Source: Mumia sp. Pv4-285
GTDB lineage: Bacteria; Actinomycetota; Actinomycetes; Propionibacteriales; Nocardioidaceae
NCBI RefSeq assembly: GCF_041320275.1
Contig: NZ_CP162023.1
Span: forward strand, 2,852,001 to 2,916,000
Reading direction: 5' to 3'
DNA: 64,000 nt
The notes under the pieces are model-generated. The model had not been told where the DNA came from, made no database searches, and worked only from the letters and a program-made list of their open reading frames with translations. Within the stretch, counting starts at the first letter, position 1, and each line of letters begins with the position of its first letter. Below, in pieces: positions 1 to 64,000 of the stretch. Made by a program: the position numbers and the translations under genes.

Positions 1-218
1 GGCGCACGATCGGGTGCGAACACGGCGGTCGGGTGCGGGTCGAAGGTGACCGCGACGACCGGCAACGGGGCTGCCCCGATCTCTGTAGCCAGGTTCTTCG
101 AGCGCGCGAGCACGCGTCGGTGCCCGGCGTGGACGCCGTCGAAGACACCGATGGTCGCCACGCTCGGTGCGCTGCGGGCGCCTGTCTGCGCTCCGTCGAT
201 CGCTCGCCACACGTTCAC
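1..218 (-). CDS. ribF: Riboflavin kinase / FAD synthetase, N-terminal part only
   Basis: Bifunctional enzyme that phosphorylates riboflavin to FMN and adenylates FMN to FAD. Only about the first 72 codons lie in the window; the gene runs off the left edge. The visible part contains the nucleotidyltransferase signature GVFDGVHAGHR near residue 30 and the strand VVAVTFDPHP near residue 55, both diagnostic of the FAD-synthetase half. I chose the GTG at 216-218; a second in-frame GTG lies two codons later, and no good ribosome site separates them. In many actinobacteria ribF directly follows truB; here about 6 kb of other genes lie between them. Identification is firm despite the truncation. Confidence 0.88.
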   Translation of the reverse strand, partial: MNVWRAIDGAQTGARSAPSVATIGVFDGVHAGHRRVLARSKNLATEIGAAPLPVVAVTFDPHPTAVFAPDRA

Positions 219-270
219 AGGGCAACTGTGCCATGGGCAGTGCCGCCGCCGTCGGTCACTCCCCCGCACC

Positions 271-297
271 ATGAGAGTTCTCTCATCCGCACTTCAT
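271..297. promoter_or_regulatory. Operator candidate: palindrome plus 11-bp repeat, upstream of the sensor operon
   Basis: ATGAGAG-TT-CTCTCAT (271-286) is a perfect inverted repeat. Its halves ATGAG (271) and CTCAT (282) are 11 bp apart, and a further TTCAT follows at 293, again 11 bp on. Phased 11-bp units are the usual target form of OmpR/PhoB-type regulators. The site is 34-60 bp before the first gene of the operon encoding such a regulator, so autoregulation is the simplest reading. It also lies upstream of ribF on the other strand. It matches the larger site at 4300-4359. Confidence 0.55.
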
Positions 298-330
298 GTT
301 CCTGCGTGGGTGGAGCAGGATGCTGGGACC

Positions 331-684
331 ATGACGCTCTCGACGAAGATCGCGCTCGCCCTGCTCGGCGTTCTCGTCGCCGTCGTGGGAGCGACGGCGG
401 CGTTCGCGGGACTAGGTTCGTCGGCCCCGGCTCCGGGCGAGACGCAGCCCTTGCGCATCGCCCCTACGACCGCCGCTCCGACGGCGACGACGACGACGGA
501 TCCCGCGCCCACTCCCCGACCCACGAGCCCGCCGACCCGCCCGGGTGACGGTGACGACGACGACTTCGAGCAGCAGACCCCCACGCCGCGCACGCTGGAC
601 GACGACGGCAGCGATGATGGAGACGACGACGGCGGCGATGACGGCGGCGACGACAGCGGCGATGACGATGGGGACGACGACTGA
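331..684 (+). CDS. Small exported protein with an Asp/Gly-rich acidic tail
   Basis: A 117-residue protein of unknown family. Residues 1-27 form an uncleaved anchor or signal peptide (short basic start, then a long Leu/Val/Ala stretch). Residues 30-70 are Pro/Thr-rich and look like an extended cell-wall linker. The last 45 residues are almost entirely Asp and Gly with a few Ser, encoded by GAC/GAT/GGC repeats. A polyanionic extracellular tail could bind divalent cations or cationic peptides, but that is inference. The ATG at 331 was chosen because the hydrophobic segment begins right after it; longer versions add unrelated sequence. Its stop TGA (682-684) overlaps the putative CTG start of the sensor kinase, so the two are likely translationally coupled and the protein may be a ligand-binding partner of that sensor. 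Confidence 0.72.
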   Translation: MTLSTKIALALLGVLVAVVGATAAFAGLGSSAPAPGETQPLRIAPTTAAPTATTTTDPAPTPRPTSPPTRPGDGDDDDFEQQTPTPRTLDDDGSDDGDDDGGDDGGDDSGDDDGDDD

Positions 685-2123
685 GCGCACGGACTGCCTT
701 CTCCGTACGTCAGCGCATCACGGGCGTGGTGGCGCTGCTGACGGGCGTCGCGCTGCTCTGCGCCGGGCTCGCGGCGTACTTCGTCGAGCTGCGCCGCGTC
801 GACGACCACGTCCGTGAGCAGATCACCCAGGAGCTGAGAGAGTTCCAGACGTTGCAGGAGCGCGGCGTCGACCCTGAGACGAACGCGCCGTTCACCGACC
901 CCGACAGCCTCCTGACGACGTTCATGACCCGCAACCAGCCCAACGCGCACGAGCGGATCATCGCGTTCTCGAGCGACGGCGAGCGTCGCTTCCTCGGTCG
1001 CCGCGACTCCTCGCTGTTCTCCTCCCCGGACTTCACTGAGGCAGTCGACCGCCTCCGGGCCGCGGGCGGCAGCACGGTCGTCGAGACAAGCACCGGGCGC
1101 CACGTGATCGCCGTACGCCCCGTCCTCGGGCCGGCCGACAAGGACGCGGCGTTCGTCGTCGCCTGGAACGTCACCGCCCAGCGGGCGGAGATCCGGAGCA
1201 TGCTCCTGACCTACGTGGCCGTCGCGTTCGGCTCATGGCTCGTCATCACGCTGGTCGCCTGGCTGATCGCGGGACGGCTGCTGCGGCCGGTCCGCACGCT
1301 TCGTACGACCGCGGCGCGGATCACCGACGGCGGCGACCTCAGTCGCCGGATCCCGGTCACCGGCAGCGACGACCTCACGGCGCTCACGGAGACCCTCAAC
1401 GAGATGCTCGAACGCCTCGACCAGGCCTTCGCCTCGCAGCGCGAGCTCCTCGACGACGCCGGCCATGAGCTGCGCACCCCGCTCACCGTCCTCCGCGGCC
1501 ACCTCGAGCTGATGGACGTCGACGACCCGGTCGAGGTGGCGTCGACGCAGGCGCTCCTGCTCGACGAGGTTGACCGGATGAGCCTGCTCGTCGACGACCT
1601 TCTTGTCCTCGCCAAGGCGCGGCGCCCCGACTTCGTGCGCCCCGAACCCGTCGACGCGGTCGCTCTCGTCACCGGGATCCTGGACAAGTGCCGGGCGCTG
1701 GGCCCGCGCGCGTGGGTCCTCGACGCCATGCCCCACGACGGCTCGGTCTCGCACCTCGACCCCCGCCGTACGACCCAGGCCGTCCTCCAGCTCGCCGAGA
1801 ACGCCGTACGCCACACCGCTGACGGCGACACCGTCGCGGTCGGCTGCACGGTGGACCGCCACGGCACCACGCTCTGGGTGCGTGACAGCGGCCCGGGTGT
1901 GAGTCCTGCTGACCGCGCGGTGCTGTTCGAGCGGTTCCGTCGCGGCACCGCCCCACGCGGCGAGGGCTTCGGTCTGGGACTCTCCATCGTCTCGGCGATC
2001 GCCGACGCCCACGGAGGCACCGTCTCGCTCGACCCCTACCGTCCGGGAGAGGGCGCGACGTTCCGTCTCTTCCTGCCCGACACCATCGCCGAGACCACCG
2101 ACACCGCCGAAGGAGAACGATGA
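681..2123 (+). CDS. Two-component sensor histidine kinase (HisKA type, with HAMP)
   Basis: Membrane sensor kinase, about 480 residues. Layout: first membrane helix near residues 16-36, an extracellular sensor domain of about 120 residues, second helix near 175-200, a HAMP linker, the dimerisation/His domain with H-box LLDDAGHELRTPLTV (His about 262), then a HATPase domain with N-box (QLAENAVRHT), G1 (VRDSGPGV) and G2 (GFGLGLS). The first conventional start is GTG at 726, but it would cut off the basic RTAFSVRQRIT stretch that normally precedes helix one. No ATG, GTG or TTG lies between the in-frame stop at 663 and 726, so CTG at 681, overlapping the upstream TGA as CTGA, is preferred. The downstream regulator overlaps by ATGA. 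Confidence 0.9.
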   Translation: MSARTAFSVRQRITGVVALLTGVALLCAGLAAYFVELRRVDDHVREQITQELREFQTLQERGVDPETNAPFTDPDSLLTTFMTRNQPNAHERIIAFSSDGERRFLGRRDSSLFSSPDFTEAVDRLRAAGGSTVVETSTGRHVIAVRPVLGPADKDAAFVVAWNVTAQRAEIRSMLLTYVAVAFGSWLVITLVAWLIAGRLLRPVRTLRTTAARITDGGDLSRRIPVTGSDDLTALTETLNEMLERLDQAFASQRELLDDAGHELRTPLTVLRGHLELMDVDDPVEVASTQALLLDEVDRMSLLVDDLLVLAKARRPDFVRPEPVDAVALVTGILDKCRALGPRAWVLDAMPHDGSVSHLDPRRTTQAVLQLAENAVRHTADGDTVAVGCTVDRHGTTLWVRDSGPGVSPADRAVLFERFRRGTAPRGEGFGLGLSIVSAIADAHGGTVSLDPYRPGEGATFRLFLPDTIAETTDTAEGER

Positions 2124-2785
2124 GCAGCATCCTCGTGATCGAGGACGAGGACCGGATCGCGTCGTTCGTCGCCAAGGGACTCCGGTCCGAGGGCTACACG
2201 GTCACCATCGTCGCCGACGGGATCACCGGCCAGGACTATGCGCTGACCGGCGACTTCGACCTGGTCGTCCTCGACATCGGCCTGCCGCTCCTGGACGGCT
2301 TCTCGATCCTCGACCGGCTCGCGGTGGAGCGACCCGCGCTGCCGGTGATCGTGCTGACAGCCCGCGACTCCGTGACCGACACCGTCGCAGCGCTGGAAGG
2401 CGGCGCGGCCGACTACATGAGCAAACCGTTCCGGTTCGACGAGCTCGTGGCTCGCGTCCGGCTGCGTCTGCGCGCCGTTCCCGGCGGCGGACCGGCGGAC
2501 GACGTGCTCGAGGTCGCCGGCGTCCGGCTCGACCTGCGCCGCCGGGTGGCCAGCGTCCACGGCAAGGACGTGGAGCTGTCCTCGCGGGAGTTCACCCTCG
2601 CCGAGGTGTTCCTCCGCAACCCCGACCACGCGCTCTCGCGGGAACAGCTGCTGTCCCAGGTCTGGGGGTACGACTTCGACCCCGGGTCGAACGTCGTGGA
2701 CGTCTACGTCGGCTACCTGCGCAAGAAGCTCGGCTCCGACCTCATCAAGACCGTGCGCGGCGTCGGATACCGGTACGGCGGCTGA
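2120..2785 (+). CDS. OmpR/PhoB-family response regulator
   Basis: Cytoplasmic DNA-binding regulator, 221 residues, the expected family length. The receiver domain has the acidic pocket ED at residues 8-9, phospho-acceptor Asp52 (VVLDIGLP) and Lys102 (SKPF). A winged-helix effector domain begins near residue 125 and ends with the characteristic SNVVDVYVGYLRKKLG and VRGVGYRY strands. The ATG overlaps the kinase stop (ATGA), so it is the cognate partner. Members of this family bind direct repeats spaced 11 bp, and such repeats occur in front of three nearby genes (271, 4300, 6220), making it the best candidate to control them. Exact subfamily (MprA-, CseB- or PhoP-like) is not certain from sequence alone. 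Confidence 0.93.
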   Translation: MSSILVIEDEDRIASFVAKGLRSEGYTVTIVADGITGQDYALTGDFDLVVLDIGLPLLDGFSILDRLAVERPALPVIVLTARDSVTDTVAALEGGAADYMSKPFRFDELVARVRLRLRAVPGGGPADDVLEVAGVRLDLRRRVASVHGKDVELSSREFTLAEVFLRNPDHALSREQLLSQVWGYDFDPGSNVVDVYVGYLRKKLGSDLIKTVRGVGYRYGG

Positions 2786-2797
2786 CGGCTTGGGCGA

Positions 2798-3685
2798 TCA
2801 GGCGGTCGCCGAGATCTTGAAGCCTGCCAGGCGAGCCTTCGGCATCGCCTCCATGAGCGGCTCGATCAGCCGGGCGATCTCGGCGGGCGCCGGACGGTCC
2901 TGCGGTGCTGGAGCCATGCAGCGGTACACCAGCTCCGCGACCTCGACGGGCACGAAGTACGGCATCGGCCGGGGGCGGCTCACCAGCTGGGGATAGCGGA
3001 CCTCGAGCGGGTCGTCGCCCCCGCCGATCGCGAACGGCGCGTAGCCGCTCGCCGCGTAGTAGAGCGATGCGCCCAGGCCCCACACGTCGCTCGCCGGTCC
3101 GGGAGCGCCGTACCCCTGCGGGTCGGCCTGCTCAGGCGCCATGTAGTCGTCCGTGCCCAGGACGTAGGTCAGCGCCTGCGCGTCCTCGGTCCGGCGCGCG
3201 ATGCTGAGATCGATCAGCTTGGCGGGCGAGCCCATGATGACGTTGCTCGGCTTGACGTCGAGGTGGACGACGTCGCGTACGCCCAGGTAGTGGAGCGCCG
3301 AGGCGAGCTCGAGGCCGAGCGGCAGCAGCTGCTGCACCGGGAGCGCTCCGTGCTTGCGGACCAGCGACGAGAGCCGCGGACCGTCGATGTTCTCGAGGAT
3401 CAGGTGCGGCCGGGGGGCGTCGAGGTCGAGCCCGAACCGTCGTACGACGGCAGGGTGCGCGAGCTCGTCGAGCATCTGCGCCTCACGCGCCAGTCCGCGC
3501 AGCGTCGTCTCGTCGTCGACCTGGTCGGGTCGGACGACCTTGACGACCACCGGCGCGTGCAGGACCTCGTCGAAGCAGAGGTAGGCCTCGTACGCGTTGC
3601 CGCCGCCGAGCAGGCGCATCGCGATGAGGTCGTCGGTGAGCGAGTCGCCACGGGCGAGCTCCCAGGAGGCCAGCTGATCGGTCAT
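2798..3685 (-). CDS. Soluble Ser/Thr protein kinase (Hanks type)
   Basis: A 295-residue eukaryotic-like kinase with no membrane helix or extracellular domain, unlike PknB. Visible elements: Gly-rich loop LGGGNAYEAY (26-35), ATP-binding Lys49 (VVVKVV), catalytic loop HLDVKPSNV (His-Leu-Asp instead of His-Arg-Asp; Asp143, Lys145, Asn148), metal-binding Asp159 in DLSIA (Asp-Leu-Ser replaces DFG), and MAPEQ (182-186). All catalytic residues are present, so it should be active, but the HLD/DLS variants set it apart. I chose ATG 3685 because longer readings run into the unrelated gene upstream and a GTAGGGA ribosome site precedes it. It converges with the response regulator, leaving only 12 bp between stops. 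Its target is unknown. Confidence 0.88.
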   Translation of the reverse strand: MTDQLASWELARGDSLTDDLIAMRLLGGGNAYEAYLCFDEVLHAPVVVKVVRPDQVDDETTLRGLAREAQMLDELAHPAVVRRFGLDLDAPRPHLILENIDGPRLSSLVRKHGALPVQQLLPLGLELASALHYLGVRDVVHLDVKPSNVIMGSPAKLIDLSIARRTEDAQALTYVLGTDDYMAPEQADPQGYGAPGPASDVWGLGASLYYAASGYAPFAIGGGDDPLEVRYPQLVSRPRPMPYFVPVEVAELVYRCMAPAPQDRPAPAEIARLIEPLMEAMPKARLAGFKISATA

Positions 3686-3739
3686 GGTGTCCCTACTTCG
3701 ACGGTCGTACGGAGTGGAGGGTGGGCGGTGGAGCGGGGA

Positions 3740-3765
3740 GCCGGGCGTCGGGGGAAACGCCCGGC
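3740..3765 (-). terminator. Hairpin after the charged exported-protein gene
   Basis: A perfect 9-bp stem GCCGGGCGT / ACGCCCGGC with an 8-base loop lies 12 bases beyond the stop of the minus-strand gene at 3777-4220 and before the kinase gene start. No U-run follows, as is common in high-GC terminators. It would separate the exported-protein transcript from the kinase gene. Confidence 0.5.
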
Positions 3766-3776
3766 CCCCCGGCTCG

Positions 3777-4220
3777 TCAGGCGCGGCGGTAGCGGGTGTC
3801 GTTCTTGCTGCGGTCGTTGGTCCGGTTCGCCGAGCGGTCACGGGTCCGGTCACCGCCGTCGCGGGTCCAGTCCCTCGTCTTGTCGGCGCGGCTCCGGTCG
3901 CGGTCGCGGCTCACCTTGGTCTTCCGGCTGTTGGTGCGGTCGTTGCTGCGCGCGGAGTTGCGGCTGTGCGCGGTGCCGCGGCTGATGTTCGAGCGCGTCG
4001 CCCGGCTGCGCGTGTTCGTGTCGTCCGCCTTGCGTGCGCCGTCGTCGTCATCGTCGTCGTCTGCGACGAGCACGACGGCGTCCTCGCCGTCGATCCGCTT
4101 CGTGACGGCGGGCTGCTCGGCGGTCGCGGTCGACATCGACGAGGCACCCCAGGCAACACCGCCCAGGGCGATGGTGGCGCCGAGTGCCGCGACGCCGGTC
4201 CGGATGATCGAGCTGCTCAT
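3777..4220 (-). CDS. Exported low-complexity protein rich in Arg/Asp/Ser/Asn
   Basis: A 147-residue protein of no family I recognise. Residues 1-32 look like a signal peptide (SSIIRTGVAALGATIALGG, then small residues). A short segment follows (KRIDGEDAVVLVA), then a run of seven Asp near residue 55, and finally about 85 residues made almost only of Arg, Asp, Ser, Asn, Thr and Lys, without hydrophobic residues. This part must be disordered. The start ATG 4220 has a good AAGGGGA ribosome site; extending further upstream would translate through the operator. It shares an Asp run and a related operator with the exported protein at 331-684. Role unknown; a wall-associated polyelectrolyte is a guess. 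Confidence 0.68.
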   Translation of the reverse strand: MSSSIIRTGVAALGATIALGGVAWGASSMSTATAEQPAVTKRIDGEDAVVLVADDDDDDDGARKADDTNTRSRATRSNISRGTAHSRNSARSNDRTNSRKTKVSRDRDRSRADKTRDWTRDGGDRTRDRSANRTNDRSKNDTRYRRA

Positions 4221-4299
4221 GATGGTCCCCTTGTGGTCTCTCGCCGGCGGTGCCGGCGGTTTGCCTTCGTTCTGACACCACTGATGCTGTCGAGACGCA

Positions 4300-4359
4300 G
4301 TGAGACCTGTGTGAGTCGACGGTGAGAGCGCTCTCACCGTGCGTTCACCGTCCGTTCAC
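4300..4359. promoter_or_regulatory. Symmetric six-unit, 11-bp-phased operator
   Basis: GTGAG at 4300, 4311 and 4322, then CTCAC at 4333 and TTCAC at 4344 and 4355. Every unit starts exactly 11 bp after the previous one, and the array is two-fold symmetric about 4329.5, with GGTGAGAG-CG-CTCTCACC (4321-4338) as perfect centre. The rightmost two units are GTTCACC repeats, the core of the 11-nt PHO-box units described for Streptomyces PhoP. The site lies 80-139 bp before the minus-strand exported-protein gene. Binding by the OmpR-type regulator at 2120 is inferred. Confidence 0.72.
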
Positions 4360-4383
4360 CCACGGAATCCGCGTGGCGGGGCG

Positions 4384-5619
4384 CTACAGCAGGGGACGCA
4401 GGGGCACCAGAACGGCCTCACTGAAGCGGGCCCGGTGGCGGCGGCTCGACCACTCCTCGAGGGTGAGCTCGCGCGTGGCGGTGCAGTCGTTCTCGAAGAC
4501 GCGGTCCATCATCGCCGCGACGCTCTCGTCGACGACCTCGGCGTTCACCTCGTAGTTGCCGGTGAGGCTCAGGCGGTCGATGTTGGCGGTGCCGATGGTC
4601 GACCAGCGTCCGTCGATCGTCGCGGTCTTCGCGTGGACCATCGCTCCCTGGAAGAGCAGGATCTTGACGCCGCCGCGGAGCAGCTGTGAGTAGAACCCGC
4701 GCGAGAGCCAGTCGCAGAGGACGTGGTTGGAGATCTCGGGAACGATGACCCGGACGTCCACGCCCCGCCCGGCCGCACGCAGCAGCGCCGCGAGGACGTC
4801 GCGGTCGGGGATGAAGTAGGCCTGCGTGATCGAGACCCGAAGGCTCGCACGGTCGATCGCGTCCAGGTACATGTTGCGGATCGGGAACGACAGGTGGATC
4901 GGCGCGTTGCGGTGCGCCCGGAATCGGGGCTCCCACTCGATGTCGCCCGTGTCGACCAGGTCGGGCTGAGATCCCTTCCGGTGAGCGTTCCAGAAGTCGA
5001 CGAACGCGTTGTTGAGCTCCCACGTCAGCGGCCCCTCGACGCGCAGGTGGGTGTCTCGCCACTTCGTCGCGTAGTCGGACCCGATGTTGTAGCCGCCGAC
5101 GAAGCCGACCTTGCGGTCGACGACCAGGATCTTGCGGTGGTCGCGACCGGTCTTGCGGATCCGCAGCACGAAGATCCATGGCGTGAACCACGGGTGCCGC
5201 ATGACGTGGACGGAGGGCGGGAACCGCTTGAACGAGCGCTTGACGACCAGGTTCGCGAACACGTCGTAGATGACGTGCACCTTCACCCCGCGCTCCGCGG
5301 CGGCGATGATCTCGCGCTTGAACTGCTCGCCGAGCGCGTCGTCCTTCCAGATGTACGACTCGAGATGGACCTCGTGCTTCGCGCCCCGGATCTCCGCGAG
5401 CATCGCGTCGAAGAGGTCGCGTCCGTAGGTGTAGAGCGTGAGGGTCGAGTCGCCGAGCTTCTCCGAGATCGGCGGGAGTCGCGGGAACACCACCTCGTCG
5501 GCGTCCCCGACCCGCCGCTTGCGCCGCGTGTCGACGATCATGAGGACCGCGGTCACCAGCACGATCAGGACGAACCAGATCGCCACGAACCACAGCGCGA
5601 TGTTCAGGATCGTCGACAT
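4384..5619 (-). CDS. Cardiolipin synthase-like phospholipase D family protein
   Basis: Membrane phospholipid enzyme of the PLD superfamily, 411 residues. An N-terminal membrane helix (8-29) is followed by two HKD catalytic motifs: HRKILVVD (His161, Lys163, Asp168) with the following GFVGGYNIG, and VHAKTATID (His329, Lys331, Asp336) with GTANID. Both are intact, so it should transfer phosphatidyl groups, most plausibly making cardiolipin from phosphatidylglycerol. Mycobacteria use a different, CDP-alcohol-type enzyme, so a Cls-type gene in an actinobacterium is worth noting. It has no close downstream partner; the operator at 4300-4359 begins 25 bases past its stop. Position beside an envelope-sensing cluster suggests a membrane-stress role. 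Confidence 0.85.
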   Translation of the reverse strand: MSTILNIALWFVAIWFVLIVLVTAVLMIVDTRRKRRVGDADEVVFPRLPPISEKLGDSTLTLYTYGRDLFDAMLAEIRGAKHEVHLESYIWKDDALGEQFKREIIAAAERGVKVHVIYDVFANLVVKRSFKRFPPSVHVMRHPWFTPWIFVLRIRKTGRDHRKILVVDRKVGFVGGYNIGSDYATKWRDTHLRVEGPLTWELNNAFVDFWNAHRKGSQPDLVDTGDIEWEPRFRAHRNAPIHLSFPIRNMYLDAIDRASLRVSITQAYFIPDRDVLAALLRAAGRGVDVRVIVPEISNHVLCDWLSRGFYSQLLRGGVKILLFQGAMVHAKTATIDGRWSTIGTANIDRLSLTGNYEVNAEVVDESVAAMMDRVFENDCTATRELTLEEWSSRRHRARFSEAVLVPLRPLL

Positions 5620-5660
5620 GGCTGACAGCGTAGGCGTTCCCGCCTTCTCGACAGGTCAGC

Positions 5661-5674
5661 GCGTCACGTGACGC
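5661..5674. repeat. 14-bp perfect palindrome at a gene end
   Basis: GCGTCACGTGACGC is self-complementary with no loop and overlaps the stop codon (5664-5666) of the exported-protein gene, 42 bases upstream of the cardiolipin-synthase-like start. It could be a regulator site for the latter or chance in GC-rich DNA. Confidence 0.3.
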
Positions 5675-6134
5675 CGTAGACGAAATCTGGACCGTGCCAC
5701 GACAAGCCTTCCGCACGCAGCTTCATGACGACGTGGTAGTCCTCAGGGATGTTGCCCGAGCCGTCGGGCGTCCCGAGGTTCTCGGTGCACCGGTAGCCGC
5801 AGGAGAAGTTGTCGACGTCGACGAGCTTGCCCGACGTGTTGAACACCCGGAGCTCGACCTGTGCCTCGCGACCGTCGGACTTGTTGTCCCGGATGTAGAG
5901 AAGCTCACCGCTCGGCTCGAAGTACGCCGAGTAGTGCACATCGGCGTACGAGGAACCTCGCGGGAACAGCGTCCACGAGAGCGCCCGGCCACCCGGGTCG
6001 CTGTCCGACCACCGGTCGATGGCCCGGGAGTCGTAGTCGACCGCCGCCTGCGCCGGCGATGTCGCGGCGGCACCGAGCGCCAGCCCGCTCGCGGCCACGA
6101 CGACCGCCGTACGCCACCTCCTGCTGCCCATCAT
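5664..6134 (-). CDS. Small secreted protein, unknown function
   Basis: A 156-residue protein with a clear Sec signal peptide: basic SRRWRT, hydrophobic core to about residue 22, and a likely signal-peptidase site at AQA-A near residue 31. The mature part of about 125 residues has two Cys in CGYRC that may form a disulfide, and mixed polar beta-like segments (QVELRVFNTSGKLV). No family recognised. Two adjacent ATG codons (6134 and 6131) are possible starts, both served by GGGAG. It has its own promoter region carrying two TTCAC units 11 bp apart, so it probably belongs to the same regulon as the other exported proteins here. Confidence 0.78.
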   Translation of the reverse strand: MMGSRRWRTAVVVAASGLALGAAATSPAQAAVDYDSRAIDRWSDSDPGGRALSWTLFPRGSSYADVHYSAYFEPSGELLYIRDNKSDGREAQVELRVFNTSGKLVDVDNFSCGYRCTENLGTPDGSGNIPEDYHVVMKLRAEGLSWHGPDFVYGVT

Positions 6135-6217
6135 GAGAGCTCCCGTCCCGGTCCGGGTCCGCGGAGACCATCTCCGCGTGGCCATCGGACGCCACCAGGC
6201 AAGCGTGGACGAGCGGA

Positions 6218-6235
6218 CTTTCACTGCGCTTTCAC
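6218..6235. promoter_or_regulatory. 11-bp direct repeat CTTTCAC upstream of a secreted protein
   Basis: CTTTCAC occurs at 6218-6224 and again at 6229-6235, exactly 11 bp apart, 84-101 bp before the minus-strand start at 6134. In the gene's direction these read GTGAAAG twice, the same orientation as the outer GTGAA units of the 4300-4359 operator. Confidence 0.45.
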
Positions 6236-6253
6236 CGCATCGCCCGCAGGGTC

Positions 6254-7144
6254 TCAGCCGACGAACACCGCGACCGATCTCGCGTCCGCGCCCCGCTGGT
6301 CGTAGAGCGCAAGGAAGGTCCCGTCGGGGTCGAACAGCGCCACCGGGCCGGCCGAGCCCAGGGCGTACGACTCCAGCGCGCGCCCGTGCCGCACGATCCG
6401 CGCCGTCTCGGCGTCGAGGTCGACCGACGGGAACGCTGAGCGCGCGGCGTCCTCGAGCGAGACGACGACGAGCTCCTCGGCCAGCTGGTCGAGCGTGCTG
6501 GCCTGGGCGAGGGTGAAACCGCCGACCCGGGTACGTCGCAGCGCCGTCAGGTGTCCACCCACGCCGAGCGCGGCGCCGACGTCGCGGGCCAGTGCCCGGA
6601 CGTAGGTGCCGCTCGAGCAGGTCACGCGAGCGTCGACGTCGACCGTCGCGTCCGGCCCAGGTCGCAGGTCGGAGACCTCGAACCGCTCGACCGTCACCCG
6701 GCGGGCCGGAAGCGTGACGTCCTCGCCGTCGCGAACGCGTGCGTACGCCCGCCGCCCGTCGACCTTGATCGCCGACACGGCCGACGGCACCTGGTCGATC
6801 TCACCGATCAGCGGCAGCGTCGCCGTACGGACGGAGTCCAGGTCCACTTCTGAGGCGACCGCCGTCGCCACGACGTCACCCTCGGCGTCGTCCGTGACGG
6901 TGGTTGCCCCGAGCCGGATGGTCGCGTCGTAGTCCTTGTCGTGACCAGCGACGTGCCCCAGCAGACGCGTGGCCCGGCCGAGGCCGAGGACGAGCACACC
7001 GGTCGCCATCGGGTCCAGCGTGCCGGCGTGCCCCACCTTGCGCGTGCCCGCGATCCGACGCATCCGACCGACCACGTCGTGCGACGTCCAGCCTGGGGGC
7101 TTGTCGACGACGACGATCCCGGTGGGCTGCGGTGCTGTGCTCAC
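6254..7144 (-). CDS. truB: tRNA pseudouridine(55) synthase
   Basis: Makes pseudouridine 55 in the T-loop of tRNAs. 296 residues, normal length. The N-terminus has the [11 protein letters not shown] motif and the catalytic [14 protein letters not shown] motif with Asp44; the [17 protein letters not shown] segment follows. The C-terminal part resembles the actinobacterial TruB extension. The GTG start (7142-7144) overlaps the stop of rbfA by four bases, so the two are co-translated, as in other actinobacteria. Confidence 0.97.
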
Positions 7145-7623
7145 GCCTCGGGGTCGCGGTCGAGGCGCGGAGGCTGATCCTCCAGGGCCACCTGCTCCTC
7201 GAGCTCCTCGGCCTTCGCCTTGTACGGGTCGGCGTCGCCCGCGTACTCCGCCTTCGCTGCCTTCGCCGCGACCCGCGCGTCGCGCTCACGGGCACGCTCG
7301 AGCAGGTCCTCGATCTGCCGGGCGTTCTCGGGGACGGCGTCACGCACGAACTCGAGCGACGGCGTGTGCCGCATGCCGAGCTGCTTGCCGACCTCCGAGC
7401 GGATGAGCCCCTTGGCGCTCTCGAGCGCGGCGGCAGTCGCGTCGAGCTCCTCGCTGTCACCCATCACCGTGTAGAACACGGTCGCGTGCTGCGTGTCACC
7501 CGTGACGCGGACGTCGGTCACCGTCACGAACCCCAGGCGCGGGTCCTTGATCCGGCGGTCGAGCATCTCGGCGACGACGACCTTCACGCGGTCGGCCACC
7601 TTGTTGACGCGCATGCTTCCCAT
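7141..7623 (-). CDS. rbfA: 30S ribosome-binding factor A
   Basis: Assembly factor that binds the 30S subunit and helps mature the 16S rRNA 5' end. 160 residues: a KH-like core ([18 protein letters not shown] through [16 protein letters not shown]) followed by a charged Ala/Lys/Glu-rich tail typical of actinobacterial forms. The ATG at 7623 is preceded by a perfect AAGGAG; the shorter MRVNK start four codons later (7614) has none. It follows infB after a 100-bp gap that contains a stable hairpin and overlaps truB by GTGA. Confidence 0.95.
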
Positions 7624-7645
7624 CAGAACTCCTTCTCGAACGAGC

Positions 7646-7681
7646 GGTGGGGTGCCGTACCCACTGGTACGACACCCCACC
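7646..7681 (-). terminator. Stem-loop between infB and rbfA
   Basis: GGTGGGGTG-C-CGTACC pairs with GGTACG-A-CACCCCACC around a CACT loop: fifteen pairs with one internal mismatch. It lies 42 bases past the infB stop and ends 22 bases before the rbfA ATG. Without a U-run it may act as a partial terminator or an RNA-processing/stability element inside the operon. Confidence 0.5.
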
Positions 7682-7723
7682 ACCTCACGCTGTTGCCGAG
7701 CACTCAGCCATGACCGTGCGGTC

Positions 7724-10702
7724 TCAGCTGCGCGGAATCTCCCGCATCTCGAACGTCTCGACGATGTCGCCGATCTTGATGTCGTTGTAACCCTTGAGCG
7801 TCAGACCGCACTCGAAGCCCTCACGGACCTCGGAGGCGTCGTCGCGCTCGCGACGCAGGCTCGCGATGTCGAGGTTGTCCGCGACGACCGCGCCGTCACG
7901 GAGCAGCCGCGCCTTGGAGTTCCTGCGGATCGTGCCCGAGGTCACCATGCAGCCCGCGATGTTGCCGATCTTGGACGAGCGGAAGATCTCGCGGATCTCC
8001 GCACGGCCGAGCTGGGCCTCCTCGAACTCGGGCTTGAGCATGCCCTTGAGGGCCGCCTCGATCTCGTCGATCGCCTGGTAGATGACCGAGTAGTACCGGA
8101 TGTCGACACCCTCGCGGTCGGCGACCTCGGTCGCCTTGCCCTGCGGACGCACGTTGAAGCCGATGATCACGGCGTTCGACGCGGCCGCCAGCATCACGTT
8201 GGTCTCGGTGATCGCACCGACACCGCGGTCGATGACCCGCAGCGCGACGTCCTCGCCGACATCGATCTTGCTGAGCGCGTCCTCGAGTGCCTCGACCGAA
8301 CCCGACCCGTCACCCTTGAGGATGAGGAGCAGCTCGTCGGTCTCGCCCTTCTCCATGTGCTGCATGAAGTCCTCGAGCGTACGGCGGCCGGCACGCTGCG
8401 CGAGAGCCGCGTTGCGCTCGCGCGCCTCACGCTTCTCGGCGATCTGCCGGGCCATCCGGTCGTCGGGAACGACCATGAAGTTGTCACCGGCGCCGGGCAC
8501 GGCCGTCAGGCCGAGCACGAGGACCGGACGCGACGGGTCGGCCTGGTCCACGTTGTCGCCGTGCTCGTCGAGCATGGCGCGCACGCGGCCGTGGGCCGGT
8601 CCGGCGACCATCGAGTCACCCACGCGGAGCGTGCCGCGCTGGACCAGGACCGTCGCCACGGGACCGCGGCCGCGGTCGAGGTGAGCCTCGATCGCGATGC
8701 CCTCGGCGCCCTGGTTCGGGTTGGCACGCAGGTCGAGCGACGCGTCGGCGGTCAGCACGATGGACTCGAGCAGGCCGTCGATGTTGAGGCGCGACTTCGC
8801 AGAGACGTCGACGAACATCGTGTCGCCGCCGTACTCCTCCGGCACCAGCCCGTACTCGGTGAGCTGACCGCGCACCTTGGTCGGGTCGGAGTCCGGCTTG
8901 TCGACCTTGTTGACCGCGACGACGATCGGCACGCCGGCGGCCTTGGCGTGGTTGAGCGCCTCGACCGTCTGCGGCATCACGCCGTCGTCGGCCGCGACCA
9001 CCAGGACCGCGATGTCGGTCGCCTGCGCACCACGGGCACGCATGGCGGTGAACGCCTCGTGACCCGGGGTGTCGATGAAGGTGATCCGGCGTTCGACGCC
9101 GTCCACGTCCGTCGCCACCTGGTAGGCGCCGATGTGCTGGGTGATGCCGCCGGCCTCCTTGTCGACCACGTTGGCCGAGCGGATGGCGTCGAGCAGCTTG
9201 GTCTTGCCGTGGTCGACGTGACCCATGACGGTGACGACCGGCGGACGTGCGGCGAGATCGTCCTCGTCGCCCTCGTCGTTGCCGAACTCGATCTGGAACG
9301 ACTCGAGCAGCTCGCGGTCCTCGTCCTCGGGCGAGACGACCTGGACGTCGTAGTTCAGCTCCTCGCCGAGGATCTGAAGGATCTCGTCGTTCACCGACTG
9401 GGTCGCGGTCACCAGCTCGCCGAGGGCGAACAGGATCTGGACGAGCGACGCCGCGTCGGCGCCGATCTTCTCGGCGAAGTCGGTCAGCGACGCGCCGCGC
9501 GACAGGCGGATGGTCTGCCCGTCACCCTTGCGGACGCGGACACCCCCGACCGCCGGCGCCTGCATCTGGTCGAATTCCTGACGCTTCGCGCGCTTGCTCT
9601 TGCGTCCACGACGGACGGGCCCACCGGCGCGACCGAACGCACCCTGCGTGCCACCACGTCCTGCGCGACCGGGGCCGGGACGACCGCCGCCGCCAGCGAA
9701 TCCGCCGGGACGGGGGCCACCGCCGCCGCCACCGGGACCGCCTGCACCGGGACGGCCTCCGCCGCCACCGCCGCCACCGGGGCGCCCGGCACCAGCCGGC
9801 GCGCCACCGCGGCCGCGGCCGCCACCCGGACCGCCACGCGACGGGCCGATCGAGCTCTGCTTGGGCATCATCGCCGGGTTGGGACGCGGCATCCCCGGAC
9901 GCGGTGCGGGTGCACCGTCGCGGGAGGCCGGCGGACGGGGCGGCATGCCCGGACGGGGTGCACCGCCCTCACGAGCACCCTCGCGGGGCGCCCCCTCACG
10001 GGGACCGCCGTCGCGCGGGCCGCCGTCGCGACCCGGACGCTGCATGCCCTGCGTCGACGAGAACGGGTTGTTGCCCGGACGCGGACCACCGCGGCCGCTT
10101 CCTGCGGCACCGCCGGCACCGCCGGGGCGCGGCCCCGGGCGTCCTGCACCGGGGCGTGCCGCCGGTGCGCCGGGACGAGGAGCGTCCGACCGGGCGGCCG
10201 GAGTCTCGGGGCGCGGGGCGGGACGGGGCGACGGGCGCGGTCCGGCAGGCTTCGGGGCCGCCGGAGCTGCTGCGGCCTCGGTCTCGACAGGTGCCGCGGG
10301 TGCGGCAGGCGCCTCGGTCGCCGGAGCGACAGGTGCCTCGGGCTCCACCGGAGCCTTGCGTGCTGCGGGGGCCTTGGGGGCTGCCGGGGCAGCAGGCGCC
10401 TCTGCCTTCTTGCGCGGGCCGGGCATGGGAGCGCCCGAGCTCGCGGGGGTGGACTCGGCTGCAGGTGCAGCGGAGTCGGCCGTGGTCGCCGACTTGGCCG
10501 GCGCGGCCTTCTTGGACGTCTTCTTGGCGCCCTGCGTGCGGAACTGGTCGCCGTACTTCTCGGTCAGGCGACGGATCACCGGCGCCTCGACGGTCGACGA
10601 GGCCGACCGGACGTATTCGCCCATGTCGTTCAGTGCCGACAGGACATCCTTGCTGGTGACTCCGAGCTCTTTCGCGAGCTCATGGACTCGGACCTTTGCC
10701 AC
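7724..10702 (-). CDS. infB: Translation initiation factor IF-2
   Basis: GTPase that places initiator tRNA on the ribosome. 992 residues. The IF2_N domain ([20 protein letters not shown]) starts the protein; residues about 50-360 are an unusually long Pro/Ala/Gly/Arg-rich disordered region with RPG and poly-Gly runs; a second N-terminal subdomain follows ([19 protein letters not shown]). The G domain begins near residue 490 with GHVDHGKT, then DTPGHEAF and NKVDKPD, followed by domains II-IV. The long GC-rich low-complexity region is normal for actinobacterial IF-2. A very long open frame on the opposite strand is a codon-bias shadow. Confidence 0.98.
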
Positions 10703-10762
10703 TTCTCTCCTTCAAGGGCGGTCCGAGCCCGGAAGGGCGCAAACCGCTAGTTGACGTGCATG

Positions 10763-10796
10763 CTCATCGAACGGAACTCATCGAGTGCTCATGAGC
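10763..10796. promoter_or_regulatory. Repeated CTCATCGA motifs upstream of infB
   Basis: CTCATCGA occurs at 10763-10770 and 10777-10784, followed by the palindrome GCTCATGAGC at 10787-10796, all within the 111-bp gap between ylxR and infB. The gap could hold an internal promoter for infB. No convincing -10/-35 pair is visible, so this stays tentative. Confidence 0.25.
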
Positions 10797-10813
10797 GTCT
10801 GCTCCACTTCTGT

Positions 10814-11176
10814 CTATGCACCGCCTGTGAGCGGTGCCGGTTGCGTCTTTCTGGTCGATCCTCGGACGAGTGCTTCCACCTGCTCGGTGTCGAGCGGTCC
10901 CTCCACCCGGAGGGCCCGTGCGAACGCCTTGCGCTGTGTCGCTCGTTCGAGGCACATGGGATCGAGGTGCAGGTGCGCTCCTCGGCCCGGTGCCGAGCCA
11001 CGGAGATCCGGCGTGACGATCGTGACCGTCCCGCCGTGGACCGCCACGACACGAACCAGATCGGCTCTGTCGACTCGAGCTCGACACCCGATGCACGTAC
11101 GGACAGGCCGCACACGGACCGGGATCTCCGGGACTGCGTCTGACGACGCACCACCGGACGGGGACGAGTGATTCAC
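10814..11176 (-). CDS. ylxR: YlxR-family RNA-binding protein (DUF448)
   Basis: Small basic protein of the nusA-infB operon, family-length core of about 90 residues. The signature RTCIGCR (about 27-33) and the following CLERATQRKAFARALR segment are diagnostic. In other bacteria YlxR binds RNase P and nucleic acid. The GTG at 11176 gives a 120-residue product; its upstream region has no strong ribosome site, so the true start may be a little downstream. It lies 61 bp after nusA and before infB, the standard order. Confidence 0.93.
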   Translation of the reverse strand: MNHSSPSGGASSDAVPEIPVRVRPVRTCIGCRARVDRADLVRVVAVHGGTVTIVTPDLRGSAPGRGAHLHLDPMCLERATQRKAFARALRVEGPLDTEQVEALVRGSTRKTQPAPLTGGA

Positions 11177-11237
11177 CGTCGTTCAGTCTAGCGGGTCGAC
11201 CCTGGGACTGTCGTCCGGCCCGCCCCGGCGGCCGATC

Positions 11238-12239
11238 TCAGGCCTTCGAAGCGTCCTCGACGACCTCCGTGTCCGGCCGGATGTCGATCCGCCACCCCGT
11301 CAGTCGAGCGGCGAGACGGGCATTCTGGCCCTCCTTGCCGATCGCGAGCGAGAGCTGGAAGTCGGGCACGACGACCCTCGCCGCCTTCGCTTCCGCGTCG
11401 ACGACCGTGACGGATGTCACCTGGGCAGGCGACAACGCGTGCGCGATGTAGTCGGCGGGATCCTCGGAGTAGTCGACGATGTCGATCTTCTCGCCGTGCA
11501 GCTCCGACATCACGTTGCGCACCCGCTGGCCCATGGGACCGATCGAGGCGCCCTTGGCGTTGACGCCCGCTTGGGTGGAGCGGACCGCGATCTTGGTGCG
11601 ATGACCTGCCTCACGTGCGATGCCGGAGATCTCGACCGTGCCGTCGGCGATCTCGGGAACCTCCAGCGCGAACAGCTTCTTGACGAGGTTGGGGTGCGTA
11701 CGGGACACCTGGACCTGCAGCCCACGAGGGCCGCGGCGCACGCTCGTCACGAACGCCTTGATGCGGTCGCCGTGGACGTACGACTCCCCCGGCACCCGCT
11801 CGGCCATCGGGAGCAGCGCCTCGACGCGGCCGAGGTCGACGAGGACGTCTCCCGGCTCGCGGCCCTGCTGGACGACGCCGGAGACGATGTCGCCCTCGCG
11901 GGCCGAGAACTCGCCGAAGCGCTGCTCGTCCTCGGCGTCGCGAAGACGCTGCAGGATGATCTGCTTCGCCGTGGTCGCCGCGATCCGGCCGAAGTCGCTC
12001 GGGGTGTCGTCGAACTCCTCGGTCAGCGTGAAGCCGCCTTCCTCGCTCTCGACGCGGTCGCGAGCCCAGACGACGACGTGCCCGGACTTGCGGTCGAGCT
12101 CCACCCGCGAGCTGCTGCGCGCGCCCGGCGTCCGGTGGTAAGCGACGAGGAGCGCTTGCTCGATCGCCGTCACGACGACGTCCAGCGGCAGGTCCTTCTC
12201 GTGCTCCAGCGTGCGGAGCACCGCCATGTCGATGTCCAT
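11238..12239 (-). CDS. nusA: Transcription termination/antitermination factor NusA
   Basis: RNA-polymerase-associated elongation factor. 333 residues, the short actinobacterial form lacking the C-terminal acidic repeats of E. coli NusA. Domain order: N-terminal RNAP-binding domain ([20 protein letters not shown]), S1 domain ([11 protein letters not shown]), then two KH domains; [10 protein letters not shown] and [18 protein letters not shown] carry the RNA-binding Gly loops. Its ATG overlaps the rimP stop (ATGA). Confidence 0.97.
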
Positions 12240-12697
12240 CAGACGTCCTTCCGATTGAGCTCGGGCTCGATCTTCGCCTTCTTCACCTCGGCGTACGCGA
12301 CCGTTCGTTCACCAGTGTCGGTGCGAAGCACCGCGCCCGCATCGTCGGCGGAGACGATGCGGCCGGTGAAGGTCTGGCCTTCGAGCGGCGTCACCTTCAC
12401 GAGACGGCCGATGTTGCGCGACCAGTGCCGCGGCAGCGTCAGGGGGCGGCTGGTGCCGCGTGAGCCGACCTCGAGCGTGTACGGGTCCGGGCCGAGCGAG
12501 TCGTCGGCGTCCAGCGCGTCGGACACGGAACGCGTCACCTCGGCGACGTCGTCGAGCGTCAGACCACCCTCGGCATCGAGCACGACACGGAGGATCCGGC
12601 CGTTCGTGAGCTCGACGGCATCGAGGTCCATGCCGTGGGAGGTGGCGATCTCGTCCAACAACGCTTGGAGGCTGTCGGGGACCGGTGTCGTAGCCAT
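12239..12697 (-). CDS. rimP: Ribosome maturation factor RimP
   Basis: Late 30S assembly factor. 152 residues with the typical [28 protein letters not shown] and [14 protein letters not shown] segments. It is the first gene of the long leftward rimP-nusA-ylxR-infB-rbfA-truB series. The start ATG 12697 is followed by sequence typical of the family, and a likely -10 (TAGACT, 12772-12767) lies about 70 bases upstream. Confidence 0.96.
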
Positions 12698-12752
12698 GGG
12701 GCGCGCCTCCGTCTTCTGTTGTGCCGCGAGCGTGGTGACCGCGGTGGTGCTT

Positions 12753-12772
12753 GGATCGTCGATCCCAGTCTA
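12753..12772 (-). promoter_or_regulatory. Probable rimP-operon promoter with palindromic site
   Basis: Reading leftward, TAGACT (12772-12767) is a good actinobacterial -10; the same hexamer precedes the rpsB leader. Immediately downstream is the palindrome GGATCG-T-CGATCC (12753-12765), placed where a repressor would block initiation. No clear -35 is seen. Confidence 0.4.
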
Positions 12773-12830
12773 GGGGCTCGTGCCGAGCGCGCACCGGCGG
12801 CACGAGTGCGACGGGCGGCGACCGCTCCGA

Positions 12831-12845
12831 TAGGTTCGGCCCGTG
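12831..12845 (+). promoter_or_regulatory. Likely leaderless promoter of the lipoprotein operon
   Basis: TAGGTT (12831-12836) sits six bases before the GTG start and there is no Shine-Dalgarno sequence between. This TANNNT-plus-6/7 spacing is the usual signature of leaderless transcripts in actinobacteria. Confidence 0.45.
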
Positions 12846-13385
12846 AGCCTCGGACCGCAGCACCGCCCGCCCGGCGTCGGCCGGCGTCCGCTGCTCGTCG
12901 GTGGCGGACTCCTCGCGCTCGCCGCAGTGTCCGGGTGCTCGTGGCTCGACCGGACCCCGGAGGACCCGGCCGCTGAGGTCCACCCCGACCACGGTCTCCT
13001 CACCGCCGCGCGCGACCAGCAGGCAGAGCTGCTCGACGCCGAGCGCGCGACCTCGATGACGCACGCCGCCCTCGCCGCCGCGCTCGCTCCGCTGATCCTC
13101 CGGTCGGAGGAGCGCCTCGCCGCGCTCGACCACGCCCTCGGCGAGCCGACCAGGGCGACGTCGGCACCCTCGGTCACGTCGGAGCCGACCGCGACACCCG
13201 GCGTACCAGCGCGTCCCGCTGCCGCCCTCCGCGACCTGGGCGCTCGCAGCCGCGCCGCACAGTCCGCGCGGCGCGAGGACTGCGTCGCGGCGACCGACCA
13301 GGGTGTCGCCCGCCTGCTTGCGTCGCTCAGCGCCGGATACGCCCAGGACGTCGTCGTCCTCCGGACCACGAGGGCCGCGACGTGA
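12843..13385 (+). CDS. Putative lipoprotein, opposite rimP
   Basis: A 180-residue exported protein. Two Arg (GRRP) precede a hydrophobic stretch and a lipobox-like AVSGC with Cys near residue 32, so the mature protein should be lipid-anchored. The rest is helical and Ala/Arg-rich with a Pro/Thr-rich middle. Function unknown. The position, divergent from rimP and followed by a DUF4439 gene and proS, matches the Rv2843-Rv2844-proS arrangement of Mycobacterium tuberculosis. Its stop overlaps the next gene by GTGA, so the pair is co-translated. Start is the GTG just after a leaderless-type -10. Confidence 0.75.
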   Translation: MSLGPQHRPPGVGRRPLLVGGGLLALAAVSGCSWLDRTPEDPAAEVHPDHGLLTAARDQQAELLDAERATSMTHAALAAALAPLILRSEERLAALDHALGEPTRATSAPSVTSEPTATPGVPARPAAALRDLGARSRAAQSARREDCVAATDQGVARLLASLSAGYAQDVVVLRTTRAAT

Positions 13386-13828
13386 GGACGCACGACGACG
13401 ATCCGGACGCTGTCGAGACCGACCCCACCGACGCTCTCCAGAACGCGCTCGCGGGCGAGCACGGCGCGGTCTATGCGTACGGCTTCGTGGCCGGCAGGCT
13501 CGAGCCGGGCTCCGCGATGCAGCGCCAGGCGACGGCGTCGTACGCGGTCCACCTCAAGCGGCGCGACGACCTGATCGCCACCCTCACCCGGGACGAGCAG
13601 ACACCGGTCGAGCCGGCGCCCGCCTACGAGACCGGCACGGTCGACGCCGCCGCCGACGCCCGGCGGCTCGCCCAGCAGATCGAGTCCGCGCTCGTGGGCA
13701 GCTGGCTGGCCGTCGTCGGGACGACGTCCGGTGTGACGCGCACGTACGCCTGCGACGCGGCCACCGACTCGGCGACGGCGCTGCTCGCATGGGGCGGCGA
13801 CCCGACGGCGCTGCCCGGCACGGAGTGA
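13382..13828 (+). CDS. DUF4439 ferritin-like domain protein
   Basis: A 148-residue, all-helical cytoplasmic protein. The pattern LQNALAGEHGAVYAYGFVAGRL near residues 18-40 and the later QIESALVGSWLAVV fit the actinobacterial DUF4439 ferritin-like family, in which Glu and His on the helices may bind metal (here Glu26-His27). No signal peptide. The enzymatic role is unknown. GTG start overlaps the lipoprotein stop; its own TGA overlaps the GTG of the acetyltransferase gene, forming a three-gene operon. Confidence 0.75.
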   Translation: MRTHDDDPDAVETDPTDALQNALAGEHGAVYAYGFVAGRLEPGSAMQRQATASYAVHLKRRDDLIATLTRDEQTPVEPAPAYETGTVDAAADARRLAQQIESALVGSWLAVVGTTSGVTRTYACDAATDSATALLAWGGDPTALPGTE

Positions 13829-14979
13829 CGCCCGTGCCGTTCGACTCCGTCCGCTTCCCCGACGACGTGCCGGTGCTCTCCGACGGTGACGTCCGACTCC
13901 GCCCCCACCGTCTCGACGACGTGGACGACCTCGTCGTGCAGTGCCGCGACATGCTGACGCTGCGGTGGACGACGATCCCGCTGGGGTACGACGCGGCGAT
14001 GGGGACGGGCTTCGTCACCGAGATGGTGCCGGCCGGCTGGCGCGGCGGCACGGAGCACGCGTTCGCCGTCGAGGCTCCGGGCCCCGACGGACGACCGCGC
14101 TACGCCGGCACCGTGACGCTGCGGGACGAGGGAGCCGCGCGCGCGAGCGTGGGGTTCGTCGCGCATCCGGCGTACCGGGGACGCGGCGTCATGGAGACCG
14201 CGCTCCGCATGCTCCTCGACCACGGGTTCCAGACGCTCGGGCTCCACACCGTGCTCTGGTGGGCGGCTCAGGGCAACTGGGCGTCGCGCAAGCTGGTGTG
14301 GCGGACCGGTTTCACGTTCGGGGGGACGGTGCGCCATTGGCTGGTCGACCGTGGCTCCTACGCCGACGGGTGGGTCGGCACCCTGCACCGCGACGGTGCC
14401 CGCGAGCCTCAGACGCTCTGGTGGTCGCTGCCGACGCTGCGCGGTGAGCGGGTCACGGCGCGCCCGTTCGACGTCACCGACGACGCTCGCGTGGTGGAGG
14501 GCGGCAACGACGAGGCGGTCCAACGATGGATGCCGTCGTTCCCGTCGCCGTACGAGCGCCAGGACGCCGAGACCTTCCGCCTCTCGACGCTCGACGCCGC
14601 CGCGGACGGCACGTCGTTCGCGTGGGCCTTGGTGGACTCCGTGACGGACGAGCTGCTCGGCGCCGTCGGCATCCCGCACCGTTCGGACTTCGGTGCCGAG
14701 ATCGGCTACTGGCTGCACCCGGACGCCCGCGGGCACGGCTACGCCCGCGACGCGGTCGACCTGCTGGTCGAGCACGCCTTCACGCCCCGGGACCTCGGCG
14801 GCCTCGGCGCGCTGCGGGCGTACGTCCGCATCGACGAGGACAACCATGCGTCGCTCGACGTCGCGCTCGCGTGCGGGTTCGAGGTGTGCGGGCGCGAGCG
14901 TGCCGGGACCGTACGCCGTGACGGGACGATCGCCGAGATGCTGGTCCTCGACCGGGTCAACCCGCTCGTCCTGTTCTGA
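13825..14979 (+). CDS. Double-domain GNAT acetyltransferase
   Basis: A 384-residue protein with two GNAT domains in tandem. The first (about 15-175) has the acetyl-CoA loop AYRGRGVMETAL; the second (about 205-375) has DARGHGYARDAVDLL and resembles RimJ/RimL-type enzymes. Both keep the R/Q-x-x-G-x-G/A pattern, so both could bind acetyl-CoA. Substrate unknown; protein N-termini or small amines are typical. The GTG at 13825 overlaps the previous stop; a second GTG three codons later (13834) is possible. It is the last gene of the operon and is followed by a triple-hairpin region shared with proS. Confidence 0.85.
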   Translation: MTPVPFDSVRFPDDVPVLSDGDVRLRPHRLDDVDDLVVQCRDMLTLRWTTIPLGYDAAMGTGFVTEMVPAGWRGGTEHAFAVEAPGPDGRPRYAGTVTLRDEGAARASVGFVAHPAYRGRGVMETALRMLLDHGFQTLGLHTVLWWAAQGNWASRKLVWRTGFTFGGTVRHWLVDRGSYADGWVGTLHRDGAREPQTLWWSLPTLRGERVTARPFDVTDDARVVEGGNDEAVQRWMPSFPSPYERQDAETFRLSTLDAAADGTSFAWALVDSVTDELLGAVGIPHRSDFGAEIGYWLHPDARGHGYARDAVDLLVEHAFTPRDLGGLGALRAYVRIDEDNHASLDVALACGFEVCGRERAGTVRRDGTIAEMLVLDRVNPLVLF

Positions 14980-14982
14980 CCA

Positions 14983-15066
14983 CTCTGCGTGGGGCCCCAC
15001 GCAGAGGTGCTCCCCCACCGGAAAGTTCCGGTGGGGCGGCAGCTCTGCGTTGGGGCCAACGCAAAG
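14983..15066. terminator. Three consecutive hairpins between convergent genes
   Basis: Hairpin 1 (14983-15006) is a perfect palindrome with 12-bp arms beginning CTCTGCGTGGGG. Hairpin 2 (15013-15036) pairs CCCCACCGGAA with TTCCGGTGGGG. Hairpin 3 (15043-15066) pairs CTCTGCGTTGG with CCAACGCAAAG (one mismatch) and is nearly a copy of hairpin 1. The block fills the gap between the GNAT gene (+) and proS (-) and should terminate both transcripts. Confidence 0.75.
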
Positions 15067-15078
15067 TTGACGGGCGGG

Positions 15079-16839
15079 TCAGCGTGCGGCGAGCTGCGCG
15101 ACGACGTCGTCGAGCGGGACGTTCTCGCGCACGCCGGTCTTGCGGTCCTTGACCTCGACGACACCCTCGGCAAGACCGCGCCCGACGACCACGATCGTGG
15201 GGACCCCGATCAGCTCGGCGTCCTTGAACTTCACACCGGGCGAGACCTTCGGACGGTCGTCGTACAGCACCTCGACGCCGGCCGCCTCGAGCTCCTCGGC
15301 CAGGTTCGCCGCCGCGTCGAAGATCTCGGCGTCCTTGCCGGTCGCGACCAGGTGCACGTCGTACGGCGCCACCTCGGCCGGCCACACGATGCCCGCCTCG
15401 TCGTGGCTGTTCTCGACGATGGCGGCGACGGCACGCGACACTCCGACGCCGTACGAACCCATCGTGACCGTGACCAGCTTGCCGTTCGCGTCGAGCACCT
15501 GGAGGCCGAGCGCGTCGGCGTACTTGCGGCCGAGCTGGAAGACGTGGCCCATCTCGATGCCGCGCGCCAGCTCCAACGGGCCGGAGCCGTCGGGAGCGGG
15601 GTCGCCAGGGCGTACCTCGGCGGCCTCGATCGTGCCGTCCGGGGTGAAGTCGCGTCCGCAGACGAGGTCGAACACGTGCTTGCCGGGCTGGTTGGCGCCG
15701 GTCAACCAGGCCGACCCTGCGACCACCCGCGGGTCGGTGAGGAAGCGGATGCCGGAGTCCGACTCCTCCCCCAGCGCCTCGGGGCCGATGTAGCCGCGCA
15801 CGAGGGCCGGGTGCTTCGCGAAGTCACCCTCCTCGAAGGGCTCGATCTCGCCGGGTGCCAGCTGCGCCTCGAGACGCTTCAGGTCGACCTCGCGGTCGCC
15901 CGGGATGCCGACGACGAGCACCTCGCGGGTGCCGTCGGGCTGGCGCACCCACACCACGACGTTCTTCAGCGTGTCTGCGGCGGTCCAGGGACGGTCCGCA
16001 CGAGGGAACCGCTCGTTGGCCAGCGCGACCAGCGTCTCGATCGTCGGGGTGTCGGGGGTCTCCTCGACATGGGCGGGAGGCAGCGCAGCGATCGCGGCGT
16101 CGTCGAGCGGTGCCGGTGCGACCGTGGTGACCGCCTCGACGTTGGCCGCGTAGCCGCCGGGAGAGCGTACGTAGGTGTCCTCGCCGTTGGCCGCCGTCGC
16201 GAGGAACTCCTCGCTTGCCGAGCCGCCCATCGCACCGGACACTGCCTGCACGATGACGTAGTCGAGGCCGAGCCGGTCGAAGATCCGGATGTAGGCGTCA
16301 CGGTGGTCGGCGTACGAGCGTCGCAGGCCGTCGTCGGTCACATCGAAGGAGTAGGAGTCCTTCATGATGAACTCGCGGCCGCGCAGCAGGCCTGCGCGCG
16401 GCCGTGCTTCGTCGCGGTACTTGGTCTGGATCTGGTAGATCGACAGCGGCAGGTCCTTGTAGGACGAGTAGAGGTCCTTGACGAGGAGGGTGAACATCTC
16501 CTCGTGCGTAGGTCCGAGCAGCATGTCGGTGCCACGGCGGTCCTGGAGCCGGAAGATGTTGTCGCCGTACTCCACCCAGCGCCCGGTCGCCTCGTACGGC
16601 TCCTTGGGGAGCAGCGCGGGGAACGAGACCTCCTGCGCGCCCATCCGATCCATCTCCTCGCGGACGACCGTCTCGATCTTGCGCAGCACCCGCAGCCCCA
16701 GCGGCAGCCACGAGTAGATGCCGGGTGCAGCGCGACGGACGTAGCCGGCGCGGACCAGGAGCCGGTGCGACGGCACCTCCGCGTCCGCCGGGTCCTCGCG
16801 AAGCGTGCGGAGGAAGAGACGAGACATGCGGGTGACCAC
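15079..16839 (-). CDS. proS: Prolyl-tRNA synthetase
   Basis: Charges tRNA-Pro. 586 residues, bacterial-type ProS with an inserted editing domain. Visible: N-terminal [21 protein letters not shown], class II motif 1 region, motif 2 ([22 protein letters not shown]), an editing domain near residues 230-390, motif 3 ([14 protein letters not shown]) and the C-terminal anticodon-binding domain ([26 protein letters not shown]). I chose GTG 16839 over the ATG four codons later because AGGAG lies seven bases upstream of the GTG. Same genomic position as proS in mycobacteria. Confidence 0.97.
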
Positions 16840-16929
16840 GGGCGTACTCCTGGTTCGGACGACGGGTTCAGGACGGGATGTCACTGACGGAACGTGCGGT
16901 GCTCAGCCTAACGGCCGGTCACGGCAGGC

Positions 16930-17352
16930 TCAGCGGTAGCCGATCTGCGCTTCGCGGACGCGTACGGCTCGTCCTCCGCCGCCGAGGCAGCGCTTCGGGA
17001 CGCGGACCGTGATGTAGTGCGGCCGGATCCTCACGCGGTCGCCCTTGCAGCGGACGACAGCCCCGGCGTTCTCCTGGACGAGCACGACACCGCCCCATCG
17101 GCCGTCGAACCGGAACCGGCCCACCGTGAAGGTCTCCCGCTGCCTGCGCGGCTTCAGCTCGACCGCGACACGATCGAGCGCCGCCCTGTCGAGATCAGGC
17201 ACAGAGAGGCGTACGACGACGGTCCGCTTGTTGTTGGTGACCTCGACCTTGGTGACATCACGCCCCGACGGAGCTGCCGTGGCAGGTGCTGTGGCGGCGA
17301 GCGCGGCGACTGCCGCTGCCCCCGTCACAAGAACCCGCGTGGCGCAGTTCAT
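16930..17352 (-). CDS. Secreted two-Cys protein, paralog 4 (short form)
   Basis: A 140-residue secreted protein with signal peptide to about residue 27 (ATAPATA-AP). It shares with its two upstream neighbours the pattern DVTKVEVTNNKRTVVVRLSVPDL, then CKGDR and VRVPKRCLGG, the two conserved Cys probably forming a disulfide. It lacks the acidic linker and the C-terminal SPWVRYR motif, ending soon after the second Cys, so it is a shortened family member. ATG overlaps the upstream paralog's stop (ATGA). No known family recognised; a beta-sandwich is suggested by alternating hydrophobic strands. Confidence 0.75.
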   Translation of the reverse strand: MNCATRVLVTGAAAVAALAATAPATAAPSGRDVTKVEVTNNKRTVVVRLSVPDLDRAALDRVAVELKPRRQRETFTVGRFRFDGRWGGVVLVQENAGAVVRCKGDRVRIRPHYITVRVPKRCLGGGGRAVRVREAQIGYR

Positions 17353-17918
17353 CGGTAGCGCACCCAGGGCGAGAGCTTCTCGGACGTGATCGACGGGTAC
17401 GCGTCGCCCCAGGCGTCGGGACCGGGCTCCGGCTCCGGTTCGCCCTTTTCCAGCCAGTCGCGGGCAGCGAGCGCGGCACCGACCTTCACGGACCTCGTGT
17501 TGCCGCCGAGGCAGCGCTGCGGGATGCGAACCGTGACGGAGCGCTTGCCGAACGTCATGCGGTCGCCCTTGCAGCGGACGTCGTCGAGCTCATCGCCGGA
17601 CAACGAAAGCGGCGTCCAGCCAGTGCCGTCAAAGCGCAGCTTCATCGACGCGTACTCGGGGCGGCCCTTGGTCTTGGTCCGGACTGCGATCACGACGAAC
17701 CCGAGCTTCGACCGCTGCAGACCTGGCACCGAGAGGCGGACGACGACGACGTGCTTCTTGTTCTTGACCTTGACCTTGGTGATGTCGAGGGCGGGCAGGG
17801 CGTCGCCAGCCTTGTCGGTGAACGTACGGGTCTTGGCGCTGGCCGGCGACGCGGTGGCGCCGACCACGAGCGCCACGGCGGCGGCGCCGACGGCGAGGGC
17901 GCGGAGGGTGCGCCTCAT
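17349..17918 (-). CDS. Secreted two-Cys protein, paralog 1
   Basis: A 189-residue secreted protein, unknown function. Signal peptide to about residue 28 (ASPASA-KT). Mature part: KTRTFTDKAGDALPALDITKV, alternating strands, GRPEYA, CKGDR, VTVRIPQRCLGG, then an acidic Pro/Glu tail and the terminal motif SPWVRYR. Closest to the next paralog upstream; many segments are identical. Starts at ATG 17918, overlapping that paralog's stop by ATGA; its own stop overlaps the short paralog downstream. The three are therefore one translationally coupled set produced by tandem duplication. Confidence 0.78.
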   Translation of the reverse strand: MRRTLRALAVGAAAVALVVGATASPASAKTRTFTDKAGDALPALDITKVKVKNKKHVVVVRLSVPGLQRSKLGFVVIAVRTKTKGRPEYASMKLRFDGTGWTPLSLSGDELDDVRCKGDRMTFGKRSVTVRIPQRCLGGNTRSVKVGAALAARDWLEKGEPEPEPGPDAWGDAYPSITSEKLSPWVRYR

Positions 17919-18490
17919 CGGTAGCGCACCCACGGCGAGAGCCGGTTCGACGCGATCGTGGGGTAGACGTCGAACTGCGCATCCGGACCCGATGTCGGCT
18001 CTTCATCGATCATGACCTCGTCCAGGTCGCGGCCGAAGAGAGCGACACCGACCCGGACCGCCTTCTTGTTCGCGCCGAGGCACCGCTGCGGGATGCGGAC
18101 AGTGACGGACTTCTTGCCGAACGAGATCCGGTCACCCTTGCACGACACCATGATGTCCTCCGACTTCAGGTCCATGAACGTCACCGGCATCCACCGCCCT
18201 TCCGCGCGGACCTTGCTGAGCGCGTACTCGGGGCGCCCCTTCGCCTTCGTACGGATGCCGACAGAGACGCCGCCGACCTTGGCCTTGTCGAGGCCGGGGA
18301 CGCTGGCCCTGATCACGACGACGTGCTTCTTGTTCTTGACCTTCACCTTGGTGATGTCGAGGGCGGCGACGGCGTCGTCACTCTTGTCGGTGAAGGTGCG
18401 GGTCTTGGCAGCGGCCGGCGATGCGCTGACGCCGACCACGAGTGCGACGGCGGCGGCGCCGACGGCAAGGGTCCGGATGGGACGGATCAT
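17915..18490 (-). CDS. Secreted two-Cys protein, paralog 2
   Basis: A 191-residue secreted protein. Signal peptide almost identical to paralog 1 (TLAVGAAAVALVVG core), then KTRTFTDKSDDAVAALDITKV, KGRPEYA, CKGDRISFGKKSVTVRIPQ and RCLG, an acidic Asp/Glu segment and terminal SPWVRYR. High identity to paralog 1 points to recent duplication. A GGAGCACCCCC stretch lies just before its ATG (18490), a plausible ribosome site. First gene of the overlapping trio; the DoxX-like gene lies 50 bp upstream. Confidence 0.78.
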   Translation of the reverse strand: MIRPIRTLAVGAAAVALVVGVSASPAAAKTRTFTDKSDDAVAALDITKVKVKNKKHVVVIRASVPGLDKAKVGGVSVGIRTKAKGRPEYALSKVRAEGRWMPVTFMDLKSEDIMVSCKGDRISFGKKSVTVRIPQRCLGANKKAVRVGVALFGRDLDEVMIDEEPTSGPDAQFDVYPTIASNRLSPWVRYR

Positions 18491-18540
18491 GGGGGTGCTC
18501 CTGCGGATCGCCCCCGGGGGTCGGGGCGGGTCGCCGCATC

Positions 18541-18918
18541 CTAGCCCAGGTCGCGGGTCGCCCTCCACGAGATCCGGATCAGAGGCAGCTGGAGCGGCAG
18601 GCGAGCGATCGTCCCGACCTTGTACGCCGTCGACGCCCGACGGCTGCGGGAGACGTCCGCGGCCATCTGCACGTTGGCCGGGAAGACCGCGACCAGCAGC
18701 GCGGTCGACAGGTAGCCGGCGGCCTTCCGCGTCTTCGGGTGGACCAGCCCGGCCGCACACACCAGCTCGGCGACTCCGCTCGCGTAGACCAGCTCACGCT
18801 TGGCCGGCAGCGCCTTCGGGACGATCCGCTCGAACGGTCGCGGCCGTACGAAGTGGGCGACACCGGCGACTCCGAGGAGGGCGGCGAGCGCGGTCACGTC
18901 ACGGGCAGGTCGGGCCAT
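18541..18918 (-). CDS. DoxX-like small membrane protein
   Basis: A 125-residue integral membrane protein with about four helices. GVAHFVRPRPFERIVPKALP followed by VYASGVAELVCAAGLV is the typical DoxX/DUF4267-like pattern. Some DoxX relatives work with oxidases or thiosulfate metabolism, but for this branch no role can be assigned. It sits between secreted paralogs 3 and 2 and 13 bp after paralog 3, so it is probably co-transcribed with them and might be their membrane partner (inference). Confidence 0.72.
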   Translation of the reverse strand: MARPARDVTALAALLGVAGVAHFVRPRPFERIVPKALPAKRELVYASGVAELVCAAGLVHPKTRKAAGYLSTALLVAVFPANVQMAADVSRSRRASTAYKVGTIARLPLQLPLIRISWRATRDLG

Positions 18919-18931
18919 GGGTCCTCCAACG

Positions 18932-19501
18932 TCAGCGGTGTGCGACCCAGGGTGTCATGCGGGCTCCGCGGACCGTCGGCACCCCGTCGATGGGGAGCGA
19001 CGGACCGGGCTTGGGATCGAGGATCACCTCGTCGGGGACGTTGCCGCGGAGGTACGCGCGGGTGAAGACCGACGCCTGGACCCGGACGGCCGACCGGTTG
19101 TCGCCGAGGCACCGCTGCGGGATCGAGACGACGACGCGGCGTTCGCGCAGCCGGACCCGTAGGCCCTTGCACACCAGCCGGCTGGCGCCGAACTCCTGCC
19201 AGGTGGTCCGCCAGCCGTCGCCGCGGCGTACCTTCGAGACGGCGTACTCGGGGCGGCCTGGGGCCTTGCGCCGGACGAAGACGGTGACTCCGCCGACTCT
19301 GCGACGCTCGAGCCGCGGAACTCGCAAGGTCACCGTGACACGTGTCCTGGCATTGCGGACCGTCACGGCGGAGACGTCGAGCGCCGACAACGCATCGCCG
19401 CGCGGGTCGTCGACGCGGCGTACGGCAGCCTCGGCGGGCGACGCCAACCCGGCGCCGAGCGCCATGACGACCACGAGTCCGAGAATCGCACCACGGAGCA
19501 C
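18932..19501 (-). CDS. Secreted two-Cys protein, paralog 3
   Basis: A 189-residue secreted protein. Signal peptide to about residue 26 (ASPAEA-AV). Same architecture as paralogs 1 and 2 (DALSALDVSAVTVRN, PGRPEYAVSKV, CKG, VSIPQRCLG, Pro/Asp segment, terminal SP/TPWVAHR) but much more diverged and Arg-rich instead of Lys-rich. GTG start 19501 has a GGAGG ribosome site. It begins only nine bases after the stop of the upstream GNAT gene, so the whole run 20353 to 16930 may be one transcript. Confidence 0.76.
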   Translation of the reverse strand: MLRGAILGLVVVMALGAGLASPAEAAVRRVDDPRGDALSALDVSAVTVRNARTRVTVTLRVPRLERRRVGGVTVFVRRKAPGRPEYAVSKVRRGDGWRTTWQEFGASRLVCKGLRVRLRERRVVVSIPQRCLGDNRSAVRVQASVFTRAYLRGNVPDEVILDPKPGPSLPIDGVPTVRGARMTPWVAHR

Positions 19502-19510
19502 GGAGCCTCC

Positions 19511-20353
19511 TCAGAACAGGACCGACGCGAACGTCTCGGTCTGGACGAAGCCGACGCGTTCGTACACGGTCCGGGCGGCATGGTTGTAGTCGTTCACGTA
19601 CAGCGAGACCACCGGCGCCACCTCGCGGCGTGCGCGCTCCACGACCGCGGCCATCCCCGCGGTCCCGAGACCGCTGCCGCGAAGGTGCGGAGCGACGTAC
19701 ACGCCCTGGATCTGGCAGCCCTTCGTCGAGGCCGAGCCGACCTCGGCCTTGAAGAGGACCTCGCCGTCCTCGATGATCGCGTACGCCCAGCCGCGCGCGA
19801 CGAGCTGCGTGACCCGTGCGCGGTAGCTGTTGCGGCCGGGAAGCTCGGGACTCTCACCGACCTCCTCCTCGAACATCGCGACGCTCGCGGGATAGAGGAT
19901 GTCCACCTCGTCCATGAGGACGGCCCGAAGCCTCGGGTCCGGCGCGACGAGGGGCGCGTCGGCGATCTGGAGGAAGGGCTGGTTCAGGCGCAGCGAACGG
20001 GCGGGGCCCCACGGCTCCTCGAGCCGCTCCCAGAGCCCGACCGCGGCGACGCGAGGCCCGACGATCGACGAGGAGAGACGGCCGGTGAGTCGCGCGCGCT
20101 CGGCGAAGGCCGCCACGGCGCCCTCAGTCGCCGCGACCGGCACCATGTTGGCCGCGACGTGGCAGGCGGAGATCAGCGCGTCGTCCTCGAAGTAGCCCCA
20201 CATCTCACCGCCGAGCCAGCGCGGGGCGAGCCGGGTGCTGGCGGCTCGGTGGTCGACGAAGAGGTTGACGATCGGGTCGCGGTCGATCAGCACCTGCAGC
20301 GCGGGGAGATCGTCCTCGCGCAGGACGCGGACGCCTGCTGCCGTGCTGAGCAC
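19511..20353 (-). CDS. GNAT acetyltransferase with DUF4081 N-terminal domain
   Basis: A 280-residue cytoplasmic protein: N-terminal DUF4081-like domain (about 1-140) and C-terminal GNAT domain with VYVAPHLRGSGLGTAGMAAVV as acetyl-CoA loop and LYVNDYNHAARTVYERVGF. In M. tuberculosis the equivalent gene (Rv2867c) also neighbours ispG. Substrate unknown. The GTG start at 20353 has a strong GGAGGAGG ribosome site; upstream extension would enter the divergent promoter. Confidence 0.86.
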   Translation of the reverse strand: MLSTAAGVRVLREDDLPALQVLIDRDPIVNLFVDHRAASTRLAPRWLGGEMWGYFEDDALISACHVAANMVPVAATEGAVAAFAERARLTGRLSSSIVGPRVAAVGLWERLEEPWGPARSLRLNQPFLQIADAPLVAPDPRLRAVLMDEVDILYPASVAMFEEEVGESPELPGRNSYRARVTQLVARGWAYAIIEDGEVLFKAEVGSASTKGCQIQGVYVAPHLRGSGLGTAGMAAVVERARREVAPVVSLYVNDYNHAARTVYERVGFVQTETFASVLF

Positions 20354-20427
20354 CGGGCCTCCTCCCGCCGTCGGTGAGGTCGAGCCTATCCGTCCGGCTC
20401 GACGAGAGCCACGGCCGACCGCGGACG

Positions 20428-20443
20428 TACGCTCGGGCCCATG
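20428..20443 (+). promoter_or_regulatory. Leaderless promoter of the DinB-like gene
   Basis: TACGCT (20428-20433) is seven bases before the ATG at 20441 and no ribosome site is present, so transcription probably starts at the A of the start codon. Confidence 0.5.
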
Positions 20444-20956
20444 ACCATCCCTCAGCTCGGGGAGCCGCCGCGGGACGTCCGCGACCCTCAGGCCCTGCTC
20501 GCGGGCCAGCTCGACCACGTCCGCAACGCCCTCCTCCGCAAGCTCGACGCCGTACCGGACGAGGAGCGCGCCCGCAGCCGTGTCCCGTCGCGCTGGACCC
20601 CGCTCGGCCTGCTCAAGCACCTCACGTACGTCGAGCGTCGTTGGCTGGAGTGGGGCTTCCTCGCGGAGCCGGTCGCCGACCCTTGGGGAGACACGCTCCA
20701 CGGCACCGAGGAGTGGTACGTCGCCGACGACGAGACGTACGCGGTGCTTCGAGGGCGGTTCCTCGCTCAGGCCGAGCGGTCGCGCGAGATCGTCGCAGGG
20801 GCCGACCTTCTGGACGTCGCCGCGCTCGGTGGACGTTTCCAGGAGAGTCCGCCGAATCTCGCGTGGATCCTGCTGCACCTTCTGCAGGAGTACGCGCGGC
20901 ACGTCGGCCACCTCGACATCGTCACCGAGATCGCGGCCGGCCCCGTCGGGGAGTGA
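20441..20956 (+). CDS. DinB-superfamily (DUF664) protein, possible mycothiol-dependent enzyme
   Basis: A 171-residue four-helix-bundle protein. The three expected metal-binding His are visible: HLTYVE near residue 60 and the pair in EYARHVGHLD near 151-154. DinB/DUF664 proteins of actinobacteria often carry out metal-dependent thiol transfer with mycothiol or act in detoxification; the substrate cannot be read from sequence. It stands alone on the plus strand between two leftward genes (GNAT and ispG) with its own leaderless promoter. Confidence 0.82.
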   Translation: MTIPQLGEPPRDVRDPQALLAGQLDHVRNALLRKLDAVPDEERARSRVPSRWTPLGLLKHLTYVERRWLEWGFLAEPVADPWGDTLHGTEEWYVADDETYAVLRGRFLAQAERSREIVAGADLLDVAALGGRFQESPPNLAWILLHLLQEYARHVGHLDIVTEIAAGPVGE

Positions 20957-20969
20957 GTGCTGGCGCGGG

Positions 20970-22118
20970 TCAGGAGACGGCGACCGACGGCGACGCGCCG
21001 TCGACTGGCTCCATGTCCTCGGCGATCCGCATCGCCTCTTCGATGAGGGTCTCGACGATCTTCGACTCGGGCACGGTCTTGATGACCTCGCCCTTGACGA
21101 AGATCTGACCCTTGCCGTTGCCCGAGGCGACACCGAGATCGGCCTCGCGGGCCTCCCCCGGCCCGTTGACGACGCAGCCCATCACGGCGACGCGCAGCGG
21201 CACCTCCATGCCTTCGAGCCCGGCGGTGACCTCCTCGGCCAGCGTGTAGACGTCGACCTGCGCGCGGCCGCACGACGGGCACGACACGATCTCGAGCTTG
21301 CGGGGCCGGAGGTTGAGCGACTGGAGGATCTGGATGCCGACCTTGACCTCCTCGACCGGGGGCGCGGACAGCGAGACCCGGATCGTGTCACCGATGCCCT
21401 GGCTCAGCAGCGCACCGAACGCGGTGGCGGACTTGATCGTGCCCTGGAACGCCGGACCGGCCTCGGTGACACCGAGGTGCAGCGGCCAGTCGCCCTTCTC
21501 GGCGAGGAGCTCGTACGCCCGCACCATCACGACCGGGTCGTTGTGCTTCACCGAGATCTTGAAGTCGTGGAAGCCGTGCTCCTCGAACAGCGACGCCTCC
21601 CAGACGGCCGACTCGACGAGTGCCTCCGGGGTCGGCTTGCCGTACTTCTCGAGGAGGCGCTTGTCGAGCGAGCCCGCGTTGACACCGATCCGGATCGACG
21701 TGCCGTGGTCCTTCGCGGCCTGCGCGATCTCCTTGACCTGGTCGTCGAACTTGCGGATGTTGCCCGGGTTCACGCGGACGGCGGCACAACCGGCCTCGAT
21801 CGCGGCGAAGACGTACTTCGGCTGGAAGTGGATGTCGGCGATCACCGGGATCTGCGACTTGCGGGCGATGTCGGGCAGCGCCTCCGCATCGTCCTGGCTC
21901 GGGCACGCGACGCGCACGATGTCGCAGCCGGCGGCGGTGAGCTCGGCGATCTGCTGGAGGGTCGCGTTGACGTCGACCGTCGGGGTCGTCGTCATCGACT
22001 GCACGGAGACGGGCGCGTCGCCGCCCACCTCGACCTTGCCGACCTTGATCTTGCGGCTGGGTCGACGGGGTCGGAGAACCGGCGGCGGGGCGGCCGGCAT
22101 GCCCAGGTTGACGTCCAT
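20970..22118 (-). CDS. ispG: 4-hydroxy-3-methylbut-2-enyl diphosphate synthase
   Basis: Iron-sulfur enzyme of the MEP isoprenoid pathway, converting MEcPP to HMBPP. 382 residues. TIM-barrel half with [14 protein letters not shown] near residue 40; C-terminal [4Fe-4S] ligands in CPSCGR and [12 protein letters not shown], plus the ligand-bearing Glu. Start ATG 22118 ([12 protein letters not shown]) is the only one that excludes unrelated upstream sequence. Follows rseP and dxr in the same direction, the conserved actinobacterial order. Confidence 0.97.
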
Positions 22119-22171
22119 GCGGGTACGACTCTCCTTGAAGCGGATCGGTCTCGGGTGCGGTGCGTCGGGCC

Positions 22172-23473
22172 TCAGCTGAGGCGTACGGGGTTCACGATGT
22201 CGACATAGACCAGGATGACGCCCATCACCAAGAGGACGGCACCCACGGCGTACGCGACGGGAAGCATCGTCGCCACGTCGACCGGGCCAGGGATCGGACG
22301 GCGACGCAGTCGGGCCCACCCGTTGCGGATGCCCTCCCACAGGGCGCCGGCGATGTGGCCGCCGTCGAGCGGGAGCAGCGGGATCAGGTTGAAGAGCCCG
22401 ACGAACAGGTTGAGGCTCGCGAGCATCAACGTGACGCTGTAGACCTTGTCGGTCACGGTCGTCTCGTCGTCGGAGGTGATCTCACCGGCGACACGGCTCG
22501 CGCCGACGGGGCTCATCGGCGTGTCCTGCCCGCGCTCGGCGCCGAACGCCGCCTTGGTCACCTCGACCATCTTCTCCGGCAGCGAGCCGATCGCCTTGAT
22601 CGTCTGGACCGTCATGTCGCCCATCGTCGTGAAGACGAACCCGACGTCCTGACGCTCGTAGCCACGTGTCGGCGCGACGCCCAGGAAACCGACGTTCTCG
22701 ACCTTGTCGGGATCGTCCAGCGAGGTGCGCGCCTCGACGGACGTGTTGACGGTGACCGACTCCGAGGAACCGTCACGCTCGTAGCCGATCGTGGCGGGCG
22801 CGTCACCGTTGGCGCGGATCGCGCGCGACAGCTGGTCCCAGCTTGTGACCTCGGTGCCGTTGAACGACATGATCGTGTCGCCCGGCTGCAGGTCCGCCTG
22901 CTTGGCGGGAGCGACCGGGTCGTCTGCGGCGCACTTGCGGCCGGCCTCCGCGGACGGGATCGCGCAGTCCGAGACCACGGCGACGGTCGTCGTCGCCATG
23001 CTCGCGCCGATCGTCAGGAAGACCGCGGCGAACAGGACAAACGCGATGGCGAGGTTCACGGCGGGACCGCCCGCCATCACGATCGCCTTCTTCCACCAGA
23101 CCAGGCGGTAGAACAGGCGCGGCTCGTCCTCCGGCGCGACGTGCTCGTACTCGGCGGAGCGCGCGTCGAAGGCGAGCTGCGTCAGCATGCCGGTGTTGGA
23201 CTTGCGGACGACGCTGGGCTCGTCGCCGGGGTTCGGCGGGAGCATCCCCTGGATCTTGACGAAGCCGCCGAGCGGGAACGCCTTGACGCCGTACTCGGTC
23301 TCACCGCGCTTCGTGGACCACAGCGTGCGGCCGAAGCCGACGAAGTACTGGGTGACCTTCGCGCCGAACTTCTTCGCGGGATACATGTGGCCGACCTCGT
23401 GCAGCGCGATCGAGATCGCGAGCCCGACCAGCAGGACGACGGCACCGAGGGCGTACAGCAACGCTGTCGTCAT
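22172..23473 (-). CDS. Site-2 protease, M50 family (RseP/Rip1)
   Basis: Intramembrane zinc metalloprotease that releases membrane-bound regulators such as anti-sigma factors. 433 residues. Zinc motif HEVGH at residues 25-29 in the first helix, a PDZ domain in the middle ([14 protein letters not shown]), and the second metal motif LLPLDGGH near residue 369, with four predicted helices. All catalytic elements are present. In M. tuberculosis Rip1 (Rv2869c) has the same place between dxr and ispG. ATG overlaps the dxr stop (ATGA). Confidence 0.95.
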
Positions 23474-24708
23474 CGTGCCTCCTGTGCCTTCCGGGGAGCT
23501 CCCGCCATCAGTTCCTGGGCCCGCTCGCGCGCTGCGGCGTCGGCGGCGAGCACGTCAGCAGCGGTCAAGGGCCCCGAGGCCGAGCGTACGCCGGGGTCGG
23601 TGAGGTGCTCGGCCAGAACCGCGCCCACGGTGTCGACGATCGCGAGGAACGGCAGGTTCCCGTCAAGGAAGGCGGCCACGCACTCCTCGTTGGAGGCGTT
23701 GTAGACCGCCGGCGCCGTACGCCCGAACGCGCCGGCCTCGTGGGCCAGGCGCACCGCGGGGAACGCCTCGTCGTCGAGCGGGGCGAAGTCCCAGGACGAC
23801 GCCCGGGTCCAGTCGCAGCCGGGGCCCGCATCAGGCACGCGGTCCGGCCAGCCGAGGCCGAGGGCGATCGGGATCAGCATCGACGGCAGCGACGCCTGGG
23901 CGAGGGTGGACCCGTCCACGAACTCGACCATCGAGTGGATCATCTGCTGCGGGTGGACCACGACGTCGACCCGGTCCATCGGGACGTCGAACAGCAGGTG
24001 CGCCTCGATCACCTCGAGGCCCTTGTTGACCAGCGTCGCCGAGTTGATCGTGATGACCCGGCCCATCGCGAAGTTGGGGTGGGCCAGCGCCTGGTCGGGA
24101 GTCACGTCGCCCAGCTCCGAGCGGGTACGACCACGGAACGGGCCACCGCTCGCCGTGAGCACGAGCCGGCGCACCTCGGCCGCGGTGCCGCCCCGCAGCG
24201 CCTGGGCGATCGCCGAGTGCTCGGAGTCGACCGGGACGATCTGGCCGGGCCGCGCCAGCGCCGTCACCACGGGCCCCCCGATGATCAGCGACTCCTTGTT
24301 GGCGAGCGCCAAGGTCGTCCCCGCCTCGAGCGCCGCGATCGTGGGGCCGAGTCCGACGGCGCCCGTGATGCCGTTGAGGACGACGTCGCACCGGGTGGCC
24401 GCCAGCTCGGTGGCCGCTCGTGGGCCGGCGAGGATCCGCGGGAGGCGGTGCTGACCCTCCGCGTAGCCACGGCGCTGCGCCTCGGCGTACAGCGCGAGCT
24501 GGACGTCCTGCGCAGCCGTGCCCTGCGCGACCGCGACCACCTCGACCTCGTGCGCGATCGCCTGCTGCGCGAGGAGCACGGGATCGCTGCCTCCGGCAGC
24601 GATGCCGACGACCCGGAAGCGGTCAGGGTTGGCGGCGACGATGTCGAGCGCCTGCGTCCCGATCGAGCCGGTCGATCCGAGCACGACGACGTCGCGGGGT
24701 TGCACCAT
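23470..24708 (-). CDS. dxr: 1-deoxy-D-xylulose 5-phosphate reductoisomerase
   Basis: Second enzyme of the MEP pathway; NADPH-dependent conversion of DXP to MEP. 412 residues. NADPH fold at the start ([17 protein letters not shown]), catalytic-domain motif LANKESLI near residue 135, [14 protein letters not shown], and [16 protein letters not shown]. Starts at ATG 24708. It shares the locus with ispG and the site-2 protease, so two steps of isoprenoid synthesis are encoded together. Confidence 0.97.
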
Positions 24709-24771
24709 GAGGCCAGTGTCTCAGGTGCCGCCGCCGCGACGTCGTCGTGGGGAGTACGCGGTCGGGTGCCG

Positions 24772-25566
24772 CTACTTGATCTCGCTCCGAAGGACGCGAC
24801 GCGCCCCGATGAGGAACGGGATGATCAGCCAGATCGTGCCGGACACCGCCAGCTGGGCCCACTTCTCGCCGGTCCAGCCGCCGTCGAACAGCGGCATCTG
24901 GGCGGTCGCGAAGTCGATCCACGGCAGCAGGTCCTCGAACCAGCCGATGAACGCCGCGGCGACCTGGAAGATCGTCGGGATGACGAAGGCCCACGCGAAG
25001 TAGACGACGATCGCAGCCGGCGAGCTGAGCAGCAGCGCACCGAACGTGAGGCCCATCAGGATCCCGAGCGCCTGCATCGCGTAGAAGCCGAGCAGCTCGA
25101 GGAGGTTGACGTTCCAGACGGTCGCGTCCGACGCGGCACCGGCGATGACGTTGCCGAACGCTGCCGCGATCGCCGCCACGATCACGGCGAAGAGAGCGAC
25201 GATCAGTCCGACGACGACCTTCGCCGCGAGCACGCGACCACGGTGCGGCTCGAGCGTGAACGTGACGAGGGCGGTGCGCTGCGACCACTCGCTGGTCACC
25301 GACAGCACCCCGAGCACCGGCAGCAGGACGCCCATCGGGACGCTCATCGCGATGAGGAAGTCCTTGAACGACACGGAGATGTCGTTGGCGAGGACCACCC
25401 AGAGCATGATCACCATGACGAGCACGCTGATCGCGGCGATCGCGCCCAGCAGCCACTTGCCGGCGCGGGTGTCGGCGAGCTTGCGCAGCTCGACAGCGAC
25501 CAGCCGGGTGAAGGGGACGCGGGGACGGTTGAGGTCGATGCCGACCTCCGGGGCGAGGGCGGTCAT
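24772..25566 (-). CDS. ABC-2 type transporter permease
   Basis: A 264-residue membrane protein with about six helices and no ATPase domain, the usual ABC-2 permease layout. N-terminus PFTRLVAVELRKLADTRAGKWLL is typical of this group. It overlaps the ATPase gene by four bases, so both make one exporter, most likely for a peptide, antibiotic or lipid. The divergent two-component system at 26650-28457 is the likely regulator. Confidence 0.88.
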   Translation of the reverse strand: MTALAPEVGIDLNRPRVPFTRLVAVELRKLADTRAGKWLLGAIAAISVLVMVIMLWVVLANDISVSFKDFLIAMSVPMGVLLPVLGVLSVTSEWSQRTALVTFTLEPHRGRVLAAKVVVGLIVALFAVIVAAIAAAFGNVIAGAASDATVWNVNLLELLGFYAMQALGILMGLTFGALLLSSPAAIVVYFAWAFVIPTIFQVAAAFIGWFEDLLPWIDFATAQMPLFDGGWTGEKWAQLAVSGTIWLIIPFLIGARRVLRSEIK

Positions 25567-26510
25567 GCCTGGCCTCCTTGCTGGACGGCCGGACCGAAGC
25601 CCGGAGCGGGGGCGGGTGCGAGCGCATCGCGCTGGTTGCCCGCGGTGAGCTGGAGGAAAAGGTCCTCGAGGCCGGCGCGGTCACCGGGCCGCAGCTCGAT
25701 GAGTGCGACACCGGCGGCGGCGGCCGCCTTGCCGACGTCGGCGGGGTCGGCGTCGGTGCTGAAGCCGTCGGCCGTCGCCGGAGTGACGTGGATGCCAGCG
25801 ACCGAGAGGGCCCGCGCGAGCTCGTCCGGCTCGAGCGCACGGACGAAGGTGCCCGCCCCTGCGAGCAGCTCTTCCTTGCTGCCCTGAGCCACGATCTGAC
25901 CGTTGCCGATGACGATGATCTCGTCGGCGATGACCTCGATCTCGTGCAGCAGGTGCGACGAGAGAAGGACGGTGCCCCCTCGGTCGGCGTAGTGGCGCAG
26001 CAGCTGCCGCATCCAGTGGATGCCGGCCGGGTCGAGACCGTTCGCGGGCTCGTCGAGGATCAACACCTGCGGGTCGGCGAGCAGCGACGACGCGATGCCG
26101 AGACGCTGGCGCATGCCGAGCGAGTAGTTGCCGACCCGACGCTTGGCCTCCTTCGGCGACAGCCCGACGAGGTCGAGCATCTCGTCGACACGCTGGCGGT
26201 CCAGACCCATCGTCTGAGCGGCGATGGTGAGGACCTCGCGGCCGGTGCGGCCGTTGTGCTGCGCGGACGCGTCGAGAAGGACGCCGATCTGCGCTCCCGG
26301 GTTGGGAATGTCGCTGTAGCGGTGCCCGCCGATCGTCGCGGACCCGGATGTGGGGATGGTCAGGCTGGTGAGCATCCGCAGCGTCGTGGACTTGCCGGCG
26401 CCGTTCGGGCCGAGGAAGCCCGTGACGGTGCCAGGGCGGCACGTGAAGGTGATGTCGTCCACCGCGAGGTGGTCGCCGTACCTCTTCGAAAGGTTCTGGA
26501 CCTGGATCAT
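25563..26510 (-). CDS. ABC transporter ATP-binding protein
   Basis: A 315-residue ATPase of the DrrA/CcmA type. Walker A GPNGAGKST near residue 38, signature YSLGMRQRLGIA near 132, Walker B VLILDEPANGLDP near 152, and H-loop LLSSHLLHE near 185; the last 90 residues form a small C-terminal domain. Partner of the permease encoded directly downstream. The gene starts 139 bp from the divergent sensor kinase gene, so both promoters lie in 26511-26649. Confidence 0.93.
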   Translation of the reverse strand: MIQVQNLSKRYGDHLAVDDITFTCRPGTVTGFLGPNGAGKSTTLRMLTSLTIPTSGSATIGGHRYSDIPNPGAQIGVLLDASAQHNGRTGREVLTIAAQTMGLDRQRVDEMLDLVGLSPKEAKRRVGNYSLGMRQRLGIASSLLADPQVLILDEPANGLDPAGIHWMRQLLRHYADRGGTVLLSSHLLHEIEVIADEIIVIGNGQIVAQGSKEELLAGAGTFVRALEPDELARALSVAGIHVTPATADGFSTDADPADVGKAAAAAGVALIELRPGDRAGLEDLFLQLTAGNQRDALAPAPAPGFGPAVQQGGQA

Positions 26511-26597
26511 GCCTCCAGCATCGCGCTGCGACAGGCCGCACGCATCGGCCCATGGGCTGCTCCTGGCTAGCCGAAAGTAGGGGGTGGGCCGACAGGC

Positions 26598-26612
26598 GGT
26601 CGACCATCGACC
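26598..26612. promoter_or_regulatory. Palindrome in the divergent ABC/two-component promoter
   Basis: GGTCGA-CCA-TCGACC is a perfect 6-3-6 inverted repeat, centred 95 bp from the ABC ATPase start and 45 bp from the kinase start. It is a good candidate site for the NarL-type regulator encoded at 27813, which as a family binds inverted repeats. Confidence 0.45.
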
Positions 26613-26637
26613 GGTACGCCGAAGGTCTCCGACTGCC

Positions 26638-26652
26638 TAGGCTGGAGCCGTG
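26638..26652 (+). promoter_or_regulatory. -10 element just before the NarL-type kinase gene
   Basis: TAGGCT (26638-26643) is six bases before the GTG start. A short GGAG lies between, so either a leaderless start or a very short leader is possible. Confidence 0.4.
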
Positions 26653-27816
26653 AACGAGGTGGACCCCGCGGCGTACCAGCCGCCGCTGCGCTGGCCGAGC
26701 CAGTTGTGGCGCTACTCCGTCGTGGTCCTGATCAGCGCCGTCGTCTGGTTGGCAGGGGTCGCCGAGTGGCAGGCGCAGCACGCGCCGTTGTGGTTCTGGC
26801 TGGACATCGCCGGCGGACTCGTCGCCTTCGGTCTGGTGACGCAGCGGCGGCGCCACCCGGTGGCGGTGGCCGCCGCCACCACGGTGATCGCCGCGTTCTC
26901 CTTCACCGCCGCCGGCCCGGCGGCGCTGGCCGTCGTCTCCCTCGCGACCCGTCGTCGCTGGCCCGAGGTCATCGGCGTCGGCTCGCTCGTGCTCGTGCAG
27001 ACGGCGGCGGTCGTCTTCATCGACCCGACCCTGCGCGCCGACGAGTGGCAGATCGTGCTCGCCCTCAGCATCCTCATGATGATCACCCTGTTCGCGGTCG
27101 GCATGTACGTCGGGTCGCGCCGCGAGCTGCTCTACACGCTCCGCGAGCGCGCCCGCGTCGCCGAGGCCGAGCAGGCCGGCCGCGTCTCGCAGGCCCGGAT
27201 CGCCGAGCGCGCCCGGATCGCCCGCGAGATGCACGACGTGCTCGCCCACCGCATCTCGATGGTGGCGATGCACGCGGGCGCCCTCGCGTACCGCACCGAC
27301 CTGCCGCCCGACGAGGTCCACGACGCCGCCGAGGTCATCCGCGACAACGCCCACCTCGCGCTCACCGACCTGCGGGAGGTCCTCGGCATCCTGCGCGGCG
27401 CCGAGCTCGACCCGGCCGACCGGCCCCAGCCGTCGTGGCGCGACGTGCCCGACCTGGTGAACGGTGCACGCTCGGCCGGGATGCGCGTCGCGCTCACCGA
27501 CGACCTGACTCCCCTGGGCCCGCCCGAGCGGATGGGTCGTACGGCGTACCGCGTCGTCCAGGAAGCCCTCACCAACGCCCACAAGCACGCCCCCGACACG
27601 ATGGTCTCGGTGACCATGCGCGGGGAGTCCGGCGACGGCATCGTCGTCGAGGCACGCAACCCGCTGCGCGTCGGCACCTCGCCGCAGGCTCTGCCGACGT
27701 CCGGGCTCGGCCTGGTCGGGCTCACGGAGCGAGCCGGTCTCGTCGGCGGCACCCTGAGCCACCGGGTCAGCGGTGACGAGTTCGTGCTGACGCTGGCACT
27801 ACCGTGGCCGACATGA
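26650..27816 (+). CDS. NarL-type sensor histidine kinase (HisKA_3)
   Basis: A 388-residue membrane sensor kinase with four to five N-terminal helices (about 15-140), no large extracellular domain, then the dimerisation segment ARIAREMHDVLAHRISMV with phospho-acceptor His near 196, and a C-terminal HATPase domain (VVQEALTNAHKHAP; GLGLVGLTERAGLVGG). Lack of an outside sensor suggests it senses within the membrane or through the ABC transporter encoded opposite. Its stop overlaps the regulator's ATG (ATGA). Confidence 0.92.
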   Translation: MNEVDPAAYQPPLRWPSQLWRYSVVVLISAVVWLAGVAEWQAQHAPLWFWLDIAGGLVAFGLVTQRRRHPVAVAAATTVIAAFSFTAAGPAALAVVSLATRRRWPEVIGVGSLVLVQTAAVVFIDPTLRADEWQIVLALSILMMITLFAVGMYVGSRRELLYTLRERARVAEAEQAGRVSQARIAERARIAREMHDVLAHRISMVAMHAGALAYRTDLPPDEVHDAAEVIRDNAHLALTDLREVLGILRGAELDPADRPQPSWRDVPDLVNGARSAGMRVALTDDLTPLGPPERMGRTAYRVVQEALTNAHKHAPDTMVSVTMRGESGDGIVVEARNPLRVGTSPQALPTSGLGLVGLTERAGLVGGTLSHRVSGDEFVLTLALPWPT

Positions 27817-28457
27817 TCCGGGTCGCCCTCGTCGACGACGACGCTCTCGTCCGTGCCGGCCTCCGCCTGATCCTCGGCGGCGCGGACGACATCGCCGTGG
27901 TCGCCGAGGCCGGTGACGGAGCCGAGGCGCTCGCGGTCCTCCGTACGACGCAGGTCGACGTCGTGCTCATGGACATCCGGATGCCCCGGATGGACGGCCT
28001 CTCGGCGACCGCGGAGCTGCAGCGTCTCCCAGGATCCCCACAGGTCGTGGTGCTGACGACCTTCGATGCCGACGACTACGTCCTGCGGGCACTGCGGCAC
28101 GGCGCCAGCGGCTTCCTGCTCAAGGACACACCGCCGGATGTCCTCGTCGACGCGGTCCGCAAGGTCGCCGCAGGCGACCCGATGCTGTCGCCGAGCGTCA
28201 CCGAGCAGCTGATCCGCCGCGTGCGCGACTCCGGCGACGGCGACACCGACGCCCGGACCCGCATCGCCGTGCTCAGCGAGCGTGAGCTCGAGGTCGCCGT
28301 CGCCGTCGGCCACGGCCTGTCGAACGCCGAGATCGCGGCCGACCTGCACATGAGCGTCGCGACGGTGAAGGCTCACGTGTCGCGCATCCTGACCAAGCTC
28401 GACGCCGCGAACCGCGTCCAGGTCGCGATCGCGGCCCACGACGCCGGCCTGATCTGA
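27813..28457 (+). CDS. NarL/FixJ-family response regulator
   Basis: A 214-residue regulator. Receiver domain with acidic DDD (8-10) and phospho-acceptor Asp54 (VLMDIRMP), and a LuxR-type helix-turn-helix (LSERELEVAVAVGHGLSNAE, then ATVKAHVSRILTKL). ATG 27813 overlaps the kinase stop; a GTG three codons earlier is less likely. It should control the divergent ABC exporter, a common actinobacterial arrangement for drug or peptide resistance. Confidence 0.93.
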   Translation: MIRVALVDDDALVRAGLRLILGGADDIAVVAEAGDGAEALAVLRTTQVDVVLMDIRMPRMDGLSATAELQRLPGSPQVVVLTTFDADDYVLRALRHGASGFLLKDTPPDVLVDAVRKVAAGDPMLSPSVTEQLIRRVRDSGDGDTDARTRIAVLSERELEVAVAVGHGLSNAEIAADLHMSVATVKAHVSRILTKLDAANRVQVAIAAHDAGLI

Positions 28458-28491
28458 CGCCTCGGGGCCGCCCGACACCCTTCGTTGGAGG

Positions 28492-29934
28492 TCAGGCCTC
28501 GATGTTGCTCATGACGTGCTTGACGCGGGTGTAGTCCTCGAGCCCGTACATCGACAGGTCCTTGCCGTAGCCGGAGTGCTTGAAGCCACCGTGCGGCATC
28601 TCCGCCACCAGCGGGATGTGGGTGTTGATCCACACGCACCCGAAGTCGAGCCGCTTCGCCATCCGCATCGCGCGGCCGTGGTCCTTGGTCCACACCGACG
28701 ACGCCAGGCCGTACGGCACGCCGTTGGCCCAACGCACGGCCTCGTCCTCGTCGGTGAACGGCTGGACCGTGATGACGGGGCCGAAGATCTCGTTCTGGAT
28801 GGCCTCGTCGTCCTGCTTGAGGTCGCTGAGCACCGTGGGCTCGAAGAAGTAGCCGTTGGCGAGGTCTCCCCCGGGACGCGACCCGCCGGCGGACACCTTC
28901 GCGTGACTCGGGATGCGGTCGACGAACCCGCTGACCCGCTCGAGCTGGTTGGCGCTGTTGACCGGTCCGTACATCACGTCCTCGTCGTCGGGGAGGCCCG
29001 TCTTGAGGCTCTTCGCCTGCTCGGAGATCGCGTCGACGAAGTCGGCGTAGACCCGGGGCGAGGCGAGCACGCGTGTCGCGGCAGTGCAGTCCTGGCCGGC
29101 GTTGAAGTAGCCGCCGACCGCGATCGCCTCGGCCGCTGCCGCGATGTCAGCGTCGTCGAACACGACCACAGGAGCCTTGCCGCCGAGCTCGAGGTGGACG
29201 CGCTTGACGTCCTCGGAGGCCGACCGCGCCACCTCCATGCCGGCACGGACGGAGCCGGTGATGGCCACCATCGCCGGGATCCGGTGCGCCACGAGCGCGC
29301 GTCCGGTGTCACGGTCGCCGCAGAGGACGTTGAGGACGCCCGGGGGAAGGATGTCGGCCGCGATCTCGGCGAGCAGTGCCGTCGAGGCTGGCGTCGTGTC
29401 GCTCGGCTTGAGCACGATCGTGTTGCCGGCGGCGAGCGCGGGGGCGATCTTCCAGATGCCCATCAGGAGGGGGTAGTTCCACGGGGTCACCTGGGCGACG
29501 ACACCGATCGGCTCGCGACGGATCATCGAGGTGTGCCCGGCCATGTACTCGCCGGCAGCGCGGCCCTCGAGCACGCGCGCGGCACCGGCGAAGAACGTGA
29601 GGGCGTCGTCGACCATCGGCAGCTCCTCGCTGACCGTGAGGCCGCGCGGCTTGCCGGTGTCCTGGACCTCCGCGGCGACGATGTCGTCCGCACGGTCGGC
29701 GAGGGCCTGGTTGAGCTTGAGGAGCGCGGCCTGCCGCTCGCGCGGGGTGGTGTCACGCCACCCGTTGTCGAAGGCGTCCTGCGCTGCCGTCATCGCCGCG
29801 TCGACGTCCGCCTCGCGCGACATCGGGGCCTGCGCGTAGACCTGTCCGGTCGTGGGATCGATCACGTCGTACGTGGCGCCGTCCTGCGCCGCCACCTTCT
29901 GGCCGTTGACGAAGTTCGCGATGGTTTCGGTCAT
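28492..29934 (-). CDS. Aldehyde dehydrogenase, probable gamma-aminobutyraldehyde dehydrogenase
   Basis: NAD-dependent oxidation of an aldehyde to an acid; most likely 4-aminobutanal to GABA. 480 residues, normal ALDH length. NAD-binding and catalytic landmarks: VTPWNYPLLMGIWKIAPALAAGN, ITGSVRAG, ELGGKAP (general-base Glu near 249) and GQDCTAATR (nucleophile Cys near 283). The N-terminus NFVNGQ and overall pattern resemble PatD-type enzymes. Substrate call rests on the divergent putrescine-type aminotransferase and the adjacent polyamine transporter. ATG 29934 chosen; upstream codons lie in the divergent promoter. Confidence 0.88.
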   Translation of the reverse strand: MTETIANFVNGQKVAAQDGATYDVIDPTTGQVYAQAPMSREADVDAAMTAAQDAFDNGWRDTTPRERQAALLKLNQALADRADDIVAAEVQDTGKPRGLTVSEELPMVDDALTFFAGAARVLEGRAAGEYMAGHTSMIRREPIGVVAQVTPWNYPLLMGIWKIAPALAAGNTIVLKPSDTTPASTALLAEIAADILPPGVLNVLCGDRDTGRALVAHRIPAMVAITGSVRAGMEVARSASEDVKRVHLELGGKAPVVVFDDADIAAAAEAIAVGGYFNAGQDCTAATRVLASPRVYADFVDAISEQAKSLKTGLPDDEDVMYGPVNSANQLERVSGFVDRIPSHAKVSAGGSRPGGDLANGYFFEPTVLSDLKQDDEAIQNEIFGPVITVQPFTDEDEAVRWANGVPYGLASSVWTKDHGRAMRMAKRLDFGCVWINTHIPLVAEMPHGGFKHSGYGKDLSMYGLEDYTRVKHVMSNIEA

Positions 29935-30015
29935 GGCTTCAATCTGGCACACCTGCCCGGACCCCACAATGGATCGCACCGCGAGCAGCGGCAAATAATG
30001 CGGATTTCGTATCTG

Positions 30016-30037
30016 TTACGCCCTTCAACCAACGTAA
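30016..30037. promoter_or_regulatory. Inverted repeat in the divergent polyamine-catabolism promoter
   Basis: TTACG (30016-30020) and CGTAA (30033-30037) are 5-bp arms separated by 12 bases, within the AT-richer 143-bp gap between the dehydrogenase and aminotransferase genes. Lrp/AsnC proteins favour loosely conserved sites of this kind, and such a regulator is encoded at 35979. Confidence 0.3.
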
Positions 30038-30064
30038 ACCTTTGCCCGAATCCCGATCCTGAGC

Positions 30065-30080
30065 GATACTCGATGTCATG
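30065..30080 (+). promoter_or_regulatory. Leaderless promoter of the aminotransferase gene
   Basis: GATACT (30065-30070) is seven bases before the ATG at 30078, with no Shine-Dalgarno sequence, fitting leaderless transcription. Confidence 0.4.
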
Positions 30081-31454
30081 AGCGAACAGTGGGACGACGC
30101 GCACCTTCAGCGCGCTGCCAAGGACCACCTCTGGATGCACTTCACGCGTCACAGCACGTACGACACCTCGGACGTGCCTGTGATCGCGAAGGGGGAGGGT
30201 GCATATCTCTTCGACACGGCAGGCAAGCGCTACCTCGACGGTCTCGCCGGCCTGTTCGTCGTGCAGGTCGGGCACGGCCGTGAGGAGCTCGCGGAGGCCG
30301 CCGCGAAGCAGGCCCGCGAGCTGGCGTTCATGCCGCTGTGGTCGTACGCCCACCCGCCGGCCATCCAGCTCGCCGAGCGCGTCGCCTCGTACGCGCCGGG
30401 CGACCTCAACCGCGTCTTCTTCACCACCGGCGGCGGCGAGGCCGTCGAGTCCGCCTGGAAGCTCGCCAAGCAGTACTTCAAGCTGACCGGCAAGCCCACC
30501 AAGCACAAGGTCATCAGCCGCAACATCGCCTACCACGGCACCCCGCAGGGAGCGCTGTCCATCACCGGCATCCCGGACATGAAGGCACCGTTCGAGCCGC
30601 TGGTGCCGAGCACGTTCCGTGTCCCGAACACCAACATCTACCGCGCGGCCGAGCACGGCGACGACCCGGAGGCCTTCGGTCGCTGGGCCGCCGACCGCAT
30701 CGCCGAGGCCATCGAGTTCGAGGGCCCCGACACGGTCGCGGCGGTGTTCCTCGAGCCGGTGCAGAACGCCGGAGGGTGCTTCCCTCCTCCGCCCGGATAC
30801 TTCCAGCGGGTCCGTGAGATCTGCGACGAGTACGACGTCCTGCTGGTCTCCGACGAGGTGATCTGCGCGTTCGGGCGCCTCGGCGAGATGTTCGGCGCCG
30901 TCCGCTACGGCTACCAGCCCGACATCATCACGTGCGCGAAGGGCCTCACGTCCGGCTACGCACCGCTCGGCGCGATGATCGCCTCGGACCGCCTGATGGA
31001 GCCGTTCCTGAAGGGCCAGGAGTCGTTCCTGCACGGCTACACGTTCGGCGGGCACCCGGTGTCGACGGCGGTCGCGATGACCAACCTCGACATCTTCGAG
31101 CGCGAGGGCATCAACGAGAACGTCCGCGCCAACCAGGACGGCTTCCGCTCCACGCTCGAGAAGCTGCTCGACCTCGACATCGTGGGCGACGTCCGCGGCG
31201 ACGGCTACTTCTACGGGATCGAGCTCGTCAAGGACAAGGCGACCAAGGAGACCTTCGACGACGACGAGTCCGAGCGCCTGCTGCGCGGGTTCCTCTCCAA
31301 GGCGCTGTACGACGCGGGCCTCTACTGCCGCGCCGACGACCGTGGCGACCCGGTCGTGCAGCTCGCTCCCCCGCTGATCTGCGACCAGGAGCACTTCGAC
31401 GAGATGGAGCGCATCCTGCGCTCCGTGATCACCGAGGGCCAGAACATGCTCTGA
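30078..31454 (+). CDS. Class III PLP aminotransferase, probable putrescine/polyamine:pyruvate transaminase
   Basis: A 458-residue PLP enzyme moving a terminal amino group to a keto acid. Landmarks: GLAGLFVVQVGHGREEL, FFTTGGGEAVESAWKLA (phosphate binding), ISRNIAYHG, VSDEVICAFGR (PLP-pyridine Asp) and the Schiff-base Lys288 in CAKGLTSGYAPLGA. The pattern matches SpuC-like omega-aminotransferases used for putrescine in Pseudomonas. With the divergent aldehyde dehydrogenase it forms the two-step putrescine to GABA route. Beta-alanine or other omega-amines cannot be excluded. Confidence 0.88.
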   Translation: MSEQWDDAHLQRAAKDHLWMHFTRHSTYDTSDVPVIAKGEGAYLFDTAGKRYLDGLAGLFVVQVGHGREELAEAAAKQARELAFMPLWSYAHPPAIQLAERVASYAPGDLNRVFFTTGGGEAVESAWKLAKQYFKLTGKPTKHKVISRNIAYHGTPQGALSITGIPDMKAPFEPLVPSTFRVPNTNIYRAAEHGDDPEAFGRWAADRIAEAIEFEGPDTVAAVFLEPVQNAGGCFPPPPGYFQRVREICDEYDVLLVSDEVICAFGRLGEMFGAVRYGYQPDIITCAKGLTSGYAPLGAMIASDRLMEPFLKGQESFLHGYTFGGHPVSTAVAMTNLDIFEREGINENVRANQDGFRSTLEKLLDLDIVGDVRGDGYFYGIELVKDKATKETFDDDESERLLRGFLSKALYDAGLYCRADDRGDPVVQLAPPLICDQEHFDEMERILRSVITEGQNML

Positions 31455-31457
31455 GCC

Positions 31458-31513
31458 GTACGACGAAAGGCCGCCGTCCCCAGGTACCCGGGGGCGGCGG
31501 CCTTTCGTCGTAC
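31458..31513. terminator. Strong bidirectional terminator after the aminotransferase
   Basis: A 19-bp perfect stem (31458-31476 with 31495-31513; outer end GTACGACGAAAGG) is extended inward by four CCCC/GGGG pairs and one T-G pair, leaving an 8-base loop AGGTACCC. The AAAGG/CCTTT inner part gives short A/T runs on both strands. It begins three bases after the aminotransferase stop. Confidence 0.85.
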
Positions 31514-31525
31514 CGCCGCTCACCT

Positions 31526-31615
31526 CCGTTTGAGGTGGTCACACCCCAAATGCCGGGACCCCACCTCGGATAGCAGGTGGGATCCCGGCAGAGGAGGTGT
31601 TCACACCTCAAACGG
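31526..31615. repeat. 90-bp nested palindrome, three hairpins
   Basis: Outer arms CCGTTTGAGGTG (31526-31537) and CACCTCAAACGG (31604-31615) are exact complements. Each outer region also folds by itself around GTCA or TTCA (TTTGAGGTG/CACCCCAAA and GAGGTG/CACCTC). The centre (31552-31589) is a 15-bp stem starting GCCGGGA with one mismatch. It lies between the aminotransferase terminator and the potC-like stop. The layout, hairpin-hairpin-related hairpin, mirrors 14983-15066. Confidence 0.75.
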
Positions 31616-31637
31616 GAAGACGGAGCCGGGTGCGGCG

Positions 31638-32486
31638 CTAGGCGGCGTCGACGTTCCGCACGAAGCTCGCCACTGCTGCGCGTGCCTGGCGGCGGCGCGC
31701 GAGCTCGCTGCCGAGGACGATCGTCACCGCGATCAGGAACATCGCCGTGCCGATCACGTTGACCTGCATCGGGATGCCCCGCTGCGCGACGCCCCACACG
31801 TACATCGGGAACGTCACGGTCTGGCCCGCGTTGAGGTTCGTGATGATGAAGTCGTCGAACGACAGCGAGAAGCTCAGCAGCGCAGCGCCGAGGATGCCCG
31901 GGAACACCAGCGGGAACGTGACCCGCCAGAACGTCTGGTTCTCCGTCGCGTACAGGTCCATCGCCGCCTGCTCGAGGTTGTCGTCCAGGCCGGACAGCCG
32001 CGCCCGCACGGTGATGATCACGAACGACAGGCAGAACGTCACGTGTGCGATGAAGATCGTCCAGAAGCCCAGCTTGCCGCCGAAGCCTGCCGACACGAAC
32101 AGCGCCAGCATGGACGAGCCAAGCACGATCTCGGGCGCCGCCATCGGCAGGATGATCAGCGTGTTGAGCGGCCCGCGCCCGGCGAACCGGTGCCGGACGA
32201 GCGCGAACGCCGCCAGCGTCCCCAAGATGGTCGCGACCAGCGTCGCGAGGAGACCGATCTCGACGCTGCGGACGACCGACGAGCACATGCCGGCCGGCTC
32301 GCACGGGTTCAGCCAGTTGTGCAGCGTGAAGCCGTCGAACTTGTAGACGTTGCGCGACGTGGGGTCGTTGAAGCTCATCAGCGCGACGATCGCGATCGGA
32401 ACGAACATGTAGACGAGCACGAGCAGCCCGAGGGCGAGCACCAGGTGCTCGCCGATCCAGCGGCCGAGCTTGTGGAGCGGGCTCAT
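31638..32486 (-). CDS. potC: Polyamine ABC transporter permease PotC-like
   Basis: Inner-membrane half of a spermidine/putrescine importer. 282 residues, six helices (first at about 14-35), and the cytoplasmic EAA loop DNLEQAAMDLYATENQTFWRVTFPLVFPGI near residues 170-200 that docks the ATPase. Start ATG 32486 overlaps the potB stop (ATGA). Longer upstream readings are shadows of potB. Last gene of the potD-A-B-C operon. Confidence 0.92.
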   Translation of the reverse strand: MSPLHKLGRWIGEHLVLALGLLVLVYMFVPIAIVALMSFNDPTSRNVYKFDGFTLHNWLNPCEPAGMCSSVVRSVEIGLLATLVATILGTLAAFALVRHRFAGRGPLNTLIILPMAAPEIVLGSSMLALFVSAGFGGKLGFWTIFIAHVTFCLSFVIITVRARLSGLDDNLEQAAMDLYATENQTFWRVTFPLVFPGILGAALLSFSLSFDDFIITNLNAGQTVTFPMYVWGVAQRGIPMQVNVIGTAMFLIAVTIVLGSELARRRQARAAVASFVRNVDAA

Positions 32487-33424
32487 ACGAGATCCTCCGT
32501 CCCTGCGCGCCGGATGTAGAGCACGACACCGATGGTGATGATGATCATCAGCGTCATCGACAGGGCTCCCGCGGCGGCGTAGTCGCCCTGGTTCGTGAAC
32601 AGGTTCTGGATGACGTTGCCGATCATCCGCTGGTTGGGGCTGCCGAGGAGCTCCGAGTTGATGTAGTCGCCGGCCGCCGGGATGAAGGTCAGCAGCGTGC
32701 CTGCGACGACACCCGGCATGGACAGCGGCAGGGTCACCTTGAAGAACCCGCGGGCCGGCGAGGCGTACAGGTCGCCGGCGGCCTCGATCAGCCGGTTGTC
32801 GATCTTGTCCAGGCTCGCGAACAGCGGCAGCACCATGAACGGCAGGAAGTTGTACGTGAGGCCCATCACGACCGCGAACGACGTCGCGAGGAGCCGACCG
32901 TCGGGCCCGAGGATCTGCAAGGCCTGGAGCGTGTTCACGATCCAGCCGTCGTCGGCGAGGATCAGCTTCCACGACAGCGTCCGGATCAGGAAGCTGGTGA
33001 AGAACGGTGCGATGACGAGCACCAGCATGAGGTTCTTCCAACGACCCGCCTTGAACGCGATCGCGTAGGCGAGCACGTAGCCGAGGAAGAAGCAGCCCAA
33101 GGTCGCCAGAGCGGCGTACCAGAACGACCGCAGCAGCGGCCGCCAGTACGACTGGATCGCGTCCACGTAGTTGGCGAAGTGCCAGGTCATGTCGTAACCG
33201 GTGAGCGCGGAGCCCTCCGGGTCGTACAGGCTCATCGCGATCAACGAGTAGAACGGTACGAGGAAGAAGACCGCAAGCCACAACGCACCGGGAAGCATGA
33301 GCCAGTAACCCGTGAACCGGCCGCCGCGGGTCTTGACCGGAGGCGGCGGCGTGGTGTCCTCGCCCGACGGACCGAGCCCGACCGCGTCCGGCTCGACGAG
33401 GGCCTCCTGCGGCTGGTGGGTCAT
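32483..33424 (-). CDS. potB: Polyamine ABC transporter permease PotB-like
   Basis: Second permease of the importer, 313 residues. A 40-residue cytoplasmic N-terminus rich in Pro and acidic residues precedes six helices; the EAA loop IEAAGDLYASPARGFFKVTLPLSMPG is near residues 212-238. Overlaps potA upstream and potC downstream by ATGA each, so the importer subunits are made in balance. Confidence 0.92.
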   Translation of the reverse strand: MTHQPQEALVEPDAVGLGPSGEDTTPPPPVKTRGGRFTGYWLMLPGALWLAVFFLVPFYSLIAMSLYDPEGSALTGYDMTWHFANYVDAIQSYWRPLLRSFWYAALATLGCFFLGYVLAYAIAFKAGRWKNLMLVLVIAPFFTSFLIRTLSWKLILADDGWIVNTLQALQILGPDGRLLATSFAVVMGLTYNFLPFMVLPLFASLDKIDNRLIEAAGDLYASPARGFFKVTLPLSMPGVVAGTLLTFIPAAGDYINSELLGSPNQRMIGNVIQNLFTNQGDYAAAGALSMTLMIIITIGVVLYIRRAGTEDLV

Positions 33425-34590
33425 CAGTCGTCCCCGTCCTCGACGCCCGCCTTGGCGTCCTGGCTCGCATCGAGGAGGAACGCGTACTCGGGGCGCCACG
33501 AGAGGTCGACCGGCGTGCCGACGGGCAGGATCGGACGGCGCCCGGTGTTCTGCTCGAAGACCATCAGCTCCTGCCCCCACGGCATCCGTACGAGGTACTG
33601 CGTGCTCACGCCGACGAAGCTGACGTCGGTCACCACACCGCCCTCGAAGCGGTTGCCAGGGGCGTCGATCTCGCCGCCCACCTCGGCGATCATGACCTTC
33701 TCCGGGCGTACGCCCACCCAGCCCTTGCCGCTCTCCGAGTGGCACCGCTGGCTCGGGATCGACACCGTGGTGCCCTGGACGGACACCTTCACGACGTCGC
33801 CGTCCGGTCCGAGGATGTCGCCGGCGAGGAGGTTGGACTGCCCGAGGAAGTTGGCGACGAAGGTCGTCTCCGGGTTGTCGTAGAGCTCGGCCGGCGCGCC
33901 CATCTGCTCGATCACGCCGCCGTTCATCACCGCGACCGTGTCAGCCATCGTCATGGCCTCCTCCTGGTCGTGGGTGACGTGGACGAAGGTCAGGCCCACC
34001 TCGGTCTGGATGCGCTTGAGCTCGATCTGCATGCCGCGGCGCAGCTTGAGGTCGAGTGCACCCAGCGGCTCGTCGAGAAGCAGGACCTCGGGGCTGTTGA
34101 TGAGCGCGCGAGCGAGCGCGACGCGCTGCTGCTGGCCGCCCGAGAGCTGGAACGGCTTCTTCTGCCCCTGCCCGGTGAGCTCCACCAGCTCGAGCATCTC
34201 GGCGACCTTGGCCTTGGTGTCCTTCACGCCTCGCCGCTTCAGGCCGAACGCCACGTTCTCGGCGATGTCGAGGTGCGGGAACAGCGCATAGCTCTGGAAG
34301 ACCGTGTTGACCGGCCGCTTGTACGGCTTGTCGTAGGTGATCTCGCGGTCGCCCAGCGAGATCGTGCCGGCGGTCGGCGTGTCGAGCCCGGCGACCATCC
34401 GCAGGGTTGTGGTCTTGCCGCAGCCGGACGGGCCGAGCAGGGCGAAGAACGAGCCCTGCGGGACGACCAGGTCGAGCGACTTGACGGCCGTGAAGGCGCC
34501 GTACGACTTGGTGACCGCCCGCAGCTCCAGATCACGCCCAGAAGCCGTCGGGTCCTGCGTGGACGAGTCGTGGTCAGCCACCAGTGACAT
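33424..34590 (-). CDS. potA: Polyamine ABC transporter ATPase PotA-like
   Basis: ATPase of the importer, 388 residues. Walker A GPSGCGKTT near residue 51, Q-loop VFQSYALFPH, signature LSGGQQQRVALARAL, Walker B LLLDEPLGALD, and a C-terminal TOBE-type domain (GVRPEKVMIAEVGG). I chose ATG 34590 (MSLVADHD) because AAGGAG lies upstream; a GTG further up (34614) adds a few codons. The start overlaps the potD end by 17 bases. Confidence 0.93.
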   Translation of the reverse strand: MSLVADHDSSTQDPTASGRDLELRAVTKSYGAFTAVKSLDLVVPQGSFFALLGPSGCGKTTTLRMVAGLDTPTAGTISLGDREITYDKPYKRPVNTVFQSYALFPHLDIAENVAFGLKRRGVKDTKAKVAEMLELVELTGQGQKKPFQLSGGQQQRVALARALINSPEVLLLDEPLGALDLKLRRGMQIELKRIQTEVGLTFVHVTHDQEEAMTMADTVAVMNGGVIEQMGAPAELYDNPETTFVANFLGQSNLLAGDILGPDGDVVKVSVQGTTVSIPSQRCHSESGKGWVGVRPEKVMIAEVGGEIDAPGNRFEGGVVTDVSFVGVSTQYLVRMPWGQELMVFEQNTGRRPILPVGTPVDLSWRPEYAFLLDASQDAKAGVEDGDD

Positions 34591-35734
34591 CGGCAAAGTC
34601 TCCTTCGTACTCACGCATCTTGAACTCCTCGAGGGCCATGAACGAGTGGGTCTGGGCGAGGGTCTCGTCGTCGGGGAAGATCAGCGGGTCCGCGGCCAGC
34701 TCGGGGTCGATCTTCTCCATCTCCGCCTGGGCGCCCTGGACGGGGCAGATGTAGTTGACGTACGCGGCGAGCTTCGCGGCGACGTCGGGCCGGTAGTAGT
34801 AGTCGACCCACTTCTCGGCGTTGGCGCGGTGCTCGGCCTGGTTCGGGATGAGCATGTTGTCGGCCCAGATCATGAGCCCCTCCTCGGGGACCACGAACGC
34901 GATGTTGGGGTCACCGGCGGCCAGCACGTCGCCCGACCATGCCTCGCAGGCGAGGATGTTGCCGGCCGCGAGGTCCTGGACGTACTCGTTGCCGGTGAAC
35001 GCGCGGATCTGGCCCGCGTCCGACGCCGAGCGGAGGTCGTCCATCGCGACACCCCACTCGTCGTCGCTGAAGTCGGCCGGGTCGGCGCCGTTCTTCAGGA
35101 GCATGAATCCCATCGTGTCGCGCATCTCGGTGAGCAGCGTGACGCGGCCCTTGAGGTCGCTGCGGGTCAGCAGCTCGTCGAACGAGCGGACCTCCTTGAC
35201 CTTCGCCTTGTTGTAGGCGATGCCGGTGAGGCCTGCCTGCCACGGCGCCGAGTAGCCGCGGTCGGGGTCCCAGGAGAGGTCACGGAGCGACGAGATGAGG
35301 TTGTTGTGGAGGTTCGGCACGTTCGCCGGCTCCAGCGGCTGGATCCAACCCATCTGGATCATCCGCGCCGCCGCCCAGTCGGTGAGCATGAACATGTCGC
35401 GGTTGACCGGCTCGCAGGCGCCGAGCTGGTTGACGACCTTCGCGAAGAACTCGTTGTTGTCGTTCACGTCAGCGGTGTAGCTGACCTTGATGCCCGTCTC
35501 CTTCTCGAACTCCGCCATGGTGGTGACGTAGCCGTCCTCGGGCTGGTCGATGTACTCGGGCCAGTTCGAGACGATCAACCGACCGTCGGAGCTCAGGTCC
35601 TTGGCGGCGCAGTTCGCCGGGTCCTGCTGCCGGTCGGGCGTGCCGAAGAGCGGAAGCACGGCTGCGCTGCCCGCGAGGAAGGCCACCCCTCCCGCACCAC
35701 GGATCAGCGTCCGGCGACTCATCTGCCTTGCCAC
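34574..35734 (-). CDS. potD: Polyamine-binding extracellular protein PotD-like
   Basis: Substrate-binding protein of the importer, 386 residues. N-terminal MSRRTLIRGAGG is a twin-arginine signal, so it is probably exported folded through Tat; no lipobox Cys follows the hydrophobic core, so how it stays at the membrane is unclear. The mature part has the PotD/PotF pattern (LIVSNWPEYID; FEKETGIKVSY; YSAPWQAGLTGIAYN). GTG 35734 or ATG 35722 could be the start. First gene of potDABC; substrate (putrescine or spermidine) inferred from the neighbouring catabolic genes. Confidence 0.9.
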   Translation of the reverse strand: MARQMSRRTLIRGAGGVAFLAGSAAVLPLFGTPDRQQDPANCAAKDLSSDGRLIVSNWPEYIDQPEDGYVTTMAEFEKETGIKVSYTADVNDNNEFFAKVVNQLGACEPVNRDMFMLTDWAAARMIQMGWIQPLEPANVPNLHNNLISSLRDLSWDPDRGYSAPWQAGLTGIAYNKAKVKEVRSFDELLTRSDLKGRVTLLTEMRDTMGFMLLKNGADPADFSDDEWGVAMDDLRSASDAGQIRAFTGNEYVQDLAAGNILACEAWSGDVLAAGDPNIAFVVPEEGLMIWADNMLIPNQAEHRANAEKWVDYYYRPDVAAKLAAYVNYICPVQGAQAEMEKIDPELAADPLIFPDDETLAQTHSFMALEEFKMREYEGDFADVTGG

Positions 35735-35978
35735 GGTTGCCCTACCACTGTGTCCGACCTCTTTTCGTCCGGGGGCACCTCACGGCACCCGCGCGGCGTA
35801 AGACTTGGCTGGGATCGTCACACGGAAAACTACCCCCTGACAAGGGATTCCGTGGACTGTTTACTCCACTGCAACGAATTCAGAGGATTTGCGCCCGGAG
35901 TTCAGCGTGAAACCGCGAGAGGCGACACGCGGTGACATCCGGTCGGCACGTGGCCCTCGACTCGGGCAGGATGAGCGC
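35735..35978. other. Divergent intergenic region potD / Lrp regulator
   Basis: Comparatively AT-rich (runs such as GGAAAACTA and GAATTCAGAGGATTT). It should carry promoters for both directions. I see no convincing single operator or structured RNA. Confidence 0.4.
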
Positions 35979-36449
35979 ATGGTCGAGCGCAAGGGCACGA
36001 ACGGCGTCAATCTCGACGACGTCTCGCGGAGCATCATCGCGGAGCTTCAGGTCAACGGCCGTCGCTCGTACGCAGCGATCGGCAAGACGGTCGGTCTCTC
36101 CGAGGCGGCGGTGCGCCAGCGCGTCCAGAAGCTCACCGACGCGGGGGTCATCCAGATCGTCGCCGTCACCGATCCGCTGGAGCTCGGGTTCGCGCGCCAG
36201 GCGATGATCGGCATCAGCGTGAACGGTGACATCGTCACGGTCGCCGAGAAGCTCGCCGCGATCCCCGAGATCGACTACCTCGTGATCACGACCGGCCGCT
36301 TCGACATGCTCGCCGAGATCGTCTGCGAGAGCGACGACGACCTCCTCGACCTCATCACCGGCAAGATCCGTGCGCTTCCCGAGGTGACGACGACCGAGAC
36401 GTTCGTCTACCTGCGGCTGCGCAAGCAGACCTACGCGTGGGGCGTGTAG
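35979..36449 (+). CDS. Lrp/AsnC-family regulator
   Basis: A 156-residue transcription factor. N-terminal helix-turn-helix (LDDVSRSIIAELQVNGRRSY, AAIGKTVGLSEAAVRQRVQKL) and C-terminal RAM ligand-binding/assembly domain (VTTTETFVYLRLRKQTYAWGV at the end). ATG 35979 has an AGGA ribosome site and gives the usual length. Divergent from potD across a 244-bp gap, it most likely controls the polyamine importer and the catabolic genes. Confidence 0.92.
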   Translation: MVERKGTNGVNLDDVSRSIIAELQVNGRRSYAAIGKTVGLSEAAVRQRVQKLTDAGVIQIVAVTDPLELGFARQAMIGISVNGDIVTVAEKLAAIPEIDYLVITTGRFDMLAEIVCESDDDLLDLITGKIRALPEVTTTETFVYLRLRKQTYAWGV

Positions 36450-36455
36450 GCCGAG

Positions 36456-37181
36456 TCAGGCCTCCAGGACCGCGCCCTGCCCGGTACGGAGCGCGGTGAG
36501 CAGATCACCGACCAGGGCCGTCGTCCACGCGGCGCCTGCCCGCAGCACGGCCGGCTCGGACCGTGCGTCGCCCGTGGCAACCGCCGCGATGTCGCCGTGC
36601 GCGCTGGACGCGTACGACTCTCCGCTCGACGCGACGACGATCGCGGCGTCCGCGTCGACCGGCACGACCGTCGCGGGGTCCGTCGCACCCGCCTTCAGGG
36701 CGAGCTCCCAGGCCACGTCGCGGGTCTCGTCGACGACCCACTCCCCTGGCCGGACGACGACGACCGCGCGCGGGCGGCCGGGCGCGAGCGTCTCGAGGGC
36801 GGCGACCACGTCGGCCATCTGCACGCCCTCGGCGACGACCAGCGGCGAGTCGCTGCTTCGCACGAGATCGGCACAGGCACCGCCGATCCACGTCGTGGCG
36901 CCGATCCGCGCAGCGGCGAGCACGACGACGGCCGTCTCGGTCGAGATCGACGCCGGCACCGCGACGGCATCACCGGGACGCACGCCGAGTGCCAACAGCA
37001 AGCCTCCGAAGGCAGCGGCGCGCTCCAGGAGCACCGCGTACGACAGGTCGTCCTCCGGCGTCCGCAGAGCGGGCTCGTCAGCGCGTCCGCCGATCACCTG
37101 ACGGTCGAGCGCGTCGTAGGCGAGGTTCAGCCGGCCGGCCGTGTCGCCACCGGGACGCGTGAACCAGGTCGGATCGCTCAT
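36456..37181 (-). CDS. Orphan N-terminal domain of an acyl-CoA synthetase (TIGR03089-like)
   Basis: A 241-residue protein matching only the first third of acetyl/propionyl-CoA synthetases: NLAYDALDRQVIGGRADEPAL near residues 19-40 and AVAVPASISTETAVVVLAAARIGA. Full enzymes are about 600 residues. Where the ATP-binding STG-TTG-PKG loop should be there is only VASSGESYASSAHGD, so adenylation is unlikely. Actinobacteria carry a conserved short family of this kind (TIGR03089), so it may be a real regulatory or CoA-binding protein and not a broken gene. Last of five overlapping genes starting at rlmN. Confidence 0.7.
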   Translation of the reverse strand: MSDPTWFTRPGGDTAGRLNLAYDALDRQVIGGRADEPALRTPEDDLSYAVLLERAAAFGGLLLALGVRPGDAVAVPASISTETAVVVLAAARIGATTWIGGACADLVRSSDSPLVVAEGVQMADVVAALETLAPGRPRAVVVVRPGEWVVDETRDVAWELALKAGATDPATVVPVDADAAIVVASSGESYASSAHGDIAAVATGDARSEPAVLRAGAAWTTALVGDLLTALRTGQGAVLEA

Positions 37182-37582
37182 CGACCGGCTCCGCCGGCCG
37201 CCTCGTCGGGGCGGGGGCCGGTCGGGAGGGCGCACTGCGGCGTCCCGCCCGGCAGCTGGTGGCGGTGCTCGGCGACCCACCGGTACACCGGCCACGCCGC
37301 CGCGGTCGCCAGGCGCGTACCGAGGACGGCACCGAGCGCGGGCCACGGCGCACGAGCCGTACGGAGGTAGTCCGCGACGGCCACCGGCCCGGCGCTGTGT
37401 CGCTCGCCGTCGACCCAGCGCAGCGCGGTGCTGCACTCCTGAGCCGTCAGCCCGATCGCGCCCAGGTCGGTGTGCTGCCACGCCACGACCTCGGCGCGGC
37501 GCGACGGCGCCCATCGCTGGACCCAGCGCGCCGAGCTCGAGCAGAAGGCGCAGTCACCGTCGAACACCAGCACCGGGGTCAT
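37178..37582 (-). CDS. DCC-family (DUF393) thiol-disulfide-like protein
   Basis: A 134-residue protein beginning VLVFDGDCAFCSSSARWVQRW; DGDCxxC is the DUF393 signature, with Cys11 and Cys14 as a CxxC redox pair. Role unknown; the family is thought to be thioredoxin-like. ATG overlaps the enoyl-CoA hydratase stop, and its stop overlaps the downstream AMP-ligase-like gene, so it belongs to a tightly packed operon. Confidence 0.85.
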   Translation of the reverse strand: MTPVLVFDGDCAFCSSSARWVQRWAPSRRAEVVAWQHTDLGAIGLTAQECSTALRWVDGERHSAGPVAVADYLRTARAPWPALGAVLGTRLATAAAWPVYRWVAEHRHQLPGGTPQCALPTGPRPDEAAGGAGR

Positions 37583-38310
37583 CACCGACCCCGGAACAGC
37601 GGTGCGCGCTTCTCCGTGCGTGCGGTGGCTGCCTCGCGCACGTCGTCGCTCCCCCAGCAGGCGTCGAACCCTTTCGCGATGCGCGCGGTCGCGTCCGGGT
37701 CGGACGGGTCGGAGCTGAGGACCAGCTTGTTGTAGGCGAGCGTCAGCGGCGCGAACGTCGCGATCTCGTGCGCCCACGCCGTGGCGGCCTCCAGGTCGCC
37801 GAGCCGGTCGACGAGCCCGCGAGCGTACGCGGTCTCGGCGTCGAGCATGTCGGCGCCGAGCATCAGTGCCTTGGCGGTGCCCGCGCCGGCGACCGCGGCC
37901 AGCGTACGGATGGTCCACGCGTCGACGGCCATCCCGTTGCGTGCGGTCGGGACACCGAACTTCGCCGTGGGCGCGGCGACCCGCAGGTCGCACGCCAGAG
38001 CGAGCTGGGTGCCGGCACCGATCGCCGGTCCGTTGACTGCGGCGATGATCGGGACCTCGGCCGCCGTCAGCGTCTGAAGCATCCCGTAGAGCGCCTCGAT
38101 GAAGGCGTCACCGTACACGCCGGTCAGGTCGGCCCCCGCACAGAAGCTCGTGCCCTCGCCGGTGACGACGATCGCACGCGTCCCGTCAGCGGTTGCGGCG
38201 ACGACCGCGTCGCGCAGCGCCGTACAGGTGTCGAGGTCAAGGGCGTTGCGCCGCTCCGGGCGTCTCAGCTCCACGGTCGTCACGGCCCCGTCACGGGTCA
38301 CGTCGATCAC
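37582..38310 (-). CDS. Enoyl-CoA hydratase/isomerase family protein
   Basis: A 242-residue crotonase-fold enzyme. RRPERRNALDLD near residue 17, oxyanion-hole segments GEGTSFCAGADL (about 50-61) and NGPAIGAGTQLALACDLRVA (about 93-112). The second catalytic-Glu position usual in true hydratases is not obvious (FGVPTARNGM), so the reaction could be hydration, isomerisation or hydrolysis of an acyl-CoA. GTG start 38310 has AGGAG upstream. Confidence 0.85.
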   Translation of the reverse strand: MIDVTRDGAVTTVELRRPERRNALDLDTCTALRDAVVAATADGTRAIVVTGEGTSFCAGADLTGVYGDAFIEALYGMLQTLTAAEVPIIAAVNGPAIGAGTQLALACDLRVAAPTAKFGVPTARNGMAVDAWTIRTLAAVAGAGTAKALMLGADMLDAETAYARGLVDRLGDLEAATAWAHEIATFAPLTLAYNKLVLSSDPSDPDATARIAKGFDACWGSDDVREAATARTEKRAPLFRGR

Positions 38311-39170
38311 AGGTGCTCCTGTCGGTCGAGGGTACGGCGAGGGCTGCCGCTCTCCAGGCTGATCCGGTCCAGGATGGCAGCCACCCCGTCCTCGTCGTTG
38401 CTCGGCACCACCTCGTGGGCGGTGGACAGGACGTCGGGGTGAGCGTTGGCGACGGCGAACGAACGGCCCGCCCAGCGCAGCATCGGGAGGTCGTTCGGCA
38501 TGTCGCCGACGGCCCAGACCCGCTCCCGCGCGAAGCCCGCCTGAGCCGTCCAGCGAGCGAGCCCCGACGCCTTCGTGACGCCGGGCGCCGTGATCTCGGC
38601 CAGCCCGACGGCACCGGAGAACCCCAGCTCGGCGCGGCCCTCGAGCGCCACGGCGACCATCCGGTGGAACTCGTCGGGGTCGTGGCCCTCGAGCTTGGCG
38701 AGCAGCTTGCCGGCGGGACGGTCCGTGATCCGGGCCCAGTCGTCGAGGTCGTCGGCGGCAGGGCGCTCGCGGACGTACGCGAACCGCTCCTCGCGGCGCA
38801 TCCCGTCGGCCCGCTCGACCGCGAAGGCGATGCCCGGGATCGCCGCGCGCAGCAGCTCTCCGAGCTCGTGAAGCACCTCGGGCGACATCGTGCCCACCTC
38901 GGTGACCGTCCGGCTGGCGACGTGATAGACGAAGGCACCGTTGGCGCTGAGCGCGACTCCCCCGGTCGCGTCTCCGACGGCGTCCGCGAGGTCGTCGAGC
39001 CATCGGGGCGGGCGTGCCGTCACGAACACGGTGGGAACGCCCGCCTCCTCGGCGGCTGCGATCGCCTCCCGGGTCCGGACGGACAGGGTGCCGTCCGACC
39101 TCAGCAGCGTGCCGTCGAGGTCGGTCGCGAGCAGCGCCGCACCCAGCGGCACAGCGGGGACGTCACGCAT
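38307..39170 (-). CDS. Cof-type HAD-superfamily hydrolase
   Basis: A 287-residue phosphatase of HAD subclass IIB. Motif [12 protein letters not shown] near residue 15 (nucleophile Asp17, Asp19), motif [10 protein letters not shown], and motif [12 protein letters not shown] near 217. A cap domain lies between. Substrates in this family are usually sugar or cofactor phosphates. ATG 39170 overlaps the rlmN end by eight bases. Confidence 0.88.
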
Positions 39171-40293
39171 CGGCCGCCGCGAGCTGGCCGCACGCGCCGT
39201 CGATCTCCTGACCGCGGGTGTCGCGCACCGTCGTCGGGATGCCCTTGGCCTCGAGCCGGCGGACGAACTCGCGCTCGTCTGCGGGCTCGGAGGCGGTCCA
39301 GATCGAACCAGGGGTGGGGTTGAGCGGGATCAGGTTGACGTGCACCCATCCCCAGTCGCCGTACGACCGCAGGAGGTCGCCGAGCATGTCTGCGCGCCAT
39401 GCCTGGTCGTTGATGTCCTTGATCATCGCGTACTCGATGGAGACACGGCGCTTGGTCGTACGGGCGTACTCCCAGGCAGCCTCGACGGCCTCCTCGACCT
39501 TGAACCGCGTGTTGATCGGGACGAGGTCGTCGCGCAGCTCGTCGTCGGGCGCGTGGAGCGACAGCGCGAGCGTGACCGGGATGCCCTCGCTCGTGAGCTG
39601 CTTGATGCGAGGGACCAGCCCGACCGTGCTGACGGTGATGTTGCGCGCCGACATGCCGAGACCGTCGGGACCGTCGTCGACCATCCGCCGCACGGCGCCG
39701 ATCACGGCCTTGTAGTTGGCCATCGGCTCGCCCATCCCCATGAACACGACGTTGGAGAGGCGCCCGGGCCCGCCGGGGATCTCGCCACGTGCCATGGCCC
39801 GCGCGCCGTCGACGACCTGCTCGATGATCTCGCCCGTCGACATGTTGCGCTGGAGCCCGCCCTGACCCGTGGCGCAGAACGGGCAGGCCATGCCGCAGCC
39901 GGCCTGGCTCGACACGCAGATCGTGGCGCGGTCGGGGTAGCGCATGAGCACCGACTCGACCAGAGCGCCGTCGAACAGCTTCCACAGGGTCTTGCGCGTC
40001 GTGCCGCGGTCTGCGGTCTGCGTCTTGACCGGGGTGATCAGGTGCGGCATGAGCCCGTCGACGAGCTGGTCGCGGATGCCTGCGGGGAGGTCGGTCATCT
40101 CCGCGGGGTCGGAGACCAGCCGCGTGAAGTAGTGCGTCGAGAGCTGCTTGGCGCGGTAGCCGGGGAGCCCGAGAGCCTCGACGGCCTCCTTGCGGGCGGC
40201 GAGGTCGAGGTCGGCCAGGTGGAGCGGCGGCTTGCCACGCCCCTTGGGCTGCTCGAAGACGAGCGGGAGCGGGTTCGGGTTCACGTGCGACAT
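39163..40293 (-). CDS. rlmN: 23S rRNA/tRNA (adenine-C2)-methyltransferase
   Basis: Radical-SAM enzyme methylating A2503 of 23S rRNA and A37 of some tRNAs. 376 residues. The radical-SAM cluster motif is CGMACPFC near residue 131, then [12 protein letters not shown] and STVGLVPRI; the catalytic Cys near the C-terminus lies in EIDGACGQL. Start ATG 40293. It leads a run of five overlapping genes and lies downstream of the rpsB-cdsA block, as in other actinobacteria. Confidence 0.96.
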
Positions 40294-40346
40294 GTCGGAT
40301 CCATCCTCCCATCCCGCGCCAACCGCGCGCGCCGTCGTCCGCGTCG

Positions 40347-41330
40347 TCAGCTCTCGGCGCGCTCGACCGAGCCCGTCGCGGCGACGATCTCGCCGACCAG
40401 GGCCAGCTTGTCGAGGACGCGCGGCGCGAGCACGAACGGGTAGAGGTCGTCCTGTCCCATGCTGCGGTCGACCTGGTTGAGCGCGTACGACAACGGCAGC
40501 CAGACCGCCGTCACGAGGCTGCGGAAGTCCACCGCGTCTGCGTCGACGGCGGCTGTGAGGCCGAACGCGCCGGCGGTCTGGACGGTGTCGCGGATGTGCA
40601 GCACGTGCGCGAAGCACTCCGCGAAGTCCTCGTACGGGTGCATCGTCGCGTACTCGCTCACGAACGCGTCCGCCCAGCCGTCGGGGGATCCCTCGCGGTA
40701 GTGCCGGTCGATCTCGTCGGCGTACGACGTCGTGTCGTCGCCGAAGAGGTCGCGGACCCTGCCGAGCCACGGGCTCGCGTCGTCGAGCACGAGCACCGTC
40801 TCGTAGTAGTGGCCGACCTCGTGCCGAAGGTGCCCGAGCATCGTGCGGTACGGCTCGCCGAGCTCGACGCGGAGCCGCTCCCGGTAGGCGTCGTCGCTCT
40901 CGGCCAGATCGATCGTGATGACGCCGTCGGCGTGACCGGTGGTCACCGGAGTGTCCGCCGAGGACAGGAGGTCGAAGGCGATGCCCCGCTCGGGATCCTG
41001 CGCGCGGGTGGTGAGCGGGAGGCGCAGGTCGTCGAGCTGGAACACGAGGCGACGTTTTGCCTCCTCCGCCCGCTGGTACTGCGCGAGACCGACCGCGTCC
41101 TCGTCGGCCGGGCGGATCCGGGTGAGCGAGCAGCTGAAGCACAGCGCTCCCGCGCGCTCGACGATCCAGTTGCAGCCGTTGAGCGTCGCGCTCGCGCACA
41201 CGGGGTCGTCGTCAAGGACCCGGACGCGGTGGTCCGCCCGTGAGTAGCCCACTGCGGATCCGCAGGTGAGGCACAGCGAGTTCTCGAAGTAGAGAGGGCC
41301 GCCGCAGACGTCGCACCGGAAGGACCGCAC
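40347..41330 (-). CDS. Putative zinc-dependent peptidase with zinc ribbon (Peptidase_Mx-like)
   Basis: A 327-residue cytoplasmic protein. Zinc-ribbon Cys pairs at 6/9, 20/23, 45/53 and 64/67, then a metalloprotease-like domain with HEVGHYY (His170, Glu171, His174). The downstream [13 protein letters not shown] could give the third ligand. This matches the PF15887 family, whose biological role is unknown. GTG start 41330 lies six bases after the cdsA stop. Confidence 0.82.
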
Positions 41331-41336
41331 GGAGTG

Positions 41337-42179
41337 TCAGCTCACGGGGACCAGGAAGTGCAGGACCAGCCAGCAGACCGGGGCGACGGCGAGCAACGAG
41401 TCGAGCCGGTCCATCAGACCACCGTGACCTGGCAACAGGTCGCTCATGTCCTTGATGCCGACGTCGCGCTTGATCATCGACTCGGAGAGGTCGCCCAACG
41501 TGGCCATCGCCACCGCGGCCAGGCCCAGGATCACGCCGACCCACCAACGACCGTCCAGCAGGAAGGTCACGAGGAGCACGCCGGCGAGGACGCACCCGAG
41601 CACCGAGCCGCCGAAGCCCTCCCAGGACTTCTTGGGGCTGATGGTGGGGGCCATCGGGTGCTTGCCGAGCTTGTAGCCGGCTGCGTAGCCGAAGATGTCG
41701 GAGGCGATCGTCACCACGATGAACGTGACGATCCGAAGCGCTCCGTCGTCCTCCGCCGCCATCAGGACGACGAACGAGCCGAGCACCGGGACGTACCCGA
41801 AGACGAACACGGCAGCCGACGCGTCGCGGACGAAGCCGTCCGCGCCGCGCGGCATCCGATAGACGAAGATGCCGAGCACGGTGAGTGCCGTACCGATCGC
41901 GATCGCCTCGGTGCCGCCCACGTAGACCGCAGCCAACGTGGCGAGCCCGCCGGCCATCAACGGCGGGAGCGGGAGCGCGATGCCGGCCTTCGCGAGGGCG
42001 CCGGTCAGCTCCCAGATCGCGACTCCGGCCGCTGCGAGGACGACCGCGACGAAGGCTGCCTTGACGAAGAACAGCGACAGGACGACGGCAGCGCCGAGGC
42101 CGACCCCGACCCCGATCGCGGCAGGCAGGTTGCGGCCGCCGCGCTGCCGGGGCGCTGCGGGGACGTCAGAAGCGCTCAT
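41337..42179 (-). CDS. cdsA: Phosphatidate cytidylyltransferase
   Basis: Makes CDP-diacylglycerol, precursor of all phospholipids. 280 residues, about seven to eight helices. The C-terminal signature KRDVGIKDMSDLLPGHGGLMDRLDSLL (about 240-266) is complete, including the catalytic Asp. ATG overlaps the frr stop (ATGA). Standard rpsB-tsf-pyrH-frr-cdsA order. Its product feeds phosphatidylglycerol and then the cardiolipin-synthase-like enzyme at 4384. Confidence 0.95.
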   Translation of the reverse strand: MSASDVPAAPRQRGGRNLPAAIGVGVGLGAAVVLSLFFVKAAFVAVVLAAAGVAIWELTGALAKAGIALPLPPLMAGGLATLAAVYVGGTEAIAIGTALTVLGIFVYRMPRGADGFVRDASAAVFVFGYVPVLGSFVVLMAAEDDGALRIVTFIVVTIASDIFGYAAGYKLGKHPMAPTISPKKSWEGFGGSVLGCVLAGVLLVTFLLDGRWWVGVILGLAAVAMATLGDLSESMIKRDVGIKDMSDLLPGHGGLMDRLDSLLAVAPVCWLVLHFLVPVS

Positions 42180-42736
42180 CAGACCTCGAGCAGCTCCTGC
42201 TCCTTGTTCTTGACGAGCTCGTCGATGTGGTCGACGTGCTTCTTCGTCAGCGCGTCGAGGCGCTTCTCCGCGCCGGTCACGTCGTCCTTGCTGATCTCGC
42301 CGTCCTTCTCGGCCTTGTCCATCGCCTGCTTGGCGCTGCGGCGGATGTTGCGGACCGCGACGCGGCCCTCCTCCGCCTTGGACTTCGCGAGCTTGATGTA
42401 CTCCTTGCGGCGGTCCTCGGTGAGCTGCGGCAGGGACAGGCGCAGGACCTTGCCGTCGTCGGTCGGGTTCACGCCGAGGTCGGACTCACGGATGGCCTTC
42501 TCGATGGCGCCCTTGGCACCCATGTCGTACGGGCTCACGATGACGACCCGCGGCTCGGGGATCTGGAACCCCGCGAGCTGCTGGATCGGCGTCGGCGTGC
42601 CGTAGTAGTCGGCCGTGATCTTCGCGAACATGGCGGGGTGCGCGCGCCCGGTACGGATCGCGGCGAAGTCCTCGCGCGCGTGCTCGACGGCCTTGTCCAT
42701 CTTGGAGTCGGCGTCACGCAGGGTCTCGTCAATCAC
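42179..42736 (-). CDS. frr: Ribosome recycling factor
   Basis: Splits post-termination ribosomes with EF-G. 185 residues, exact family length. Begins MIDETLRDADSKMDKAVEHA and contains IRTGRAHPAMF and LPQLTEDRRKEYIKLAKSKAEEGRVAVRNIRR, the strongly conserved central block. Follows pyrH after 33 bp. Confidence 0.97.
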   Translation of the reverse strand: MIDETLRDADSKMDKAVEHAREDFAAIRTGRAHPAMFAKITADYYGTPTPIQQLAGFQIPEPRVVIVSPYDMGAKGAIEKAIRESDLGVNPTDDGKVLRLSLPQLTEDRRKEYIKLAKSKAEEGRVAVRNIRRSAKQAMDKAEKDGEISKDDVTGAEKRLDALTKKHVDHIDELVKNKEQELLEV

Positions 42737-42769
42737 TGGCCTGCTCCTTCGTCTGCGGTGTCTGGTCGG

Positions 42770-43555
42770 TCAGTCTGCGTAGACCAGCGTGCCGATCTTC
42801 TCACCTCTCAGGACCGACGAGATGTTGCCCTCGCCCTCGATCCCGAAGACGCGCATCGGCAACCTGTTCTCCATCAGCAGCGCGAACGCCGTCGCGTCGG
42901 CGACCCGCAGCCCACGCTGCAGGACGTCGTTGTACGAGATGGAGTCGATCTTGGTGGCGCTGGAATCCTTGTTCGGGTCCGCGGTGTAGACACCGTCGAC
43001 GCCGTTCTTGCCCATCAGCACCTCGTCCGCGCGGACCTCGAGCGCGCGCTGGGCCGAGACCGTGTCGGTCGAGAAGTACGGCATGCCGGCGCCCGCGCCG
43101 AAGATCACGACGCGCCCCTTCTCGAGGTGGCGGATCGCACGGCGCGGGATGTACGGCTCGGCGACCTGGCCCATCGTGATGGCGGTCTGGACCCGCGTGT
43201 CGATCTCCTGCTTCTCCAGGAAGTCCTGGAGCGCGAGGCAGTTCATGACGATGCCCAGCATGCCCATGTAGTCGGCGCGGGCACGGTCCATGCCGCGCTG
43301 CTGGAGCTCGGCCCCACGGAAGAAGTTGCCGCCACCGATGACGATGGCAATCTCCACACCTGCCGCGACGCCCTCGGCGATCTGACGGGCGATCGTGTTG
43401 ACGACGTCGGGGTCCACCCCGAGGCTGCCGCCACCGAAGGCCTCACCGGAGAGCTTCAGCAGCACACGCCGCCGCTCGCCCGTCGGCTCGCTCGGGGAGG
43501 CTCCCCCGGACGGCACGGAGGCCGGCGGGTCGACTGTCTCGTTCTGGTCCACCAC
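42770..43555 (-). CDS. pyrH: UMP kinase
   Basis: Phosphorylates UMP to UDP; hexameric amino-acid-kinase fold. 261 residues; a 25-residue Pro/Ser/Glu-rich N-terminal extension precedes [12 protein letters not shown]. Other motifs: [10 protein letters not shown] near residue 75 and [16 protein letters not shown]-type strand. GTG start 43555 was chosen; an internal start nearer the core cannot be excluded. Confidence 0.95.
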
Positions 43556-43624
43556 ACCGGCCTCCGTATCGCGCGTCTTCGTCAGGTCGAGCTCATCGAT
43601 CGCGAGGGTCTCGCAATCGGGCTG

Positions 43625-44449
43625 TCAGCCGCCGATCTCGATGTGAGCGAAGCGGGTGACCGTCAGGCCTGCCTCGTCGAGGACCTGGCGCACGGTCTTC
43701 TTCTGCTCCGTCACCGACGGCTGGTCGAGAAGCACGAAGTCCTTGAAGAAGGCGTTGACCTTGCCGTCGACGATCTTGCTGATCGCCTGCTCGGGCTTGC
43801 CCTCCTCGCGGGCCGCGGCCTCGGCGATCTCGCGCTCCTTGGCCACGACGTCGGCCGGGACCTCGTCGCGCGTCAGGTAGCGCGGACGCATCGCGGCGAC
43901 CTGCATGGCCACGCTGCGTGCGACCTCCTCCTCGCCGTCGCCCTCGAACTCGATGAGCACGCCGACGGCCGGCGGCAGGTCGCTCGCACGGCGGTGCAGG
44001 TACGTCGCGACGCGACCCTTGCCCTCGAGGACCTGGACGCGGCCGAGCTCGAGCTTCTCGCCGATGATCGCGGCGAGCGCCGAGATCTTCTCGGCGACCG
44101 TCTGGCCGTCTCCGGCGTCGGTCGCGGCGAACTCCTCGGCCGTGGCCGGCTTCGTACGGTCGGCCAGGGCTGCGAACTCCTCGGCCATCGCGACGAACTG
44201 CTCGTTCTTGGCGACGAAGTCGGTCTCGGCGTTGAGCTCCACGATCGCGTTGCCCGACGCTGCCACGAGGCCGGCGGTCGCCTGGCGCTCCGCGCCACGC
44301 TTGTCGGCCTTCGCCTGACCGTGGACCCGCAGGATCTCGACGGCCTTGTCGAAGTCGCCCTCGGCCTCGGTGAGGGCCTTCTTGGCGTCCATCATGCCCG
44401 CGCCGGTCGCGTCGCGGAGCTTCTTCACGTCTGCTGCAGAGATTGCCAT
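43625..44449 (-). CDS. tsf: Elongation factor Ts
   Basis: Nucleotide-exchange factor for EF-Tu. 274 residues. N-terminal UBA-like domain [24 protein letters not shown], then [14 protein letters not shown], the EF-Tu contact motif. Follows rpsB after 117 bp that hold two hairpins. Confidence 0.97.
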
Positions 44450-44475
44450 CTGTATCTCTCTCGTCGTTCGTCCGT

Positions 44476-44530
44476 GGCCGGTGGACCGGCCGTTGGTGCT
44501 AGCCGCCGGCCGACTCCCGTGGGAGCCGGC
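44476..44530 (-). terminator. Two hairpins between rpsB and tsf (attenuator)
   Basis: GGCCGG-TGGA-CCGGCC (44476-44491) is a perfect 6-bp stem. A second stem at 44505-44530 pairs GCCGGC/GCCGGC and CTCCC/GGGAG with a 3-base bulge. The pair lies in the 117-bp rpsB-tsf gap. A partial terminator here would explain the higher need for S2 than EF-Ts; no U-run is visible. Confidence 0.5.
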
Positions 44531-44566
44531 CGACGACCGAAGTGGTGTGACAGACCGCCGGGTCGA

Positions 44567-45559
44567 TCAGGCGTCGGCGGGCTTGTCCTCGACGGACCCG
44601 GTCTCGGCGAGGTTCTCCTCGGCCGTGGCGGTCTCCTCGGCGACCTCGGCCGGCGTGTCGTCAGCGCTGGCCGACGACTGGACCTCGGCCTCGGCTGCGG
44701 GGGCCGCTGCCTCCGTGGAGGCCGGCGCCTCGGTGGCCGCAGCCTCCGTGGCCGGAGCCTCGGTGGTGGCGGCGTCGGTGCCCTCGGCGAGCTCGCGCTC
44801 CCACTCGGCGAGCGGCTCGCCGGCGGCGACGGTGCCCTCGGCCTCAGCGGCCTCGGTCTCCTTGCCGGCGCCGCGCGAGATCAGGCCCTCGCCCACCGCG
44901 TCGGCGACGACGCGGGTGAGGAGCGTGACCGAGCGGATCGCGTCGTCGTTGCCCGGGATCGGGTAGTCGACGTCGTCGGGGTCGCAGTTGGTGTCGAGGA
45001 TCGCGACGACCGGGATGCCCAGCTTCTTGGCCTCGTCGACCGCCAGGTGCTCCTTCTTGGTGTCGATGATCCAGAGCGCCGAGGGGGTACGGCCCATGTC
45101 ACGGATGCCGCCCAGCGTGCGGTCGAGCTTGTCGTGCTCGCGCTTGAGCTGGAGGAGCTCCTTCTTGGTGCGTCCCGAGCCGGCGACGTCGTCGAAGTCG
45201 ACCTCGTCGAGCTCCTTGAGGCGCTTGATCCGCTCGTGGACGGTCGAGAAGTTGGTGAGCATGCCGCCCAGCCAGCGGTGGTTCACGTACGGCATGCCGA
45301 CGCGGGTCGCCTGCTCGGTGATGGCCTCCTGCGCCTGGCGCTTCGTGCCGACGAAGAGGATCGAGCCACCGCGGGCGACGGTCGTCTTGACGAAGTCGTA
45401 CGCGCGGTCGATGTAGGCCAGCGACTGCTGGAGGTCGATGATGTAGATGCCGTTGCGCTCGGTGAGGATGAAGCGCTTCATCTTGGGGTTCCAGCGGCGG
45501 GTCTGGTGCCCGAAGTGGACACCGCTCTCGAGCAGCTGGCGCATGGACACGACGGCCAT
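44567..45559 (-). CDS. rpsB: 30S ribosomal protein S2
   Basis: 330 residues: a standard S2 body ([27 protein letters not shown], then [43 protein letters not shown]) ends near residue 245, followed by an 80-residue tail of Ala, Glu, Thr and Pro. Tails of this type occur in some actinobacterial S2 proteins; this one is long. ATG 45559 has an AGAGGAA ribosome site. A long structured leader precedes it. Confidence 0.97.
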
Positions 45560-45760
45560 GACGTTCCTCTTTCTTGCAAGGGCGCACGGGTGCACCCGAT
45601 CCTGGTTGACGTGCCGGCGGCGCCGACACCCTGGCGCCCTTGCGCGGACCGCCTCGCCGTGAGGAGAGGACCAGGGCCGCGCATCCCAGCGGTGCTGGGC
45701 GATGAGCGCGCGAAGTCACCCGTCCCGTCGTGAGACAGTCGAGGTGCTGCTCCGAGTCTA
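45560..45760 (-). promoter_or_regulatory. rpsB promoter and structured leader
   Basis: A likely -10 TAGACT reads leftward from 45760 to 45755, giving a leader of about 190 bases. Near the gene the leader folds into a closed multi-branch shape: GCGCCCTTGC-type arms at 45576-45585 and 45634-45643 enclose the perfect palindrome CGGGTGCACCCG (45587-45598) and a GC-rich hairpin. This resembles leaders used for S2 autoregulation, but it matches no motif I can name. Confidence 0.45.
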
Positions 45761-45813
45761 GGCCACCGGCCCCAGCGGGCGAAATCGCACCCCCGACGCG
45801 GCCCCGCCGCGGA

Positions 45814-46332
45814 TCAGCGCCGGTAGGCGAAGACCTGGCTGACCCACACGGTGCCGTTGCTGTCCGCGCGGACACCGACCCCGATCCGTCGGTAGCGGCG
45901 CTCGAGGATGTTCGCCCGGTGCCCGGGCGAGTTCATCCATGCCCGCACCACCCACCGCGGCCACTGGTAGCCGTAGGCGATGTTCTCTCCGACCTTCCAG
46001 CCGCCGCACCGCCGCAGCACCGGCCGCAGGTTCTGGTGGGTGAGACGCCCCGAGCGCGCGATCCGGTCGGCCGAGCGCTGGGCGTAGAGGTCGAGGCACG
46101 CGTTGCGGCGCAGCGCCTTCATGTCGTGGGCACGGCGCGCTCGGTTGGTGTGCCGGACGACGCGGCGCTCGTAGCGCCTGGGACCCGGCGGCACCGACGT
46201 GGCCGTGCGGGCCACCTCCGCGCCAGAGCCTGACACCGCCGAAGCGCGAGCAGGTGTTGCCGCGGTGCTCGAGGCTGCTGGCGCCACCAGCGTCGCCGCG
46301 GCGATGAGCAGGGCAGGTCCGATCACTCGCAT
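45814..46332 (-). CDS. Secreted CAP/SCP-domain protein
   Basis: A 172-residue secreted protein. Signal peptide to about residue 25, then a CAP domain with HTNRARRAHDMKAL (about 68), RLTHQNL, WKVGENIAYG and AWMNSPGHRANIL; these hold the conserved His/Glu cavity residues of bacterial CAP proteins. Such proteins are often cell-wall associated and of unknown biochemical role. ATG 46332 chosen at the signal-peptide start. Divergent from the M23 gene. Confidence 0.88.
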   Translation of the reverse strand: MRVIGPALLIAAATLVAPAASSTAATPARASAVSGSGAEVARTATSVPPGPRRYERRVVRHTNRARRAHDMKALRRNACLDLYAQRSADRIARSGRLTHQNLRPVLRRCGGWKVGENIAYGYQWPRWVVRAWMNSPGHRANILERRYRRIGVGVRADSNGTVWVSQVFAYRR

Positions 46333-46358
46333 AGGGTTCTCCCACTCCCCCGGAGCGC

Positions 46359-46402
46359 CGTCGTGAGTTGTCCCCAGGCGCCGCTCGTCGTGTTTGTCCC
46401 CA
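46359..46402. repeat. Tandem repeat between CAP and M23 genes
   Basis: CGTCGTG-AG-TTGTCCCCA (46359-46376) recurs as CGTCGTG-T-TTGTCCCCA (46386-46402), about 26 bp apart, and GGGACACG follows at 46417-46424 in inverted sense to the GTCCC core. The 122-bp divergent promoter of two cell-wall genes could use it as a shared regulator site. Confidence 0.4.
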
Positions 46403-46454
46403 AAAGCCGACTTTCGGGACACGCTAGTCGCGTCCGGCGCGATTGCATCCTCAG

Positions 46455-47354
46455 ATGAGTTCAACGCTGATCGCCGCGCTGCTGCTCGCGGCGCTTCCCC
46501 ACGGTCCCGGCACCGACGATCTGAGATGGTGGTGGCCCCTCGATCCGCGCCCGACGGTCTCGCGGGCGTTCGAGGCGCCGCCCACCCCGTACGCCTCCGG
46601 TCACCGCGGCATCGACCTCGACGCGAGCGCCGGCGCCTTCGTCAGGGCGGTGGACGACGGGGTCGTCACCTTCGCCGGCAGTGTCGCCGGCGTCGAGGTC
46701 GTGAGCGTGGACCACGGCTCGGTGCGCTCGACGTATCAGCCCGTCGCGGCGACCGTGGAGGTCGGGACGCACGTCGTCGCAGGCGACGTCCTCGGTCGGC
46801 TCCTCCTCGCAGGCGGGCACTGCCTGCCGCGCGCGTGCCTGCACCTCGGACGACGTCATGGCGCCACGTACGCCGACCCCGTCGAGCTGCTCGACCGTGC
46901 CGCGACCGTGCGCCTCGTGACCCCGTACGGGCCGCCGCCGGTCCCTCCGGTCGCCGTGCCGCCGACGGGGCCCGGCGGCTTCCTGCTCCCCGTCGACGGA
47001 CCGATCAGCTCTTCGTTCGGGATGCGCGTCCACCCGGTCACCGGCGAGCTCAAGCTCCACGACGGCACAGACATCGCGGCGGCGTGCGGGTCACCGGTGA
47101 CGGTCGCGGCCGCCGGTCGGGTGAGCGCCGTGACGTACGACCCCGCGTACGGCAACCGTGTCGTGGTTGATCACGGTGGCGGGATCGTCACGAGCTACAA
47201 CCACCTCGCGACCCCGTCCATCGCCAGGGGTGCGGTCGTCGCCGCGGGTGGTGTCGTTGGGGAGGTCGGGTCCACGGGGCTGTCGACGGGATGCCACCTG
47301 CACTGGATGGCACTCCAGGACGGCCGTCCGTTCGACCCGCTGACCATGCTCTGA
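46455..47354 (+). CDS. Secreted protein with two M23 (LytM) domains
   Basis: A 299-residue secreted peptidoglycan hydrolase-like protein. Signal peptide about 1-20. Domain 1 (about 25-150): HRGIDLD (His50, Asp54), but the usual His-x-His is CLH (Cys128, His130), so one zinc or catalytic ligand is lost, as in the short M23 proteins beside rpsB in other actinobacteria (for example Rv2891). A Pro-rich linker (158-172) leads to domain 2 (about 176-299): HDGTD (His202, Asp206) and HLH (281-283), complete and probably active. ATG 46455; a TTG four codons earlier is possible. An unusual fusion of degenerate and active copies. Confidence 0.85.
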   Translation: MSSTLIAALLLAALPHGPGTDDLRWWWPLDPRPTVSRAFEAPPTPYASGHRGIDLDASAGAFVRAVDDGVVTFAGSVAGVEVVSVDHGSVRSTYQPVAATVEVGTHVVAGDVLGRLLLAGGHCLPRACLHLGRRHGATYADPVELLDRAATVRLVTPYGPPPVPPVAVPPTGPGGFLLPVDGPISSSFGMRVHPVTGELKLHDGTDIAAACGSPVTVAAAGRVSAVTYDPAYGNRVVVDHGGGIVTSYNHLATPSIARGAVVAAGGVVGEVGSTGLSTGCHLHWMALQDGRPFDPLTML

Positions 47355-47359
47355 GACGG

Positions 47360-47393
47360 CGAGACCCGCCGAGGGCTTCCTCGGCGGGTCTCG
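47360..47393. terminator. Bidirectional terminator between M23 and idh
   Basis: Perfect 15-bp stem CGAGACCCGCCGAGG / CCTCGGCGGGTCTCG with a GCTT tetraloop, five bases after the M23 stop and 17 bases from the isocitrate dehydrogenase stop on the other strand. Confidence 0.85.
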
Positions 47394-47410
47394 ATCCGGA
47401 CGGTCCGACG

Positions 47411-49696
<2,286 letters not shown>

Positions 49697-49831
49697 TCAT
49701 GTCCGTCAGCCGTGCGACCGCACGGGAGGGGACGCGCCACACCGTGGCGGTCCGCGCTGAGGTCAGGCGCTCCGTACACAGAGCCTACTTCGTCGCGCCC
49801 CCGGCGCCGGACGCGGGACGAACGGGTGGGC

Positions 49832-50836
49832 CTAGGCGCGCGGATGAGCCTGCGCGTAGGCGCTGCGCAGACGCTCCGAGCTGACGTGGGTGTAGAGCTG
49901 CGTGGTCGCCAGGGAGGCGTGCCCGAGAAGCTCCTGGACGCTGCGCAGGTCGGCGCCGCCCTCGAGCAGATGGGTCGCCGCCGTGTGCCGGAGACCGTGG
50001 GGTCCGAGGTCGGGTGCTCCGTCGACGTCGGCGAGCCGCGTGTGCACCATCCGGCGTACGGTCCGCGGGTCGACGCGTCCGCCACGCCGACCGAGGAACA
50101 GTGCGGGCCCACTCGCTGCGGCAGCCAGCTCCGAGCGGCGCGCCACCCACCTGTCGACCGCGTCGGCGGCAGGGCGTCCGAAGGGGACGCTGCGCTCCTT
50201 GTCACCCTTGCCGATCACCCGGACGACGTTGCGGTTGCGGTCGATGTCGTCGACGTCGAGACCGCACAGCTCACCGACGCGTATGCCGGTCGCGTACAGG
50301 AGCTCGAGGATCGCCACATCGCGCACGGCGACTGCAGAGATCTCGGCCTCGGAGGGTGAGCCGCCCGCAGGGACCGCGGCACCTCGCCCGTCGGCGGGCG
50401 CACCCGCCGGCGCTGGTGCGGTCGAGGTCGCGGCGCGCGCCGCCGCGTCCAGAAGGTCGCGCACCTCGTCCTGCCGCAGCACGCCGGGAAGCTCTCGGTG
50501 TCGACGTGGGTTGGCGAGCATCGCGCCGGGGTCCTGGTCGGCGCGGCCCGTCCGGACCAGCCAGGCCGTGAAGCGGCGTACGGCGGCGGCGCGGCGGGCG
50601 AGCGTGCTGCGGGCCCTCCCCCGCACCTGCTGGCCTGCGAGGAAGCTGCGCAGAACCCTCAGCTCGAGCTCGGCGGGGTCGCGCACGCCGAGCGCCTCGG
50701 CATGGTCGGCGAGGAGCGCGAGGTCCCCGGAGTAGGCGCGGACGGTGTGCTCGCTCAGACCACGCTCGGACCGCAGGTGTCGCGCGTAGGCCTCGAGCGC
50801 GTCGGACCACGCAGGGCTGCGCTCGGAGGACGTCAT
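49832..50836 (-). CDS. xerC: Tyrosine recombinase XerC
   Basis: Resolves chromosome dimers at dif with XerD. 334 residues; Xer proteins are usually about 300. N-terminal SAM-like domain (about 5-95). Catalytic residues: Arg186 in [23 protein letters not shown] (His and Arg), LGHAS and Tyr in TTQLYTH near 320. An extra Ala/Pro/Gly-rich loop at about 135-168 interrupts the region before the first catalytic Arg and explains the added length. ATG 50836. Neighbour of dprA, as in many actinobacteria. Confidence 0.92.
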
Positions 50837-50868
50837 GGTGCTGAGTCTGACGAGCGATCCTCCTGGCA

Positions 50869-52137
50869 TCAACGGGGCACGCCGTCGGCATCGGCACCAC
50901 CGCTGTCCACCGGCCGAGCGGAGAGGTCGGCGCGCCGCAGGAGGTGCCAGCCGTGGACGGAGGCGCGCACGTAGCCCTGCGCCTCGAGGTCGGCGAGCGC
51001 GGCCTCCACCTCGTCGGAGCGCAATCCCGAGTGCCAGACGATCTCGGGCGTCGTCCGTGGCCCTGCCGCCGGGAGAACCTCGATGACCGCACGTGAGGCC
51101 GGCGGGAGCGCGTCCCAGGCGGTCGCCGGCGCGGGCGGAGGAGTCGCGTCACGCTGCCCGAGGTCGTCGAGGTCCTCGAGGACCTCGGCGCCGTTCGTGA
51201 CGAGAACGGCACGGCCCTGCCGGATCGCCTGGTGCACCCCCACGGCCGACTGGTTCGTCACCGCCCCGGGAACAGCCATCGTGAGCCGCCCGAGCTCGTG
51301 GGCCCAACCGAGGGTGTTGAGCGCCCCGCTGCGGCGGGCTGCCTCGACGACCACGGTGCCCTGCGAGAGAGCCGCGATCACCCGGTTGCGGGTCAGGAAG
51401 CGGTTGCGCGTCGGGGTCGCGCCTGGCGGGTGCTCGCTGATGACGAGGCCGGCCTCCGCGATGCTGTGCAGGAGGCCGGAGTGCGCCCGCGGATAGTCGA
51501 TGTCGACGCCGCACGCCAGCACCGCGACCGTCGGTCCTGCGAGCGCCAGTGCGCCACGGTGGGCTGCGGCGTCGATGCCGAACGCGGCACCGCTCACGAC
51601 CGTCGTGCCCGCATCGACGAGATCGGCAGCCAGGTCACCCGCGACGTCGCACCCGTAGGGCGTGGCGTCACGCGCCCCGACGACCGCCACCGACCGGGCG
51701 ACCCGGTCGGCAAGCGGACCGGCGCCCCGCACCCAGAGCCCGAGCGGCCGCCCCGCGACGCCGGCCACCGTGCCGACCAGGTCGAGGTCGTCGAGTTGGG
51801 CCGGCCACGCGGCGTCCCCAGGGCACACCCAGCGCGCCCCGCACGCGTGGGCAGCAGCGACCGCCGCGCGGAGGCGAGCGTCGATGCCGGCGCCGCGCGC
51901 ACGCCACGCCTCGGGCACCGCGGAGTCGCCCGCCAGGACCGCTCGCACCAGATCGGTCGGCGAGCACTCGACGAGCGCTGCGGCCAGGCGCGGATCACCG
52001 GGCTCCGCGACGAGGCTGAGCGTGACGCGAGCGCGACGATCCTCACGACGCGCTCGCGACACCGATCTCGTCACGGAGGTCGGCACTGGCATCTCGTCAC
52101 GGGTGACGCCGTCCTCCGGGGCCCCGTCGCCGGTCAT
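50869..52137 (-). CDS. dprA: DNA-processing protein DprA
   Basis: Loads RecA on incoming single-stranded DNA during transformation. 422 residues. Rossmann-like core with [14 protein letters not shown] near residue 150, [25 protein letters not shown] and [20 protein letters not shown]; the C-terminus (about 345-405) is a DprA-type winged helix. An N-terminal 75-residue part is specific to this group. ATG overlaps the comM stop (ATGA). Confidence 0.94.
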
Positions 52138-53708
52138 GTGGTGATCCCTGCGAGCTGGCCGCCGTCGAACGGGAGGTCGCGACGCAGGACCGTCGCCAGG
52201 TCTAGCGCGTCGATGTCGGGCTCGGACTGGCCTCGGAGGTCGGCGATCGTCCACGCGACCCGGAGGAGGCGGTCAGCCGTACGGGCATTGGCCTTGCCCG
52301 ACCGGACGAGGCGGTCGACCGTGAGGACCAGCCGGGCGGGAGTCGGCAGTCCCCGGCGGAGGAACGCCCCGGGGACCTCGCCGTTCGTGCGCCAGGGTGT
52401 GCCGCTGAGGCGATGTCGTTGACGGTCGCGGGCCTCCGCCACACGTGCGGCGACGACGGCGGTCGGTGTGGGGAGCTTCGCCGCCTCTCCGGTGTGGTGG
52501 GCCGAGACTGGACCAACGGTGCGCTGAAGGTCCACCCGGTCGAGGATCGGCGCCGACAGCCGCTCGCGGTAGCGCCGCTTGGCCACCGCTGTGCACGCGC
52601 ACCGGCCCTCCGGACCTGAGCGGCTGCCGCACGGGCACGGGTTGGCGGCGAGCACGAGCAGGAACCGCGCCGGGAACTCAGCCGTCTGCGCCGCGCGGGC
52701 GACCGTGACGCAGCCGCTCTCCAACGGCTGGCGCAGCGCCTCGATCACGTCCCGGCGGAACTCCGGGGCCTCGTCGAGGAAGAGCACGCCGTGGTGCGCC
52801 AACGACATCGCGCCCGGGCGGACCGTGCGCGTCCCTCCACCGACCAGGGCGGCCGCGGAGGCGGTGTGGTGCGGGTCGACGAACGGCGGTCGCTGGAGCT
52901 GAGGCGCGTCCGGGGAGAGCGCACCGGCCACCGAGTAGACGGCGCTCGTCTCCATGGACTGCTGGTGGTCGAGGTCGGGCAGCAGTGCCGGGAGCCTCTG
53001 CGCGAGCATCGTCTTGCCCACGCCCGGCGGCCCCGTGAGCAGGAGGTGGTGGGCCCCGGCCGCCGCGACGACCACCGCGGCACGAGCCTCGTCCTGTCCA
53101 GCGACGTCGCTCAGGTCCAGGCCGTCGAGCCGTCCTGGGCGCGGATCGACTCCCGGCACGAGCGGCTCGACGGGCGGCTCGTCCGGCGGGTCCTCACCGC
53201 GGAGCAGCGCCGCGGCCTGACGCAGCGAACGCACGCCGATGATCCGTGCGCCGTCGACGATGGAGGCCTCGGCAGCGTTCGGCTCCGGCACGATCACGAC
53301 CTCGCAGCCTGCGGCGACTGCGGCGACCGTCGCGGGCAGCACGCCTGCCACCGCCCGCAGCCGACCGTCGAGCCCGAGCTCGCCCAGCGCGGCTGCCCCG
53401 GCGATCCGTTCCTGCGGCACGTGGCCCTCGCTCGCGAGGACGGCCAGCGCGATGCCGAGGTCGAAGTGAGCGCCGGCCTTGGGCAGCCAGGCCGGCGAGA
53501 GGTTGATCGTGACCTTGCGGTCGGGCCACGGGAACCTGCTGTTGACGATCGCCGCCCGGCACCGGTCGCGCGCCTCCGCCAACGAGGCATCGGGCAGACC
53601 GACCAGGGTCGTCCTGGGGAGCCCGGCGCTCACGTCGACCTCGATGTCGACGAGGCGCCCGCGCATGCCCTCCAGAGACACCGACATGGTGCGTCCCAAC
53701 CCCATCAC
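52134..53708 (-). CDS. ComM/YifB-type Mg-chelatase-like AAA+ ATPase
   Basis: A 524-residue AAA+ protein; the Vibrio homologue ComM promotes branch migration in transformation. N-terminal ChlI-like fold (PRTTLVGLPDASLAEARDR; KVTINLSPAWLPK), Walker A GPPGVGKTML near residue 229, Walker B GVLFLDEAPEF near 308, and a zinc-finger-like CPCGSRSGPEGRCAC near 361-375. The GTG 53708 overlaps the yraN stop; ATG immediately after is an alternative. Confidence 0.93.
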   Translation of the reverse strand: MMGLGRTMSVSLEGMRGRLVDIEVDVSAGLPRTTLVGLPDASLAEARDRCRAAIVNSRFPWPDRKVTINLSPAWLPKAGAHFDLGIALAVLASEGHVPQERIAGAAALGELGLDGRLRAVAGVLPATVAAVAAGCEVVIVPEPNAAEASIVDGARIIGVRSLRQAAALLRGEDPPDEPPVEPLVPGVDPRPGRLDGLDLSDVAGQDEARAAVVVAAAGAHHLLLTGPPGVGKTMLAQRLPALLPDLDHQQSMETSAVYSVAGALSPDAPQLQRPPFVDPHHTASAAALVGGGTRTVRPGAMSLAHHGVLFLDEAPEFRRDVIEALRQPLESGCVTVARAAQTAEFPARFLLVLAANPCPCGSRSGPEGRCACTAVAKRRYRERLSAPILDRVDLQRTVGPVSAHHTGEAAKLPTPTAVVAARVAEARDRQRHRLSGTPWRTNGEVPGAFLRRGLPTPARLVLTVDRLVRSGKANARTADRLLRVAWTIADLRGQSEPDIDALDLATVLRRDLPFDGGQLAGITT

Positions 53709-54073
53709 GACACCCCCGGGACGTGAGTCACGCTCGCAGCACCTCGCCGAGGGAGCAGGACGGCGACGACGTCGATGCGCACGCCGGCGGCGCGGCGGTC
53801 CTGCTGGGCGAGGTAGGCACCGGCGAGCCTCCGCAGCCGCGCGGCCTTCTGGGCCGTGATCGCCTCGAGCGGCGTGCCGTGCGTGGTCGTCCGCCGCGTC
53901 TTGACCTCGCAGAACACCAGCGTCTCGCCGTCCTGCGCGACGATGTCGATCTCACCCCACCGGCACCGCCAGTTGCGCGCGAGCACCTGCATGCCCCTGG
54001 AGCGCAGATAGTCCGCAGCCACGTTCTCGCCGTGCGCGCCGACTGCCTGGCGCTGGTCGTACGTCGATCCCAT
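53705..54073 (-). CDS. YraN family protein (UPF0102)
   Basis: A 122-residue nuclease-fold protein of unknown role. RWGEIDIVAQDGETLVFCEVKTRR (about 38-61) carries the Asp/Glu-x-Lys restriction-endonuclease-like pattern. ATG 54073 is preceded by GGAGG at good spacing, better than the GTG at 54094. First of the yraN-comM-dprA-xerC series, a DNA-uptake/repair-type operon. Confidence 0.9.
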   Translation of the reverse strand: MGSTYDQRQAVGAHGENVAADYLRSRGMQVLARNWRCRWGEIDIVAQDGETLVFCEVKTRRTTTHGTPLEAITAQKAARLRRLAGAYLAQQDRRAAGVRIDVVAVLLPRRGAASVTHVPGVS

Positions 54074-54181
54074 CGCAACCACCTCCGCACCCACGGTGGC
54101 GCGTCACGACGCGTCAGATCCGTCGACAGCGGCGGGCTGGGGACGGTCGAGCGTCCGACGGGGCTGTGGAGAAGTCCGGTG

Positions 54182-54490
54182 TCACACCTTGGGAGGCTCG
54201 AAGTCGCTGGTGGCGAGCTCCTCGACGTTGACGTCCTTGAACGTGAGGACCTTGACGTTCTTCGCGAACCGAGCCGGCCGGTAGATGTCCCACACCCAGG
54301 CGTCGGTCATGGTCACCTCGAAATACGCGTCACCGGTCTCCGAGCGCACCTTCACGTCGACGGCGTTGCACAGGTAGAAGCGCCTGTCGGTCTCGACGAC
54401 GTAGGTGAAGATGCCGACGACGTCGCGGTACTCGCGGTACAGCGCGAGCTCCATCTCCGCCTCGTACCGTTCGAGATCCTCTGCGCTCAT
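54182..54490 (-). CDS. DUF2469 family protein
   Basis: A 102-residue acidic protein, strongly conserved in actinobacteria between rnhB and yraN (Rv2901c position). Begins MSAEDLERYEAEMELALYRE and continues YRDVVGIFTYVVETDRRFYLCN. No function known. Ribosome site GAGGGAG precedes ATG 54490. Confidence 0.9.
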   Translation of the reverse strand: MSAEDLERYEAEMELALYREYRDVVGIFTYVVETDRRFYLCNAVDVKVRSETGDAYFEVTMTDAWVWDIYRPARFAKNVKVLTFKDVNVEELATSDFEPPKV

Positions 54491-54549
54491 CGCTCTCCCT
54501 CGGTTGCTCCCGCACTGCGAAACTACCGCGTCTGGCGCGCGGCGCCGAC

Positions 54550-55326
54550 TCAGCTGTCGAGCAGCCCGGACGGTTCGCCGGGAAGGCGCGCCTCCGGCGG
54601 CGGCTCCGGCCACATCTCGGCATCGTCGAGAAGACCGTCCAGCTCCGGGTCGTCTGCGACGACCCCGTTCAGGCCCGGCAGCCGCCAGGACACCCGATGG
54701 TGAGGCGTGGGTCCGTGGGTCACCAGCGCCGCGACGTGCTCCGGCGCGGCGTAGCCCTTGTTGTCGGCCCAGCCGTACTCGGGATGGTCTGCGGCGAGCC
54801 CGACCATGATCTCGTCCCGGGCGGTCTTGGCGAGGATGCTGGCCGCGGCGACGGCGGCGCAACGCATGTCGGCCTTGATCATCGTGACGACCGGCGGCAC
54901 CCGGTCGACCACCACGGGCGGCCCGAACATGGCGGGCTGCTCAGGGGTGGTGAGGTAGTCGTGGTTGCCGTCGAGCAGCACGGAGTCGGGCACGACCGAC
55001 AGCTGAGCCAGGGCTCGGTGACCGGCGAGGCGCAGCGCGGCGATGATGCCGAAGTCGTCGATCTCACCGGGACTGGCGTGCCCCACCCCGTACGACGGCG
55101 CCCACCGTTGGATCTTCGGGACCAGCCGGCGCCTGGCGTCCGCCGTCAGCAGCTTGCTGTCGCGTACGCCCTGCGGGGCCGTCCTGGTCGCCTCGGTGAT
55201 CAGCACCATCGCCACGGTGACCGGCCCGCACAGGGCGCCGCGGCCGACCTCGTCGCTGCAGGCGAGCGACGCCAGGCCGCCTCGGAGCATCTGACGCTCG
55301 ATCCGCAACGTCGGAGGGGTCAGCAT
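54550..55326 (-). CDS. rnhB: Ribonuclease HII
   Basis: Cuts RNA in RNA-DNA hybrids and single ribonucleotides. 258 residues. The catalytic motif DEVGRGALCGP sits near residue 26-36, with DSKLLT and later Glu/Asp in the conserved fold (MIKADMRCAAVAAASILAKTARD). A C-terminal acidic/Pro tail follows. ATG 55326; a longer reading from 55365 is weaker. Confidence 0.95.
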   Translation of the reverse strand: MLTPPTLRIERQMLRGGLASLACSDEVGRGALCGPVTVAMVLITEATRTAPQGVRDSKLLTADARRRLVPKIQRWAPSYGVGHASPGEIDDFGIIAALRLAGHRALAQLSVVPDSVLLDGNHDYLTTPEQPAMFGPPVVVDRVPPVVTMIKADMRCAAVAAASILAKTARDEIMVGLAADHPEYGWADNKGYAAPEHVAALVTHGPTPHHRVSWRLPGLNGVVADDPELDGLLDDAEMWPEPPPEARLPGEPSGLLDS

Positions 55327-55377
55327 GCTCGCTCCCCGCTTTGCACCTGGCCGGTTCGTGGACAACCTGGGACCGCC

Positions 55378-56088
55378 TCAGTCGGAGTCCGGCACCGCGG
55401 CGAACGGAGCGTTGTCCGACCCGCCCGAACCCATGCGGTCGAACGGCCAGACGGTGACCCAGGACTTGCCGAGCACGGCGTCGACGTTCACGAAGCCGCC
55501 GCCCGGCGAGCCCAGGTGCGCACGCGAGTCGGCCGAGTTGTCGCGGTTGTCGCCCATCAGCCACAGACGTCCGTCGGGAACCTTGACGTCGAAGCGCTGG
55601 CTGCTCGCGTCGGCGTTCTTGTCCTTGAGGTACGGCTCGTCGACCGACGTTCCGTTGATCTCGAGCCGGCCCTGGGCGTCGCAGCACACCACGCGGTCGC
55701 CTCCGACGCCGATGACGCGCTTCACGAGGTGACCGCCCGCCGGATACAGGCCGAAGACCGACAGCACCTGCTGCACCGGTCCGAGCTCCTGCTCGCCGCC
55801 CGCACCCAGCCAGTCACCCGGGTCGTCGAAGACGACCACGTCGCCGCGCTCAGGCTCGCCCGTCCAGTAGGAGACCTTCTGGACGAGGATGCGGTCGTCG
55901 ATCTGAAGGGTGTCCTCCATCGAGCCCGACGGGATCCAGAACGCCTGCACGAGGAAGGTCTTGACGACCAGCGCGAGCACGAGCGCGATCGCGACCAGCA
56001 GGATCGTCTCCTGCCACAGCGGGAGCGCCTTGCGCTTCTTGCTCGAAGGGCGGCTTGCGGCGCTCGCGGCCGGCTCGTGGGACGTCAC
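55378..56088 (-). CDS. lepB: Signal peptidase I (second copy)
   Basis: Removes Sec and Tat signal peptides. 236 residues with one N-terminal membrane helix (about 25-45). Catalytic Ser in IPSGSMEDTL near residue 56 and Lys in LVKRVIGVGGD near 121; box E GDNRDNSADSRAHLG near 197. Companion of the signal peptidase gene 56 bp upstream; the two share layout but differ in length and linker. Confidence 0.94.
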   Translation of the reverse strand: MTSHEPAASAASRPSSKKRKALPLWQETILLVAIALVLALVVKTFLVQAFWIPSGSMEDTLQIDDRILVQKVSYWTGEPERGDVVVFDDPGDWLGAGGEQELGPVQQVLSVFGLYPAGGHLVKRVIGVGGDRVVCCDAQGRLEINGTSVDEPYLKDKNADASSQRFDVKVPDGRLWLMGDNRDNSADSRAHLGSPGGGFVNVDAVLGKSWVTVWPFDRMGSGGSDNAPFAAVPDSD

Positions 56089-56144
56089 GCAGACAGCCTA
56101 GCCCCGAGCCCCACAGGTTCTGCGCGCGGCAGAGCGGCCGGGAT

Positions 56145-56927
56145 TCAGTCGAGCGTGGAGAACGACTGGGGGTCGTGCAGGACGGCTCGGTCCTTCCACG
56201 GCCACACCACGAAGGCGACCTTGCCGACGACGTTCCCGGTGGGGACGAAGCCGCCGCCGGCGCCTTCGATGTGGGCTCGGGAGTCGGCCGAGTTGCCCCG
56301 GTTGTCGCCCATCACCCACAGGTAGCCTTCGGGCACCTCGACCGAGAAGGGAGACCGCGCCGTCGCGGACGCGTCCTTGACGTACGGCTCCTCGATCGCC
56401 ACGCCGTTGACCTCGATCCGCCCCAACGTGTCGCAGCACTTGACGGTGTCACCACCGACGCCGATGACGCGCTTGACGAGGTGTCCACCCGAGGGGAACA
56501 GGCCGGCGGTGGAGAGCAGCTTCTGGGCGGCGTTGGTGGAGTCCTGGACCTCGCCCGCGCGGAGCCAGCCGCCCGGGTCCTCGAAGACGACGACCTCGCC
56601 GCGGTGCGGGTCGCGACCCCAGTACGACACCTTCTGGACGACGATCCGGTCCTTGGCGCCCTGGGCGTGGCCGGTGAGGGTCGGCTCCATCGACTCCGAC
56701 GGGACGTAGAACGTCTGGAGGAAGAGCGACTTCACCACGAGCGAGAGCACGAGCGCCACCATCAGGAGGGCGCCCACCTCCATCCAGAGCGGGAACGCAC
56801 GCTTCGTCGTACGCGCCGCCGCAGGCAGACGAGGACGCACCGGGCCCCCCGTCGTACGGGGTGCCCGGTGCGTCCCTGGAGCATCGTCGGCGCGGCCGTC
56901 GTCCGGCCGGCCGTCACGCATCGTCAC
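56145..56927 (-). CDS. lepB: Signal peptidase I (first copy)
   Basis: A 260-residue signal peptidase with a basic, disordered 45-residue N-terminus before the membrane helix. Catalytic Ser in VPSESMEPTL near residue 79, Lys in LVKRVIGVGGD near 150, box E GDNRGNSADSRAHIE. GTG 56927 has a GGGGGAG ribosome site that is enclosed in a hairpin, and starts 19 bases after the rplS stop. Two adjacent copies may divide substrates or adjust capacity. Confidence 0.94.
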   Translation of the reverse strand: MTMRDGRPDDGRADDAPGTHRAPRTTGGPVRPRLPAAARTTKRAFPLWMEVGALLMVALVLSLVVKSLFLQTFYVPSESMEPTLTGHAQGAKDRIVVQKVSYWGRDPHRGEVVVFEDPGGWLRAGEVQDSTNAAQKLLSTAGLFPSGGHLVKRVIGVGGDTVKCCDTLGRIEVNGVAIEEPYVKDASATARSPFSVEVPEGYLWVMGDNRGNSADSRAHIEGAGGGFVPTGNVVGKVAFVVWPWKDRAVLHDPQSFSTLD

Positions 56928-56945
56928 AGTCTCCCCCCGAGACTG
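56927..56945 (-). promoter_or_regulatory. Hairpin hiding the ribosome site of the first signal-peptidase gene
   Basis: In the leftward RNA, CAGTCTC pairs with GAGACTG around a GGGGG loop. It begins one base after the rplS stop codon and ends on the first base of the signal-peptidase GTG, so the Shine-Dalgarno (GGGGGAG) lies in the loop and 3' arm. Ribosomes finishing rplS would open it, giving translational coupling. Confidence 0.6.
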
Positions 56946-56946
56946 C

Positions 56947-57297
56947 TCAGATCTCGCGCTTCTCCTTGATCTTGGCTGCCTTGCCGCGCAGGTTGCGGAG
57001 GTAGTAGAGCTTCGCGCGACGGACGTCGCCGCGGGTCACGACCTCGATCTTCTCGATGATCGGCGTGTGCAGCGGGAAGGTGCGCTCGACACCGACACCG
57101 AAGCTGACCTTGCGGACAGTGAAGGTGCGGCCGATGCCCGACCCCTGGATGCGGATCGCGACGCCCTGGAAGACCTGGACGCGGGAGCGGTTGCCCTCGA
57201 TCACCTTGACGTGAACCTTGAGGGTGTCACCGGCGCGGAACTCGGGAACGTCGTCACGGAGCGACTGGCTCGCGACGGCGTCGACTACGTTGGTCAT
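56947..57297 (-). CDS. rplS: 50S ribosomal protein L19
   Basis: 116 residues, exact family length. [31 protein letters not shown] near residue 20, [31 protein letters not shown], and [17 protein letters not shown] at the end. ATG 57297 with a GGAAGAG ribosome site. Preceded by an unusual leader of about 270 bases. Confidence 0.97.
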
Positions 57298-57737
57298 CTC
57301 ATCTCTTCCTCGTCGGTGCCACAGGTCACCCACGAAACAGCGCGGGGTGAATGCTTGGAGCGGTGCTGCAACACGTCGCGACGACGTATCAGACGACTCG
57401 AGGCCCCTGTGGCAGCAGAGTCCAGCACCGACGTCCCAGTCTGCCATACCAGGCCTGACGGCCGTTAATCGGCCGGAGCGGGTCCAGCACCGCCCCCACG
57501 ACTTCACCCCCGCAGACGCCGGGGGCACGGTGCTGGACCCACACCTGAGGCTAGATCGGCAGCACCGCACCGAAGAATACGCAGTCGTACGTACGCATGG
57601 CGCCTGGCCGTGACACGTGCACCCGAGATGTCTCACGCCGCTCGGCGACCCGCCGGACCCTGCGGATCCGGGAAAGACGCTGCTGCGACCCGCTGTTCGG
57701 TACGCTCCCGTCAAGACATCCGACAGGACGGGAACCG
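57298..57737. promoter_or_regulatory. Intergenic region rplS / luxR with repeated octamer array
   Basis: 440 bases without a gene. On the plus strand the octamer CGGTGCTG (57361, 57528) or its complement CAGCACCG (57423, 57485, 57560) occurs five times, letting the rplS leader fold in several exclusive ways; 57480-57492 and 57528-57540 form a 13-bp perfect stem. A small hairpin GGCCG-TTAAT-CGGCC lies at 57460-57474. A leftward -10, TATTCT (57579-57574), would start the rplS RNA near 57567. For the rightward luxR gene, TACGCT at 57701-57706 may be the -10. The left part from 57298 to 57360 shows nothing clear. Confidence 0.6.
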
Positions 57738-58580
57738 ATGACGGACTCCGCGCGGTGGATCGAGGTCGCTGCCGACCTCCTCGCGCTCGACGACGTCACC
57801 GAGGCGCGCAGGTGTCTCACCGATCAGCTCCTCTGCGACTTCGGCGCCACCGGCGGCGCACGGGTGGTGATCGCGGCGTCCACCGACGACATCGCCCTGC
57901 AGACGTTCCCGCGCGACATCGCCTTCGACACCGAGCGCTGGCCCTACGGACAGCGGACGATCGCGAGGACTCACCCGCTCGTCCAGCACTACCGGGCGAC
58001 CGGCTCGATGGATCCGGAGGTCCTGGTCCAGCCGGGCGAGACCACGCGCTCGCTCCCCGCTCCCCTGCTCGGCCTGCTGCACTCGGTCGGCGTCGGGCTC
58101 CACCAGCTCGTCCTCCCGCTGCGCAACGACCCGCAGACAGGTCTCGTGGCGTACGTCCTCGTGCGCGACGATCCGTTCCCCCGGTGGGCGCGTCTGCGCG
58201 CGAGCGCGCTCCTGCCGCTCATCCGCGGTCTCGACCGGCACCTGCTGCTGCGCCTCGCGGAGCCGGAGACGGTGGCCGCGGCCACGTCCGCGGGCGTGAG
58301 CCTGACCCCCCGCGAGCACACGATCATCACGATGCTGGCCGAGAGTCGTACGGCCGAGTCGATCGGTCGCAGCCTCGGCATCTCGGCGCGCACCGTGCAC
58401 AAGCACCTCGAGAACGTCTATCGCAAGCTCGGGGTGAGCGACCGTGTCGCGGCGCTCCAGCTCGCCTACCGTCGCGGCCTCATCGTGGACGCCCCGGGGG
58501 CCGACGCGGTGGCTGGTGCCCGGCCGCCACTGGCGGGCGGTCGTTCGGAAGGCAACGGATTCGCCGACGTCCTGACCTGA
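57738..58580 (+). CDS. LuxR-type transcriptional regulator
   Basis: A 280-residue protein. The N-terminal 195 residues have no recognisable receiver or acyl-homoserine-lactone motif and may be a GAF/PAS-like sensor domain. The C-terminal LuxR helix-turn-helix is clear: [20 protein letters not shown], then [20 protein letters not shown] (about 210-255). Start ATG 57738 has GGACGGGA upstream. Target genes unknown; it is transcribed away from rplS and converges on trmD. Confidence 0.85.
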
Positions 58581-58604
58581 CAGCTGCGTCGCTGCGGCGG
58601 GCGT

Positions 58605-59327
58605 TCAGTCGTCGTCGGCCGCGAGCAGGTCGGGCCGACGCTGCGCCGTACGCTCGAGCGCCTGCTCGCGGCGCCACGCGGCGATGCGGCCGTGGTCGCC
58701 CGACAGCAGGATCGGCGGGACCTCGTGGTCGCGCCAGAGGGCGGGCTTGGTGTAGACGGGGTACTCGAGGAGCCCGTCGGACCCGTGCGACTCCTCGGCG
58801 AGGGACTCCGGGTTGCCCATGAAGCCCGGCAGCAGCCGGATGACGGCCTCGATCACGGCGAGGGCAGCGACCTCTCCCCCGTTGAGGACGAAGTCGCCGA
58901 GCGACACCTCTTCGACCGGCATCCGCTCGGACGCCCAGTCGACGACGCGCTGGTCGATGCCTTCGTAGCGCCCGCAGGCGAAGGCGAGCCACGGCTCGCG
59001 GGCGAGACGCTGGGCGTCGGCCTGGGCGAACGGACGACCCGACGGCGTCGGCACCAGCAGCCGCGGCGTGTCGGCGGGTGCGTCGCCCGAGGCGCCGGCG
59101 GCCAGGAGCCCGTCGAGGGCCTCGCCCCAGGGCTCGGGACGCATGACCATGCCGGCTCCCCCGCCGTACGGGGTGTCGTCGACGGTGCGGTGACGGTCGT
59201 ACGTGTGGTCGCGGAGGTCGTGCACGTGCAGGTCGAGCAGGCCCCGCTGCTGCGCCTTGCCGGGCAGCGACAGCGCGAGCGGCGCCAGGTAGTCGGGGAA
59301 GATCGTGACGACGTCGATCCGCATCAC
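58605..59327 (-). CDS. trmD: tRNA (guanine37-N1)-methyltransferase
   Basis: Methylates G37 of tRNA, preventing frameshifting. 240 residues, SPOUT knot fold: [15 protein letters not shown] at the start, [14 protein letters not shown] near residue 118, and the knot [19 protein letters not shown] near 142-160. GTG 59327 or the ATG right after it; overlaps the rimM stop. Confidence 0.97.
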
Positions 59328-59863
59328 TGCGGACCGGCGTTCTCGGCCTGCTCGGGATCGAGCAGGCCCGCGACCTCGGCGACGTGCACGACGCCCTCGT
59401 CGAGGTCGACCTCGAGGACGAGCGCGGCGACGAACGGCACCAGGACCTCCGTGCCGTCCGGACGCTCCACGGCGAGGACGTCCTGGACAGGAAGGTGGAG
59501 CACAGCACGGACGGTCCCACGGTCGACCCCGCCCGACACGACCTTCAGCCCCTCGAGCTGGTGGTCGTAGAACTCCTCCGGATCGTCCGGCCGCTCGTCG
59601 GGGTCGACGTCGACGACGATCTGGGAGCCGCGCAGAGCCTCGGCCGCGGTGCGGTCCGGCACGGCCGGGAACGTCACGAGGAGGCGTCCCTGGTGCGGGC
59701 GGACGGAACCGATCACCAGCTTGCGGTCGACGCCGGAGCGCGGACGAACGACGACCGACGAGCCCGGGGCGAAACGCCTCTCGGGCTCGTCGGTCGTCAG
59801 GTCGATGCTGACCTCGCCGCGGATGCCGTGCGCCCGGCCGATTCGGCCGACGACGATCTCCAC
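59324..59863 (-). CDS. rimM: 16S rRNA processing protein RimM
   Basis: 30S assembly factor that binds S19. 179 residues. [21 protein letters not shown] at the start, then a PRC-barrel domain with [11 protein letters not shown] and [18 protein letters not shown]. The GTG at 59863 was chosen because it directly begins the conserved motif; upstream codons belong to the khpA 3' end. Confidence 0.95.
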
Positions 59864-59867
59864 CGGC

Positions 59868-60113
59868 TCAGCGACGCCGGTCGACGTCGACGAAGTCGAT
59901 GCGGGCCCCGCCCTTGCCGGCGATCGCGCCGGCAACGGTGCGGATGGCCGAGGCCGTACGGCCCTGGCGCCCGATCACCTTGCCGAGATCGTCGGGGTGG
60001 ACCCGGACCTCGAACAGGAGGCCTCGACGCAGCTGCTTCGCGTTGACGTCGACGTCCTCAGGGTGGTCGACGATGCCGCCGACCAGGTGTTCGATGACTT
60101 CGGCGACCATCAT
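59868..60113 (-). CDS. khpA: KH-domain RNA-binding protein KhpA
   Basis: 81 residues, one KH domain with the GRQG loop in LGKVIGRQGRTASAIRTV (about 43-60). Binds RNA; in Gram-positives it works with KhpB in cell-size and sRNA control. It sits between rpsP and rimM, its standard position, four bases before rimM. Confidence 0.94.
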   Translation of the reverse strand: MMVAEVIEHLVGGIVDHPEDVDVNAKQLRRGLLFEVRVHPDDLGKVIGRQGRTASAIRTVAGAIAGKGGARIDFVDVDRRR

Positions 60114-60118
60114 GGTGC

Positions 60119-60571
60119 TCAGGCCTCCGTGGACGCAGGCGCCTCGGCCGACTCGTCGGCGGCCGGCTCCTCGGCCTTGGCGGCCTTCTTCGCGGGAGCC
60201 TTCTTGGTGACGGCCTCGGTGGCCGGCGCGCTGTGGACGGCCTTGAGCGCCTCGTTGAAGAGCTCGGCCTTGTCGCGCTTCGGCTCGGCGACCTTGACGG
60301 TCGACTCGGCCTTCTCGCCCTTCGAGGCCTGGAAGTCGCCGGTCAGCTTGAGCAGCGCCGCGACGGCCTCGCTCGGCTGGGCACCGACGCCGAGCCAGTA
60401 CTGGGCGCGATCGGAGTCGATCTTGATGATCGACGGATCGGTCTTGGGGTTGTAGGTGCCGATCTCCTCGATCACGCGACCGTCACGCTTGGTGCGTGCG
60501 TCGGCGACGACAACTCGGTAGAACGGCGTGCGGATCTTGCCCATCCGCTTCAGGCGAATCTTGACGGCCAC
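60119..60571 (-). CDS. rpsP: 30S ribosomal protein S16
   Basis: 150 residues. The S16 body [32 protein letters not shown] through LLKLTGDF ends near residue 85; a Lys/Ala/Glu-rich tail follows, common in actinobacteria. First gene of the rpsP-khpA-rimM-trmD series. Confidence 0.97.
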
Positions 60572-60651
60572 GGGTGTGGTGTCTCCTCAATGAACGTGGT
60601 GTGGTGATCCAGCGGGCACCGTGTGGGGAACGGGCCACCTGATCGCGGATC

Positions 60652-60684
60652 CGGACGCGAACGAATGAGAGGGTTCGGACGCGA
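60652..60684. repeat. Direct repeat CGGACGCGA upstream of rpsP and HIT genes
   Basis: CGGACGCGA at 60652-60660 and 60676-60684, 24 bp apart, in the 182-bp divergent gap. May be a regulator site; no other support. Confidence 0.25.
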
Positions 60685-60753
60685 GACGGAATCGACATCC
60701 CATTGTGCCAGAACGCCGGTCGGCCCTCCAACTCCGTACGGCAGACTGCTCGT

Positions 60754-61197
60754 ATGAGCACGCTCTTCACCCAGATCATCGCCGGTGAGATCCCGGGCAG
60801 GTTCGTGTGGGCCGACGAGGAGGTCGTCGCCTTCATCAGCATCGGGCCGATCCGTCCGGGGCACACGCTGGTCGTCCCCCGTGCCGAGATCGACCACTGG
60901 ATCGACGCCGACGACGCCCTGCTCGGCCGGCTGACCAGCGTCGCCAAGCGGATCGGCGCAGCCCAGCAGGAGGAGTGGGACAGCCCGCGGGTCGGCACGA
61001 TGGTCGCCGGCTTCGAGATCCCGCACCTGCACGTCCACGTGTGGCCGGTCTGGGGTCTGGACGACTTCAGCTTCGCGGCGGTCGACCCGAACCCCTCCCC
61101 CGAGTCGCTCGACGAGGCTGCCGAGCGGCTGCGCGCCAGGCTTGTCGCCCACGGCCACGAGGCGTACGTCCCCGCCGACGTCTCCTCCGCCGGCTGA
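60754..61197 (+). CDS. HIT-family hydrolase
   Basis: 147 residues, histidine-triad nucleotide hydrolase or transferase. The triad is HLHVHVWP near residue 93-100. Other HIT landmarks: IIAGEIPGRFVWADEEVVAF and RPGHTLVVPR. Acts on nucleotide phosphoramidates or dinucleoside polyphosphates in related proteins. Divergent from rpsP, single gene. Confidence 0.92.
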   Translation: MSTLFTQIIAGEIPGRFVWADEEVVAFISIGPIRPGHTLVVPRAEIDHWIDADDALLGRLTSVAKRIGAAQQEEWDSPRVGTMVAGFEIPHLHVHVWPVWGLDDFSFAAVDPNPSPESLDEAAERLRARLVAHGHEAYVPADVSSAG

Positions 61198-61211
61198 CTC
61201 GCCGGCGCCGC

Positions 61212-63128
61212 TCACACCCCGGCGCCCGCGAACTGCGCCTCGTAGAGCCGCGCGTACGCCCCGCCGGCCGCGATCAGAGCGTCGTGCGTGCCCTGCTCCA
61301 CGATCTGCCCGTCCTCCATGACCACGATGCGGCTCGCGTCGCGGATAGTCGACAGACGGTGCGCGATGACGAAGCTCGTACGGCCCGACCGCAGCTCCGC
61401 CATCGCTTGCTGGACGAGGGCCTCGGTGCGCGTGTCCACCGAGCTCGTCGCCTCGTCGAGCACCAGGATCGACGGATCCGCCAGGAACGCGCGTGCAATG
61501 GTGAGCAGCTGCCGCTGCCCGGCGCTCAGGTTGCCGCCGTCGTCGTCGATCACGGTGTCGTAGCCGTCGGGGAGCGTGCGGACGAAGTGGTCGACGTACG
61601 CCGCCTGCGCCGCCGCGACGATCTCCTCCTCGGACGCTCCGTCCGCCCCGTAGGCGATGTTGTCGCGGATCGTGCCGTGGAAGACCCACGCGTCCTGCAG
61701 CACGACGCCGAAGTTGTCGCGCAGCACGTCGCGGTCCATGGCTCGTACGTCGACGCCGTCGAGCGTGATCCGGCCGTCGTCGACGTCGTAGAAGCGCAGC
61801 GCCAGGTTCGTGAGCGTCGTCTTGCCCGCGCCGGTCGGGCCGACGATCGCCACCGTCTGCCCCGGCTCCGCGACGAGGTCGAGGTGCTCGATCAGCGGCT
61901 TGTCGGGGTCGTACGAGAACGACACGTCCTCGAACGCGACGCGTCCGCGCACGAGGGTGGGAGCGAGCGCGTCCGGCGGGTCCGGCACCTCCTCGGCCTC
62001 GTCGAGCAGCTCGAAGACCCGCTCTGCCGAGGCCACGCCGGACTGCAGCAGGTTGATCATCGACGCCACCTGCGTCAGCGGCTGGGTGAACTGACGGGAG
62101 TACTGGATGAAGGCCTGCACGTCGCCCACCGAGATCGCACCGGAACCGACGCGGACAGCGCCGATGACCGCCACAGCGACGTAGTTGACGTTCGAGACGA
62201 ACATCATCACGGGCTGGATGATGCCGGAGACGAACTGCGCGCGGAACCCTGCGTCGTAGACCTTCGTGTTGGCGGCGTCGAAGTCGGCGCGTGCCTTCTC
62301 CTGGCGGCCGAAGACCTTGACGACCTCGTGCGCGGTGAAGTTCTCCTCGATGTGGCCGTTGAGCTGGCCGGTCGCCGCCCACTGCGCGACGAACTGCGGC
62401 TGGGAGCGCTTGGCCACCGCGCTCGTGATGAGCACGGCGATGGGGATCGTGATCAGCGCGACGAGTGTCAGCAGCGGCGAGATCGTCACCATCATCACCA
62501 GGACGCCGATCACGGTGAGCAGCGACACCAGCAGCTGGCTGATCGTCTGCTGCAGCGACTGCGCGATGTTGTCGAGGTCGTTCGTGACCCGCGACAGGAT
62601 CTCGCCACGCGAGCGCGAGTCGAAGTACGCCAGCGGGAGACGCCCGATCTTGTCCTCGACCTCGCTGCGCAGGTCCGCGACCGTCCGCTGGACCAGACGA
62701 GTCGTCAGGATGCCCTGCAGCCACATGAACAGCGACGAGAGGACGTACAGCGCGAGGACTCCGATGAGCACCCATCCGAGCGCGCCGTAGTCGATGCCCT
62801 GCCCCGGTTGCAGGTCCATCGCGGCGACCATGTCGGCGACACGGTCGTCGCCCTGGGCGCGCAGGCCGGCCACTGCCTCCGCCTTGGACTCCCCAGGCGG
62901 CAGCTGGCTCGCGATGTAGCCCTCGAAGACGATGTCCGTCGCGTGACCGAGGATCCGCGGACCGATGACGCTGAGGGCGACGCCGATGACGGCGAGCACC
63001 AGGATCGCCGCCGTGCTCGTCCGGTCACGCACGAGCGTGCCGACCAGACGGCGTACGGACGCCTTGAACGACTTCGCCCGCTGAGGCGCCGCCATGCCCA
63101 TCATCGGGCCGGGGCCACGGCCGCTCAT
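61212..63128 (-). CDS. ABC exporter, ATPase-permease fusion (subunit 2)
   Basis: 638 residues: six-helix exporter domain (about 45-365, with the first extracellular loop unusually long, around residues 70-110) and ATPase domain with Walker A GPTGAGKTT, signature LSAGQRQLLTIARAF and Walker B ILVLDEATSSVD with catalytic Glu, all intact. ATG 63128 overlaps the stop of the upstream exporter gene. The two products should form a heterodimer exporting a lipid, peptide or drug. Confidence 0.92.
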   Translation of the reverse strand: MSGRGPGPMMGMAAPQRAKSFKASVRRLVGTLVRDRTSTAAILVLAVIGVALSVIGPRILGHATDIVFEGYIASQLPPGESKAEAVAGLRAQGDDRVADMVAAMDLQPGQGIDYGALGWVLIGVLALYVLSSLFMWLQGILTTRLVQRTVADLRSEVEDKIGRLPLAYFDSRSRGEILSRVTNDLDNIAQSLQQTISQLLVSLLTVIGVLVMMVTISPLLTLVALITIPIAVLITSAVAKRSQPQFVAQWAATGQLNGHIEENFTAHEVVKVFGRQEKARADFDAANTKVYDAGFRAQFVSGIIQPVMMFVSNVNYVAVAVIGAVRVGSGAISVGDVQAFIQYSRQFTQPLTQVASMINLLQSGVASAERVFELLDEAEEVPDPPDALAPTLVRGRVAFEDVSFSYDPDKPLIEHLDLVAEPGQTVAIVGPTGAGKTTLTNLALRFYDVDDGRITLDGVDVRAMDRDVLRDNFGVVLQDAWVFHGTIRDNIAYGADGASEEEIVAAAQAAYVDHFVRTLPDGYDTVIDDDGGNLSAGQRQLLTIARAFLADPSILVLDEATSSVDTRTEALVQQAMAELRSGRTSFVIAHRLSTIRDASRIVVMEDGQIVEQGTHDALIAAGGAYARLYEAQFAGAGV

Positions 63129-64000
63129 GCCGCCTCCTGCTCGGTCAGCTGAGACAGTACGATCTCGCGGTACGTCCCGCACGTGTCCATCAATTCGGAG
63201 TGCGTGCCCGTCCCGACGACGCGGCCCTCGTCGAGGACCACGATGCGGTCGGCGTCGCGGATCGTGCTGACGCGCTGCGCGACCACGATCACGGCGGCAT
63301 CGGCGGTGACCGGACGGAGCGCACGTCGCAACGCCACGTCGGTGGCGAAGTCGAGCGCCGAGAACGAGTCGTCGAAGAGGTAGACGAGCGGTCGGTTCAC
63401 GATCGCCCGCGCGATGGCGAGGCGCTGCCGCTGCCCGCCGGAGACGTTCGTGCCACCCTGGGCGATCGGCGCGTCGAGGCCCTCGGTCATCGCCTCGACG
63501 AAGTCGCGCGCCTGCGCGATCTCGAGCGCGTCCCACAGCTGCTCGTCGGTGGCGTCCGGATCACCCATCCGCAGGTTCGACGCGACCGTGCCGGAGAACA
63601 GGAACGCCTTCTGCGGCACCAGCCCCATCGCGGCCCAGACCTGCGGAAGAGCTCGGTCCCGGACGTCGACGCCGTCGATGAGGACCTGTCCGGCAGTGGC
63701 GTCGAAGAGCCGCGGAATGAGGTTGAGAAGGGTCGACTTGCCGCTGCCGGTCGAACCGATGATCGCCGTGGTCTCCCCCGGTCTCGCGATCAGGTCGACG
63801 TCGCAGAGGACCGGCTCCTCGGCGTCGGGATAGCTGAACGACACACCGACGAGGTCGACGCGCCCCTCCCGCACCGCGCCGGCGTCGGCATCGGGTGCGG
63901 TCAGCACGCTCGGCTCGACCTCGAGGACCTCCTGGATGCGCTCCGCCGACACCTCCGCACGCGGCAGCATCACGAACATGAAGGTCGCCATCATCACCGA
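63125..64000 (-). CDS. ABC exporter, ATPase-permease fusion (subunit 1), 5' end cut by window
   Basis: Only the C-terminal 290 or so codons are in the window; the gene continues beyond the right edge. Visible: end of the membrane domain, Walker A GSTGSGKST, signature VSGGQRQRLAIARAI, and Walker B LVYLFDDSFSALD, in which the catalytic Glu is replaced by Asp. One weakened ATP site is typical of heterodimeric exporters such as TM287/288, and the partner gene downstream carries the intact one. Confidence 0.9.
   Translation of the reverse strand, partial: SVMMATFMFVMLPRAEVSAERIQEVLEVEPSVLTAPDADAGAVREGRVDLVGVSFSYPDAEEPVLCDVDLIARPGETTAIIGSTGSGKSTLLNLIPRLFDATAGQVLIDGVDVRDRALPQVWAAMGLVPQKAFLFSGTVASNLRMGDPDATDEQLWDALEIAQARDFVEAMTEGLDAPIAQGGTNVSGGQRQRLAIARAIVNRPLVYLFDDSFSALDFATDVALRRALRPVTADAAVIVVAQRVSTIRDADRIVVLDEGRVVGTGTHSELMDTCGTYREIVLSQLTEQEAA

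Follow-up and report, generated by a model that had tools for sequence, protein, structure and literature searches.

A phased six-unit array before a small secreted-protein gene of Mumia sp. Pv4-285: most likely the operator of a widespread actinobacterial two-component system, joined to a PHO box

Two described regulators provide the points of comparison for the operator considered here. The box of AgrR from Cupriavidus metallidurans, ATKACANNNNTGTMAT, is an inverted repeat of 6-4-6 build, accompanied at some operators by in-phase direct repeats on either side, and AgrR is presented in the part of that account drawn on here as an autoregulated activator of type II (PMC7380067). CusR of Escherichia coli, whose box is given as AAAATGACAAnnTTGTCATTTT, binds the palindrome TGACAAnnTTGTCA (PMC11195947). 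A broader statement, quoted here from part of its source, holds that all known sites of OmpR-family regulators are direct repeats; the same source gives GTTCACC-N4-GTTCACC as the motif of Streptomyces coelicolor PhoP (PMC4832192). According to the excerpt of another account used here, Streptomyces PhoP shares sites with, or competes for them with, AfsR and GlnR (PMC6988585).

Judged by sequence, an AgrR- or CusR-type box appears to be the closest known counterpart of the operator that we propose at positions 4300-4337 of the window, which is the whole stretch of 64,000 nucleotides analyzed (C1:2852001-2916000 of the 4.65-Mb source genome, G000). The core of this operator, RTGAGA-N4-TCTCAY, is a 16-bp inverted repeat with a 4-bp spacer and thus has the 6-4-6 build of AgrR, but with another half-site (TGAGA here versus TKACA in AgrR). 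Compared with what the consulted part of the AgrR account describes, the operator here usually has a third unit and commonly a fourth, which lie toward the gene at a constant distance from the -10 element, and the targets examined so far are secreted-type proteins rather than silver or copper resistance genes (PMC7380067). The likeness to CusR lies in the palindrome, the equal half-site spacing and a very small regulon, with the operon of the regulator among its members; the differences are that CusR responds to copper and silver and that tandem direct units are not mentioned in the consulted portion of its description (PMC11195947). Streptomyces MacR was dropped as a possible relative because the available part of a review lists it as NarL-type. 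A search of titles and abstract openings in the open-licence literature did not find an earlier description of the two-component system.

The array and the genes around it

The genes that bear on the array are the following.

331..684, plus strand: first gene (leader) of the two-component operon, encoding a 117-aa acidic, Asp-rich protein with 26 D+E and 5 K+R
726..2123, plus strand: sensor histidine kinase with HAMP, HisKA and HATPase_c domains, putative start, conserved acidic residues in the sensor region
2120..2785, plus strand: OmpR/PhoB-family response regulator, the proposed operator binder
2798..3685, minus strand: Ser/Thr protein kinase gene, downstream of the target gene
3777..4220, minus strand: proposed target gene, encoding a 147-aa protein with a signal-peptide-like start
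4384..5619, minus strand: phospholipase D / cardiolipin-synthase-like gene, the upstream neighbor, which ends 43 bp before the palindrome and is not a proposed target

Direct reading of the window places GTGAG at 4300, 4311 and 4322, CTCAC at 4333 and TTCAC at 4344 and 4355, with all starts 11 bp apart and a dyad axis at 4329.5, exactly as the first-pass annotation had given them. The center of the array, 4319-4340, is a perfect 22-bp inverted repeat (11+11). GTGAR-N6-GTGAR occurs five times in the window versus 0.44 expected, a count reached in 0 of 100 shuffles. One register of the real window holds six units, whereas the best register of 60 windows simulated with a first-order Markov model held two units in 59 cases and three in one; the independent-base expectation for a six-unit register is 3e-12 per window. 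On the strength of the shuffles, the simulated windows and this expectation, a chance origin was rejected: the array is genuine, and six units in exact phase go far beyond what chance would give.

A genome-wide search for GTGAR-N6-GTGAR, which had been proposed as a check, gave more matches than its reversed control (29 versus 9), but the pattern is not specific. Among its matches are, at a minimum, copies of this operator, of PHO boxes and of a GTGAAA-N5-GTGAAAG motif; several matches fall within coding frames, and the pattern was rejected as a signature of the regulon. Six of the 29 are three copies of one pair, identical in letters and spaced by 2366-2367 bp, which are probably rRNA operons. 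The GTGAAA-N5-GTGAAAG motif is a different repeat, found in the window at 6213-6240 (coding strand minus) before a secreted-looking gene (5667-6134) and at three more genome loci (L010, L023 and L024), and is probably the box of another OmpR-family regulator.

Since the array sits between the end of the phospholipase gene and the start of 3777-4220, it should be the promoter region of the latter. We consider it best read as two back-to-back operators, 4300-4337 on the minus strand and 4343-4360 on the plus strand, with the following parts; the list includes a second operator at the start of the two-component operon.

4322..4337, minus strand: core palindrome GTGAGAGCGCTCTCAC (RTGAGA-N4-TCTCAY), comprising units 1 (inverted) and 2; proposed operator of the regulator encoded at 2120
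4300..4315, minus strand: units 3 (4311-4315) and 4 (4300-4304), promoter-proximal direct CTCAC in 11-bp steps
4284..4289, minus strand: predicted -10 element CAGCAT (xAnnnT), at offset 48 from unit 1
4343..4360, plus strand: perfect PHO box GTTCACC-N4-GTTCACC, promoter-distal, whose units at 4344 and 4355 are in the 11-bp register of the array
271..297, plus strand: second operator, ATGAGAGTTCTCTCAT-N6-TTCAT, a shorter form at the promoter of the two-component operon

Read on the minus strand, 4300-4337 has a 1+3 form, that is, the palindrome and two further YTCAY units, followed by a -10 element at a fixed distance; transcription of 3777-4220 would start near 4277. The encoded protein contains seven consecutive Asp residues and ends in a tail rich in Arg and Asp that is common to relatives; it is not acidic overall (23 D+E versus 31 K+R) and gave no match in Pfam or NCBIfam.

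The regulator encoded at 2120 belongs to the OmpR/PhoB family, with scores of 87.5 bits for PF00072 and 89.1 bits for PF00486 (Trans_reg_C), both above the cut-off. Its best NCBIfam match is TIGR01387, the heavy-metal regulators CztR/SilR/CopR, at 193.4 bits; because this lies below the curated cut-off of 279.2, we do not file the regulator in that family and say only that it may work like its members. The first-pass annotation had interpreted the array as an operator for a regulator of the OmpR/PhoB type with 11-bp phasing and had named the protein encoded at 2120 as a binder to be tested. The sequence supports both points and makes this protein the best candidate; the eleven other strong OmpR-type regulators in the source genome count against regarding it as the sole one.

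In the same operon, the protein encoded at 331-684 has one N-terminal hydrophobic segment, is predicted to be translated from a leaderless mRNA with its start at 331 and is possibly part of signal sensing. Among 24 kinases compared, residues E36 and E39 of the sensor region are present in 23 and E76 in all 24. The operon (331-2785) converges with the Ser/Thr kinase gene, which is syntenic in three same-genus genomes (G001, G002 and G005) and decayed in a fourth (G003). At another locus, L252, a 2+2 operator is shared by the Asp-rich leader and, on its other side, a kinase-like frame that begins 60 bp away from it. This arrangement and the synteny with the two-component system suggest that the Ser/Thr kinase gene may belong to the regulon.

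Operator copies in the source genome and among relatives

The sequence TGAGAGNNCTCTCA has two copies in the 4.65-Mb genome, one at the center of the array and one at window positions 272-285 in the two-component promoter (none in the reversed control). Exact matches to the looser RTGAGANNNNTCTCAY number five. Two of these are again the array and the promoter of the two-component operon; a third, at C1:983786, precedes a gene for RTX calcium-binding repeats (PF00353; product with 34 D+E versus 17 K+R), and a fourth, at C1:2270045, precedes a paralog of the target gene (17 D+E versus 11 K+R, net -6). The fifth, at C1:2052252, lies inside a coding frame with no further units and was dropped as a probable chance match. 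When one mismatch was allowed, the palindrome had 12 genome sites versus 5 in the reversed control, so only exact sites are informative, and seven one-mismatch palindromes (L053-L057 and two without a locus) were left out. On the coding strand of the four retained sites, YTCAY is present at +22 in all four and at +33 in three. A search for the whole operator together with its -10 element, with up to three mismatches, matched three gene promoters in the genome (0, 0 and 1 mismatch; control 0), all of them before genes for secreted-looking proteins, as well as the array read backwards (2 mismatches).

Across six same-genus genomes including the source, the regulator was detected in four (E <= 1e-60), and each of these four has the palindrome both at the promoter of the regulator operon and at the target gene. 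The palindrome was found in four of the five other genomes (control 0); G001, G002 and G005 carry it at the operon promoter and the target gene, and G005 additionally at the RTX-repeat gene and the paralog. In G004, neither the regulator nor the site was found at the cut-offs used. In G003, a tblastn search of the corresponding stretch gave no hit for the kinase, the regulator or the target gene; that the promoter of the operon is nevertheless intact counts against our preferred explanation. In the same genome, unit 2 of the array remnant and unit 3 of the RTX-gene operator both read CTTAT, and the RTX-gene frame looks interrupted. G003 (L248 and L064) has thus naturally lost the kinase and regulator genes as well as the target gene and has damaged operators, which makes it a helpful strain for comparison.

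Across 294 genomes of the same family, a 27-nt site pattern was detected in 176 and the regulator (E <= 1e-70) in 180; both were present in 170, the site only in 6, the regulator only in 10 and neither in 108, such that 16 genomes were discordant in this count, which is not corrected for phylogeny. Opening five of the regulator-only genomes with a looser pattern revealed the site in three. Among 246 genomes of the class (regulator at E <= 1e-65), the corresponding numbers were 50, 4, 26 and 166, and for the 225 of these outside the family they were 34, 4, 25 and 162. The E-value cut-offs were our own choice, and the Fisher tests applied to these tables ignore phylogeny. The strict site is absent in 25 of 59 regulator-bearing genomes outside the family, which counts against the pairing; it is chiefly such regulator-only genomes that argue against a strict one-to-one link of site and regulator.

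Outside the family, 32 regulators that share a contig with a listed site were compared, and 25 of them have a site in the same orientation 1.3-2.7 kb upstream; its absence in the other 7 likewise counts against the link. This comparison left out genomes and contigs without a listed site, together with three weaker paralogs in G342 and G402. Eighty more distant loci, fetched by regulator alignment, contain the exact palindrome in five cases (Rhodococcoides, Rhodococcus ruber, Rhodococcus sp., Cellulomonas and Nesterenkonia) and, with up to one mismatch, 15 matches in 10 loci versus 1 in the reversed control. In G402 (C1:5814084-5819123), a second, more distant regulator paralog (56% identity) lies between two sites of the pattern, which suggests a duplication of the whole system.

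To describe the operator itself, 20 regulator neighborhoods were hand-picked from the 180 regulator-bearing family genomes (16 genera by their labels), five of them from the ten genomes without the strict site. With up to one mismatch, their 254 kb contain 35 matches to the palindrome versus 0 in the reversed control. A site upstream of the regulator's own operon, the other trait by which we recognize an AgrR- or CusR-type box, is present here (271-297) and in 18 of the 20 neighborhoods, where the palindrome, exact in 15 and off by one letter in 3, lies at a distance of 1.8-2.4 kb before the start of the regulator. Another palindrome lies downstream in 14 (exact in 6; up to one mismatch allowed). 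Each of the 18 neighborhoods with the upstream palindrome has, beginning at offset 60 or 61, a frame that encodes a leader with D+E above K+R, L183 being a weak case (13 versus 11). Downstream sites precede a frame with a tail like that of the window protein (TNDRSRNDTR or close variants) in 11 of 17 cases, in proteins with about as many basic as acidic residues.

Sixty of 65 sites could be oriented; the other five, which include the window array and that of G005, were left out. At offset 48, a -10 element of the form xAnnnT is present in 51 of the 60, versus 0 to 4 at 19 other offsets. Unit 4 is present in 37, and all 23 sites that lack it have ATG or GTG at offset 60 or 61, for which reason their mRNAs are probably leaderless. 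Unit 3 is present in 59, a count biased by the fact that L152-L181 were fetched with a pattern demanding it; unit 4, the -10 element and distal units lay outside that pattern. The overlap of the operator with the -35 region and the fixed -10 offset point to the geometry of a class II activator.

The constant -10 distance and the second copy before the two-component operon also bear on whether the palindrome might simply be the transcription terminator of the phospholipase D-like gene. A perfect 11+11 inverted repeat starting 43 bp past the stop codon of that gene would suit a terminator, but no T-run follows the palindrome on the minus strand, and both of these recurrent features speak against one; we regard this reading as barely credible.

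Collectively, these observations suggest that 4300-4337 is very probably the operator of the regulator encoded at 2120, and that this landing site on the left of the array is most likely common to many actinobacteria. Loss of the 11-bp phase in related genomes had been named as evidence that would overturn the interpretation; because the phase is kept there, the comparison does not do so. The symmetric 3+3 arrangement was not supported as a conserved unit, as relatives show one inverted unit and two or three direct units toward the gene.

The first-pass annotation had also called the head-to-head array unusual. Six units in one register are real, but symmetric arrays are not unique to this locus: five symmetric-looking sites opened elsewhere comprise four 2+2 and one 2+3, such that symmetry alone is not unusual. 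One 2+2 array, at L252, separates two divergent genes that belong to the same locus, one for the Asp-rich leader and one Ser/Thr-kinase-like, and it is such symmetric sites that would favor reading the window array as a symmetric operator for two divergent promoters. To the right of the array, however, there is no likely gene start on the plus strand: what lies there is the end (4384) of the minus-strand phospholipase gene, and CGCGTG at 4370-4375, where a rightward -10 element would fall, lacks both the conserved A and the conserved T. We consider divergent promoters very improbable here.

The targets read so far behind the operator are Asp-rich, RTX-repeat and bactofilin-domain proteins, with no recognizable efflux genes; the bactofilin assignment stems from one tested relative. 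In L158 and L178, loci of relatives, the protein encoded behind the operator begins with a signal-peptide-like segment and has a bactofilin domain (PF04519; the domain search covered L158 only), an unusual setting for this fold.

The PHO box on the distal side

The right half of the array, 4343-4360, consists of two GTTCACC units with a 4-bp spacer and lies 5 bp from the palindrome with the register kept. In the six same-genus genomes, the perfect motif has 12 copies (control 0), located at pstS (6), at phoU/phoR (4) and at the array (2, in G000 and G005). The neighbors were recognized by their reading frames, with Pfam applied to the G000 copies only; the G000 pstS product matches a general periplasmic-binding-protein family. 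The source genome encodes a locus of phoU, sensor kinase and PhoP-like regulator, with the PhoP-like regulator after phoR. Because the other perfect copies are at pstS or phoU/phoR, the earlier reading of this half as a PHO box stands as far as sequence can tell, and so does the earlier choice of PhoP as a second candidate regulator.

At the target gene, the PHO box is present in G000 and its nearest relative, G005, and absent in G001 and G002, and a single unit remains beside the remnant in G003. G001 and G002 keep the target gene and the 1+3 operator and lack the two distal TTCAC units. The box at the array is oriented to its gene in the direction opposite to that at pstS, which counts against function. 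On balance we lean modestly toward a functional PHO half, and its function is the weakest part of our best explanation. PhoP could also recognize unit 4333-4337, which would then be its third and a weaker one.

Compared with the Streptomyces PHO box, as described in the parts of the accounts available to us (PMC4832192; PMC6988585), 4343-4360 is a perfect match and the genome has further copies at pstS and phoU/phoR; it differs in its orientation to the gene, in sharing the phase of a neighboring operator that belongs to a different regulator, and in having been found at the target gene in G000 and G005 only. Likewise, relative to the overlap of PhoP with AfsR and GlnR reported in the consulted section of PMC6988585, the partner proposed here is an OmpR-family regulator with a head-to-head core.

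The presence of the PHO box raises the question of whether PhoP is the only protein involved, with the left half a degenerate inverted PHO box. The perfect right half would agree with this, but the left half and center have counterparts in 176 of the 294 family genomes, where they track the regulator encoded at 2120, and the 1+3 operator is kept without a PHO box in G001 and G002; a PhoP-only operator is highly implausible.

A more serious alternative leaves the role of 4300-4337 unchanged and disputes the PHO half only. In this scheme, the regulator encoded at 2120 would alone bind all six units as 3+3, with the distal TTCAC units as extra half-sites. All units share one register, and AgrR operators can have in-phase direct repeats on either side, according to the consulted part of their description (PMC7380067). 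The RTX-gene operators of G000 and G005 have GTGAAC at -22 and a degraded unit at -11, L253, one of the five symmetric sites elsewhere, has GTGAA at -11, and unit 3 at L178 is GTTCAC; the regulator may itself accept TTCAC units. Set against this, the distal pair is a perfect GTTCACC-N4-GTTCACC, otherwise found in the six genomes only at pstS and phoU/phoR, and of the 60 oriented sites none has RTGAR at -11 and one has it at -22, although symmetric sites were removed by the rule used for orientation. We therefore regard binding of all six units by this one regulator as possible but unlikely. The suggested loading with six monomers, taken as those of one protein, gives way to about four monomers of the regulator encoded at 2120 and a PhoP dimer as the likelier occupancy, because G001 and G002 lack the two distal TTCAC units, which form a perfect PHO box in the source genome and G005.

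Proposed regulation and its meaning

From the observed units and their phase, their genome-wide rarity, their co-occurrence with the regulator, the fixed -10 spacing and the identity of the PHO box, we infer binding by the regulator and the direction of regulation, in a model of autoregulated class II activation with PhoP modulating the promoter of 3777-4220. The regulator encoded at 2120 would activate the secreted-protein gene through 4300-4337 on the minus strand. The head-to-head pair of half-sites, RTGAGA-N4-TCTCAY, would nucleate binding, further monomers would stack in 11-bp steps toward the gene over the would-be -35 position, and the stacked monomers would touch RNA polymerase at the -10 element, 10 bp beyond unit 4. 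Through 271-297, the regulator would likewise activate the operon that encodes it, and it would act on two further genes elsewhere in the same way. In this lineage, the PHO box at 4343-4360 would have been added on the distal side in the same register, such that PhoP may help the regulator or compete with it for unit 4333-4337.

A divalent cation is a weak guess for the signal, prompted by the acidic operon leader, paralog and RTX-repeat protein and by the conserved acidic residues of the sensor region, and weakened because the 3777-4220 product is not acidic overall. It is also conceivable, though doubtful, that the two OmpR-family proteins, the regulator and PhoP, form a single uninterrupted filament, head to head and in phase, in which either may claim unit 4333-4337; if so, a 60-bp stretch would compute the phosphate signal and the envelope signal of the two-component system together.

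The analysis gives a sequence-level definition (27-54 nt, with the -10 element) of the proposed operator and of a small regulon for a two-component system that, at the cut-offs used, is spread over 180 of 294 family genomes and 76 of 246 class genomes. Four predicted promoters in the genome and the natural deletion in G003 now make its function and signal testable, and the addition of the PHO box, present in two species and absent in two others, provides a natural comparison. If bound as predicted, the operator would add to the OmpR-family regulators with a head-to-head core, AgrR and CusR, against the statement, in the part of the source consulted, that all known sites are direct repeats (PMC4832192). 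Collectively, our findings suggest that the array is most likely the on-switch of a small secreted-protein gene, an operator of a widespread actinobacterial two-component system that has been joined to a PHO box in this lineage.
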